This document shows positions 1 to 35,728 of a stretch of 35,728 nucleotides of DNA, one piece after another. Position 1 is the first letter of the stretch. The number at the start of each line of letters is the position of its first letter. This stretch comes from Phycisphaerae bacterium (GTDB taxonomy: Bacteria; Planctomycetota; Phycisphaerae; Tepidisphaerales; Tepidisphaeraceae): positions 1 to 35,728 of the forward strand of contig JAICIO010000057.1 of assembly GCA_025924315.1 (NCBI GenBank), in the 5' to 3' direction. A program made the translations under genes and the position numbers. Below the pieces are notes generated by a model. The model was not told the origin of the DNA and did not search any database. It saw only the letters and a list, made by a program, of their open reading frames with translations.

Positions 1-323
1 AGGAACGATTTTTCGACCATCGTGAGGGAAGGTTAGGGGCGAGCCCGTGCAGCGGCAAGTCGCGATGAATGTATTGCGAATCTTCAAGTGGTTTGTTTGT
101 GGTTTCGCAGATCATCACGTATCCGATCTGCGAAATCGCAAGCGGACTACAACGCGTCCCGCTCCTTACCAACAGGCTCTCCCCAAGGATATTCCCCACA
201 CCGATGAGTGCTCACGCTGCGGAAAAGCTGGTGCGTGGTCCACTTCTTACGACGAGCTTTTCGGGGCGTTCTCACGCGGCTCGCCTGAACTTTTCTGCCT
301 TTTGTTCTCATCGCAACAGCTAG
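1..323. other. No gene recognised; contains a perfect hairpin
   Basis: I see no convincing gene here; the open frames lack a recognisable domain or ribosome binding site. The stretch lies downstream of the minus-strand gene that ends at 324. It contains a perfect 11-bp inverted repeat, TTTCGCAGATC at 103-113 and GATCTGCGAAA at 125-135, with an 11-nt loop and no T-run. It may act as a 3'-end structure for a neighbouring transcript, but this is only a guess. Confidence 0.5.
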
Positions 324-1574
324 TTACGCCTGCGCAACCATTGCCGCAAGTGATTCGGTGGTGACGCGCTTCGGAAGAAGCTGAAGGACGAGATACACAG
401 CGATTCCTGCGAGGGCGACGGTGTAGATCTGCAGTCCGGCGTATCGCGCAACGAATGGCGTGATGCACGGCGTGATGTACACCGCGGCGAGGCAGAGGCG
501 GAATGCTTTTGAGAGGCTTCGGTCGCGCCGAAGGAGATACTCGGCCGTGACGAACATCGCGGGGACGATGCAGATCGTGTCGTATAAAGCGATGTAGAGG
601 TTTAGCACCATCGTCCACGAGACCGCGGTCGCGAGTAGGAGCGATCGGTCGGCTTCACCATCGACTTTCGAGACCACTCGGCCGAGCAGCAGGGCGGAGA
701 GGCCCATCAGCGCCCCGAGCACCATCGGCGCGATTGGGCTTCCCGGGAGCAGCAGTTTTACGAATGAGTTGAAGTCGACGTACTTCGACGTCTGAAAGAA
801 CACGCCGCTGCCGGTGGTTCGCTGCGCGTAACCCAGCAACAGGTGGAGATGATCGAGCGTCGTCTGCGGTGTGAGAATCACCATCGCGAGCAGCTGCAGA
901 TAGCTCGCACCGATGACGAAGCCGACCAGCGTTCGCCACTGCCGCATGAAGAGCAGCATCGGCAGGATGATGACGAGCAGCGTCGGCTTATAGATCAGGA
1001 GGGACAGGGCGAGTCCGGCACAGAGCGTTCGCTCGCGGCGGAGGCACCAGAAGGCGGCGCTCAAGGCGAGAAAGCCGATCACGGCGATCTGTCCGCCGTG
1101 CCAGCACTCCATGATGAACGGCTCGAATGAAAAGGCGAGCAGCGTCGGGGTGAGCCAGTCGGATTCCTTCAGTGTCGGACAGGCGCCCAGCAGCAGCGCG
1201 ACGCCGATGCCGAACAGCCCGAGCGACAAGATCATCCACGTGAGATACGCCTGCGGATAGCTCAGCTTCGCAAGCTCTGCCAGACCCGGAACGAGCAGCG
1301 GATGATGTGCGTACGGCAGGCTCGCGCTCGTTGGCTCGTGGGGCAAAAGTTCGTGATACAGCTTCGCCTGCAGTTCGAGGTCATAAACGCGCGATGGCCC
1401 ATATTGGTTGTAAATCTCACCAACGACATAGAACCCCGCGAAGTCGGCGCCGAGGGCCGGCCCAAACAGTGTCTTTCCGTCCTTGCTCGTGACGAACGAG
1501 ACTGCCGAAAGAGCGACGCAGACGATCAGCAATCCCGTCGCCGCGAAGCGGACGCGCTTGCGGGGGAAAAGCAT
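324..1574 (-). CDS. GT87/DUF2029-like polytopic membrane protein
   Basis: This encodes a 416-residue integral membrane protein with about ten hydrophobic segments. Near the N-terminus, after the first membrane helix, the motif GADFAGFYVVGEIY followed by VYDLELQ resembles the DF..FY..G....YD signature of the GT87/DUF2029 family. Those are polyprenyl-phosphate-dependent mannosyltransferase-like proteins with a catalytic Asp in the first extracytoplasmic loop. It could therefore transfer a sugar from a lipid carrier outside the membrane, though the substrate cannot be told. The ATG at 1574 was chosen because it starts a typical short basic n-region (MLFPRKRVR) before the first helix. The frame stays open far upstream, but that part is antisense to nrdR and the FlgI-like gene. 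It is divergent from nrdR, with about 195 nt between them. Family call moderate; membrane protein certain. Confidence 0.7.
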   Translation of the reverse strand: MLFPRKRVRFAATGLLIVCVALSAVSFVTSKDGKTLFGPALGADFAGFYVVGEIYNQYGPSRVYDLELQAKLYHELLPHEPTSASLPYAHHPLLVPGLAELAKLSYPQAYLTWMILSLGLFGIGVALLLGACPTLKESDWLTPTLLAFSFEPFIMECWHGGQIAVIGFLALSAAFWCLRRERTLCAGLALSLLIYKPTLLVIILPMLLFMRQWRTLVGFVIGASYLQLLAMVILTPQTTLDHLHLLLGYAQRTTGSGVFFQTSKYVDFNSFVKLLLPGSPIAPMVLGALMGLSALLLGRVVSKVDGEADRSLLLATAVSWTMVLNLYIALYDTICIVPAMFVTAEYLLRRDRSLSKAFRLCLAAVYITPCITPFVARYAGLQIYTVALAGIAVYLVLQLLPKRVTTESLAAMVAQA

Positions 1575-1697
1575 CCCCGTCAGGTCTGTCGACCGAGGCT
1601 TATTGCGAACGGACGGGATAAATGACTCCTGGCGATCGGCGCGCAGCGCCTTCTTGTGTTCTGTATCGGTCCGGTATCCGCTCCTTGTGTAGCCCCG

Positions 1698-1720
1698 CAA
1701 TTGGGGCTGGGATTGTCGAT
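1698..1720. repeat. Short hairpin AGCCCC...GGGGCT upstream of nrdR
   Basis: The arms AGCCCC and GGGGCT enclose GCAATT in the 195-nt gap between the divergent GT87-like gene and nrdR. There is no T-run on either strand, so it is not an obvious terminator. It may belong to a leader or regulatory region. I could not place a convincing -35/-10 pair in this gap. Confidence 0.35.
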
Positions 1721-1769
1721 TCCCCCACATTTTGCGTTTTCGCCCATAAATCGGTACCTTCACCCCTTC

Positions 1770-2387
1770 ATGCGGTGCCCGTTCTGCGATGCAGACAAAG
1801 AGAGCCTGAAGGTGATCGACTCGCGCACCTGCGAGGGCGGCCGATCGATCCGTCGGCGGCGGGAATGCCTCAATTGCTCCAAGCGATTCACGACCTACGA
1901 ACGAATTGAAGATCCAATCCGCCTGATCGTCGTAAAGAAGGACGGCCGGCGGATTCCGTGGGACCGCAACAAGATTACGACCGGGCTGGAGCGAGCCTGC
2001 TTCAAGCGACCCGTCCCCGCAAGCGAACTCCTGCGGATTGCGGACGAAGTAGAAGAAGAAACTTTCAAGAGCCACGATCGCGAAGTGCCGACGGCGTTCA
2101 TTGGCCAACTCGTGGCGGAAAAGCTGCGTCGGGTGGATCAGGTGGCATACGTTCGCTTTGCGAGCGTTTATCGCCAATTCAAGACGCTGGAAGAACTTGT
2201 GGATGAAGCGCAGGCGGTGATCGACGCCCAGCGGTACGAGGCACGCGGCCAGGGAAGGCTGTTCCTCGAACCTCCGACCGAGCCGAATCCCGCGCATGCG
2301 CCCGGGGAAAACGGGAATGGTGGCGAACCCGCGGCAGCGCCGCGACGCAAGCCCAAAGCGCGGGTTGCCATTACGAAAGACGAATGA
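1770..2387 (+). CDS. nrdR: Transcriptional repressor NrdR
   Basis: NrdR is the ATP/dATP-sensing repressor of ribonucleotide reductase genes. The 205-residue product begins MRCPFCDADKESLKVIDSR, with a zinc ribbon formed by Cys3, Cys6 and the later pair in RECLNCSKRFTTYER. An ATP-cone follows (about residues 49-138), starting VVKKDGRRIPWDRNKI. The ATG at 1770 gives the canonical NrdR N-terminus; an in-frame start at 1656 would add 38 unrelated residues. The C-terminal 40 or so residues are Pro/Ala/Gly-rich and end in a basic tail, which is longer than the usual family length of about 150-170. No nrd gene lies in the window, so it probably acts on distant operators. A dispersed hairpin begins a few bases after the stop. 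Confidence 0.95.
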   Translation: MRCPFCDADKESLKVIDSRTCEGGRSIRRRRECLNCSKRFTTYERIEDPIRLIVVKKDGRRIPWDRNKITTGLERACFKRPVPASELLRIADEVEEETFKSHDREVPTAFIGQLVAEKLRRVDQVAYVRFASVYRQFKTLEELVDEAQAVIDAQRYEARGQGRLFLEPPTEPNPAHAPGENGNGGEPAAAPRRKPKARVAITKDE

Positions 2388-2391
2388 TTTG

Positions 2392-2463
2392 GGGAGGGCG
2401 AGGCTCCTGCCGAGCCGCGTGTGAGTAAGGGCAATCGGCTCGACAGGAGCCTCGCCCTCCCGC
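2392..2463. repeat. Interspersed inverted repeat, GAGGCTCCTG family
   Basis: Two arms, 2392-2417 and 2437-2463, form a near-perfect 26-bp inverted repeat (GGGAGGGCGAGGCTCCTG paired with CAGGAGCCTCGCCCTCCC) around a loop of about 19 nt. It lies between nrdR and the FlgI-like gene. It has no T-run, so it is better read as one of the window's interspersed repeats than as a classical terminator, though it could end transcription in practice. Confidence 0.85.
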
Positions 2464-2516
2464 AGCTTCCTTATGTTTCTCGCCTGCATCGTCCGATAAT
2501 CACTGGAGGCCCTGAC

Positions 2517-4412
2517 ATGCATCTTGCCGATCGACACCCCGCTCTCCGGTCCTTCCTCGCCCTCGCTGCGCTTGTGCTTTCTGTCATCCTCTTCACCGGA
2601 TGCCGAGAGGAAAAACCGAAGGCCACCCAGCCGCGGTACACGACGCTCGGGCTTCGACCGGTGCCAAAGTTCCTCGAGGGCACCATCTACCAGGTTTGCA
2701 ATCTTGAGAACACCGAGCCCTATCCCATCAGCGGGTATGGCCTGGTCTATCTCCCCAATGGCGGCGGCGATAACACGTACGTCCCCACGCCCGTCCGCGA
2801 TTACATGGTCAAGAAGATGGTGACCCGCGGGTTTGGCAGCAAGCTGCGCGAAGAATACTCGAACATGCAGCCGGAGAAGATGCTGCGCGATCCGCGAATT
2901 GCGATCGTCCGGGTTGACGCGTTCATCCCTCCGGGCGCGCGGAAGGATACGAGGATGGACGTGCAGGTCTCCGCGCTCGACGGAACCAGCACGCGAAGCC
3001 TCGCCGCCGGCATCCTCTACCGCGCCGATTTGAAGGTGAATGGCGCGCTCCCGCAAGCGCCTGAGTATGAGCCCAAAGTCAGTGGACTCGCCGAAGGCAA
3101 TATCTTTGTGAACCCGACCTACGCCGCGGCCGCGCCCACAACCGGCCCGTCGTCCGCCGTCAACAACAGCCTCCGCTTCGGCTGGGTGATGGACGGCGGA
3201 ATCGTCAATGAAGACCGTCCCCTGTTCCTCCACCTGCGCGTACCACAGCGCAGCCTCGCCCGCACGATCCAGTTCCGCGTCGATGCACGCTTCGCGAACC
3301 TCAAAGCGTACGCCACGGACAAGATCGCATCCGCGCGCGACGAAGGTCTGGTTGATGTGCTCGTGCCGGAGCAATACGGCACCGACTGGCAGCATTTCGC
3401 GGGCGTGGTCACGCACCTCTACCTCGACCCGACGCCGGCCGTCACGCAGGTGCGCGCCAAGATGCTCGCGGACGAAGCCGTGAAGCCCGGCGCGTATCTC
3501 AAAGACATCAGTTTGTGCTGGGAAGGACTCGGCGCCGACGCGCTGCCGTTCATCACGCCGCTGATGTCTAATGCCGACCAGGACGTCGCGTTCGCCGCGG
3601 CGCGGGCGGCTGCGTTCATTGGTGACCCCGCGGCGCAGGAAGCGCTCGTCACCATGGCCCGCACGCCGCACCACAAGTTCCGCGTCGATGCGGTGCAGGT
3701 GCTCGGCCAACTTCCGAACACGCCATCGATCAACGAAAACCTCCGCAAGCTGCTCGACGCCGACGAAAACACCGTCCGCATCGAAGCGTATCGCGTGCTC
3801 GCGCGGAACAACGATCGCTCGATTTACTCGCGCGTGATCGGCGAGAACAAGTTCGTCCTCGACATCGTGCCGTGCAACGCGCCGCCGCTCATTTACGCCT
3901 CGCGCCGCGGAATCCCGCGCATCGCGGTCATCGGCAACAAGCCGTCGATCGAGCTGCCGATCTCCTTCCTCACGATGGACGATCGCTTCAGCATTTCGAG
4001 TAATCCGGGTGACAAGAACGTCACGTTGTATTATCGTCCTATTCAGGTGATCCCGGGCGCTCCGATGCTGCAGCCGATTCGCGTGCTGTCGCATCCCGAC
4101 GCCGCCGAGATCATCGCTCGTTTGGGCGGCGAAGGCGCCGAGGGAGAGAAGGCGTTTAACTTCGCGTATGGCGACATCGTCGCGATCATGCAGTCCATCG
4201 CCGACAGCCGAAAGCTCGTCGCGCCGATGGGTGATCAGCTCGCGTCGGTGCCGTTCATGTTGCAGGACATTCAGGGCTTTGAAAATGCGATTTACAACGC
4301 ACCGGTGATCCCGGACCAGACGCGCCCACAGTCGGACAACCCGACCCAGATCGGCGCGGTCATCCCGGATCTCAAGAGCGACGCTAAGGCGTCGGCGCCG
4401 GTGCAGAAGTAG
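2517..4412 (+). CDS. FlgI-like lipoprotein with inserted HEAT repeats
   Basis: This is a 631-residue predicted lipoprotein. The signal peptide ends in the lipobox LFTGC (Cys29). Residues about 65-280 resemble the flagellar P-ring protein FlgI: ISGYGLVYLPNGGGD matches the LIGYGLVVGLDGTGD motif, and IVRVDAFIPPGARKDTRMDV matches the VTA..PPFARQG..IDV region, followed by SLAAGILY and GNIFVNP. Residues about 325-440 contain two to three HEAT-like helical repeats (for example DVAFAAARAAAFIGDPAAQEAL). The end (FNFAYGDIVAIMQSIADSRKL, about residues 545-570) resembles the C-terminal FlgI segment TPMDLMSILQSMQSAG. The ATG at 2517 has a GGAGG box 7 nt upstream and gives the lipoprotein signal; the upstream in-frame GTG lies inside the repeat. 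No flagellar genes surround it, so it is probably a FlgI-fold envelope protein rather than the P-ring itself. Confidence 0.75.
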   Translation: MHLADRHPALRSFLALAALVLSVILFTGCREEKPKATQPRYTTLGLRPVPKFLEGTIYQVCNLENTEPYPISGYGLVYLPNGGGDNTYVPTPVRDYMVKKMVTRGFGSKLREEYSNMQPEKMLRDPRIAIVRVDAFIPPGARKDTRMDVQVSALDGTSTRSLAAGILYRADLKVNGALPQAPEYEPKVSGLAEGNIFVNPTYAAAAPTTGPSSAVNNSLRFGWVMDGGIVNEDRPLFLHLRVPQRSLARTIQFRVDARFANLKAYATDKIASARDEGLVDVLVPEQYGTDWQHFAGVVTHLYLDPTPAVTQVRAKMLADEAVKPGAYLKDISLCWEGLGADALPFITPLMSNADQDVAFAAARAAAFIGDPAAQEALVTMARTPHHKFRVDAVQVLGQLPNTPSINENLRKLLDADENTVRIEAYRVLARNNDRSIYSRVIGENKFVLDIVPCNAPPLIYASRRGIPRIAVIGNKPSIELPISFLTMDDRFSISSNPGDKNVTLYYRPIQVIPGAPMLQPIRVLSHPDAAEIIARLGGEGAEGEKAFNFAYGDIVAIMQSIADSRKLVAPMGDQLASVPFMLQDIQGFENAIYNAPVIPDQTRPQSDNPTQIGAVIPDLKSDAKASAPVQK

Positions 4413-4419
4413 AGTGGAT

Positions 4420-4508
4420 TTGTTCATTGTTGATTGTTCATTTGTTCATTTTGGAAGAGCCGCCGGACGCGGCCTTTAATGAAGAAATGAAGAAATGAAT
4501 CAATGAAT
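4420..4508. repeat. Interspersed inverted repeat, TTGTTCATT family, copy 1
   Basis: An AT-rich arm made of TTGTTCATT-like words (4420-4450) faces a complementary arm of AATGAA words (4479-4508), with the GC-rich hairpin GCCGCCGGACGCGGC between them. It fills the gap between the FlgI-like gene and smc. A second copy of the same family lies at 15161-15246. The low GC of the arms contrasts sharply with the flanking genes. Confidence 0.8.
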
Positions 4509-4543
4509 AATTCCACACGATGGTCATGGAGGACCGTCCCATC

Positions 4544-7500
4544 ATGCGTTTGAAAAAACTCATCCTTCACGGCTTCAAGAGCTTCGCGGATCGAACTGAG
4601 TTCGTGTTCGATTCCCCGATCACCGGCATTGTCGGGCCCAACGGCTGCGGCAAGAGCAACGTCGTCGACGGATTCAAGTGGGTGCTCGGCGAGCAGAGCG
4701 CGAAATCCCTGCGCGGCGAGGCGATGCTCGACGTCATCTTCAACGGCTCCGGCGGGCGCAAGCCGGCCGGCATGGCCGAAGTGGTCCTCGTCTTCGAGAA
4801 CCCCAAGCGCGAAGATGGCTCGCGGCATCTCAACATGGATGTCGATGAAGTCGCCGTCGGCCGCCGTCTCTTCCGCGACGGCACCAGCGAATATCACCTC
4901 AACAATACCGCCTCGCGATTGAAAGACATTCGCGAGCTGTTCCTCGACACCGGCGTGGGCGTCGATGCCTACAGCGTGATCGAGCAGGGCCGCGTCGCGG
5001 CGATGCTCGAATCCAACCCGGCCGAGCGACGCCTCATCTTTGAAGAGGCCGCCGGCATCTCGAAGTACAAGGTCAAAAAGAAAGAAGCCCAGCGCAAGCT
5101 TGAGAAGGTCGATGTCAATCTTACGCGCCTCAACGACATCGTCGAAGAAGTCGAGAAGCGCCTGCGCAGCGTCAAGATCCAGGCCGGCCGCGCGCGAACG
5201 TACCAGGAATATTCCGTTCGGCTCGGCGAGCTGCGCCTCACGTATTCGCTTCAGGAATATCACACGCAGAAGCAGCAGCTGACGAACCTCGAAAGCCAGC
5301 GCGACGACTTCCAGTTCCGCCTCGATGACGCCAGCGGGAATCTCCAGCGATCGCAGAACGCTCTGGCCGAGAAGCGGGAGAATTTCGACGCGCTCTCGCA
5401 GACCAAGCAGCGGCTGGAATACGAGCTCGTGCAGGCTCGCGCCCAGATGCAGTCGGCGCAACAAGCTCAGCAATATGCGACTCAGCAGCTTCAGCAGATC
5501 GCGGATCAACTCGAAGCGTTCGAAGCTGACCGAGTAGCCGCAGAGCAACGGTCTGCGGAGGTCTGCGCGTCTTTGGAGACGGAGCAAACGAATCTCGAAA
5601 CCCTCACCAACGAGCTGAACGAAAAGCGCCAGACGATCGAACAGCGGCAGCAGGCCTTTCGCGACGGGCAGCTTCAGCTCAACGCGCTCGCCCAGCAGAT
5701 CGAGCAGAACAAGTCCGCGATCCTCGACCTCATGCGCAAGCTCGCACAGGTCAACAGCCGACTCGCGTCGATCGAGATCGAACAGAAAAACATCCAGCAG
5801 CAGCAAACGCGCCTGGCGGATCGCCGCCGCGTCGTCGTCGATGAGATCGCGCAGATCGACGCGAAGCGCAGCGAGCTTCAGCAGAAGCTGCAGGAGATCG
5901 TCGCGCGAATCGAGCAGGAACAGATCCAGCTGACCGACAAGCGAAACGAATCCGCGAACCTTGGCAAGCAGATCGCCTCGATCGGCGAACAACTCGGCGC
6001 CGCGAAGGAACATCGCTCGGGTCTCATCTCCCGACAGAAGCTGCTCAAAGATCTCGAAGCGCGAAGAGAAGGCGTGAGCGAAGGCGTGAAGTCCGTCCTC
6101 CGCCAGCGCGAACAGAGCTTCAGCTTCATCGTCGGCCTCGTCGCCGACATCCTGAGAGTCGATGTCGAGCACGCCCACGTGATCGAAGCCGCCCTCGATG
6201 GCCGCGACCAGTGGCTCGTCGCCCAGGACTCCGCTTCGGCTCAAGCCGCGCGCGAAGCCCTCGAAGACCTCGAGGGTCGAGTCAACATCCTCGCCCTCGA
6301 TGAACTGAGCACCTGCGGTCGTGACACGGGCTTTCAGCCCGTGCAGGCCGCGCCGGAAGGTCTGCTCTCGATCGAAGCCGAAGAGCACGGCCTGAAAGGC
6401 CGTGTCACGGAGGCGCCGTATGACTGGCAACGGCACAGTCAACGCATCCGCATCGCGAGCGACCTCATCCGCGTCGAACCGCAATACGCCGCCCTCGCGA
6501 AACACCTTCTCGGTCGGACCGCCGTCGTGGATTCGCTCACCGATGCGGCTGAACTCCACAAGAATGGCCCAACCGATTGGCGTTACGTCACACTGCATGG
6601 CGAAGTCCTCGAAGCCGATGGCACGCTCCGCGCCGGCCCGCTCACCGCCGCGATGGGCCTGCTCTCGCGACGTTCCGAGCTCGAAGCGATCGACGCGCAG
6701 GTCCAGGAAGTCGACGTGCGCATCGCGTCGCTCACCGAACAACTCAGTCACGGCAACGCGAGCGCGAAGGCGCTCGCGGAAGAAGAGAACGCGCTCCGCA
6801 ACGCGATCTACCAATCCAACACGCAGAAGGTCGAGCTCACCAGTCAGATCTCGCAGACGACCGATCGTCTCGGCCTGCTCAACCGCGAGCAACCGCTCCT
6901 CGATCGCGAACTGCAAGGCCTGCTCGATCAGGTCGGCCGTCTCACCGATGAAGACACGCGCCTCACCGAGCAACGTCAGACGCTCGAAGGCGACCAGGTC
7001 TCGCGCCAGCAGTCGATCGAAGAGATGTCCGCCCAGCACGACCAGCTCGCCGAAGACATAAAGCACTGGAACGAAGAGCTGACGACCGCTCGCGTCTCGC
7101 TCGGTCAAGTTCAGGAGAAACAACTCGCGAGCCAGCAACAGGTGCAGCGCCAAACAGCGGCGAAGGCCGAGCTGACTCAGCAGATCGATCGCATCGTGAA
7201 ATCCGCTCAGTCGGTCGCCGCTCGACGCGAATCGGTCGAAGCCGAGCTCGACGAAGCGAAGCGCAACGAAGCCGGTCTCGTGCAGCGTCAAACCGAGCTG
7301 ACCGAAGAGACCGAATCCAAGGCCCGGCTGCTTCAGCAGCAGGGAGAAGAACTCAAGAACCTCACCGGACAGGTCGAGTCGCTTCGCGCCGAACACGCCG
7401 AGCTCGAACACAAGCTGCACAACGTGCAGCTCGAGATCGGCCAGCTCACCGTTCGTCTCGAGACGCTCGTCCAGCGCACGCTCGAAGAGCTGCAGCTCGA

Positions 7501-8353
7501 CGTCCCCGCGAAGTACGCCGAAGCGACCGCGGACGGTCAGGCGTACGATCCCGGCGATACGGATTGGGACGCGGTCGCGGAAGAGATCAAGGAGCTGCGC
7601 GAGAAGATCCAGCGGCTCGGCAACGTCAACCTCGATTCGCTCGGCGAGCTCGAAGAGCTCGAGCCGCGCGCCCAGTTCCTCCGCCAACAGTTCACGGATC
7701 TCACCGATTCGAAGAAGCAGCTCGAAGAGCTGATCGACACGATCAATCGCGAAAGCTCGGTGCGCTTCGAGCAGACCTTCAACGCCGTGCGCGAGCACTT
7801 CCAAGGCATGTTCCGCAAGATCTTCGGCGGAGGTAAGGCCGACATCTTCCTCGAGACCGAGCTGGAAGAAAAAGTGAAAGTGCAGACCGAGGACGGCCAG
7901 ACTGTCACCGAGATCCGCAAGCGCACGCTCGATCCGCTCGAAGCCGGCATCGAAGTGATCGCCCGCCCGCCAGGGAAACAGCCGGTGAGCATCTCGCAAC
8001 TGAGCGGCGGCGAAAAAGCGATGACCTGCATCTCGCTCCTGATGAGCATCTTCAAGAGCAAGCCGAGCCCATTCTGCATCCTCGACGAAGTGGACGCGCC
8101 GCTCGACGAAGCGAACAACCAGCGCTTCGGCATGATCGTGCAGGAGTTCCTCACGCAGAGCCAGTTCATCATCATCACCCACCACAAGCGCACGATGCAG
8201 ATCGCGGACGTGCTGTACGGCGTGACGATGCAAGAACAAGGCGTGAGCAAGCGCGTCGCGGTGAAGTTCGACCAGGTCGGCAAAGACGGTCAGATCCACG
8301 AAAGCGCGACGAAGGCCGAAGAAAAGCCCGAAGGCAAGATTGTCGCCGCCTGA
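4544..8353 (+). CDS. smc: Chromosome segregation protein SMC
   Basis: SMC is the ATPase of the condensin complex that organises and segregates chromosomes, normally with ScpA and ScpB, which are not in the window. The 1269-residue product has the whole architecture: [16 protein letters not shown], Walker [13 protein letters not shown] (residues about 32-43), long coiled coils, a hinge at about 515-670 ([13 protein letters not shown] to [10 protein letters not shown]), a second coiled coil, the ABC signature QLSGGEKAM, and Walker [15 protein letters not shown] near the C-terminus. The ATG at 4544 has GGAGGA 10 nt upstream and gives the standard SMC N-terminus; the in-frame ATG at 4520 overlaps that ribosome site. 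Oddity: residues about 593-623 of the hinge are encoded by an inserted inverted repeat (arms read RDTGFQPV and HGLKGRVT). A short Ala-rich C-terminal tail follows. Confidence 0.97.
6319..6411. repeat. In-frame inverted repeat inside smc (GTGACACGG family)
   Basis: The arm at 6319-6343 (CGTGACACGGGCTTTCAGCC and four more bases) and the inverted arm at 6386-6410 lie within the SMC hinge coding sequence. Each arm is also a small hairpin on its own (CACGGGCT/AGCCCGTG and CACGGCC/GGCCGTG). The frame remains open through the element. An intergenic copy of the same family is at 12555-12610. In planctomycete proteins the peptide DTGFQPV, as read here, is a recurrent repeat-derived segment (general knowledge). 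Confidence 0.88.
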
Positions 8354-8379
8354 AAGGACCGGTAGGTGGGGGACAAGCG

Positions 8380-9207
8380 ATGATCCTCGCGGTGACGAAC
8401 CGTCCGCCGATGCTGTGGTCGATCATCTTCGCCGCTGTGTTCGTGGTACTCTTCGGATATCGCCCGCTTCGGCTCTACATCATTGGTCCACTGCGATCGC
8501 GCGGATCGCCGGTGAAGGCAGATCTGACCTTTGCCGACATTTCGCTCGATGATTTTCCTGAGACGGCGAAGGAGCGAGTCAACGCGATCGCACAGATGCT
8601 TGCAAGCGCCGGCTTCAGCGCAGCCTCGCACGCGCGCTGCAACAATCACCAGCCCAATACAGAACTGTTTCAGTCGATCTGGCTTTCGCCCGCGGAGCAG
8701 ATGATCGCGATTGTTCACGTGGTGCGAATTCAATCGCCGCGCGGGCCGCAGATCACGACGGTTTGCCAACTTGCAAGCGAGTTCGACGACGGCACCTCGA
8801 TCATCACGAGCGATTCAATCCATCGCCCCGTGCTGGTTCCGGATCCGAAAATGGATCTGGTCGACTGGCCAGGGGTTAAACCACCGAACCTTCTACTTCA
8901 GCTACACCGCGCGCGCGTCGCACGGTTAAAAGACGCGCGCCGTGCGGTGTTGCCCGAGCCGGGCGCGGCGCTCGCTCATGTGATCGAGGACAACCGCAAA
9001 TCGATGCATCGCCAGGTCGCGGCCGGTTATTACTGGCATGATGCCCCGAACTACGTCTACCGCACCACGCTGAAGGGGGCATGTCTCATGCGCTGGAGGA
9101 TGTTGCGGCCATGGAAAGAAATCGCCTACAGCCGCAACGAGCGCCGCCTGCGCGCCGAGCTCGAAGTAATCGGGCTCCAGCGTTGGCACCGCGGGATGTC
9201 CACCTAA
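8380..9207 (+). CDS. Unknown membrane-anchored protein
   Basis: I do not recognise this 275-residue protein. One hydrophobic segment lies near the N-terminus (LWSIIFAAVFVVLFGY, about residues 12-27). A soluble domain follows with no motif I can name; it contains LDDFPETAKERVNAIAQML and a basic, Arg-rich C-terminus. The start at 8380 follows a G-rich stretch (AGGTGGGGGA) at suitable spacing; an alternative ATG at 8410 would start just before the membrane segment. The gene begins 26 nt after the smc stop on the same strand, so the two are probably co-transcribed. It ends 32 nt from the convergent membrane gene. The base composition is like its neighbours. Confidence 0.7.
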   Translation: MILAVTNRPPMLWSIIFAAVFVVLFGYRPLRLYIIGPLRSRGSPVKADLTFADISLDDFPETAKERVNAIAQMLASAGFSAASHARCNNHQPNTELFQSIWLSPAEQMIAIVHVVRIQSPRGPQITTVCQLASEFDDGTSIITSDSIHRPVLVPDPKMDLVDWPGVKPPNLLLQLHRARVARLKDARRAVLPEPGAALAHVIEDNRKSMHRQVAAGYYWHDAPNYVYRTTLKGACLMRWRMLRPWKEIAYSRNERRLRAELEVIGLQRWHRGMST

Positions 9208-9239
9208 CTGCTCCGCACCTTTTCACCAGTTGTACCTCC

Positions 9240-11345
9240 TCACCCCGGCATGATGTTGATCGGGTTGTAAGGGACGTTCAACCAGTTCATCACGATCCCG
9301 CTGACGAGCCAGAACCCCGCGGCGGCGGATTCGCCTACGATCAGGCCGATGAAGAACGGTTTCGCGGCGGCGTAGGCGCGGGATCCGCCGAATCGGACGA
9401 TGAGCAGCTTCGCGAGCCAACCTAAGAAGATGCTGAACCAGAGCTGGGCGGCGGGGAAGGTGTCGAGCATCAAGTACCCGATCGGATGCAGCGGCCACCA
9501 CGTAAAGCGCAATCGTAGAAAAGCCAACAGGAGTGTGAAGCAGAACCCGAATGTCCAATGCCCCGCGACGCTGGTGGGGCTGTAAAAGGTTTGCCGCTTG
9601 TATTGCACGGTGGCGCTGGAGAGATAGCCGGGGTTGGTCTGCGCGCCCCATTCGTTGATCGGCGTGCGGGCGGAGATGTCGCGCGTCGAGGCGTAGTGGT
9701 ATTCGGTCCAGAGCATGCTCGAGAAACTCGTGAAGTACCCGACGAGGAGTGAGAGAGCGAGAAGGGCGACGATGCGGCGACCGGTCGAGCGCTCGGAGGG
9801 TTCGGGGTTCAGGGTTCGGGGTTCAGTGGCAGAGGCCTTTTCTTCTACTGAACCCTGAACCACGAACCCTGAACCCTCCTTAAACACTGCTTCATCGGTG
9901 AGTTTCAGCCCGTGTGAGGCGTACACCGGCATCGTCTCGCGCATGTCGAAATGGACCGTTTGGAGCATGTGGCACAGGAAAAACGACTTCGTGTTGATCG
10001 CCATTCCCCAGCCGGCGCCGGAGAACATCCGCCATGGTTCGATCAGGGCGACACGCAGCTGACCGTGAACTAAACCCGCCTCGGCGATGATGCGCGTCAG
10101 GACCAAAAATAGCAGAAGCAATAATAGGATCGTGACGACGGCGGCGTGGATCTGGCAACCGGCGAGCATCAGGAAGCCCACCATTACAACGATGCATGCG
10201 ACGAGCCCCCAGAAGGCGAAGCGATATGAGAGATACCGTCCGCGGGGCTCATCGGCGCGTTCGCCACGGAAGGCTTGCCGGATCACCATGCCGAAATGCT
10301 TTCGGCCGATCCAGAAGATCGACAGGGCGAAGGCGATCACCGCGCCGAAGTGTTCGTCGGGTTGACCGTACGGTGTGGGGTCACCATAAAACAACCCCAG
10401 CACCACGCGCTCGCCGTTCCAGAGGATGTAGAAAAACCATAGGCTGAATGCGATCGACGACGGCAGGAAATACGCGGCGCCGACGGCGGTGAAGAAGATC
10501 GCGGAATCCTTGATCTTCGTGTCCACGTACGCCCACGGCGGTTCGCTGAAGAGGCTCCACAGATCGTAGCTCACCGGGATGTGCACGAAATGTTTCGGGT
10601 CGTAGCGGGCCATTCCGTTCCACGCGTGCAGCAGAAAAACCGCGAAAAATGCGATCCAGAAGACGCGTTGCCGCAGGATCTCGTTGAACCAATTGCCCTT
10701 TTTCGGCGCATCGATGAGTGCGAACTCGATCTGTGCAAGCGGGAACGCGAGGCGCTCGTTCTCGAACCATTGCCGGCGGACGATCACGACGATGCACATC
10801 AGTGCGCCGTAAAGCGCCGCGAGAAAAGCGCCCCACGCGAGGATCGGCACGACCCATGCGAAATAGGGTGGCGCGCCGGGACCGGTCCATCGGCCGATGA
10901 ATCCCGTTATCACCGGATCGGTCACCCACTCGCGCGGGGTATTGCCCGAAAATCGTGGAAACAACCAATGCGGCAGATTCCACTGCTCGAGCAGTGCGCG
11001 AAACTCCTGGCTTTCACCGGCATCACGAAATGGGATGATGAGCGACCCAGGCAGGTAGCGCATGAGCCCGCTGCTCGGAAGCGTGCAACTGACAAGCATC
11101 ATCGAGAACGCGACCGCCATCTCGCCGGATGTGAACGCGCGATGTGGCTTCCATCTCGACAACGGCCCGTTGACGAGCAGCGCGAAGAGGAATGCGAGCA
11201 TCACGGCGCCCAGCGGCAGGTTGTTGCCGACGAGGAAGGTGTTGTTCAGCGCGTAGTCGTTGTACGGCGTGAGCGCGCAGATCAGGACCACACCGGCGAG
11301 GCCGATGAAGACGGACCGCCAGGTGATGGCGCGGGTCGGCATCAT
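9240..11345 (-). CDS. DUF6785/DUF6784-like polytopic membrane protein
   Basis: This is a membrane protein of about 701 residues with a dozen or more hydrophobic segments. The conserved-looking parts (PYNDYALNNTFLVGNNLPLGA, SSGLMRYLPGSL, RIIAEAGLVHGQL, and the C-terminal VGESAAAGFWLVSGIVMNWL) fit the large OPT-like membrane proteins that are common in planctomycetes and labelled DUF6785/DUF6784. Transport is likely from topology, but the substrate is unknown. I chose the ATG at 11345, close to the first helix; an ATG at 11342 and a GTG at 11408 are possible, and none has a strong ribosome site. Residues about 490-517, between two membrane segments, are encoded by an in-frame inverted repeat (9795-9879) read as SGFVVQGS...TLNPEP. 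The gene converges with the unknown gene at 8380-9207. Confidence 0.72.
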   Translation of the reverse strand: MMPTRAITWRSVFIGLAGVVLICALTPYNDYALNNTFLVGNNLPLGAVMLAFLFALLVNGPLSRWKPHRAFTSGEMAVAFSMMLVSCTLPSSGLMRYLPGSLIIPFRDAGESQEFRALLEQWNLPHWLFPRFSGNTPREWVTDPVITGFIGRWTGPGAPPYFAWVVPILAWGAFLAALYGALMCIVVIVRRQWFENERLAFPLAQIEFALIDAPKKGNWFNEILRQRVFWIAFFAVFLLHAWNGMARYDPKHFVHIPVSYDLWSLFSEPPWAYVDTKIKDSAIFFTAVGAAYFLPSSIAFSLWFFYILWNGERVVLGLFYGDPTPYGQPDEHFGAVIAFALSIFWIGRKHFGMVIRQAFRGERADEPRGRYLSYRFAFWGLVACIVVMVGFLMLAGCQIHAAVVTILLLLLLFLVLTRIIAEAGLVHGQLRVALIEPWRMFSGAGWGMAINTKSFFLCHMLQTVHFDMRETMPVYASHGLKLTDEAVFKEGSGFVVQGSVEEKASATEPRTLNPEPSERSTGRRIVALLALSLLVGYFTSFSSMLWTEYHYASTRDISARTPINEWGAQTNPGYLSSATVQYKRQTFYSPTSVAGHWTFGFCFTLLLAFLRLRFTWWPLHPIGYLMLDTFPAAQLWFSIFLGWLAKLLIVRFGGSRAYAAAKPFFIGLIVGESAAAGFWLVSGIVMNWLNVPYNPINIMPG
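9795..9879. repeat. In-frame inverted repeat, GGGTTCGGGG family, copy 1
   Basis: Arms at 9795-9827 and 9847-9879 consist of alternating GGGTTCGGGGTTCA-type words facing their complements. The element is inside the DUF6785-like coding region and keeps the frame. On the coding strand it reads EGSGFVVQGS then TLNPEPSE. The second copy, in the VWA gene at 23100-23187, is read in the same frame and orientation. Confidence 0.88.
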
Positions 11346-11468
11346 GGGATCGAGCGTTGGAAGTGGACGACCAGCGTGGATGTGCTCGCTAGGTTCGCTC
11401 CGGGGCACGCGCCGCAGTGTACCGAGGCGCCGGCGGGGGCGTAAACCAAAGAGGATCCGGCGCGCAAG

Positions 11469-11597
11469 TCACGACGGGGTCGAACCTTCGGATTGCGGTG
11501 GGTTCGTTTTGCATTTTTCGGTGGAACATTGGCTGGAACATCGGTTGACGCCAGCGCCTTCTTCTTTTCTCCGAGAGTCTCGATAGCGAGCTGCCAT
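11469..11597 (-). CDS. Possible 42-residue Cys-containing leader ORF
   Basis: A short minus-strand frame starts at ATG 11597 with a good ribosome site (AAAGGAG, 6 nt upstream) and encodes 42 residues, beginning MAARYRDSRRKEEGAG and containing RCSSQCSTEKC. Another ATG at 11602 in a different frame opens 86 residues ending at 11342, but it sits only 1 nt from the same Shine-Dalgarno box. I recognise neither product, and codon use does not favour one. It lies upstream of the DUF6785-like gene on the same strand and could be a small gene or leader peptide, or chance. Confidence 0.25.
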   Translation of the reverse strand: MAARYRDSRRKEEGAGVNRCSSQCSTEKCKTNPPQSEGSTPS

Positions 11598-11768
11598 GAC
11601 ATGCTCCTTTCGGATGGAAATTGTGACATGTGCGAAACTGGCGAGCGGCGAACGCGCTCGCGCGACGGCACGGACGAGGGCGTCCGTGTCACACGGAAGG
11701 GTAGCAGGCGGAAGTGCGAAAGTCGGCGGAAAAATGGGCGTTTTTTGCGAATTTTGAAAAGGCTTTAG

Positions 11769-11906
11769 AGGCCTTCACGGCCGTCCCAGAGCTTTAGCGG
11801 CGGGCGGCATTTGTTCGGGGGTTGCGCTCGCGCGTCGCGATGCCGCCCGGACTTCGACGAGCTCAGTCGAGTCGCGCTTCGCTCTCGGACGGCCTTGAAG
11901 GTGGCC
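11769..11906. repeat. Nested inverted repeat
   Basis: The outer arms AGGCCTTCACGGCCGTCC (11769-11786) and GGACGGCCTTGAAGGTGGCC (11887-11906) pair imperfectly. Inside them CGGGCGGCAT (11801-11810) pairs perfectly with ATGCCGCCCG (11840-11849). The palindrome TCGACGAGCTCAGTCGA lies between the inner and outer right arms. The layout matches the nested elements at 17613-17826 and 20924-21090. Confidence 0.65.
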
Positions 11907-11958
11907 GACGCGTTCTTCTCGTAGCACGGGTTTTAACCGCTGCATGGTGTTGCGCAAA

Positions 11959-12525
11959 TCAGGGCAAATGCCGATCGAGGAGTTGATTGACCATGCGGCG
12001 CGCGATTTCGATCGTCTTCGGATTGTTCGTCACGCTTCGCGTCACGTAACAGCCTTCGAGAAGGAGGCAGAATTCTTCGGCCATCGATTTGGGGTCTTTG
12101 GCGCCGGCTTGTTCTCCCAACGTCGCGATGAATTCTTCCATCGCGCGCTTGTGTCGCTCGGCGAGCAGATGCACCGGGTCATGGGGAAGGGGGAATTCCA
12201 TGGCGGCCTTCACGAAGAAACAGCCGTGAAAGTCGTCGCCTTCGATGAAGAGCTGCACGACGTCGATGATGGCGCGGAGTTGTCCGACTGCGGTCGGTCC
12301 GCCGCGCTCGGCGACCATTGCGCGGAAGCGCTGTTCGATGAACCGTCCGACGTCTTCGAGCACCGCGACCATCAGCGCGTCTTTGCTCTCAAAATGTTTG
12401 TAGAACGCCGGCTTGCTGATTCCGACGTCGCCGTAAATGGTGTCGATGCCGACGTTGCGAAAACCTTCGTTGTAAAACCGCGCGCGGGCCGAGTCGATGA
12501 GGCGTTGTCGTGTGGTCGTGGGCAT
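11959..12525 (-). CDS. TetR/AcrR-family transcriptional regulator
   Basis: This is a 188-residue TetR-type repressor. The N-terminal DNA-binding domain is clear: RQRLIDSARARFYNEGF, then the helix-turn-helix VGIDTIYGDVGISKPAFYKH (about residues 21-40) and FESKDALMVAVL. The all-helical remainder is a ligand-binding and dimerisation domain whose effector cannot be read from the sequence. The ATG at 12525 gives the usual short leader MPTTTRQRL; upstream codons belong to the inverted repeat at 12555-12610. It is divergent from the mddA-like gene, with 219 nt between the starts. In TetR biology that arrangement usually means control of the neighbour and of itself. Short symmetric and direct repeats at 12647-12676 are candidate operators. 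Confidence 0.9.
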   Translation of the reverse strand: MPTTTRQRLIDSARARFYNEGFRNVGIDTIYGDVGISKPAFYKHFESKDALMVAVLEDVGRFIEQRFRAMVAERGGPTAVGQLRAIIDVVQLFIEGDDFHGCFFVKAAMEFPLPHDPVHLLAERHKRAMEEFIATLGEQAGAKDPKSMAEEFCLLLEGCYVTRSVTNNPKTIEIARRMVNQLLDRHLP

Positions 12526-12554
12526 GTGTGATTCTATGTGAGCGAATGTGCTTT

Positions 12555-12610
12555 CAACGTGACACGGCCTTCCAGGCCGTGCGCATGGCCTGAAAGGCCA
12601 TGTCACGTTG
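12555..12610. repeat. Interspersed inverted repeat, GTGACACGG family, intergenic copy
   Basis: The arms 12555-12581 and 12584-12610 (CAACGTGACACGGCC facing GGCCATGTCACGTTG) form an almost perfect long palindrome with a 2-nt centre. It lies between the divergent tetR and mddA-like genes. The same family occurs inside smc at 6319-6411. Here it starts 30 nt upstream of the TetR start codon and so could affect the tetR leader. Confidence 0.85.
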
Positions 12611-12646
12611 AACTCATCGTAGACTCTGATGCTGAGGTTGACCCGT

Positions 12647-12676
12647 AGTTAACCGCAAGTTTACCACAAGTTAACT
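12647..12676. promoter_or_regulatory. Candidate TetR operator / direct repeats
   Basis: The arms AGTTAAC (12647-12653) and GTTAACT (12670-12676) are inverted around 16 nt. The block can also be read as the direct repeats TTAACCGCAAG and TTTACCACAAG. It lies about 70 nt upstream of the mddA-like start and 120 nt upstream of the tetR start. It is placed well for autoregulation and control of the neighbour, but the operator role is inferred from position and symmetry only. Confidence 0.4.
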
Positions 12677-12744
12677 GGCCCGGTGCGTAAGCGCCTCCTA
12701 TTTTCCCTCGGTCAATGTGGGGCAGGAAAAACAGGAGCACAGCA

Positions 12745-13533
12745 ATGCAGCGGAAATTGTTCTTCATGTACGGCGTGGCGGCTCACGTGATGTTTTTAGG
12801 CGTGTATGCGTGGATGGCCGCGTTTGTCGGGAACTTCTCGTTCGGCTTTTTGCCGACGATCGACGGCCCGCGCGAGGGGCCGTTCTGGACGGCGGTGTTC
12901 GTGGATCTCGGGCTGATCGCGCTGTTCGGCGTGCAGCATTCGGTGATGGCCCGGCCGACGTTCAAGCGCTGGTGGACGCAGTACGTTCCGGAGCCGATCG
13001 AGCGCAGCACATACGTGATGATCTCAAATGTCCTGATGATTCTGCTCATGGTCTTGTGGCGTCCGCTGGGCGGATCGGTGTGGGATATTTCCGATCCCGC
13101 CGGGCGCCTCTTCGCTCATGGACTCTTTGCATTCGGCTGGCTGCTGGTGCCGGCGGCGAGCTTGATGATCAACCACTTTGATCTGTTCGGCACGCGGCAG
13201 GTCTGGTTGCATCTGAAAGGAACGGCTTATTCGCACCTGGCGTTCCGCACGCCGATGGCGTATCGCGTGGTGCGGCACCCGCTGTACGTCGGATGGCTGG
13301 TCGCCCTGTGGGCGACGCCGACGATGACGCTGACGCACCTGATCCTCGCCGCGGGTCTGAGCGCGTACATCTTCATTGCGATTCCGTTCGAGGAGCGGAA
13401 CCTCGTGGAACATTACGGTGAGCAGTACGAGAGCTATCGGCGGAACGTCGGCGGGTTGGTGCCGAAGATCGGCTGGAGGCGCTCAATTGGAACGACCACG
13501 TCGGACGACTACGCGGTTGAGCCGAAGGCGTAG
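12745..13533 (+). CDS. mddA: Methanethiol S-methyltransferase (MddA-like)
   Basis: This is a 262-residue membrane protein with five or six hydrophobic segments. It matches the NnrU/isoprenylcysteine-methyltransferase-like fold and, within it, the MddA family, which methylates methanethiol with S-adenosylmethionine to give dimethyl sulfide. Motifs I recognise are QHSVMARPTFKRWW, INHFDLFGTRQVW, FRTPMAYRVVRHPLYVGW, ATPTMTLTHL and the C-terminal FEERNLVEHYGEQYESYRR. RHPLY and the EERNL segment are the SAM-binding part of this fold. The ATG at 12745 has AGGAG 7-8 nt upstream; an in-frame ATG at 12715 lacks one. It lies divergent to a TetR gene that may control it. The assignment rests on motif memory; a related thiol or lipid methyltransferase is the main alternative. 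Confidence 0.82.
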   Translation: MQRKLFFMYGVAAHVMFLGVYAWMAAFVGNFSFGFLPTIDGPREGPFWTAVFVDLGLIALFGVQHSVMARPTFKRWWTQYVPEPIERSTYVMISNVLMILLMVLWRPLGGSVWDISDPAGRLFAHGLFAFGWLLVPAASLMINHFDLFGTRQVWLHLKGTAYSHLAFRTPMAYRVVRHPLYVGWLVALWATPTMTLTHLILAAGLSAYIFIAIPFEERNLVEHYGEQYESYRRNVGGLVPKIGWRRSIGTTTSDDYAVEPKA

Positions 13534-13544
13534 GAGGGATCATT

Positions 13545-13624
13545 GTCCACGAAGGACACGAAGGGTCACGAAGAAGATTTGCGGCTGCTGCGTCTCTTCG
13601 TGTCCTTCGTGGTCCTTCGTGGAT
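13545..13624. repeat. Interspersed inverted repeat, CCACGAAGGACACGAAGG family
   Basis: The arm 13545-13576 (GTCCACGAAGGACACGAAGG onward) faces the complementary arm 13593-13624 built from CTTCGTG words. It lies just after the mddA-like stop and before the end of the convergent small gene, so it could form a bidirectional 3' end. A related arm pair is nested inside the element at 20924-21090. Confidence 0.82.
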
Positions 13625-13654
13625 CATTTTTGCGCCACGAGTGTGGCGTACCGA

Positions 13655-13945
13655 TCAGCTGCCGAGCGGAAAAATCTCGTTGAACATTTTTGGGTAGTCG
13701 AGCGAATCGGGATATTCGGATTTGAACCGCTGCAGCGCATCTCGCTGAAACGCGATACTCCAGGGATACCCCCCGTGCAGAGCAAGCGGCAGGTTATGCA
13801 TGGCATCTGCCAGTGCGCGGCTTTGGGGTCCGTTGTTCGAATTGTTCCGGATATCGCAGAACGCGATTGACATGAGCTTACAGAGAGCGATTCGCTGGGT
13901 TTCCGTAGGTGGCGGATCGGGCGGGGAAGCATTCGTGGTGGCCAT
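13655..13945 (-). CDS. Small unknown soluble protein
   Basis: I do not recognise this 96-residue protein. It starts MATTNASPPDPPPTETQR, contains LCKLMSIAFCDIRN and DAMHNLPLALHGGYPWSI, and ends in EYPDSLDYPKMFNEIFPLG. It has no signal peptide or membrane segment. It has a natural-looking amino-acid composition and a Pro-rich start followed by a folded-looking domain, which supports a real gene. The ATG at 13945 was chosen because the open frame upstream runs through low-complexity repeat DNA. No strong ribosome site is visible. It stands alone between repeats, with mddA convergent on one side and mutM on the other. Confidence 0.6.
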   Translation of the reverse strand: MATTNASPPDPPPTETQRIALCKLMSIAFCDIRNNSNNGPQSRALADAMHNLPLALHGGYPWSIAFQRDALQRFKSEYPDSLDYPKMFNEIFPLGS

Positions 13946-14022
13946 GCTCGCCGAATCGTACTCGCGCGATGGGGTGGCATCACGAAATTGTTGTCGAAAA
14001 CAATCGTTGATTCGTCGCGGAA

Positions 14023-14087
14023 CCGAGAGAAGGAGGCGAGGAGACGAACCATAAGGCCCCAAGGTTCTTCCCCTCGCCTCCTCTCGG
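14023..14087. repeat. Interspersed inverted repeat, GAGAGAAGGAGGCGAGG family
   Basis: The arms 14023-14041 and 14072-14087 pair over about 16 bp with one bulge. It is a single copy in this window. It lies upstream of the small gene ending at 13655 and next to a second, unrelated repeat. Confidence 0.7.
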
Positions 14088-14158
14088 GCTCTCATCCTCC
14101 ACTCCGCTTTTCCTTCCCCCATTCATGCCCCCGCCAAAGGTGGACTCGCTTACGCAAC

Positions 14159-14239
14159 TGTCATCCTGAGCGCAGCGAAGGATCTCGAATTCGGAAATCG
14201 CTTTGGAACCCCGAGATTCTTCGCTGCGCTCAGAATGAC
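14159..14239. repeat. Interspersed inverted repeat, CATCCTGAGCGCAGCGAAGG family, copy 1
   Basis: The arm 14159-14187 (GTCATCCTGAGCGCAGCGAA onward) faces the complementary arm 14212-14239. Further copies are at 17662-17740 and 27916-27997. The arms are nearly identical among copies while the loops differ, so the arms are the conserved unit. It lies 38 nt past the mutM stop. Confidence 0.9.
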
Positions 14240-14277
14240 GCGCGTGCGCTGCGTGAAGGGAGTGAGCAGATTGGAGT

Positions 14278-15087
14278 TCACTTGCGCTTGTTCTGACAAT
14301 TCGGGCAGAAGTGCGTCGAGCGGCCGCCGAGGACGATGCGTTTGATCGGCTTTTTGCACGTGTGGCACGGCTCGTTCGCGCGATCGTAAACGCGGTGGAG
14401 TTTTTGGAATTTGCCCTTTCCGCCTTCGGCATCGACATAATCGCGCAACGTGCTGCCTCTGTGCTTGATCGCGCGGCGCAGGATTTTCTTGATGGCCGCG
14501 TGTAGCCGGTGAGCTTGCTCGCCGTTTAGTTTGTCGGCTCGGGCGAGCGGGTGGATGCCGGATTCGAATAACGCTTCGTCGGCGTAGATGTTTCCGATCC
14601 CCGCCAGCACGGTTTGATCGAGCAGGACATTCTTGATCGCGCGTTTCGTTCGTTTGAGCTTCTCGATCAGCACATCGAGCTTGACCTCAAGCGGCTCAGG
14701 ACCCATCGTCCCACCCGGATCCTCCGATCCGAGCCACCACACGCCACCAAATCGTCTCGGATCGCGAAATCGAAGTTCCTTTTCGTCGTCCAATTGAAGA
14801 ACGAGATGCGTGTGCTTCTCGATCGGTTTGTCGTCCGTTTCGATCGTCAGGCGTCCACTCATTCCCAGATGGATGAAGAAACGATTGGCGTCGTCGAGCA
14901 TGAAGACGATGCGCTTTCCGCGTCGCGTGAGGTCGGTCACGCGGCGGTTTGTCAAAAGTTTACGTAGATCGATCGACTCGGGCGTAACGATGTCATTCCG
15001 ATGCAGCGTCACGCGTGCGATTCGATGCCCGACGATGCGCGGGCGGAGCGTGGTGACGACGGTTTGAACTTCAGGTAATTCGGGCAT
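14278..15087 (-). CDS. mutM: Formamidopyrimidine-DNA glycosylase (Fpg/MutM)
   Basis: MutM removes oxidised purines such as 8-oxoguanine and cuts the DNA at the lesion. The 269-residue product starts MPELPEVQTVV, giving the catalytic Pro and Glu right after the removed Met. It carries the conserved Lys in TRRGKRIVF (about residue 59), the FIHLGMSGRL segment, the helix-two-turn-helix region VLAGIGNIYADEALF, and a C-terminal zinc finger (CHTCKKPIKRI...FCPNCQ). Length and motifs are typical. The start is fixed by the N-terminal catalytic residues. It is transcribed away from the moxR cluster. A small symmetric element (ATAATAG/CTATTAT, 15100-15118) lies just upstream of the start. Confidence 0.96.
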   Translation of the reverse strand: MPELPEVQTVVTTLRPRIVGHRIARVTLHRNDIVTPESIDLRKLLTNRRVTDLTRRGKRIVFMLDDANRFFIHLGMSGRLTIETDDKPIEKHTHLVLQLDDEKELRFRDPRRFGGVWWLGSEDPGGTMGPEPLEVKLDVLIEKLKRTKRAIKNVLLDQTVLAGIGNIYADEALFESGIHPLARADKLNGEQAHRLHAAIKKILRRAIKHRGSTLRDYVDAEGGKGKFQKLHRVYDRANEPCHTCKKPIKRIVLGGRSTHFCPNCQNKRK

Positions 15088-15099
15088 GCAACTTTGGTG

Positions 15100-15118
15100 A
15101 TAATAGGCGGTCTATTAT
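15100..15118. promoter_or_regulatory. Symmetric AT-rich element upstream of mutM
   Basis: ATAATAG (15100-15106) and CTATTAT (15112-15118) form a 7-bp inverted repeat with a 5-nt centre, 13 nt from the mutM start. On the minus strand TATTAT could also serve as a -10 box, but no good -35 is seen at 17 nt. It could be an operator or a promoter part. Confidence 0.3.
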
Positions 15119-15160
15119 TGTGTTGTGAGTTAAGGAGTTGTCGGTACGATCGAAGTGGAA

Positions 15161-15246
15161 TTGTTCATTTCAGGATTGTTCATTGTTCATTGTCGGGGGC
15201 AATCGAGCCTATTAAATGAACAAATGAAACAATGATCAATGAACAA
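15161..15246. repeat. Interspersed inverted repeat, TTGTTCATT family, copy 2
   Basis: The AT-rich arm 15161-15191 faces 15214-15246. The right arm ends 2 nt before the AGGAG ribosome site of the MoxR gene, so the element forms the immediate leader of the operon. It is the same family as 4420-4508. Confidence 0.8.
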
Positions 15247-15257
15247 TAGGAGCACTC

Positions 15258-16352
<1,095 letters not shown>

Positions 16353-16360
16353 GAGAACGA

Positions 16361-16624
16361 ATGAGCATTGACGAGATTCGGGATCTCGCGCGAAGAGAGC
16401 CGTTTCAGCCGTTTACCGTGCATTTGAACGACGGCTCGCGCTTGCGCGTGACGCAGCCCGATAACTTTTTCGCGCCTCGTGCATGGCGCACGGATTTCAT
16501 TGTCGCGATGGACGATGGGCGATGGTCGTGGGTCTATTTGAGAAACGTGGCGCACATCAGCACGCGCGGTGGATTACCAAGAACGACTTCGCGACGCAGG
16601 ACCGGTGGGGCTAACGAGGAATAA
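16361..16624 (+). CDS. Small conserved protein between moxR and DUF58
   Basis: This 87-residue soluble protein starts MSIDEIRDLARREPFQPFTV and continues HLNDGSRLRVTQPDNF. It resembles a small family I remember from planctomycetes, with a QPFQPFTIHLADGR...V.HPE-type core and a beta-rich fold; its function is unknown. The ATG at 16361 follows AGGAG at 5 nt and lies 9 nt after the moxR stop. Its stop TAA overlaps the ATG of the DUF58 gene by one base (TAATG), so it is probably translationally coupled to both neighbours. The basic tail (RTTSRRRTGGANEE) looks disordered. Confidence 0.8.
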   Translation: MSIDEIRDLARREPFQPFTVHLNDGSRLRVTQPDNFFAPRAWRTDFIVAMDDGRWSWVYLRNVAHISTRGGLPRTTSRRRTGGANEE

Positions 16625-17610
16625 TGTCCGAAACCGTCGCCGATTATCGAAAGTATCTGGACCCGCGGACGCTGGCGCGGATTGGGGCGCTGGATCTGCG
16701 CGCTCGGCTGATCGTCGAAGGACTGATGACCGGCATGCACCGGTCGCCGTATCAGGGGATCTCGGTCGAGTTCGCGCAGCATCGGCCGTATGTCTCGGGC
16801 GATGATATCCGGCACGTTGACTGGAAGGTCTTCGGCCGCAGCGACAAGGTTTATCTCAAGCAGTATCAGGAAGAGACGAATCTCCATCTCCTGCTGATCG
16901 TTGATGCGAGCGAGTCGATGGGATTCGGAACGGTGCAGAGCAGAGAGGATGGAGGATCGAAGATAGAGGATCGCGCGCTATCCTCCATCCTCCATTCTCG
17001 ATCCTCTCCGACAACTTGGACGAAATACGACCACGCGACGGCGATCGCGGCGTCGCTCGCGTACATGGCGATTCAGCAGCAGGATTCGGTGGGGCTCGCG
17101 ATTTTCGATCAGACGCTCTCGCGCTATTTCAAGCCAAGCAATTCGCCGGGGCAGTGGAAAGTTGTCGTCAACGAGCTGCAACAGGTTCCGCGGTGGAACA
17201 AGACGAACACGGGGCGGATTCTCGATCAGCTGGCGGAGAAGCTCACGCATCGCAGCCTCATCGTGCTGATCAGCGATTTCTTCGACGACGCAGCATCGAT
17301 TCAAAAAGGCTTGCGCCATCTCCGGCACAAGAAGCACGAGCTGATGGTGTTTCAGATTTTGGATCCCGCGGAGATCGAGTTTCCCTTTGAGGATGTGACT
17401 CTGTTCAAAGGCCTGGAAGAACGCGGAGAACTTTTGACTGAACCTCGCGCGCTGCGCGAAGGTTATCTCGAACAGTTGCGGATGTTCACCGATGAGCTGA
17501 AGCGCATCTGCCGCGGGATGAATATCGATTTTCAGCGGTTCAGTAGTGGAGATTCGTTGGAAGTTCCGTTGAGTCAGTTTTTGGCGACGAGAGCAGCGAG
17601 CATTAAGTGA
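16624..17610 (+). CDS. DUF58 domain protein (VWA-like)
   Basis: This is a 328-residue DUF58 protein, the usual partner of MoxR ATPases. The signature region SPYQGISVEFAQHRPYVSGD and VDWKVFGRSDKVYLKQYQEE leads into a VWA-like domain whose metal site is DASESM (DxSxS, about residues 97-102). LIVLISDFFDD supplies the later acidic loop. Residues about 107-128, right after the metal site and before TKYDHATAIAASLAYMA, come from an in-frame inverted repeat (16942-17007). The protein therefore carries a surface insertion that other DUF58 proteins lack. Its ATG overlaps the stop of the preceding small gene. No membrane segment is seen, so it probably works in the cytoplasm with MoxR. Confidence 0.93.
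   Translation: MSETVADYRKYLDPRTLARIGALDLRARLIVEGLMTGMHRSPYQGISVEFAQHRPYVSGDDIRHVDWKVFGRSDKVYLKQYQEETNLHLLLIVDASESMGFGTVQSREDGGSKIEDRALSSILHSRSSPTTWTKYDHATAIAASLAYMAIQQQDSVGLAIFDQTLSRYFKPSNSPGQWKVVVNELQQVPRWNKTNTGRILDQLAEKLTHRSLIVLISDFFDDAASIQKGLRHLRHKKHELMVFQILDPAEIEFPFEDVTLFKGLEERGELLTEPRALREGYLEQLRMFTDELKRICRGMNIDFQRFSSGDSLEVPLSQFLATRAASIK
16942..17007. repeat. In-frame inverted repeat inside the DUF58 gene
   Basis: The arm 16942-16971 (AGAGAGGATGGAGGATCGAA onward) faces the complementary arm 16978-17007, made of CCTCCATCCTCCATTC-like words. The frame stays open and the element encodes SREDGGSKIEDRALSSILHS. No other copy of this family is seen in the window. Confidence 0.82.
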
Positions 17611-17612
17611 CC

Positions 17613-17826
17613 AAGAAGCCAGAAGCCAGGAGCCAGAAGCGGGACGGAGATGAAACGCGACGTCATCCTGAGCGCAGCGAAGGATCTCGAAATCGGAACA
17701 CGCGCTCCATATCGAGATCCTTCGCTTCGCTCAGGATGACAGGCAGGCCGTAATGGTTGAATGACGATGGTCGAGCAGTATCCGACATTCTCTTCTTCTG
17801 GCTTCTGGCTCCTGGCTTCTGGTTTC
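17613..17826. repeat. Nested inverted repeats before and into the BatA-like gene
   Basis: The outer arms, 17613-17640 (AAGAAGCCAGAAGCCAGGAG onward) and 17792-17826, enclose a complete copy of the CATCCTGAGCGCAGCGAAGG family (17662-17740). The right outer arm lies inside the open frame that starts at 17761, so it either encodes residues 11-22 or forms the leader if translation starts at 17863. Confidence 0.85.
17662..17740. repeat. Interspersed inverted repeat, CATCCTGAGCGCAGCGAAGG family, copy 2
   Basis: The arms 17662-17690 and 17711-17740 are the inner element of the nested structure upstream of the BatA-like gene. They are nearly identical in the arms to the copies at 14159-14239 and 27916-27997. 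Confidence 0.9.
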
Positions 17827-20085
17827 TCTCTCCGCCCCCTCGCCTTCGCCTTCGCCACGCCGATGTTTTTCGCGGCGGGGATTCTGCTCGCGGCGATTCC
17901 GATCATTATTCACATTCTCAACCGTCGGCGGTTCAAGACTGTGCAATGGGCGGCCATGGATTTTCTGCTGCGCGCGATGCGGCGGAATCGTCGGCGATTG
18001 AAGTTCGAACAATGGTTGCTGCTGGCGACGCGGTGTGCGCTGCTGTTTCTGCTGGGATTGGCGTTGGCGCGTCCGTTGGGATGCGATCGGTCGAGTTTCG
18101 CAATGCTCGCGCAGCGGTCGGGGCTGCACGTGCTTGTGATCGACAACAGTTATTCGATGGCGTACGAGGCGGATCGTCCGGACGCGAAGACGCATCTCGA
18201 TCAGGCGAAGCTGCTCGCGAAGGGATTGATCGATCGATTGACCGCCGGCGGAGAAAGCGTCGCGATTATCACCGCGGCGAAGCCGGCCACCGCGGTGATT
18301 GCTTCGCCCGCGTACGACCTGCAGGCCGCGAAGGACGCGGTCGATCGGATCGAGCAGTCGTACAGCGACACCGATCTCGTTGGCGCGATCACCAAGGCGA
18401 ATGAAATCGCCCGCGATGAGGCGAAGCAGCCGGTGAAGTTTCTCGATCTCTTCACCGACGCCACGCGCAGCGCGTGGGAGCCGAACCAGAAAGATGCGCT
18501 CGCGCAGGCCGGGCGGGATGCGGCGCAGCAGTTCAGGATTACGCACCACAGCCTCGCGCGCGGACAGCAGTCGAATCTCGCGACGCTGGAAGTGCGGCCG
18601 AGCTCGAACCTCGTGCGCGCGAAGTTCAACAACGAGTTTCTCGCGACGATTCGGGCGTTCGGCGGGGCGACGGACAGCTCGTTGCAATGGCGGATGGATG
18701 GGCAGATCCTGCCCGGCCGAACGACGGCGGTGCGTCCGTCGGCGGATTCTCCGCCCGTGACGCTCACTGATTTGCCAATGCCGAGCGGGGGGCCGCATGT
18801 GCTTTCGGCGTCACTCATGACCGACGATCGATTGAAGGTGGATGACACGCGGTGGCGCGTTTTGGAAGTCGCCTCGGAATTGAAGGTGCTGATCGTCGAA
18901 GGCGAGCGTGGAATCGGGGCGATGTCGGGTTCGGGCGCGTTTTTGAATCTGGCGCTTGCGCCGCCCGCTGAAGCGGGCAGCGCCGCCGTTACGCGCGGGC
19001 GGAATACCAGCAGTTATGTGGCGCCGGAGCTCATCAGTGATCTTGAGTTGAGCAACAAGGTCCTGTCCGACTACCGCGCGGTGATTTTGTGCGGGGTGGG
19101 GCAGATCCAGCCGGGCGAGGCGGATCAGATCCGCACGTTCGTCGAGCGCGGCGGATCGCTTTTGATTTTCATGGGCGAGCCAGTCACTGCTGAGAATTAC
19201 AACTCGGTTTTGCTTCCGCGCAAGCTGATGCCCGGGCCGCTCACCAATCGCGTCACGAGCAGCGGCGATCAGAATGGGTTCAACTTTGATTTCCAACCGC
19301 GCGGCGTGCTGCATCCGCTGCTGAGCATCTTCGCGGGCGAGGAAAAGAGCGGGCTCGATACCGCGCGCGTGTTCACCTACTGGCAGGCGGACATTCCGAG
19401 CAATTCGCAGGTCGAGCGCGTGCTGAATTATCTCCCCGCGGGCGCGACGCCATCGACGAATCCGTCGCGCTCGGCACAAGCGACGAATGCCGATCCCGCC
19501 ATCACGATGCACAGCGTCGGCCAGGGCCACGTAATCTTCGTCTCGACGACCGCCAACGACGAATGGCAAAGCTTCTGCGCCAAACCGTCGTATTTAGTAT
19601 TAATGCACGAGTTGCTCACGGGGAGCGTCAGCAGCGGGGATCGTTGGATGAACCTGTTCGTCGGCCAGCCCCTGGAAATTCCCGCGAACGTGAAGCTCAC
19701 CGCGACGCCGTCGCTGAAGGACGCGAACCAGACCGACATCGTCCTGGACGAAACCCGCAGCGGAAACGGTCCGGCGACCTATCGCAGCCGACCGCTCACC
19801 AAACCAGGCGTTTACACGCTCAACACCGGCGAACGGAAGATTCCGATCGCGGTGAATGTTCCAGATGATGAGGCGGATATTCGCACCCTGGACGACGCGG
19901 CCCTGACCCGCGCGATGGGTGAGGCACAGATGGAATTCGAAGGCGACCAACTGCCCGCGCTCGCCGCGAGCAACGACTCCGGCAACGATTACGGCTGGAG
20001 CATCATGGCGATCGTGCTGGTGCTGGTCGGGTTCGAATGCTTTTTGGCGATGCGGTTTGGGCATTATCGAAAGGGAACAATTTAG
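17761..20085 (+). CDS. BatA-like membrane protein with VWA domain
   Basis: This is a membrane protein of up to 774 residues. After a repeat-derived leader come the typical BatA N-terminal pair of helices (MFFAAGILLAAIPIIIHILNRRRF and LLLATRCALLFLLGLAL), then a VWA domain with the metal motif DNSYSM (about residues 127-132). Next comes a long extracytoplasmic part with a glutamine-amidotransferase-like segment (VILCGVGQIQPGEADQIRTF, GGSLLIFMGE). One final helix (IMAIVLVLVGFECFLAM) lies at the C-terminus. The frame opens at ATG 17761, but family members normally start right at the first helix, so ATG 17863 may be the ancestral start; neither has a strong ribosome site. It fits the MoxR-DUF58 operon as the membrane partner. 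The stop TAG touches the next repeat. Confidence 0.9.
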   Translation: MTMVEQYPTFSSSGFWLLASGFSLRPLAFAFATPMFFAAGILLAAIPIIIHILNRRRFKTVQWAAMDFLLRAMRRNRRRLKFEQWLLLATRCALLFLLGLALARPLGCDRSSFAMLAQRSGLHVLVIDNSYSMAYEADRPDAKTHLDQAKLLAKGLIDRLTAGGESVAIITAAKPATAVIASPAYDLQAAKDAVDRIEQSYSDTDLVGAITKANEIARDEAKQPVKFLDLFTDATRSAWEPNQKDALAQAGRDAAQQFRITHHSLARGQQSNLATLEVRPSSNLVRAKFNNEFLATIRAFGGATDSSLQWRMDGQILPGRTTAVRPSADSPPVTLTDLPMPSGGPHVLSASLMTDDRLKVDDTRWRVLEVASELKVLIVEGERGIGAMSGSGAFLNLALAPPAEAGSAAVTRGRNTSSYVAPELISDLELSNKVLSDYRAVILCGVGQIQPGEADQIRTFVERGGSLLIFMGEPVTAENYNSVLLPRKLMPGPLTNRVTSSGDQNGFNFDFQPRGVLHPLLSIFAGEEKSGLDTARVFTYWQADIPSNSQVERVLNYLPAGATPSTNPSRSAQATNADPAITMHSVGQGHVIFVSTTANDEWQSFCAKPSYLVLMHELLTGSVSSGDRWMNLFVGQPLEIPANVKLTATPSLKDANQTDIVLDETRSGNGPATYRSRPLTKPGVYTLNTGERKIPIAVNVPDDEADIRTLDDAALTRAMGEAQMEFEGDQLPALAASNDSGNDYGWSIMAIVLVLVGFECFLAMRFGHYRKGTI
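18963..18978. repeat. Short palindrome inside the BatA-like gene
   Basis: GCCCGCT and AGCGGGC flank GA within the coding sequence, where the protein reads PPAEAGSAAVTRG between two conserved-looking segments. It may be a remnant of another inserted palindrome, or chance in GC-rich DNA. Confidence 0.3.
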
Positions 20086-20164
20086 CCACCGATGGGGCAC
20101 CGATGGACACCGATGAACGCAATTGGATTTGTACATCGGTGTGCATCGGTGCCCCATCGGTGGC
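20085..20164. repeat. Interspersed inverted repeat, CCACCGATGGGGCACCGATG family
   Basis: The arms 20085-20115 and 20134-20164 pair over 31 positions with one mismatch. The first base overlaps the stop codon of the BatA-like gene, and the element fills most of the gap before the methionine aminopeptidase gene. The internal words CACCGATG repeat within each arm. Confidence 0.92.
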
Positions 20165-20181
20165 AGAAATGATTTGAGCGC

Positions 20182-20937
20182 ATGTCGATCGAAACGGAAG
20201 CCGATCTGGCGGGAATGCTTCGCGCGGGACGCGTGGTCGCGGAGGCGCTGCGGCGGATGGAAGAGCGGATGTGCGTCGGGGTGACGACGGGAGAACTGGA
20301 CGAAGTCGCGCGAGCGGTCATCGAATCGCACGGCGCGCGGGCGACGCCGAAACATGAAGTCGGTTTTCCCGCGTCGGCCTGCATCAGCGTGAATGATGAA
20401 GCGGTGCATGGGATTCCGGGAACGCGGGTGTTGAGGGCGGACGATGTCGTGAAGATCGACGTGACCGCGGACGTGGGTGGTTACGTTGCGGACGCGGCGC
20501 GGACGATCGTCGTGGAGCCGCTGTCGCAGGAACGGTTGCGATTGGCGTGGTGCGCGAAGTCGGCGTTTCGCAAGGCGCTGGGCATGGCGACGACCGCGCA
20601 TCGGACGGATGACATCGGCGCCGCGGTCGATCGCGAGGTGCGGGCAAGCGGATTTAAGGTGATTCGGTCGTTATGTGGTCACGGCGTCGGCCGAAAGATG
20701 CACGAACCGCCGAGCGTGCCGAACTATCGCGAGCGGGTCGGCGCGACCCGGCTGACGCACGGCCTGGTGATCACCATTGAGCCGATCATCAGCGGCGGAA
20801 GCGGCGACGCGTACTTGGATGAAGATGGTTGGACGGTGCGGACGAGTGACGGCGCGATCGCCGCTCATTACGAAGAGACGGTGATCATCACGCGGACCGG
20901 CCCGCGGATCGTGACGCAGGAAAGGAACCACAGATGA
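20182..20937 (+). CDS. map: Methionine aminopeptidase, type I
   Basis: This enzyme removes the initiator methionine from nascent proteins. The 251-residue product has the five metal ligands of the pita-bread fold: Asp in KIDVTADVGG, Asp in VADAARTI, His in LCGHGVGRKMHEPP, Glu in ITIEPII and Glu in HYEETVII. The substrate-pocket motif PASACISVNDEAVHGIP is present too. It is a short type I enzyme without an N-terminal extension. The ATG at 20182 gives a natural N-terminus. The last codons and the TGA stop lie inside the left arm of the next inverted repeat, so the C-terminal NHR is repeat-derived. It sits unexpectedly between two VWA genes of the MoxR cluster. It could serve general housekeeping and be there by chance. 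Confidence 0.95.
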   Translation: MSIETEADLAGMLRAGRVVAEALRRMEERMCVGVTTGELDEVARAVIESHGARATPKHEVGFPASACISVNDEAVHGIPGTRVLRADDVVKIDVTADVGGYVADAARTIVVEPLSQERLRLAWCAKSAFRKALGMATTAHRTDDIGAAVDREVRASGFKVIRSLCGHGVGRKMHEPPSVPNYRERVGATRLTHGLVITIEPIISGGSGDAYLDEDGWTVRTSDGAIAAHYEETVIITRTGPRIVTQERNHR

Positions 20938-21090
20938 ACACGGATGAACACAGATAAGAAAAAGGTCCACGAAGAACACGAAGGGTCACGAATAAAATAC
21001 TTAAGCGGAATACTTCTTCGTGTTTCTTCGTGTTCCTTCGTGGACAAAAGCATTCGTTATCTGTGTCCATCGGTGTTCATCTGTGGTTCC
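20924..21090. repeat. Nested inverted repeats between map and the second VWA gene
   Basis: The outer arms 20924-20957 (GGAACCACAGATGAACACGG onward) and 21057-21090 pair over 34 positions with two mismatches. The inner arms 20965-20993 (GTCCACGAAGAACACGAAGG onward) and 21014-21045 belong to the CACGAAGG family, also found at 13545-13624. One repeat has inserted in, or grown within, the loop of another. The outer left arm supplies the map stop codon. Confidence 0.92.
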
Positions 21091-21098
21091 AACTGATT

Positions 21099-23597
21099 AT
21101 GCAGCGAGTTTGGGAAATTCTCCTGGGGCTTCGTCGCGGGTTTCTCTCGCAGCAGGGGGATTTTGCGCTGTCGTTCAATCCGCAGTGGCCGGGGCAATCG
21201 GTGGTGGGGGCGGCGACGTGGAATGTGTTGCTGGCGATCGTGGCGCTCTTGCTGGTGATCTATGTCTACCGCCATGAGGGAAAATCGCGCGGCGTAAAGA
21301 TCGTGCTTGGCGTGTTGCGCGGGGCGCTGCTCGCGCTGGTGATCGCGCTCTTGAATCGGCCGGTGTTGACATTAGGACAGAGCCGCACGGAGCCGTCGGT
21401 CGTCGCGATCATGGTTGACGACAGCATTTCCATGCGCGTCCGCGATGTTCCGACCGGGGCGAATGAAGCGGAGTCGCGGTTGGAAGGGGCCATGCAACTG
21501 CTCGGCGATAAAGACCGGGGATTGATCAAAGATCTGTCGTCCAAGCATCAGGTGAAGTTGTATCGGTTTGATTCGACGGCCCAGCCGATCACGGAAAAAG
21601 GACGCGAAACCGCAAGCGGCGATCGAACGTCGCTTGCGATTTCGCGTCCGTCTACCGAGCCTTTCGATATTGAGCCAACCGGGCAGAATACCCAGGTTGC
21701 AAAATCGATTCGTGGAGTGCTCGACGATCTTCAGGGTCAGCGGCTTGCAGGTGTCGTCGTGCTGACGGACGGGCGCGATACGCCCGCAGAGCCGCTCGCT
21801 GAAGCGATCGACGCGGTGAAAGAGTTTGGGGTGAAGGTGTATCCCGTCGCCGTCGGGTCGGAATCGGCGCCGAAGAACATTGATATTCAATCCGTCAGCG
21901 TGCAGGACAGCGCGTTCAAAGGCGACATCGTCAACATTCGCGTCGCGGTTCGAGCCACCGGCTTTGAGCCGAATCATCCGGTCACACTTCAGCTGAAGGA
22001 CAAGAAGTCCGGTCGGCCGATGCTGGATCTCAATGGCAATCCGGTTGAGGCGAAGGTGACGCTGCCGGACAGCAATCCGGTCGAGGCGGAGCTGCAGTTT
22101 CAGCCCATGGATGTGGGTCCGCTGGATCTGACGATCGAAGCGGTGAAGCAGGCGGGGGAGATTGATGACGCCGACAACATTCGCACCGCGCAGATCAACG
22201 TGCTCGACGCGAAGATCAGCGTGCTGTACGTCGATGGATATCCGCGGTGGGAGTATCGGTATCTGAAGACCGAGATGATCCGCGACAAGACAGTGGATAT
22301 TTCGTGCCTGCTGACCAGCGCCGATCCGACGTTTCGCCAGGAGGGCGATAAGCCGATCACGCGGTTTCCGGAATCGATTGAGGAAATGCTCGACTACGAC
22401 GTCGTGCTTTTCGGCGATGTCGATCCGCGACAGTTTTCGGATGCGCAGTTACAGCTGGTGAACGATTTCGTCGCGAATCGCGGCGGCGGATTCGGGATGG
22501 TCGCGGGACCGCGCTGGAGTCCGGCGGCGTATCACAACACGGCCATTGAGCCGATCCTGCCGGTGAACATCACGAAAGTGCAGCCCGACGATTCGAAGAC
22601 GTCGATCACGCAGGGATTTCGCCCGAGCGTGACGAAGCTGGGGTACGACTCGTCGATCTTCCGCTTCTTCGCGGATCGGGATGCGAATGAGAAGTTTCTC
22701 AAGGATCAGCTGCAGCTGATCTTCTGGTATTGCAAAGGCGTGACGACGAAAGCCGGCGTCGGCGAAGTGTACGCGGAGCATCCGACGGACATGGGACCGG
22801 ATGGCCGCAAGGCGCCGCTGCTGGTTTTGGGGCGGTTTGGGGCGGGGCGAACGCTCTTCTCCGCGATTGATGATTCGTGGCGATGGCGGTTCTATACCGG
22901 CGAGTCGGTTTTCGACACGTACTGGGTGCAGCAACTGCGGTATCTGGCGCGGAGTAAGAAGCTGGGCCAGCGCCGGCTCACGTTTACTTCCTTGCGTCCG
23001 ACCTATGAGCTGGGACAGCAAGTCCACGTGCAGATGCGCGTGGTCGATCCGAAGTTGCTGCAGCAACTTCCGAATGAGCTTCGCGTCGAAGTGACCGAAG
23101 AGGGTTCAGGGTTCGGGGTTCAGGGTTCAGGAACAACCCACCCCGCGACTTCTTCACTGAACCCTGAACCCCGAACCCCGAACCCTTCTGGTGCCGTGGT
23201 GCGACAGGAAACGCTCGTGAAGGAAGAGGGACAGCCGGATCTATATGTTGCATCGTGGACGGCGGATCGGATTGGTCGATTCGTCGCGAAGCTTCCACCG
23301 ATCGTCGGTGGGGTGGACGAGATGAATCTGCCCGTCGAGGTGATGGTGCCGAAGCTTGAGCTTGCCCAGCCGCAGGTTGATCGGGCGTCGCTCAATCGTT
23401 TGGCGACGGAGACGATGGGCCAGACCGTGACCCTCGCGGACGCCGAGCAAAAACTGCCGAACCTCATCCAAAGCGCCGCGAAGGTCATTCCCATCGAATC
23501 GAGCCAGCGCCTGTGGGACGCACCTTTGGTTCTGATTCTGTTCGTTTTTCTGATTACGACGGAATGGGTGATGCGTAAGATTTACGGCATGGTGTAG
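21099..23597 (+). CDS. Membrane protein with VWA and amidotransferase-like domains
   Basis: This 832-residue protein belongs to the second, longer VWA type found next to MoxR clusters. It has two N-terminal helices (about residues 40-58 and 70-88), a VWA domain with the metal motif DDSISM, and later GVVVLTDGRDTP. A long extracytoplasmic region follows with VLYVDGYPRWEYRYLK and a glutamine-amidotransferase-like part (DYDVVLFGDVDPRQF, GGGFGMVAGPRWSP). A C-terminal helix comes last (PLVLILFVFLITTEWVMRK). The ATG at 21099 was chosen because the 23 in-frame codons upstream are pure repeat sequence. Residues about 668-697 are encoded by an in-frame inverted repeat (23100-23187), giving SGFGVQGS...LNPEPRTPNP. 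The stop TAG runs into the next repeat. It probably works with the BatA-like protein in the membrane. Confidence 0.9.
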   Translation: MQRVWEILLGLRRGFLSQQGDFALSFNPQWPGQSVVGAATWNVLLAIVALLLVIYVYRHEGKSRGVKIVLGVLRGALLALVIALLNRPVLTLGQSRTEPSVVAIMVDDSISMRVRDVPTGANEAESRLEGAMQLLGDKDRGLIKDLSSKHQVKLYRFDSTAQPITEKGRETASGDRTSLAISRPSTEPFDIEPTGQNTQVAKSIRGVLDDLQGQRLAGVVVLTDGRDTPAEPLAEAIDAVKEFGVKVYPVAVGSESAPKNIDIQSVSVQDSAFKGDIVNIRVAVRATGFEPNHPVTLQLKDKKSGRPMLDLNGNPVEAKVTLPDSNPVEAELQFQPMDVGPLDLTIEAVKQAGEIDDADNIRTAQINVLDAKISVLYVDGYPRWEYRYLKTEMIRDKTVDISCLLTSADPTFRQEGDKPITRFPESIEEMLDYDVVLFGDVDPRQFSDAQLQLVNDFVANRGGGFGMVAGPRWSPAAYHNTAIEPILPVNITKVQPDDSKTSITQGFRPSVTKLGYDSSIFRFFADRDANEKFLKDQLQLIFWYCKGVTTKAGVGEVYAEHPTDMGPDGRKAPLLVLGRFGAGRTLFSAIDDSWRWRFYTGESVFDTYWVQQLRYLARSKKLGQRRLTFTSLRPTYELGQQVHVQMRVVDPKLLQQLPNELRVEVTEEGSGFGVQGSGTTHPATSSLNPEPRTPNPSGAVVRQETLVKEEGQPDLYVASWTADRIGRFVAKLPPIVGGVDEMNLPVEVMVPKLELAQPQVDRASLNRLATETMGQTVTLADAEQKLPNLIQSAAKVIPIESSQRLWDAPLVLILFVFLITTEWVMRKIYGMV
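23100..23187. repeat. In-frame inverted repeat, GGGTTCGGGG family, copy 2
   Basis: The arms 23100-23130 and 23157-23187 face each other inside the VWA gene. They are read as SGFGVQGS and LNPEPRTPNP, the same frame and orientation as the copy in the DUF6785-like gene (9795-9879). The loop sequences differ. Confidence 0.9.
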
Positions 23598-23660
23598 CGA
23601 GGGCATCTTGCCCTCGAACGGGCGGCTCGAGCCGCAAACGCGAGGGCAAGATGCCCTCGC
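23597..23660. repeat. Interspersed inverted repeat, CGAGGGCATCTTGCCCTCG family
   Basis: The arms 23597-23616 and 23641-23660 are inverted copies of GCGAGGGCATCTTGCCCTCG, and each arm is also a small hairpin. GCGGCTCGAGCCGC forms a third palindrome in the middle. The element begins at the last base of the preceding stop codon. Confidence 0.9.
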
Positions 23661-23681
23661 CACGTTGGGAGAGGAGTCGTT

Positions 23682-26600
23682 ATGCCTCCGACGATGTTGA
23701 TCAACTCGCTCGAAACGATTCGCCGGAAGGTGAAGCTTCTCTCCATCACGTTTGGCGTGGGGATTCTGCTGGCGACGATTGTGGGGCTCGCGCTCGTTGT
23801 GATCGGACTGGATTATCTGCTCAATCTGCCTGCGGTGCCTCGGTTGGCGCTGCTCGTTGGGACGATCGCGGGGATTGCGTATGTGCTTTGGCATTGGGTC
23901 ATCCATGCGTGGGTGATGAAGATTTCGCTGTCGGATGTCGCGGGGCGGCTCGAGCATGCATTTCCGCAGTTTGATGATCGGCTGCGGAGCACCGTCGATT
24001 TTCTTCATCAGAAAGAGATTCCCGGTTCGGATGTGATGAAAGAGCGCGTGATTGGCGAGGCGACGAGCCTGGCAGCGTCGCTCAACCTCGATCGCGCGAT
24101 CGTCATGCGGCCGGTGTGGTATTCGATGGCGGCCGGCGTTTTCGCGATTGTCGTGGCGCTGCTGCTTGGGTCTCTCGTGAGCAGTTCGACACTGCGGATT
24201 GCGCTCTCGCGTCTCGTGAACCCATTCACCGAGATGCGCTGGCCGCGGCGGGTGCAGATCGATCTGGTGGGGAATGTGCCGACACGCGTGCCGGTCGGGC
24301 AGCGCGTGGATGTGAAGATGAGGCTCGCGCGCGGCGATAAGCCGTCGATGCAGGCGATCGTGTTTTGTCAATATGGGGACGGCCCGATTCAGCGCGAGCT
24401 GATGCAGCGCGGGGCGGACGGCGCGTACAGCGCGTCGCTCGACGCGAAGCTCGACGGAATCAAAGACGGGCTGATGAAGATCTGGATGAAGTCCGGCGAC
24501 GACGAGATGCATTTGAATGATGTGTCGGTCGTGCCGCGACTCGCGATCAAGTCGATCGACGCGACGATCACTCCGCCGAAATATGTGACGGGCGTGCAGC
24601 CGGTGATGGTGAATTTGAGCGCGGCGCCGGCATTGGCCGCTGTCGGGTCGACGGTGCAACTGCATGTGACGTTCAACAAGCCACTGAACGGCAGCGATGT
24701 CGTGATCGAGCCGGTTGAGAAGGACGCGAAATCGCCAAGCGTGACGTGGAAGCGGGACGGCGAAGCGGGCGCGATTGGCACTTGGGCGGCGACGGATTCG
24801 CTGCGATTTCATGTCCGCGGGACGGACCGGGACAATTTCACCAACAGCGCATTTCAGGAATTCGAGCTGATCGTTCGGCCGGACCAGATGCCGATCGTGC
24901 AGATCGAAAATCCAAGACGCAACGAAGAGCGCACGCCGCAGTCCGTCGTTCCGCTGCAGGGGATGGCGGAGGACGATTACGGGATTAAGAATCTCAAGCT
25001 CGTCGTCGATCGACTCGGGGATAAGAAGCATTGGGAAGTTCCACTCGTTGAAGCGTCAACCGCTAAGCCGCAAGCGGCTTGGAACCGGATTGATAGTCTG
25101 GGCGAACGGTTGCGATTTCGCCTCGGGTATCAGTGGGATCTACAGGCGCTGAAGGATGCGAACCTCAAGCCCGGCGATGTGCTCGAGTATTTCCTCCTCG
25201 TGCAGGACAACTACGAATTCAACGGCAAGCTGCACGATCCGGTGCCGAGCGGAAAGCTGCGCATCAGCCTCATCAGCCAGGAAGATCTGACGAACCGCAT
25301 CGTCGATGAGCTGCGCAACGCGAAGAACCAGATCAGCGAAGTGGCCAATGCGCAGACGCGGACGAAGCAGGAGACCACGTCGCTCGCGCAGGACACGAAG
25401 GACAAGCAGCAGTTCGATCAGGCGGACAAGACCGCTGCGGAGCGGCTTGGGACGCAGCAATCGACCGCGGCGTCGCAGGCGAAGCAGATCGCGGGGAAGA
25501 TGGACGCGATCGAGCAGCGCTTGGAAGAAAACAAATCGCCCGCGAATGACTTGAAGCAGATCGCGAAGGATGTTTCCAACGACCTGAATTCCGCGGCGGA
25601 AAATCCGATGAAAAACGCGTCGGCGAAATTGAACGACGCGCAGCAGAATCCGTCGAAGGATGCGCGGAATCAGGATTTGAAAGACGCGCAGGAAAATCAG
25701 CAGCGCGCGAACGATCAGCTCAACCAGGCGATGGATCGCATGGCGAATATCGGCTCGCTGCAGCAGACGATCGATCGCATTAACCAGATCCTGACCGAGC
25801 AGCAGGAGTTGAGCCGAGAGACGCAGGAGATCGGTAAGGACAATCTGGGCAAAAAGCCCGAGGACATGAAGCCCGAGGATCGCGACAAGCTCGACAAAAA
25901 CGCCGCCGACCAGGCCAAGCTCGCCGACCGCACCGGCAAGGCGATCGAGGAGATGAAGAAGCAGGCGGATCAGATGGCCAAGAGCGATCCGCCCTCGAGC
26001 GACACGATGAAGAAGGCCGCCGACACCGCGCAGCAGCAGCAGGTTCAGCCGAATCAGCAGAAGGCGTCGCAACAGGCGAAGCAGAATCAGCAGCAGGGCG
26101 CGCAAAGCGCGCAGAAGCAGGCGGAGCTTGGGTTGCAGATGGTGCTGAACGATCTGCGCGAGGCGGAGCAGCGCAAGCTCGCGGAGATTCAGCGTCAGCT
26201 GGCGGAATTGCAGAAGCAGGTGGAACTGCTCATTCGACGGCAGGCGGGGCACAACGTCGATAACCTCGCGACGCAAGGCCCGCCGCGGATTGCGAAGCTC
26301 GATCCGAAGACGTTGCCGGATCTGCTCGCCAAAGCGCAGCGCGATCCGAAGGAACAGCCCGCCGCCGTCGAATTGCCGACGCTCACCAATGGCCAGGAGC
26401 AAACCGAGCGCAACACGCGCGACATTGGCAAGACGGCGGAAGCGATGCCCAACGGCGCCGAGCCCGCGGCGAACATCACCCGCGCCGCCGACAAAATGGA
26501 GCGCGCGATCGTCAGCCTGCGCGATCAAAAGCTGCCGGATGCGTACGATCCGTCGCAGGTCGAGGCACTCGCCTCACTCGAACAGGCGAAGAAGCTCATC

Positions 26601-27884
26601 GACGAGATGAAGCAGAAGGTCGACGACAAGATCGACCAGAACCAGAAAGACACGATCCGCCAGGCATTCGTGAAGATTCGCGACGAGCAGCAGCGGATCA
26701 ATGAGCAGACCGTAACGATCGACAAAGCGCCGAAGCTCGCGGATGGAACGCTGAAGCGCGAAGACGCGGTGCGTCTCGGGCAGCTTCCCGGCCAGCAGGG
26801 CAAACTAGCAGATACAACCACTAAGCTGAGCGAGCCGCTCGCCAGCGCCGGTGGAATTGTTTATGTCTGGGCGAACAAGGACATCGTCAAGGCGATGAAC
26901 GATGTGAAGGCCGATCTCGGCAAGCCGGCGACCGGCGAACCGACGCAAATCGAGCAGAAGCGCATCATCACTGAACTGGATGCGATGATTCGCGAACTGG
27001 CGATCAAGCCGGTGCAGAGTAAGTTCGCCCAGGACCAGGGCGGGCAAGGCGGCGCGGGACAGCAGGCTGGGCAAAAGAAAAAGCCGACGCTGCCGACCGA
27101 GGCCGAGCTTCGCCTGATGAAAGATTTCCAGACCGCGATCAACGACTCGACGAAGGCGCTTGCTCAAGCGAAGGAAAAGGACAAGCAGAAGCTCATCGCC
27201 GCCGGCACGCGCCAAGGCGAGATGCGGACGCTGCTCGATCAGATCGTGAAGAAAGCGTCGGGCGGAGAGCTCGGACTCGGTCCCGAGCCGGATCCGAAGA
27301 ATCAGCTGCCCGAAGAAGCGAATGACGAACAGGTCGAGAACCAGGAGCTCGACGAGCAACTGCTCAACGGTAAGAAGGAAGACGAAGGCAAGGAGACCGA
27401 GCAGCAGGCGAATTTGATCGGCACGCGGATGGCGCGCTCGAAGCAGCGGCTCGCGCTCAATCTCGATCCGGGCAAGACGACGCAGATCATCCAGCAGCGC
27501 ATCATCGCGGATCTGGACCTGCTGATCGATCAGGCGCGCCAGCAGCAGGCGCAGGCGCGCAATTCCCCGCAGCAGGGGCAGGGTCAGAAGCAGAATCAGC
27601 CGCAGCAAGGCGATCAGCCGGCGCAGGCGAACAATCAGGGCCAGGGCCAGCAGCAAATGGGCCAGAAGACGCCCGCCCAGGACTCAACCGCCGGTGTGCG
27701 CAAGCAGGCTTCGCAGGAAGACCTCGCGAAGCAGATTCAGGAAACGATGCAGGAATGGGGCGGACTGACGCCCCGTCAACGCGCGGCGGTGATCGACGGA
27801 AAGAACGAAACCGTGATCGAAACGTACCGGAAGCTGGTCGAAGATTATTACAAATCCCTCTCGACGAAGTCGTCGGAAAGGTGA
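23682..27884 (+). CDS. Very long Gln-rich coiled-coil membrane protein, DUF4175-like
   Basis: This 1400-residue protein has three N-terminal hydrophobic segments (about residues 21-45, 50-70 and 146-168), with GRLEHAFPQFDDRLRSTVDFL between them. An extracytoplasmic beta-rich region with Ig-like character follows (about 180-540), then a very long stretch of predicted coiled coil. Two Gln-rich low-complexity tracts stand out, at about 780-810 and 1286-1335. The order resembles the DUF4175 family, whose members are large membrane proteins encoded after MoxR/VWA clusters; the function is unknown. The ATG at 23682 is preceded by GGGAGAGGAG at a suitable distance; ATG 23694 is an alternative. It closes the co-directional run and may be a structural or scaffold element in the envelope. 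A short palindrome of repeat type (AAGCCGCAAGCGGCTT, 25066-25081) lies inside. Confidence 0.82.
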   Translation: MPPTMLINSLETIRRKVKLLSITFGVGILLATIVGLALVVIGLDYLLNLPAVPRLALLVGTIAGIAYVLWHWVIHAWVMKISLSDVAGRLEHAFPQFDDRLRSTVDFLHQKEIPGSDVMKERVIGEATSLAASLNLDRAIVMRPVWYSMAAGVFAIVVALLLGSLVSSSTLRIALSRLVNPFTEMRWPRRVQIDLVGNVPTRVPVGQRVDVKMRLARGDKPSMQAIVFCQYGDGPIQRELMQRGADGAYSASLDAKLDGIKDGLMKIWMKSGDDEMHLNDVSVVPRLAIKSIDATITPPKYVTGVQPVMVNLSAAPALAAVGSTVQLHVTFNKPLNGSDVVIEPVEKDAKSPSVTWKRDGEAGAIGTWAATDSLRFHVRGTDRDNFTNSAFQEFELIVRPDQMPIVQIENPRRNEERTPQSVVPLQGMAEDDYGIKNLKLVVDRLGDKKHWEVPLVEASTAKPQAAWNRIDSLGERLRFRLGYQWDLQALKDANLKPGDVLEYFLLVQDNYEFNGKLHDPVPSGKLRISLISQEDLTNRIVDELRNAKNQISEVANAQTRTKQETTSLAQDTKDKQQFDQADKTAAERLGTQQSTAASQAKQIAGKMDAIEQRLEENKSPANDLKQIAKDVSNDLNSAAENPMKNASAKLNDAQQNPSKDARNQDLKDAQENQQRANDQLNQAMDRMANIGSLQQTIDRINQILTEQQELSRETQEIGKDNLGKKPEDMKPEDRDKLDKNAADQAKLADRTGKAIEEMKKQADQMAKSDPPSSDTMKKAADTAQQQQVQPNQQKASQQAKQNQQQGAQSAQKQAELGLQMVLNDLREAEQRKLAEIQRQLAELQKQVELLIRRQAGHNVDNLATQGPPRIAKLDPKTLPDLLAKAQRDPKEQPAAVELPTLTNGQEQTERNTRDIGKTAEAMPNGAEPAANITRAADKMERAIVSLRDQKLPDAYDPSQVEALASLEQAKKLIDEMKQKVDDKIDQNQKDTIRQAFVKIRDEQQRINEQTVTIDKAPKLADGTLKREDAVRLGQLPGQQGKLADTTTKLSEPLASAGGIVYVWANKDIVKAMNDVKADLGKPATGEPTQIEQKRIITELDAMIRELAIKPVQSKFAQDQGGQGGAGQQAGQKKKPTLPTEAELRLMKDFQTAINDSTKALAQAKEKDKQKLIAAGTRQGEMRTLLDQIVKKASGGELGLGPEPDPKNQLPEEANDEQVENQELDEQLLNGKKEDEGKETEQQANLIGTRMARSKQRLALNLDPGKTTQIIQQRIIADLDLLIDQARQQQAQARNSPQQGQGQKQNQPQQGDQPAQANNQGQGQQQMGQKTPAQDSTAGVRKQASQEDLAKQIQETMQEWGGLTPRQRAAVIDGKNETVIETYRKLVEDYYKSLSTKSSER
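25066..25081. repeat. Short palindrome inside the coiled-coil gene
   Basis: AAGCCG and CGGCTT flank CAAG, in the context ACCGCTAAGCCGCAAGCGGC, where the protein reads EASTAKPQAAWNRID. The words look like a short copy of another interspersed palindrome family, kept in frame. The evidence is weaker than for the long elements. Confidence 0.35.
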
Positions 27885-27915
27885 AGAATCGAAAGAGCTC
27901 AAAAATGCGAAACCA

Positions 27916-27997
27916 TGTCATCCTGAGCGCAGCGAAGGATCTCGGGATGGCAAGACGTGTTCAATATCGAGATCCTTCGCTGCGCTCAGGATGACAC
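27916..27997. repeat. Interspersed inverted repeat, CATCCTGAGCGCAGCGAAGG family, copy 3
   Basis: The arms 27916-27944 and 27968-27997 are almost perfectly complementary. The element lies between the coiled-coil gene and the secreted prenyltransferase-fold gene, ending 7 nt before the latter's ATG, so it occupies the place where a ribosome site would be expected. Confidence 0.92.
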
Positions 27998-28004
27998 GTG
28001 AGGT

Positions 28005-29090
28005 ATGCGTAAAGCCGTTGTGACATCGCTCTTGTCTCTCGCTTTCTTAGGTTCTGCGCTCGCCCAGCCGAAGCCCATCTCCCCCGAAGGCATCGCCAAG
28101 CAACCCAATCAGGTGCGCGGTGACGAGATCACGCCGAAGCAGCAGGAGGCGGTGGACAAAGGCCTGCGTTGGCTCTCGGCGCATCAGCAACCGGACGGCG
28201 CGTTTGGTGGCGAGAGCGGCGCCACGAAACATGCAGGTGTGACGGCGATGGCGGGGCTCGCGTTCATGGAAGCGGGGAATCTGCCCGGCCGTGGGAAGTA
28301 TGGCGACAACGTGCAGAAGTGTGTGGATTTCGTGCTGTCGTCTTCACAGGAATCCGGATTGATCACGTCGGATCAAACGCAGGGTCCGATGTACGGCCAC
28401 GGTTTTGCGACGCTGTTCCTCGCGGAAGTGTATGGCATGACCGGCGACGAGCAGGTGAAGGAAAAGTTGCAGAAGGCGGTGCGACTCATTCAGAAGACGC
28501 AGAACGCCGAGGGTGGCTGGCGCTATCAGCCGGTGCCATATGAAGCGGACATTTCGGTGACCATCTGCCAGGTAATGGCGCTGCGCGCGGCGCGCGACGC
28601 GGGGATCAAGGTCGAGAAGGAAGTCATCGACAACTCGATCAAGTATGTGCGATCGTGCCAGAATCTGGATGGCGGGTTCAGCTACATGGCGCACCAGAGC
28701 GGCGGCGGGGGCCCGAGCGGTTTCGCGCGCTCCGCCGCGGGTTGTGCGGCGCTCTACTACGCCGGCGTGTTCGAAGGCGATGATCTCAAACGCGGCCTCG
28801 ATTACGTCTTCAAATACATTCCCACGCGCGGCAACGCCGGCGCCGAGGGCATCGAAGGCCATTACTATTACGGCCACTACTACGCGGTGCAGGCGATGTT
28901 CCTCGCGGGCGGAAAATATTGGGAAAAATGGTATCCCGCGATTCGCGATCAGCTCATCAACAAGCAGCTGAGCAACGGCTCATGGCAAGGCGATTTCGGC
29001 GAAGATTACGCGACGAGCATGTCGCTGATCATTCTGCAAATGCCCAACCGCTACCTCCCCGTCTACACCGGCAAAGGCCCGGGAAGCTGA
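28005..29090 (+). CDS. Secreted prenyltransferase/squalene-cyclase-fold repeat protein
   Basis: This 361-residue protein has a signal peptide (MRKAVVTSLLSLAFLGSALA, cleaved near residue 20). The remainder consists of alpha/alpha repeats of the prenyltransferase/terpene-cyclase type: WLSAHQQPDGAFGG, IQKTQNAEGGWRYQ, VRSCQNLDGGFSYM and LSNGSWQGDFGEDYATSMS show the Q..DG.F/W pattern. The DXDD motif of true cyclases is not visible, so catalysis of triterpene cyclisation is doubtful; planctomycetes have many such proteins of unknown role. The ATG at 28005 gives the signal peptide; no ribosome site is seen because a repeat ends just upstream. The stop TGA overlaps the next ATG (TGATG), so the following NPCBM gene is translationally coupled and probably functionally linked. 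Confidence 0.88.
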   Translation: MRKAVVTSLLSLAFLGSALAQPKPISPEGIAKQPNQVRGDEITPKQQEAVDKGLRWLSAHQQPDGAFGGESGATKHAGVTAMAGLAFMEAGNLPGRGKYGDNVQKCVDFVLSSSQESGLITSDQTQGPMYGHGFATLFLAEVYGMTGDEQVKEKLQKAVRLIQKTQNAEGGWRYQPVPYEADISVTICQVMALRAARDAGIKVEKEVIDNSIKYVRSCQNLDGGFSYMAHQSGGGGPSGFARSAAGCAALYYAGVFEGDDLKRGLDYVFKYIPTRGNAGAEGIEGHYYYGHYYAVQAMFLAGGKYWEKWYPAIRDQLINKQLSNGSWQGDFGEDYATSMSLIILQMPNRYLPVYTGKGPGS

Positions 29091-30469
29091 TGCGATTTAT
29101 GTCGAATGCTTTTGGTAGGGTGCGCTTCAGCGCAGCGGTTATTCGTCTTTTCGGGGCGAATGAAATAACCGGTGCGCTGACGCGCACCCTACACGAGCGC
29201 GTCGGACCGCAACGTAGGGTCCGCTTCAGCGGACCGGTTACTCTTTTCTCGAGCGGAGAAGTAACCGGTCCGCTAAAGCGGACCCTACAAGGCCTGTCAG
29301 TATTGCTCGTTCTTCTTGTTGGTTCTTCTTCATTCGCCCAAGACGACTGGACCCTCACCACCGCCGATTTCCAATCGCATCGCGTGACGCTCTCGGCCGT
29401 TTCCGATTCCGGCATACAGGTCATCGAATCGGGAAAGGCGGCGACGATTCCGCTCGATCAATTCCTCGATCTCGATCGAATGGTGACCGCGCCAGCTTCG
29501 CCGTCCATGATCGTGTATCTCATCGGTGGCGATCGCCTCACGGGAATGCCGTTGGGCATCAAAGACGAGCAATTGCAGTGGAAGCAACCACTTCTCGGCG
29601 AGGTGAAGCTTCCGCTGAAGCGCATCGTCGCGATCGCGAAGGCCGGGCAAAATCCGCCGCGGGAGGATGAGGCGCGCACGGAGGATGTGGCGACGCTCGC
29701 CAATGGCGATACGGTTCACGGCATCGTCGCCACGCTCACGAGCGACACCGCCACGATTAGCGCAAACGGTCAGGATGTTCCCGTCCCGCTGTCATCGATC
29801 AACGTGCTCTCGTTCGCTTCGACCGGCGAAGCGAAACCGCCGCCGCCCGCGCGCGGTTTCCGCGTCTCGCTCGCGGATGGGTCCGCGTTTACCGGAACCA
29901 AAATCGAGCTGCAAAAGGATAGCCTCCGCCTCACGCCCGGAACCGGCGATGCGCGCAGCATTCCGCTGCCCAGCGTCGCGCGCATCGAGCAAACCAACGG
30001 CCCCGTCAGCTGGCTCGTCTCACGCACGCCGACTGAGAACGTGCAGATTCCGTACTTCGCGTCGCAAACCCAGCCTGCGAAGATGGGCCTGAGCGTCGAT
30101 GGACAACCGATCCGCGTCGGCGACAAAACCTATCCGCATTCCATCGGCGTCCATTCCTATTCGCGGCTCGTTTACGCACTTGATCCCGCGTACAAAACGT
30201 TCCGCACCGAATTCGCGATCGACGGCAATCTGCCCTACGCCAACGTCACGATCCGCATCAAGCTCGACGCCAAAGTCGTGCACGAGCAAAAAGACGTCAC
30301 CACCAACACGCCGCTCAAGCCCGTCGTGCTCGAACTGAACGGCGCCAAGCAGCTCACGCTCGAAGTCGATTACGGTAAAACCTACGACGTGCAGGACCGC
30401 CTCAACTGGATCGAGCCGGCGTTGCTGAAAACTGCTCCGCCCGCCTCTACTCCCTCAACTCAGCCATAA
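29090..30469 (+). CDS. Secreted NPCBM-domain protein with repeat-interrupted signal peptide
   Basis: This is a 459-residue protein. Its C-terminal domain (about residues 318-452) has the NPCBM/NEW2 hallmarks YPHSIGVHSYSRLVYAL, FRTEFAIDG, VTIRIKLDAKVVHE and LTLEVDYG, a carbohydrate-binding beta-sandwich. The middle part contains beta-rich repeats with LADGSAFTGTKIEL-like words. The start ATG overlaps the stop of the upstream gene. Oddly, the first eight residues (MRFMSNAF) are separated from the hydrophobic core LSVLLVLLVGSSSFAQ by about 58 residues encoded by two tandem inverted repeats (29115-29288). Either translation really starts at 29090 and export tolerates a long n-region, or an internal start after the repeats is used; I see no ATG there. 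It is probably exported and bound to sugars of the envelope. Confidence 0.85.
   Translation: MRFMSNAFGRVRFSAAVIRLFGANEITGALTRTLHERVGPQRRVRFSGPVTLFSSGEVTGPLKRTLQGLSVLLVLLVGSSSFAQDDWTLTTADFQSHRVTLSAVSDSGIQVIESGKAATIPLDQFLDLDRMVTAPASPSMIVYLIGGDRLTGMPLGIKDEQLQWKQPLLGEVKLPLKRIVAIAKAGQNPPREDEARTEDVATLANGDTVHGIVATLTSDTATISANGQDVPVPLSSINVLSFASTGEAKPPPPARGFRVSLADGSAFTGTKIELQKDSLRLTPGTGDARSIPLPSVARIEQTNGPVSWLVSRTPTENVQIPYFASQTQPAKMGLSVDGQPIRVGDKTYPHSIGVHSYSRLVYALDPAYKTFRTEFAIDGNLPYANVTIRIKLDAKVVHEQKDVTTNTPLKPVVLELNGAKQLTLEVDYGKTYDVQDRLNWIEPALLKTAPPASTPSTQP
29115..29192. repeat. In-frame inverted repeat, GTAGGGTGCGCTTCAGCGC family, unit 1
   Basis: The arms 29115-29143 and 29164-29192 lie within the coding start of the NPCBM gene and read GRVRFSAAVI and EITGALTRTL. 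The same family is present as a perfect copy at 35647-35724 and as a single arm at 33697-33725. Confidence 0.9.
29214..29288. repeat. In-frame inverted repeat, GTAGGGTCCGCTTCAGCGG variant, unit 2
   Basis: The arms 29214-29242 and 29260-29288 form a second tandem unit, read in the same frame as unit 1 (RRVRFSGPVT and EVTGPLKRTL). All GTGCGC words are replaced by GTCCGC and the partner words by GCGGAC, so the pairing is preserved. It is a distinct subfamily. Confidence 0.9.
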
Positions 30470-30533
30470 TTTTCGTCTTCGACGGGGATGTGGTATATTC
30501 TCGCGATCGGGGCGATCGTTTTTTCATTTCATC

Positions 30534-30547
30534 AGGAGGGGACATTG
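30534..30547 (+). promoter_or_regulatory. Ribosome site favouring a TTG start
   Basis: AGGAGG at 30534-30539 stands 5 nt before TTG at 30545. This box decides the start of the surface protein; no comparable site precedes the ATG at 30488, and TATATT at 30494-30499 between them could instead be a -10 box. Confidence 0.6.
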
Positions 30548-32797
30548 GCTTCCCAGAACTTCCGCATCGAGGGTCTCGAAACGCGCACTCTTTTCGCGGC
30601 GATGCCGACGTCCTATACCGGCGTGAGCTTTGAGGTCGGCCGCCTCGTCGCCGATCCGACGCGCAATCTCGTCTACGTCACCGATAAAACAAACAGCCGC
30701 GTGTTGGCGGTGGACACTACGCTTGGCCGGACCGTCACGAGTCGCAAACTCGGCGGGGTCCCGTTTGGGCTGGCGCTGTCGGCCAATGCGGATCGATTGT
30801 TCGTTTCAGAGCCGGGGACGTTCAAGGTCGAGGTGTATTCCCTTCCGAATCTAAATCTGCTCAAGACGCTGAACCTCGGCTACGCGGCGAACAACATCGC
30901 GGTCGGGGCGAACGACAAGCTGTATTACGTCGGCGGCGGCGCGCCCGGGTCGTCGATCGTCGAAGTGGATGCGGAAACCGGCACGGGCTTCCGCGGGGTG
31001 GGTGGGAGTTATTATTCCCCGCTGCTTCATACCAGCGCCGACGGAACGAAGATGTATGTGCGCGAGACCGGCCTGAGCGGCGCAGGCGGAGGCGTCGATG
31101 AGTACGACGTGAGCGGCGCGATCACCGCGGCGAAGACACATACTTACGCGGCACCATTAGAGAACAGCATCGACTTTACGGTGGATGAACAACATCGTCG
31201 CCTTTACACGGCCGACGGAGGCGTGTACGGCGTGGGTGTCACGAACATGGACACGAATGCCGAAGCGGTGTGGTCGTACGGGGCGCCCTACTCGGCCGCG
31301 GTCGCCACACTCCCCAGCGGGTCGCTCGTTTACGGCGCATCCTATTACGACGGCGTCTTCGAATTCGATAAAGCGACCGGAACAAAGCTGAACAATTACT
31401 TCAGCAACGATACTTATGCGATCATGCACGAAGGGATGAAGATCACTCCCAACGGGCATCTGTTGCTTGGCGAGAACTATTGGACCGGCACGTCGGCGGG
31501 ATATCTTTATCGCCTCAGTTCGATTGGAACGTCATCGGTTGTGGTCGACGATGTGCCGGTCGCGCGCTTCACGGACACCGCCGGATCAAATGGCCTGTTC
31601 TCCTTCGATGCGAGCACTTCGGAGGCATACAAATCGAACGAGACGATCACCAAATACGACTGGAACTTCGGCGACGGCTCGACGGCGAGCGGCGTGAATG
31701 CTTCGCACACCTTCGCGGCCGGCACCCACACCGTTACGCTGACCGTCACGAGTTCATCCGGGTTGACTGACGATTTCGTTGCGCAGGTTCAGGTGGGCGC
31801 GGTGGGCTCGGGCGGATCGATCGCCGGCACCGTTTACAACGACGCGAACGGAAACGCCAAGCGCGACAGCGGCGAAGTTGGTGTCGGCAACATCACGGTC
31901 TACAACGACGCAAACAACAACAGCAAACTCGACAGCGGCGAGAAGACGACCGTGACGGATGCAAACGGCGCGTACACGCTGAGCGGTCTCTCCGCCGGCC
32001 CGTACAAGATCCGCGAGATCCTGCAGTCCGGCTGGTCGCAGACGACGCCGGCGAACAACTACGGTTGGACGATTTCGCTGGCGAGTAATCAGAATCTCGG
32101 CGGCAAGGATTTCGGCACGCGGCAAAGCATCGTCGGGACGGGTGGATCGATCGCCGGAATGGTCTGGAACGATCTCGACGGCGATGGCGTGAAGGATTCG
32201 AACGAAGTCGGCGTCGCGAACATCACGGTTTACAACGACGCCAACAACAACAGCAAGCTCGATAGCGGTGAGAAGACGACGATCACCGACGCGACGGGTG
32301 CTTACAAGCTGAGCAACCTGTCCGCCGGTTCGTACAAGATCCGCGAGGTGCTGCAATCCGGTTGGAGTCAGACGACACCCGCGAACAATTATGGTTGGAC
32401 GATCTCGCTCGCGACGAATCAGAACCTCACCGGCAAGAACTTCGGCACAAAGCAATCGGTCGTCGCCGCCGGTGGAAAGATCAGCGGAACGATCTTTAAC
32501 GACCTCGATGGCGATGGCGTGAAAGACAGCAACGAAATCGGCGTCGGCTCCGGCTGGATGGTTTACATCGATCTCGACAATGATTCGGTGCATGATTCGA
32601 ACGAACTCTTCACGACAACCGACAGCAACGGCGACTGGACGCTGAGCGGTCTGGCGGCGGGAACGTACAAAGTGCGGCAAGTTCTGCAAACTGGTTGGAA
32701 GCAGACCACGCCGACGAACAACTACGGCCTGAACGTTACGCTTTCGACGAATCAATCGGTGAGCGGGAAACTCTTCGGCTCGAAGCAAATCGCTTAA
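30545..32797 (+). CDS. Secreted surface protein: LEPR-XLL-like, propeller, PKD, three SdrD-B units
   Basis: This protein of about 750 residues starts with RIEGLETRTLFAA, which resembles the LEPR-XLL N-terminal motif of planctomycete extracellular proteins. A beta-propeller-like region follows (LVYVTDKTNSRVLAVD, RLFVSEPG, LYYVGGGAPG), then a PKD domain (ITKYDWNFGDGSTASG...HTVTLTVTSSSG). Last come three SdrD-B-like units of 110 residues each, with GTVYNDANGNAKRDSGE-type calcium-binding loops and AGPYKIREILQSGW. I prefer the TTG at 30545, because AGGAGG lies 5 nt upstream; the in-frame ATG at 30488 has no such box. The role is probably adhesion or an outer-surface structure. The stop overlaps the convergent gene's stop by three bases (32795-32797 against 32794-32796). 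Confidence 0.85.
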   Translation: MASQNFRIEGLETRTLFAAMPTSYTGVSFEVGRLVADPTRNLVYVTDKTNSRVLAVDTTLGRTVTSRKLGGVPFGLALSANADRLFVSEPGTFKVEVYSLPNLNLLKTLNLGYAANNIAVGANDKLYYVGGGAPGSSIVEVDAETGTGFRGVGGSYYSPLLHTSADGTKMYVRETGLSGAGGGVDEYDVSGAITAAKTHTYAAPLENSIDFTVDEQHRRLYTADGGVYGVGVTNMDTNAEAVWSYGAPYSAAVATLPSGSLVYGASYYDGVFEFDKATGTKLNNYFSNDTYAIMHEGMKITPNGHLLLGENYWTGTSAGYLYRLSSIGTSSVVVDDVPVARFTDTAGSNGLFSFDASTSEAYKSNETITKYDWNFGDGSTASGVNASHTFAAGTHTVTLTVTSSSGLTDDFVAQVQVGAVGSGGSIAGTVYNDANGNAKRDSGEVGVGNITVYNDANNNSKLDSGEKTTVTDANGAYTLSGLSAGPYKIREILQSGWSQTTPANNYGWTISLASNQNLGGKDFGTRQSIVGTGGSIAGMVWNDLDGDGVKDSNEVGVANITVYNDANNNSKLDSGEKTTITDATGAYKLSNLSAGSYKIREVLQSGWSQTTPANNYGWTISLATNQNLTGKNFGTKQSVVAAGGKISGTIFNDLDGDGVKDSNEIGVGSGWMVYIDLDNDSVHDSNELFTTTDSNGDWTLSGLAAGTYKVRQVLQTGWKQTTPTNNYGLNVTLSTNQSVSGKLFGSKQIA
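31811..32794 (+). repeat. Three tandem 330-nt coding repeats (SdrD-B units)
   Basis: The units start at about 31811, 32141 and 32471, a period of exactly 330 nt or 110 codons. Units 1 and 2 are closest (NITVYNDANNNSKLDSGEKT is identical in both); unit 3 is more diverged in the middle. The exact period suggests duplication within the gene. Confidence 0.85.
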
Positions 32798-33660
32798 CGA
32801 TCGTTCGCGACCGAAAAAACGGCGGCCGGTGTTCCGCACTCGGGGCATCGGCCGCTTTCATTTCCGGTGAGGTCGTAGCCGCAGGTTTTGCAGCGTGGTG
32901 CGGTGTTCGTCAACGGTCTTGCTGGTTTTACTAAAATTACAATCCATAGCGCGAGACTGATCGCGATTGCGAGCAGTCCCCAGCCGGCGGAGTCATCCTG
33001 GAAGAAATCGAACATCGCGCGGCGCGGATTTGGGCCGATCAAGGCGAGCGTCGTCGAAACAATCGCAATCGCGAGAAGATCGATGGCCCATGTCATTAGC
33101 GGCTTCTGCACGACACCCGCGCGATCAATTACCATTGCGCAGAAAATCACCAGCCACGCGATGTAACCGACGATCGACAGAATGCGCCGAACGATCGTGA
33201 GAGTGCCGAATAATCCGCTGTTCGGATCCGGCATGTTTCCGATACGCGGATCGTCGAAGTACGGTGAGACGTCGCTCCACGTTTCGCCGTGGAAGCTGAG
33301 TAGCGCTCGGCCGGGAATGCTGGGATTAGCGCTGCTCGGATCGGTGAAAATCGCTGCCGTCGTCGAGCCATCCTGCGTTGTTGGAAAAGGCCGACCTTCG
33401 TTGAATTTCAATTCGGCGTCGCGAATCCTCGGTTCATGTCCGCTTCGACATAGTTGATAGAAAAAGCTGCGCGCGTGGTTCTCAGCGGCGGCGTTCGCGC
33501 TGACTTTCACGTTCCAATCGAGCTGCGCCGCAACGGTCTGCGCTTGAAAGCGCGAATTGCTCCAGGTCTGAACGACTGAAAAGGCTGTCAGAAGAATGAA
33601 GACGATGAACCAGAAAATCAGGCGCGGACGAAGGGATTGCTTGACCGGTGCACCAGGCAT
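32794..33660 (-). CDS. Membrane protein with C-terminal zinc ribbon, paralogue A
   Basis: This 288-residue protein has one N-terminal helix (LIFWFIVFILLTAFSVV) and an extracytoplasmic part containing LKFNEGRPFPTTQDGSTTAA. Three hydrophobic segments follow, and the protein ends in a zinc ribbon, CKTCGYDLTGN then CPECG. This tail is frequent in planctomycetes; the function is unknown. It is a paralogue of the gene just upstream on the same strand (shared RPFPTTQ.GS, W.DV..., membrane layout, zinc tail). The ATG at 33660 aligns with the paralogue's start; the frame is open to 33720, but those codons come from a repeat arm. Its stop overlaps the stop of the convergent surface-protein gene. Confidence 0.82.
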   Translation of the reverse strand: MPGAPVKQSLRPRLIFWFIVFILLTAFSVVQTWSNSRFQAQTVAAQLDWNVKVSANAAAENHARSFFYQLCRSGHEPRIRDAELKFNEGRPFPTTQDGSTTAAIFTDPSSANPSIPGRALLSFHGETWSDVSPYFDDPRIGNMPDPNSGLFGTLTIVRRILSIVGYIAWLVIFCAMVIDRAGVVQKPLMTWAIDLLAIAIVSTTLALIGPNPRRAMFDFFQDDSAGWGLLAIAISLALWIVILVKPARPLTNTAPRCKTCGYDLTGNESGRCPECGTPAAVFSVANDR

Positions 33661-33696
33661 CGTCACGCACGGTAACACCGATTTGCGCACGACGAA

Positions 33697-33725
33697 AATA
33701 ACCGGTGCGTTGAAGCGCACCCTAT
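33697..33725. repeat. Single repeat arm, GTAGGGTGCGCTTCAGCGC family
   Basis: AATAACCGGTGCGTTGAAGC and the following bases match one arm of the family at 35647-35724, but no partner arm is visible nearby. It fills the 61-nt gap between the two zinc-ribbon paralogues and provides the TAG stop of the upstream one. Confidence 0.75.
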
Positions 33726-34537
33726 GCGATCGCTGTCACCGTCTCGCCACATTCGGGACAGACGCCGCTTCGATTACCGGTGAGGTTGTAGCCACAGCTC
33801 GCGCAGCGCGGGAACGGCGCATTTCTTTCGCGCGATCGGCGGATAGCAAACACCAATGCGACGAAACTGGCCGGAATCATGAGCCATCCCCATGCCGCCG
33901 CCGAATCGCCTCGGAAAAAACGGTATAGCGCATCGCGCGGGTAGGGGCCAAGCAGCGCGAGCGCTGTCGCGAAGATCGCAAGCATCAACAGATCGATGGC
34001 CAGCGGGGTGTGGCGCTCCGACGGCCGGTTGTACATAGCACCGATCAACGTTGAGAAAACAAACGGCCACACGATGTAGCCGATCGCGTACGCCAGGCTT
34101 CGAGCGAGATTAATCCTTCGTATGACAGCCGGCGTTCCGGGAAATGGATACATGGGCGTGGTGACGTCGATCCAGCGCGTCCCTTCATACCTGAGCAATG
34201 CGGTGCCTCCGCTCGCTGGGTCTGTGTAAACCAATGCGGCGATCGAGCCCGCCTGCGTGGTAGGAAACGGTCGTCCGCCGTTGAGCGCGACTTCTGCGTC
34301 GCGGACCGTTGCTTGCCTTCCCAATTGCGCTCGCGCATACACAGATTCTGCGACGACCTCCGCCTGGTCATCCTTGAGCCGTTGTTGCTGAATCGCATTC
34401 AACTGTGCGAGCACAAGCCTGTTATATTTCCGATACAGCTGCACCTGAAAGATGCCAAAGCCGACGATCAGCAGTGCAACGAAAAACCAAATGATGATCC
34501 GCAGTAGAACGGATCGATTGGCGTGTGAAGAAGGCAT
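33722..34537 (-). CDS. Membrane protein with C-terminal zinc ribbon, paralogue B
   Basis: This is a 271-residue paralogue of the gene at 32794-33660. It has an N-terminal helix (IIIWFFVALLIVGFGIF) and a region VALNGGRPFPTTQAGSIAAL that matches paralogue A. Three more hydrophobic segments follow, then the zinc ribbon CASCGYNLTGNRSG then CPECG. The tandem arrangement and equal layout indicate a local duplication. The function is unknown; the zinc tail might bind a partner or nucleic acid, which is inference. The ATG at 34537 is the only good start. Its stop TAG (33722-33724) lies inside a repeat arm. A strong hairpin followed by T residues lies about 45 nt upstream on the same strand, so its expression may depend on read-through. 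Confidence 0.82.
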   Translation of the reverse strand: MPSSHANRSVLLRIIIWFFVALLIVGFGIFQVQLYRKYNRLVLAQLNAIQQQRLKDDQAEVVAESVYARAQLGRQATVRDAEVALNGGRPFPTTQAGSIAALVYTDPASGGTALLRYEGTRWIDVTTPMYPFPGTPAVIRRINLARSLAYAIGYIVWPFVFSTLIGAMYNRPSERHTPLAIDLLMLAIFATALALLGPYPRDALYRFFRGDSAAAWGWLMIPASFVALVFAIRRSRERNAPFPRCASCGYNLTGNRSGVCPECGETVTAIA

Positions 34538-34582
34538 GCGGCGGGGAATCTATCGCGCGTTACGTTAACTCCGCACGCGCAT

Positions 34583-34619
34583 AAAAAAAGAGGCCGGTGC
34601 TCGCCGTTACACCGGCCTC
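34583..34619 (-). terminator. Rho-independent terminator on the minus strand
   Basis: Read on the minus strand, GAGGCCGGTG pairs perfectly with CACCGGCCTC around a 10-nt loop (34590-34619), and seven T residues follow directly (complement of A 34583-34589). It points towards the zinc-ribbon gene starting at 34537. It would end any RNA started between 34620 and 34913 on this strand: either a small RNA or an attenuated leader. Confidence 0.85.
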
Positions 34620-34690
34620 CAAATCAGGCTGCCCGACCATAACGGTCGGAGACCCACAGCCATGTTCTTGTTATCGGTACACGTTGTGGA
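34620..34690 (-). ncRNA. Candidate structured RNA or attenuator leader
   Basis: Just upstream of the terminator on the minus strand is a compact fold. CCGACC (complement of 34644-34649) pairs with GGTCGG (complement of 34633-34638), and an outer GGCTG/CAGCC pair (34627-34631 with 34657-34661) closes it, with an asymmetric bulge TGGGTCT. I do not recognise it as a known riboswitch class. The transcript start is not visible. Together with the terminator it looks like either a short sRNA or a 5' leader controlling paralogue B. Confidence 0.4.
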
Positions 34691-34913
34691 AAACTTTATT
34701 CTAATTTTGCAGGATCAATATGGACTTGCGGTCAAAACCGCAAAGTTTCTCCGGCTTAACGCGCTATAGCTCACACAACGCAAATCCCTCCTGCAAATCC
34801 GCGGGATTCCTTTGCTTCCCATACGTCTGAGGTCTACTTTGACTGGTCGTTCCTTTCGTGGGTGGCGCGGTCGGCTCGCCCGGCGGCGCTCTGGTGTGAA
34901 AGTTGAGTGAGCT

Positions 34914-35204
34914 GTGAACGCAGTCGTTATTGCGTGGGATGCGGTTGTCGCGCCGTCGGCACATCAAGTCTCCAGCGAGCTGGGAGACGAAGTCGTCATT
35001 CTCCACGTGGACAATGGAATCTATCACGGCCTCGATGCCATCGGCGCGCGCATCTGGAATTTGATAAACGAGCGTCGCACGCTCGCACAGATCCGCGACG
35101 CGATTTTGAACGAATACGACGTGACGCGCGAGCGCTGCGAGGCGGACCTTCAATCGCTTCTGCAAGAATTGATCGACAAGGGCTTGGCCGAGATCGTGCC
35201 ATGA
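34914..35204 (+). CDS. PqqD-like protein (lasso-type B1, RiPP recognition element)
   Basis: This 96-residue PqqD-family protein has the typical order: a beta-rich start with DEVVILHVDNGIYHGLDAIG, then ARIWNLINERRTLAQIRDAI, then the winged-helix part EADLQSLLQELIDKGLAEI. In RiPP pathways such domains bind the leader of the precursor peptide and hand it to the protease or cyclase. The start is a GTG at 34914 with a weak GAG upstream. Its stop overlaps the ATG of the next gene (ATGA), whose product is a B2-type protease, so this is a B1-B2 pair of the lasso-peptide kind. No precursor gene is evident upstream. In many genomes such pairs exist without a recognisable precursor. Confidence 0.9.
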   Translation: MNAVVIAWDAVVAPSAHQVSSELGDEVVILHVDNGIYHGLDAIGARIWNLINERRTLAQIRDAILNEYDVTRERCEADLQSLLQELIDKGLAEIVP

Positions 35205-35626
35205 AGCTGTTGGCGAATTTTCGTCGCATGCCGCCAGCTGAGAAACGCTTGGCGCTGCAATGCTTCGTGATCGTGTGGCTCGTGCGAATCGGACTGTGGA
35301 CGCTTCCGCTAAAGCTCGTGCGGCGATGGGTGGATGGAGGCAAACGGAATTTGAATCAGTCGCTCGAGGCAGCGTCTATCGCGCGATTGAGCGGGATGAT
35401 TGAATTTGTAAGCCGTCGCGTGTTGTGCGCAACGTGTCTCACGCAGGCTTTGGCGCTTCAAGCAATGCTCGCGCGGCGCGGAACGGAAACATCGCTGCGT
35501 CTCGGTGTGACGCGCGACGATCGCGGGCGCTTTCGAGCGCACGCATGGTTGGAACAAAACGGCGCCGTGTTGATCGGCGGCGAAGAAGCGGTCGCGGGCG
35601 GATTCGTGCCGCTGCCGCAGTGCTGA
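35201..35626 (+). CDS. Lasso peptide biosynthesis B2-type transglutaminase-like protease
   Basis: This 141-residue protein of the B2 family (transglutaminase-like cysteine protease that removes the leader peptide) has the catalytic Cys in CATCLTQALALQAMLARRG and the His in FRAHAWLEQNG; the acidic partner is probably in the following GGEEAVAGGF strand, where the usual Asp is not obvious. The N-terminal part contains a hydrophobic stretch (ALQCFVIVWLVRIGLWTL). The ATG at 35201 overlaps the B1 stop, so translation is coupled. The gene ends 20 nt before a perfect inverted repeat at the window edge. A lasso cyclase (asparagine-synthetase-like) would be expected nearby, outside the window, if the pathway is complete. 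Confidence 0.88.
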   Translation: MKLLANFRRMPPAEKRLALQCFVIVWLVRIGLWTLPLKLVRRWVDGGKRNLNQSLEAASIARLSGMIEFVSRRVLCATCLTQALALQAMLARRGTETSLRLGVTRDDRGRFRAHAWLEQNGAVLIGGEEAVAGGFVPLPQC

Positions 35627-35646
35627 TGTTTGTGGGTGATTGTGTT

Positions 35647-35724
35647 CGTAGGGTGCGCTTCAGCGCACCGGTTATTCGCCTTTCGAACGGGAGAAATAAC
35701 CGGTGCGCTGAAGCGCACCCTACG
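35647..35724. repeat. Perfect inverted repeat, GTAGGGTGCGCTTCAGCGC family
   Basis: The arms 35647-35676 and 35695-35724 are perfect inverted copies over 30 nt with an 18-nt loop. Each arm contains GGTGCGCTTCAGCGCACC, itself a hairpin. It is the reference copy for the units at 29115-29192 and the single arm at 33697-33725. Confidence 0.95.
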
Positions 35725-35728
35725 AGAA

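Follow-up and report, generated by a model that had tools for sequence, protein, structure and literature searches.

Among described repeats, the closest counterparts of the element reported here are the GTAG-tagged REPs, short tagged palindromes that form inverted dimers and lie mostly between genes (Di Nocera et al., 2013; PMC3733652). Some of them are intragenic and read in frame, adding 20-30 residues to the protein, often in replication or repair genes, and their hosts include the PVC group; in recB of two Xanthomonas, different REPs occupy roughly one site (PMC3733652). The published GTAG set permits degenerate tags, for example GTGG in O. terrae GTAG-20; a GTGA tag is not listed in that set, and smc is not mentioned in the text of the paper (PMC3733652). 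Rickettsia palindromic elements, known in protein genes since 2000 (PMC2229807), are likewise described as interspersed repeats that are translated in frame within conserved genes and tolerated there (Ogata et al., 2000, 2002; PMC2229807, PMC3733652). In-frame REPs and Rickettsia palindromic elements are therefore already known, DNA-repair genes included.

The window, i.e., the whole stretch of 35,728 nucleotides that was analysed, is one entire contig (C57) of the 6.57-Mb planctomycete assembly of Phycisphaerae bacterium (here G000; other G-codes denote comparison genomes). It carries smc (4520-8353, plus strand; 1277 aa; Pfam SMC_N, E=4e-64; SMC_hinge, E=5e-15, residues 537-679), the single SMC_hinge gene found in a search of this genome. 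The nearest named relatives of its product are in genomes of Phycisphaerales, Humisphaera, and Tepidisphaeraceae (Phycisphaerae). An inverted repeat within smc that keeps the frame had been claimed in a sequence-only reading, and its position and open frame proved correct; the exact bounds are 6320-6409, giving 90 nt or 30 codons of a head-to-head pair of REP-like palindromes. The order on the plus strand is CGTGACACGGGCTTTCAGCCCGTG, then 42 nt, then CACGGCCTGAAAGGCCGTGTCACG, and both arms are in codon phase 0, with the translation RDTGFQPV...HGLKGRVT. The left arm (6320-6343) is a GTGA-tagged hairpin read as RDTGFQPV, one edit away from the own-genome copy CGTGACACGGGCTTTCCAGCCCGTG; the middle (6344-6385) encodes 14 residues; and the right, inverted arm (6386-6409) is read as HGLKGRVT and is also one edit away from an own-genome copy. 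Each arm pairs with the other, and both pair with an intergenic copy of two inverted REPs (12553-12612), in line with that reading, which had assigned the two repeats to one family. The predicted folding energy of the 90-nt insert is -51.3 kcal/mol, against a mean of -32.7 for dinucleotide shuffles (z = -5.1). Positions 6100-6600 gave no match in Rfam.

The arm family is dispersed in this genome. The genome-wide search for the arm that had been proposed as a check located GTGACACGGSCTTTCCAGSCCGTG with at most two mismatches in 24 places, compared with none for a reversed-pattern control, and 13 further family genomes gave no match. A looser pattern was found in 188 places versus 19 for the control, and these are mostly other GTGGCAC-type repeats. 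A typical copy consists of back-to-back hairpins of about 57-59 nt; most copies are paired plus and minus arms, that is, inverted head-to-head dimers, and most of those examined lie in an intergenic-looking context. The element is thus a short, high-copy, mostly intergenic palindrome, as in the REP/GTAG superfamily, with 24 close copies in G000 and hundreds of copies in relatives. The smc copy departs from the typical form in two ways: each arm is one base short of the commonest 25-nt form, and the intergenic copies have a shorter middle, in which (L001-L030 compared) no counterpart of the 42 nt was seen. Given these departures, the insertion is not necessarily recent. The remainder of the earlier interpretation stands, namely that an interspersed repeat lies in frame in a loop that many relatives lack. 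Several further interspersed palindrome families (GTCATCCTGAGCG..., GTAGGGTGCGC...) are present between genes of the window, at 14159-14240, 17662-17741, 27916-27996, 29110-29290, and 35645-35728.

Alignment with the solved hinges of T. maritima (1gxj) and G. stearothermophilus (5h69) places the insert between the two conserved hinge blocks. The modelled G000 hinge matches the fold of the solved SMC hinges, which have only a short segment at the position of the 30-residue insert. Among 39 aligned SMC proteins, the interval from the 'VNxLCTDRL' strand to 'YDWNxHPQRIRLA' spans approximately 8-11 residues in G006, G008, G019, G023, and G024 and approximately 39 residues in G000. As judged by this alignment, which had been suggested as a check and showed a clean additional segment, 6320-6409 is extra sequence relative to the short-loop relatives. 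AlphaFold2, supplied with a 55-sequence alignment, gave pLDDT values of mostly 92-98 for the hinge blocks and 55-58 for the insert, which is without secondary structure; it is thus predicted to be disordered on an otherwise confident hinge. A class survey took in G000 and 109 Phycisphaerae of 97% completeness or more; the span of the full-length hinge matches was 315-375 nt throughout except in G000 (429 nt), a few split or partial matches not being judgeable by span.

The site in smc is not a one-off, a point that the sequence-only reading lacked. Searches at the family and order levels gave an identical set of 26 genomes, and within Tepidisphaeraceae palindromic inserts occupy the same loop in five genera besides that of G000: G001 and G022 (one genus), G010, G015, G016, and G021. 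In each of these five genera, the repeat type of the insert is interspersed in the genome that carries it. The type GTGGCAYGGGCGNCTCGCCCRTG has 426 copies in G001, 114 in G022, 426 in G021, and 48 in G010 (reversed control, 0), and the type of the G016 insert, GTRGCAYGGGCTNCNAGCCCRTG, has 473 copies in G016 and 0-1 in G001, G022, G021, and G010. The G015 loop holds a CCCTCACCC-CCCTCTCCC repeat, and CCCTCACCCTNNCCCTCTCCC occurs in 37 places in G015, the smc copy at C221:5423 included. The smc arms of G021 are identical to intergenic copies. Those of G010, with their unusual GTATCAC tag, recur exactly elsewhere in the genome; compensatory evolution of the arms in smc, at which the GTATCAC/GTGATAC stem had hinted, was rejected on this ground. 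When 22 smc genes were scanned, all inverted repeats (seven of seven) fell in the 3,069 nt of hinge loop and none in the remaining 77,373 nt of smc sequence from these 22 genomes.

Two genomes from other Phycisphaerae families also have repeats of their own at the loop, unrelated to those of Tepidisphaeraceae. G025 carries a GGGTGCCACACTTTG... element with 27 matches in 359 kb (reversed control, 0), and in G058, a member of the same family, the hinge match is of ordinary length. G034 carries a single CCCTTCGGCTGGCTCAGGGCAGG repeat; because one weaker copy only was found in 304 kb, this case is less certain. Long loops of unrelated sequence in relatives had been named as an observation that would tell against insertion; three such non-palindromic loops exist, and many relatives have short ones. 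The three, in G011 (L066), G004 (L065), and G003 (L071), contain no detected repeat and are perhaps decayed insertions; the loop therefore lengthens by other routes too.

The six GT-type smc elements (tagged GTGA in G000, GTGG in G001, G022, and G021, GTAT in G010, and GTAG in G016) are 60, 90, 102, 117, 117, and 135 nt long, and phase 0 is kept in all six. In G021, by the spacings of its listed pairs, 18 of 36 are 137 nt long, which is not a multiple of three. Insertion points are only a few codons apart, and the loop is difficult to align. In the smc tree, G019 (no insert) is sister to G001 plus G022, and G009 and G002 (no insert) group with G015; a single origin of the insert was recovered in 0% of bootstrap trees, although the tree does not resolve its backbone. 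In the comparison of G001 with G022, identity is 24 of 24 and 21 of 23 positions in the arms (45 of 47 in sum), 83-85% in the flanks, and 62% in the middle. By this comparison, the middle drifts freely and the arms are held or refreshed.

Since the loop holds other repeats in relatives, each native to its genome, the hinge linker can be regarded as a recurrent, tolerated landing site. The identity of the elements, their own-genome families, the shared loop, the clean absence of inserts in relatives, the strict frame, and the predicted disorder make it probable that own-genome REP-type elements, tolerated in frame, have settled in the linker repeatedly and independently. Because the sequences in G015, G025, and G034 are unrelated, and the GT-type cases are additional, at least four independent events are suggested (three without G034), of which the five GT-type genera may represent one to five. 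The common codon phase of the GT-type elements fits selection for frame; it also fits shared ancestry followed by conversion of the arms.

An alternative account would start from a single ancestral insertion in the family that several genera later lost and whose arms track the REPs of each genome by gene conversion. Because the GT-type genera share both a reading phase common to the two arms of all six elements and similar tags across five genera, some of them may descend from one old, arm-converted insertion, and the lack of resolution in the tree backbone, together with the G001 and G022 arms being more alike than their flanks around a diverged middle, would be compatible with this. As an explanation of the whole pattern it is nevertheless rather unlikely: the insert of G015 belongs to an unrelated family and is absent from the sister genomes, G025 and G034 belong to other families, and the arms in G000, G010, G016, and G021 follow the types of their own genomes.

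Selection for the inserts, with a function for the mRNA hairpin or the added loop, e.g., through a translation pause between the coiled-coil halves or altered hinge contacts, is considered improbable. The strength of the predicted hairpins, the conservation of the G001 and G022 arms above their flanks, and the repeated occupation of the loop could all be cited for it, but the insert is absent from most relatives, its middle diverges faster than the smc gene, and similar inserts occur in unrelated genes (DUF6785, HrpA-type helicase, M24 peptidase, tRNA synthetase). There is an equally slight chance that the linker is a preferred and not just a tolerant target, with hairpins kept through ribosome slowing or with a DNA structure that attracts the transposase. 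Chance palindromes in ordinary loop-length variation, or an assembly artefact, are scarcely credible despite the three relatives with long non-palindromic loops, as own-genome copies stand against control counts of zero, the repeats are confined to the loop, and the frames are intact in separately assembled genomes.

Under repeated independent occupation, a REP-type element comprising two inverted short hairpins and a spacer would have landed in frame in the linker. The linker is a surface loop between the hinge halves; therefore a disordered extension of 20-45 residues would be tolerated there, and in-frame insertions would survive. Most likely, REP-type elements enter many places, and those that persist in coding DNA are the ones inserted in frame into tolerant loops, presumably retained by neutrality and not by function. 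The genomes of this lineage hold tens to hundreds of such elements, and the linker would be filled repeatedly from each genome's own REP families. RAYT/Y1 transposases are the usual suspects for REP-type insertion, and the probable route would be through single-stranded DNA with an enzyme of this type. Y1 transposase genes are present in 26 of 26 family genomes, those free of inserts included. At the eight Y1 loci examined in G000, no GTGACAC element lies near the gene, so none of them is a RAYT (Y1) gene flanked by the same REP, and the mobilising enzyme is thus a putative one. Two of the eight have other repeats, a GTAGGG repeat and a GTGGCACAG repeat, at 151-177 nt from the gene.

In-frame repeats in G000 are not special to smc. 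A coding/intergenic census of 436 kb of this genome yielded 92 strong inverted repeats, 10 of them within codon-biased frames, and at least four genes besides smc look like carriers of true in-frame inserts. The DUF6785 membrane-protein gene (9240-11408, minus strand) has a GGGTTCAGGGTTCGGG-type repeat at 9797-9878 (minus strand) between its two Pfam domains; the insert, at residues about 509-540, falls in a gap between homologue matches (6-508 and 531-722). A repeat of the same kind lies at 23101-23186 (plus strand) in the GATase1-like gene (21030-23597), and CGCTTGCGG-type repeats lie in frame in an HrpA-type helicase (L177:9164-13162) and an M24 peptidase (L184:3361-4767), both on the minus strand. 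Two repeats in long codon-biased reading frames for a glycosyltransferase and GidA (contig C1) were set aside; each lies ahead of the domain annotated there, and probably upstream of the true start. In G004, a class I tRNA synthetase reading frame (L240, 1-2439, minus strand) contains the same translated repeat as the DUF6785 insert, GSGFSVQGS...LNPEP.

These natural, replicated insertions in a normally single-copy chromosome organiser show where the hinge accepts 20-45 extra residues, which may be of use for tagging. With filled and empty sites available in a single gene, one can study how REPs enter coding DNA and whether essential genes are struck at random. The inserts also call for caution, as protein families of these planctomycetes include translated repeats foreign to the ancestral protein. 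A literature search, with most subscription papers outside its range, found no report of a REP insertion in smc, and, as far as could be found, the recurrent occupation of a single SMC linker by unrelated repeats is new. Insertion in frame into conserved protein genes (smc, DUF6785, and others) is a feature shared with Rickettsia palindromic elements, which have a CGTC tag and Rickettsia or Wolbachia hosts; the sequences and tags here differ, the G000 insert has no CGTC-tagged end, and its host groups with Tepidisphaeraceae, not Rickettsiales. The likeness to intragenic GTAG REPs extends to short tagged palindromes, inverted dimers, and partial location in frame. However, the tag there is GTAG and here GTGA (GTGG, GTAG, or GTAT in relatives), and here at least three unrelated repeat types, across several genera and three families, have taken up one site in smc.

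Follow-up and report, generated by a model that had tools for sequence, protein, structure and literature searches.

Can a protein still be directed to the Sec pathway when two repeats separate the beginning of its signal peptide from the hydrophobic core? The question is raised by a gene of an environmental bacterium, found in the window, that is, the whole stretch of 35,728 nt that was analysed. The first-pass annotation had reported that repeats at 29115-29288 split the signal peptide, and had left open whether a very long n-region is exported or translation starts in another way. The split itself was borne out: the protein begins with MRFMSNAF from an ATG that shares letters with the stop of the upstream gene (TGATG), and an insert of 174 nt (78 + 21 + 75, divisible by three) places 58 stop-free codons, in frame, behind the n-region and ahead of the hydrophobic core; after these codons the sequence continues with LSVLLVLLVGSSSFAQ. 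The gene is widespread among the genomes searched (Table 1), with a relative at 46% identity in a Phycisphaerales MAG. We propose, with a probability of about 0.68, that two mobile REPIN-like palindromes were inserted in frame between n-region and core, that they are translated, and that Sec export is retained.

The repeats had been described as tandem; instead, both belong to a family of palindromes that is dispersed through the genome. They are alike at 84-87% over 30-32 nt, and each is itself a long inverted repeat, with an arm complementarity of 93% in palindrome 1 and 97% in palindrome 2. The arms are of the type GTAGGGTSCGCTTCAGCGSACCGGTTA, every arm being a small palindrome behind a GTAG tag, and the outer arm ends carry GTAG in all four arms at this site and also in an alignment of 30 copies. 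The predicted RNA fold of the insert has an energy of −122.3 kcal/mol against −64.9 (sd 4.7) for shuffled sequences (z = −12.2), and none of 200 shuffles was as good. An Rfam search of the window gave no match. The arm pattern, with at most three mismatches, matched the 6.57-Mb genome 412 times forward and 404 times in reverse (816), whereas the same pattern read backwards gave 0 + 0 matches; the palindromes are therefore not a product of chance. A stricter arm pattern occurred 785 times in this genome and 0 times in each of 26 relatives. Other copies have the arms in common while loop and flanks differ, and the copy number suggests that the family is mobile.

GTAG-tagged REP dimers are known from many phyla including Planctomycetes (Di Nocera et al., PMC3733652), and REPINs were defined in PMC3116915. 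The two palindromes are REPIN-like REP dimers of this kind: GTAG outer ends, inverted doublets whose arms form one hairpin, and hundreds of dispersed copies, mostly extragenic. Unlike in REPIN systems, no RAYT flanked by these arms was found among the 10 PF01797 matches of the genome, each inspected for flanking arms, and the family was therefore filed by structure as REP dimers and not as a proven REPIN-RAYT system. The best PF01797 match (L030), the single match flanked by arms on either side, was considered as a RAYT and ruled out by its sequence, which shows a transposase of the IS200 type enclosed in a dimer loop; this IS200/IS605-type gene, at 1316-2058 of the locus (contig C56 of genome G000), lies between both arms. 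The RAYT-like genes L031 and L032 have no arms within 1.5 kb, and for a match at a contig end (L086) an arm lies at 4798, beyond another gene. By eye, each of the five tandem pairs of Table 1 seems to join dimers of different subtypes, GTGCGC next to GTCCGC; a mixed member occurs in two of the pairs, and the spacers of the five are unrelated.

Table 1. Features of the split gene, of the palindrome family and of related loci (window coordinates unless a contig, C, or locus, L, is named)
Feature	Position	Strand	Remarks
Upstream gene, prenyltransferase/squalene-cyclase-like toroid	28005-29090	+	Pfam PF00432, PF13243; TGA overlaps next ATG
Split gene, 459 aa	29090-30469	+	Pfam NPCBM (PF08305) at residues 324-445; 47 of 61 searched genomes, own genome counted in, have homologues
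Native start and n-region MRFMSNAF	29090-29114	+	L058 has the identical TGATG junction, L049 a similar one
Palindrome 1, 78-nt REPIN-like REP dimer, GTGCGC subtype	29115-29192		arms 29115-29143, 29164-29192
Spacer, 21 nt	29193-29213	+	differs from spacers of other tandem pairs
Palindrome 2, 75-nt REPIN-like REP dimer, GTCCGC subtype	29214-29288		arms 29214-29242, 29260-29288
Native hydrophobic core LSVLLVLLVG and c-region SSSFAQ	29294-29341	+	putative cleavage after A83
Tandem pairs of dimers	29115-29288; C27:23048-23214; C18:25908-26095; L078 1123-1285; L007 about 1401-1575
Further complete dimer of the family	35648-35723		near contig end
Paired 7-nt tandem repeats (AGGGTTC then CTGAACC type)	9797-9877; 23101-23186		look like a second intergenic palindrome family
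Two 330-nt tandem copies (78% matches)	31873-32546		in gene 30488-32797 with SdrD_B domains
In-frame element, MMLKRF [element] ALTTAGILLMTTTLAQA	C78:8101		transglutaminase-like PF01841
In-frame element, MLPRFLLR [element] VVSILLIAQHALA	C14:43749		element visibly diverged, still in frame
In-frame element, MRTRNS [element] RFFAWTFVLGVVMVQPAIA	C14:55315
In-frame element before core	C9:61072		weaker case, short core
5'-end repeats or palindromes of the same gene in relatives	L045 1279-1504; L052 1342-1448; L054 1393-1470

We then compared the split gene with its orthologues, as the first-pass annotation had suggested, looking for a short uninterrupted signal peptide. This is mostly what they have: by eye, 14 of 21 same-family loci carry ordinary-looking signal peptides, with 21-31 residues from Met to a conserved Trp. 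The upstream prenyltransferase-like gene precedes the homologue in 18 of the 21; moreover, the junction in L058, GGAAGCTGATGCG, has the same letters as ours (TGATGCG), and the ATG of L049 likewise overlaps the stop. Because of these short signal peptides, the kept upstream gene and the two junctions, ATG 29090 looks like the ancestral start and the insert like a new one. Removal of the insert gives MRFMSNAFEGLSVLLVLLVGSSSFA, which falls inside the orthologue length range, although it is an approximate empty site and would be 7 residues longer with the spacer retained. In two relatives (G016 and G021), unrelated multi-copy palindromes stand between the upstream gene and the core, with 47-nt arms in L052 and perfect 30-nt arms in L054, and have many more copies in their own genomes (40 candidates scored in each). 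Since a start past the palindrome yields a good signal peptide in L054, and possibly via TTG in L052, these palindromes are probably untranslated. Another locus, L045, has repeats of the GCAAAATG type, of which the second block encodes the hydrophobic core.

Is the split gene a single accident? A census covered 2,374,316 nt in 28 whole or partial contigs, for the most part the largest ones, together with the window and with C56 and C78, which were picked for a hit. It yielded 135 dimers and 56 single arms at a looser setting that gave 11 matches for the reversed pattern. Relative to the 1,954 genes called by a home-made gene finder, 90 dimers are intergenic, 34 touch a 3' end by exactly 4 nt (the TAG stop), 6 lie within a gene, 4 over a 5' end and 1 over a 3' end by 51 nt. 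As read by eye, six dimers in five genes (the split gene and four others, Table 1) stand in frame between the start codon and the signal-peptide core; C78 is not a random sample, an element in a long frame having already been seen there, and without it the count is four genes. The orthologues of the C78 gene (L240, L241, L242) begin with uninterrupted signal peptides, as do the homologues of the C9 gene (L276, L285), while C14:43749 had no match, and C14:55315 a single weak one, in 26 other genomes. The remaining candidates were set aside: the elements at C22:14285 and C5:11182 are C-terminal tails, those at C8:81135 and C20:60621 precede an evident start, C21:38900 was judged doubtful, C31:52594 (L229), in spite of an in-frame ATG upstream, shows an evident start past the element and does not resemble a signal-peptide gene, and the open frames through elements on C35, C151 and C208 did not look gene-like by eye. 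No further case appeared among 28 more dimers in 24 loci outside the census, chosen by similarity and not at random, and the similarity-picked loci L209-L238 returned only the split gene and C78 again.

Signal peptides were called by a simple home-made rule with three parts, a basic n-region, a hydrophobic core and small residues at −3/−1, and all densities and P values given here depend on this rule and on reading by eye. The rule marked 557 of the 1,954 genes, with n-regions totalling 14.7 kb; the five genes were put among the 557 although their long forms exceed its 15-residue limit. Element density is 0.34/kb in n-regions (five loci), 0.46/kb in intergenic DNA (90 dimers and 36 gene ends counted; 124 dimers give nearly the same value) and 0.001/kb in the remaining coding DNA (two loci, or three if C5 is counted). 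The probability that at least five of the seven loci within coding sequences fall in n-regions is 3.5e-10; without conditioning on the seven, a Poisson model gives P = 0.0017 (five loci) or 0.011 (four loci), and the comparison of five hits among the signal-peptide genes with none among the rest has a Fisher P of 0.002. Because insertions elsewhere in genes are surely purged by selection, the density contrast shows that the n-region is a permissive site, and not a targeted one.

The reading frame of the element bears on this permissiveness. Dimers of a length divisible by three usually leave just a single frame free of stops: it was open in 77 of 106 readings, the other two frames in 1 and 5 of 106. 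Its mean net charge is +4.5, and its product is of the type RVRFSGPV...TGPLKRTL. As the only open frame is usually basic, a frame-preserving insertion adds a basic stretch, which is bearable for an n-region. We rejected the basic frame as evidence of selection, since at such lengths the element by its own sequence largely imposes it. At the other end of genes, 36 gene ends (34 dimers) take their TAG stop from the GTAG of an element, a single arm at 33699-33725 of the window being also listed, and no more than 2 elements at a 3' end are read through, a share well off the 1/3 that random phase would predict. IS200/IS605 elements use a host GTAG as insertion target. The same target would explain the peak of TAG stops. 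Among the five genes with a split signal peptide, however, a net gain of 71 or 74 nt per element would shift the frame in four, and for these we discarded it by reasoning.

Which start is then used in the split gene? The in-frame start codons are only ATG 29090, ATG 29099, GTG 29120 and TTG 29303, and the products of the first three contain palindrome 2 in full and palindrome 1 almost entirely. The long form passes the three-part rule, with its core at residue 69 behind an n-region of 68 residues (11 K/R against 3 D/E). It counts against this reading that the empty site (MRFMSNAFEGLSVLLVLLVG...) itself fails the rule, with a net charge of zero. One could imagine that the palindromes form an untranslated leader, translation starting at TTG 29303 or CTG 29294 and the upstream frame being open by accident. 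Many, in several species most, N-terminal REPs are indeed held to be untranslated (PMC3733652), L054 and possibly L052 seem to behave in this way, and an AAGG stands about 10 nt before TTG 29303 in a region predicted to be partly unpaired (mean unpaired 0.44, against 0.22 for the mostly paired start region 29075-29092). However, the TTG and CTG starts both fail the rule, since the 13-16 residues that remain carry no positive charge, the TGATG junction is conserved in L058, and in the C78 and C14:43749 genes no start codon past the element keeps a whole signal peptide, so that we consider such a leader improbable. Since starts past the insert give no recognisable signal peptide, the best and most likely reading is that both palindromes are translated into a 68-residue basic n-region, within a predicted signal peptide of about 84 residues. 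Between the two possibilities of the first-pass annotation, the orthologues, the L049 and L058 junctions and the failure of TTG and CTG thus favour the long n-region.

It is also conceivable that the insertion broke export, leaving a useless N-terminus or a dying gene, and a strong hairpin directly past the start could reduce translation. This appears unlikely to us in view of the 460 intact codons and the conserved gene pair, of two insertions that together preserve the frame, and of four more genes that are alike, including C14:43749, where a diverged element is still in frame. An assembly artefact at a highly repeated element in a genome of 262 contigs is hardly credible, given that the gene order across the insert matches 18 of 21 relatives, that the two elements differ in subtype and that their flanks are unique.

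The scenario that we favour is that two mobile palindromes of the REPIN-like kind were inserted next to each other into a Sec-type signal peptide, where its n-region meets the hydrophobic core. The 174 nt, spacer included, keep the frame and hold no stops, and ribosomes would read both palindromes after initiation at the TGATG junction, probably by reinitiation. The product would be a basic n-region followed by the original core and cleavage site, in which the usual open frame of the element may supply the positive charge; the insert would remain cytoplasmic and be removed along with the signal peptide. In Sec recognition, positive charge before the hydrophobic core counts more than the length of the n-region. 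As the open frame is also basic, the n-region would tolerate the insert; translation, export and cleavage of the long form are predicted.

In-frame REPs and REP dimers in genes, as well as TAG stops donated by REPs, have been published (PMC3733652). The text of that paper, as far as the search covered it, holds most N-terminal cases to be untranslated and has nothing on signal peptides, nor did we see there, unlike TAG donation, a phase bias of elements at 3' ends; its supplementary list of intragenic REPs lay outside the search and may hold cases. Rickettsia palindromes (RPE) found in frame within genes have been reviewed (PMC10969869); by description, they are similar in that some are N-terminal in proteins said to be expressed (PMC10969869, PMC3733652), and they differ in phylum and in the elements themselves, while our in-frame cases cluster at signal-peptide n-regions. 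Autotransporters have extended signal sequences, in which a long stretch at the N-terminus precedes a Sec signal peptide that is ordinary in other respects (PMC2805444), as proposed here; unlike in their described domain organisation, the extension here is a lineage-restricted palindrome insertion, in an NPCBM-domain protein. Literature searches for signal peptides in connection with REPs, RPEs or mobile elements gave nothing relevant, and one on Opitutus was likewise empty. The in-frame REP dimer is known; it is the recurrent insertion of REP dimers into signal-peptide n-regions that we did not find described.

As the usual frame-preserving peptide is strongly basic and ends with LKRTL, insertions into n-regions could be near neutral. 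We speculate, as a tentative possibility short of an expectation, that n-regions are a coding niche for mobile palindromes, in which such insertions take over the charge and become a recurrent source of new n-regions. In any case, the n-region is a part of coding sequence in which a dispersed palindrome persists at a density close to that of intergenic DNA, and natural insertions make the length tolerance of Sec n-regions measurable. The finding also suggests that REPs at N-termini need not in every case be mistakes of annotation, and it offers a route by which mobile DNA may become translated sequence of exported proteins.
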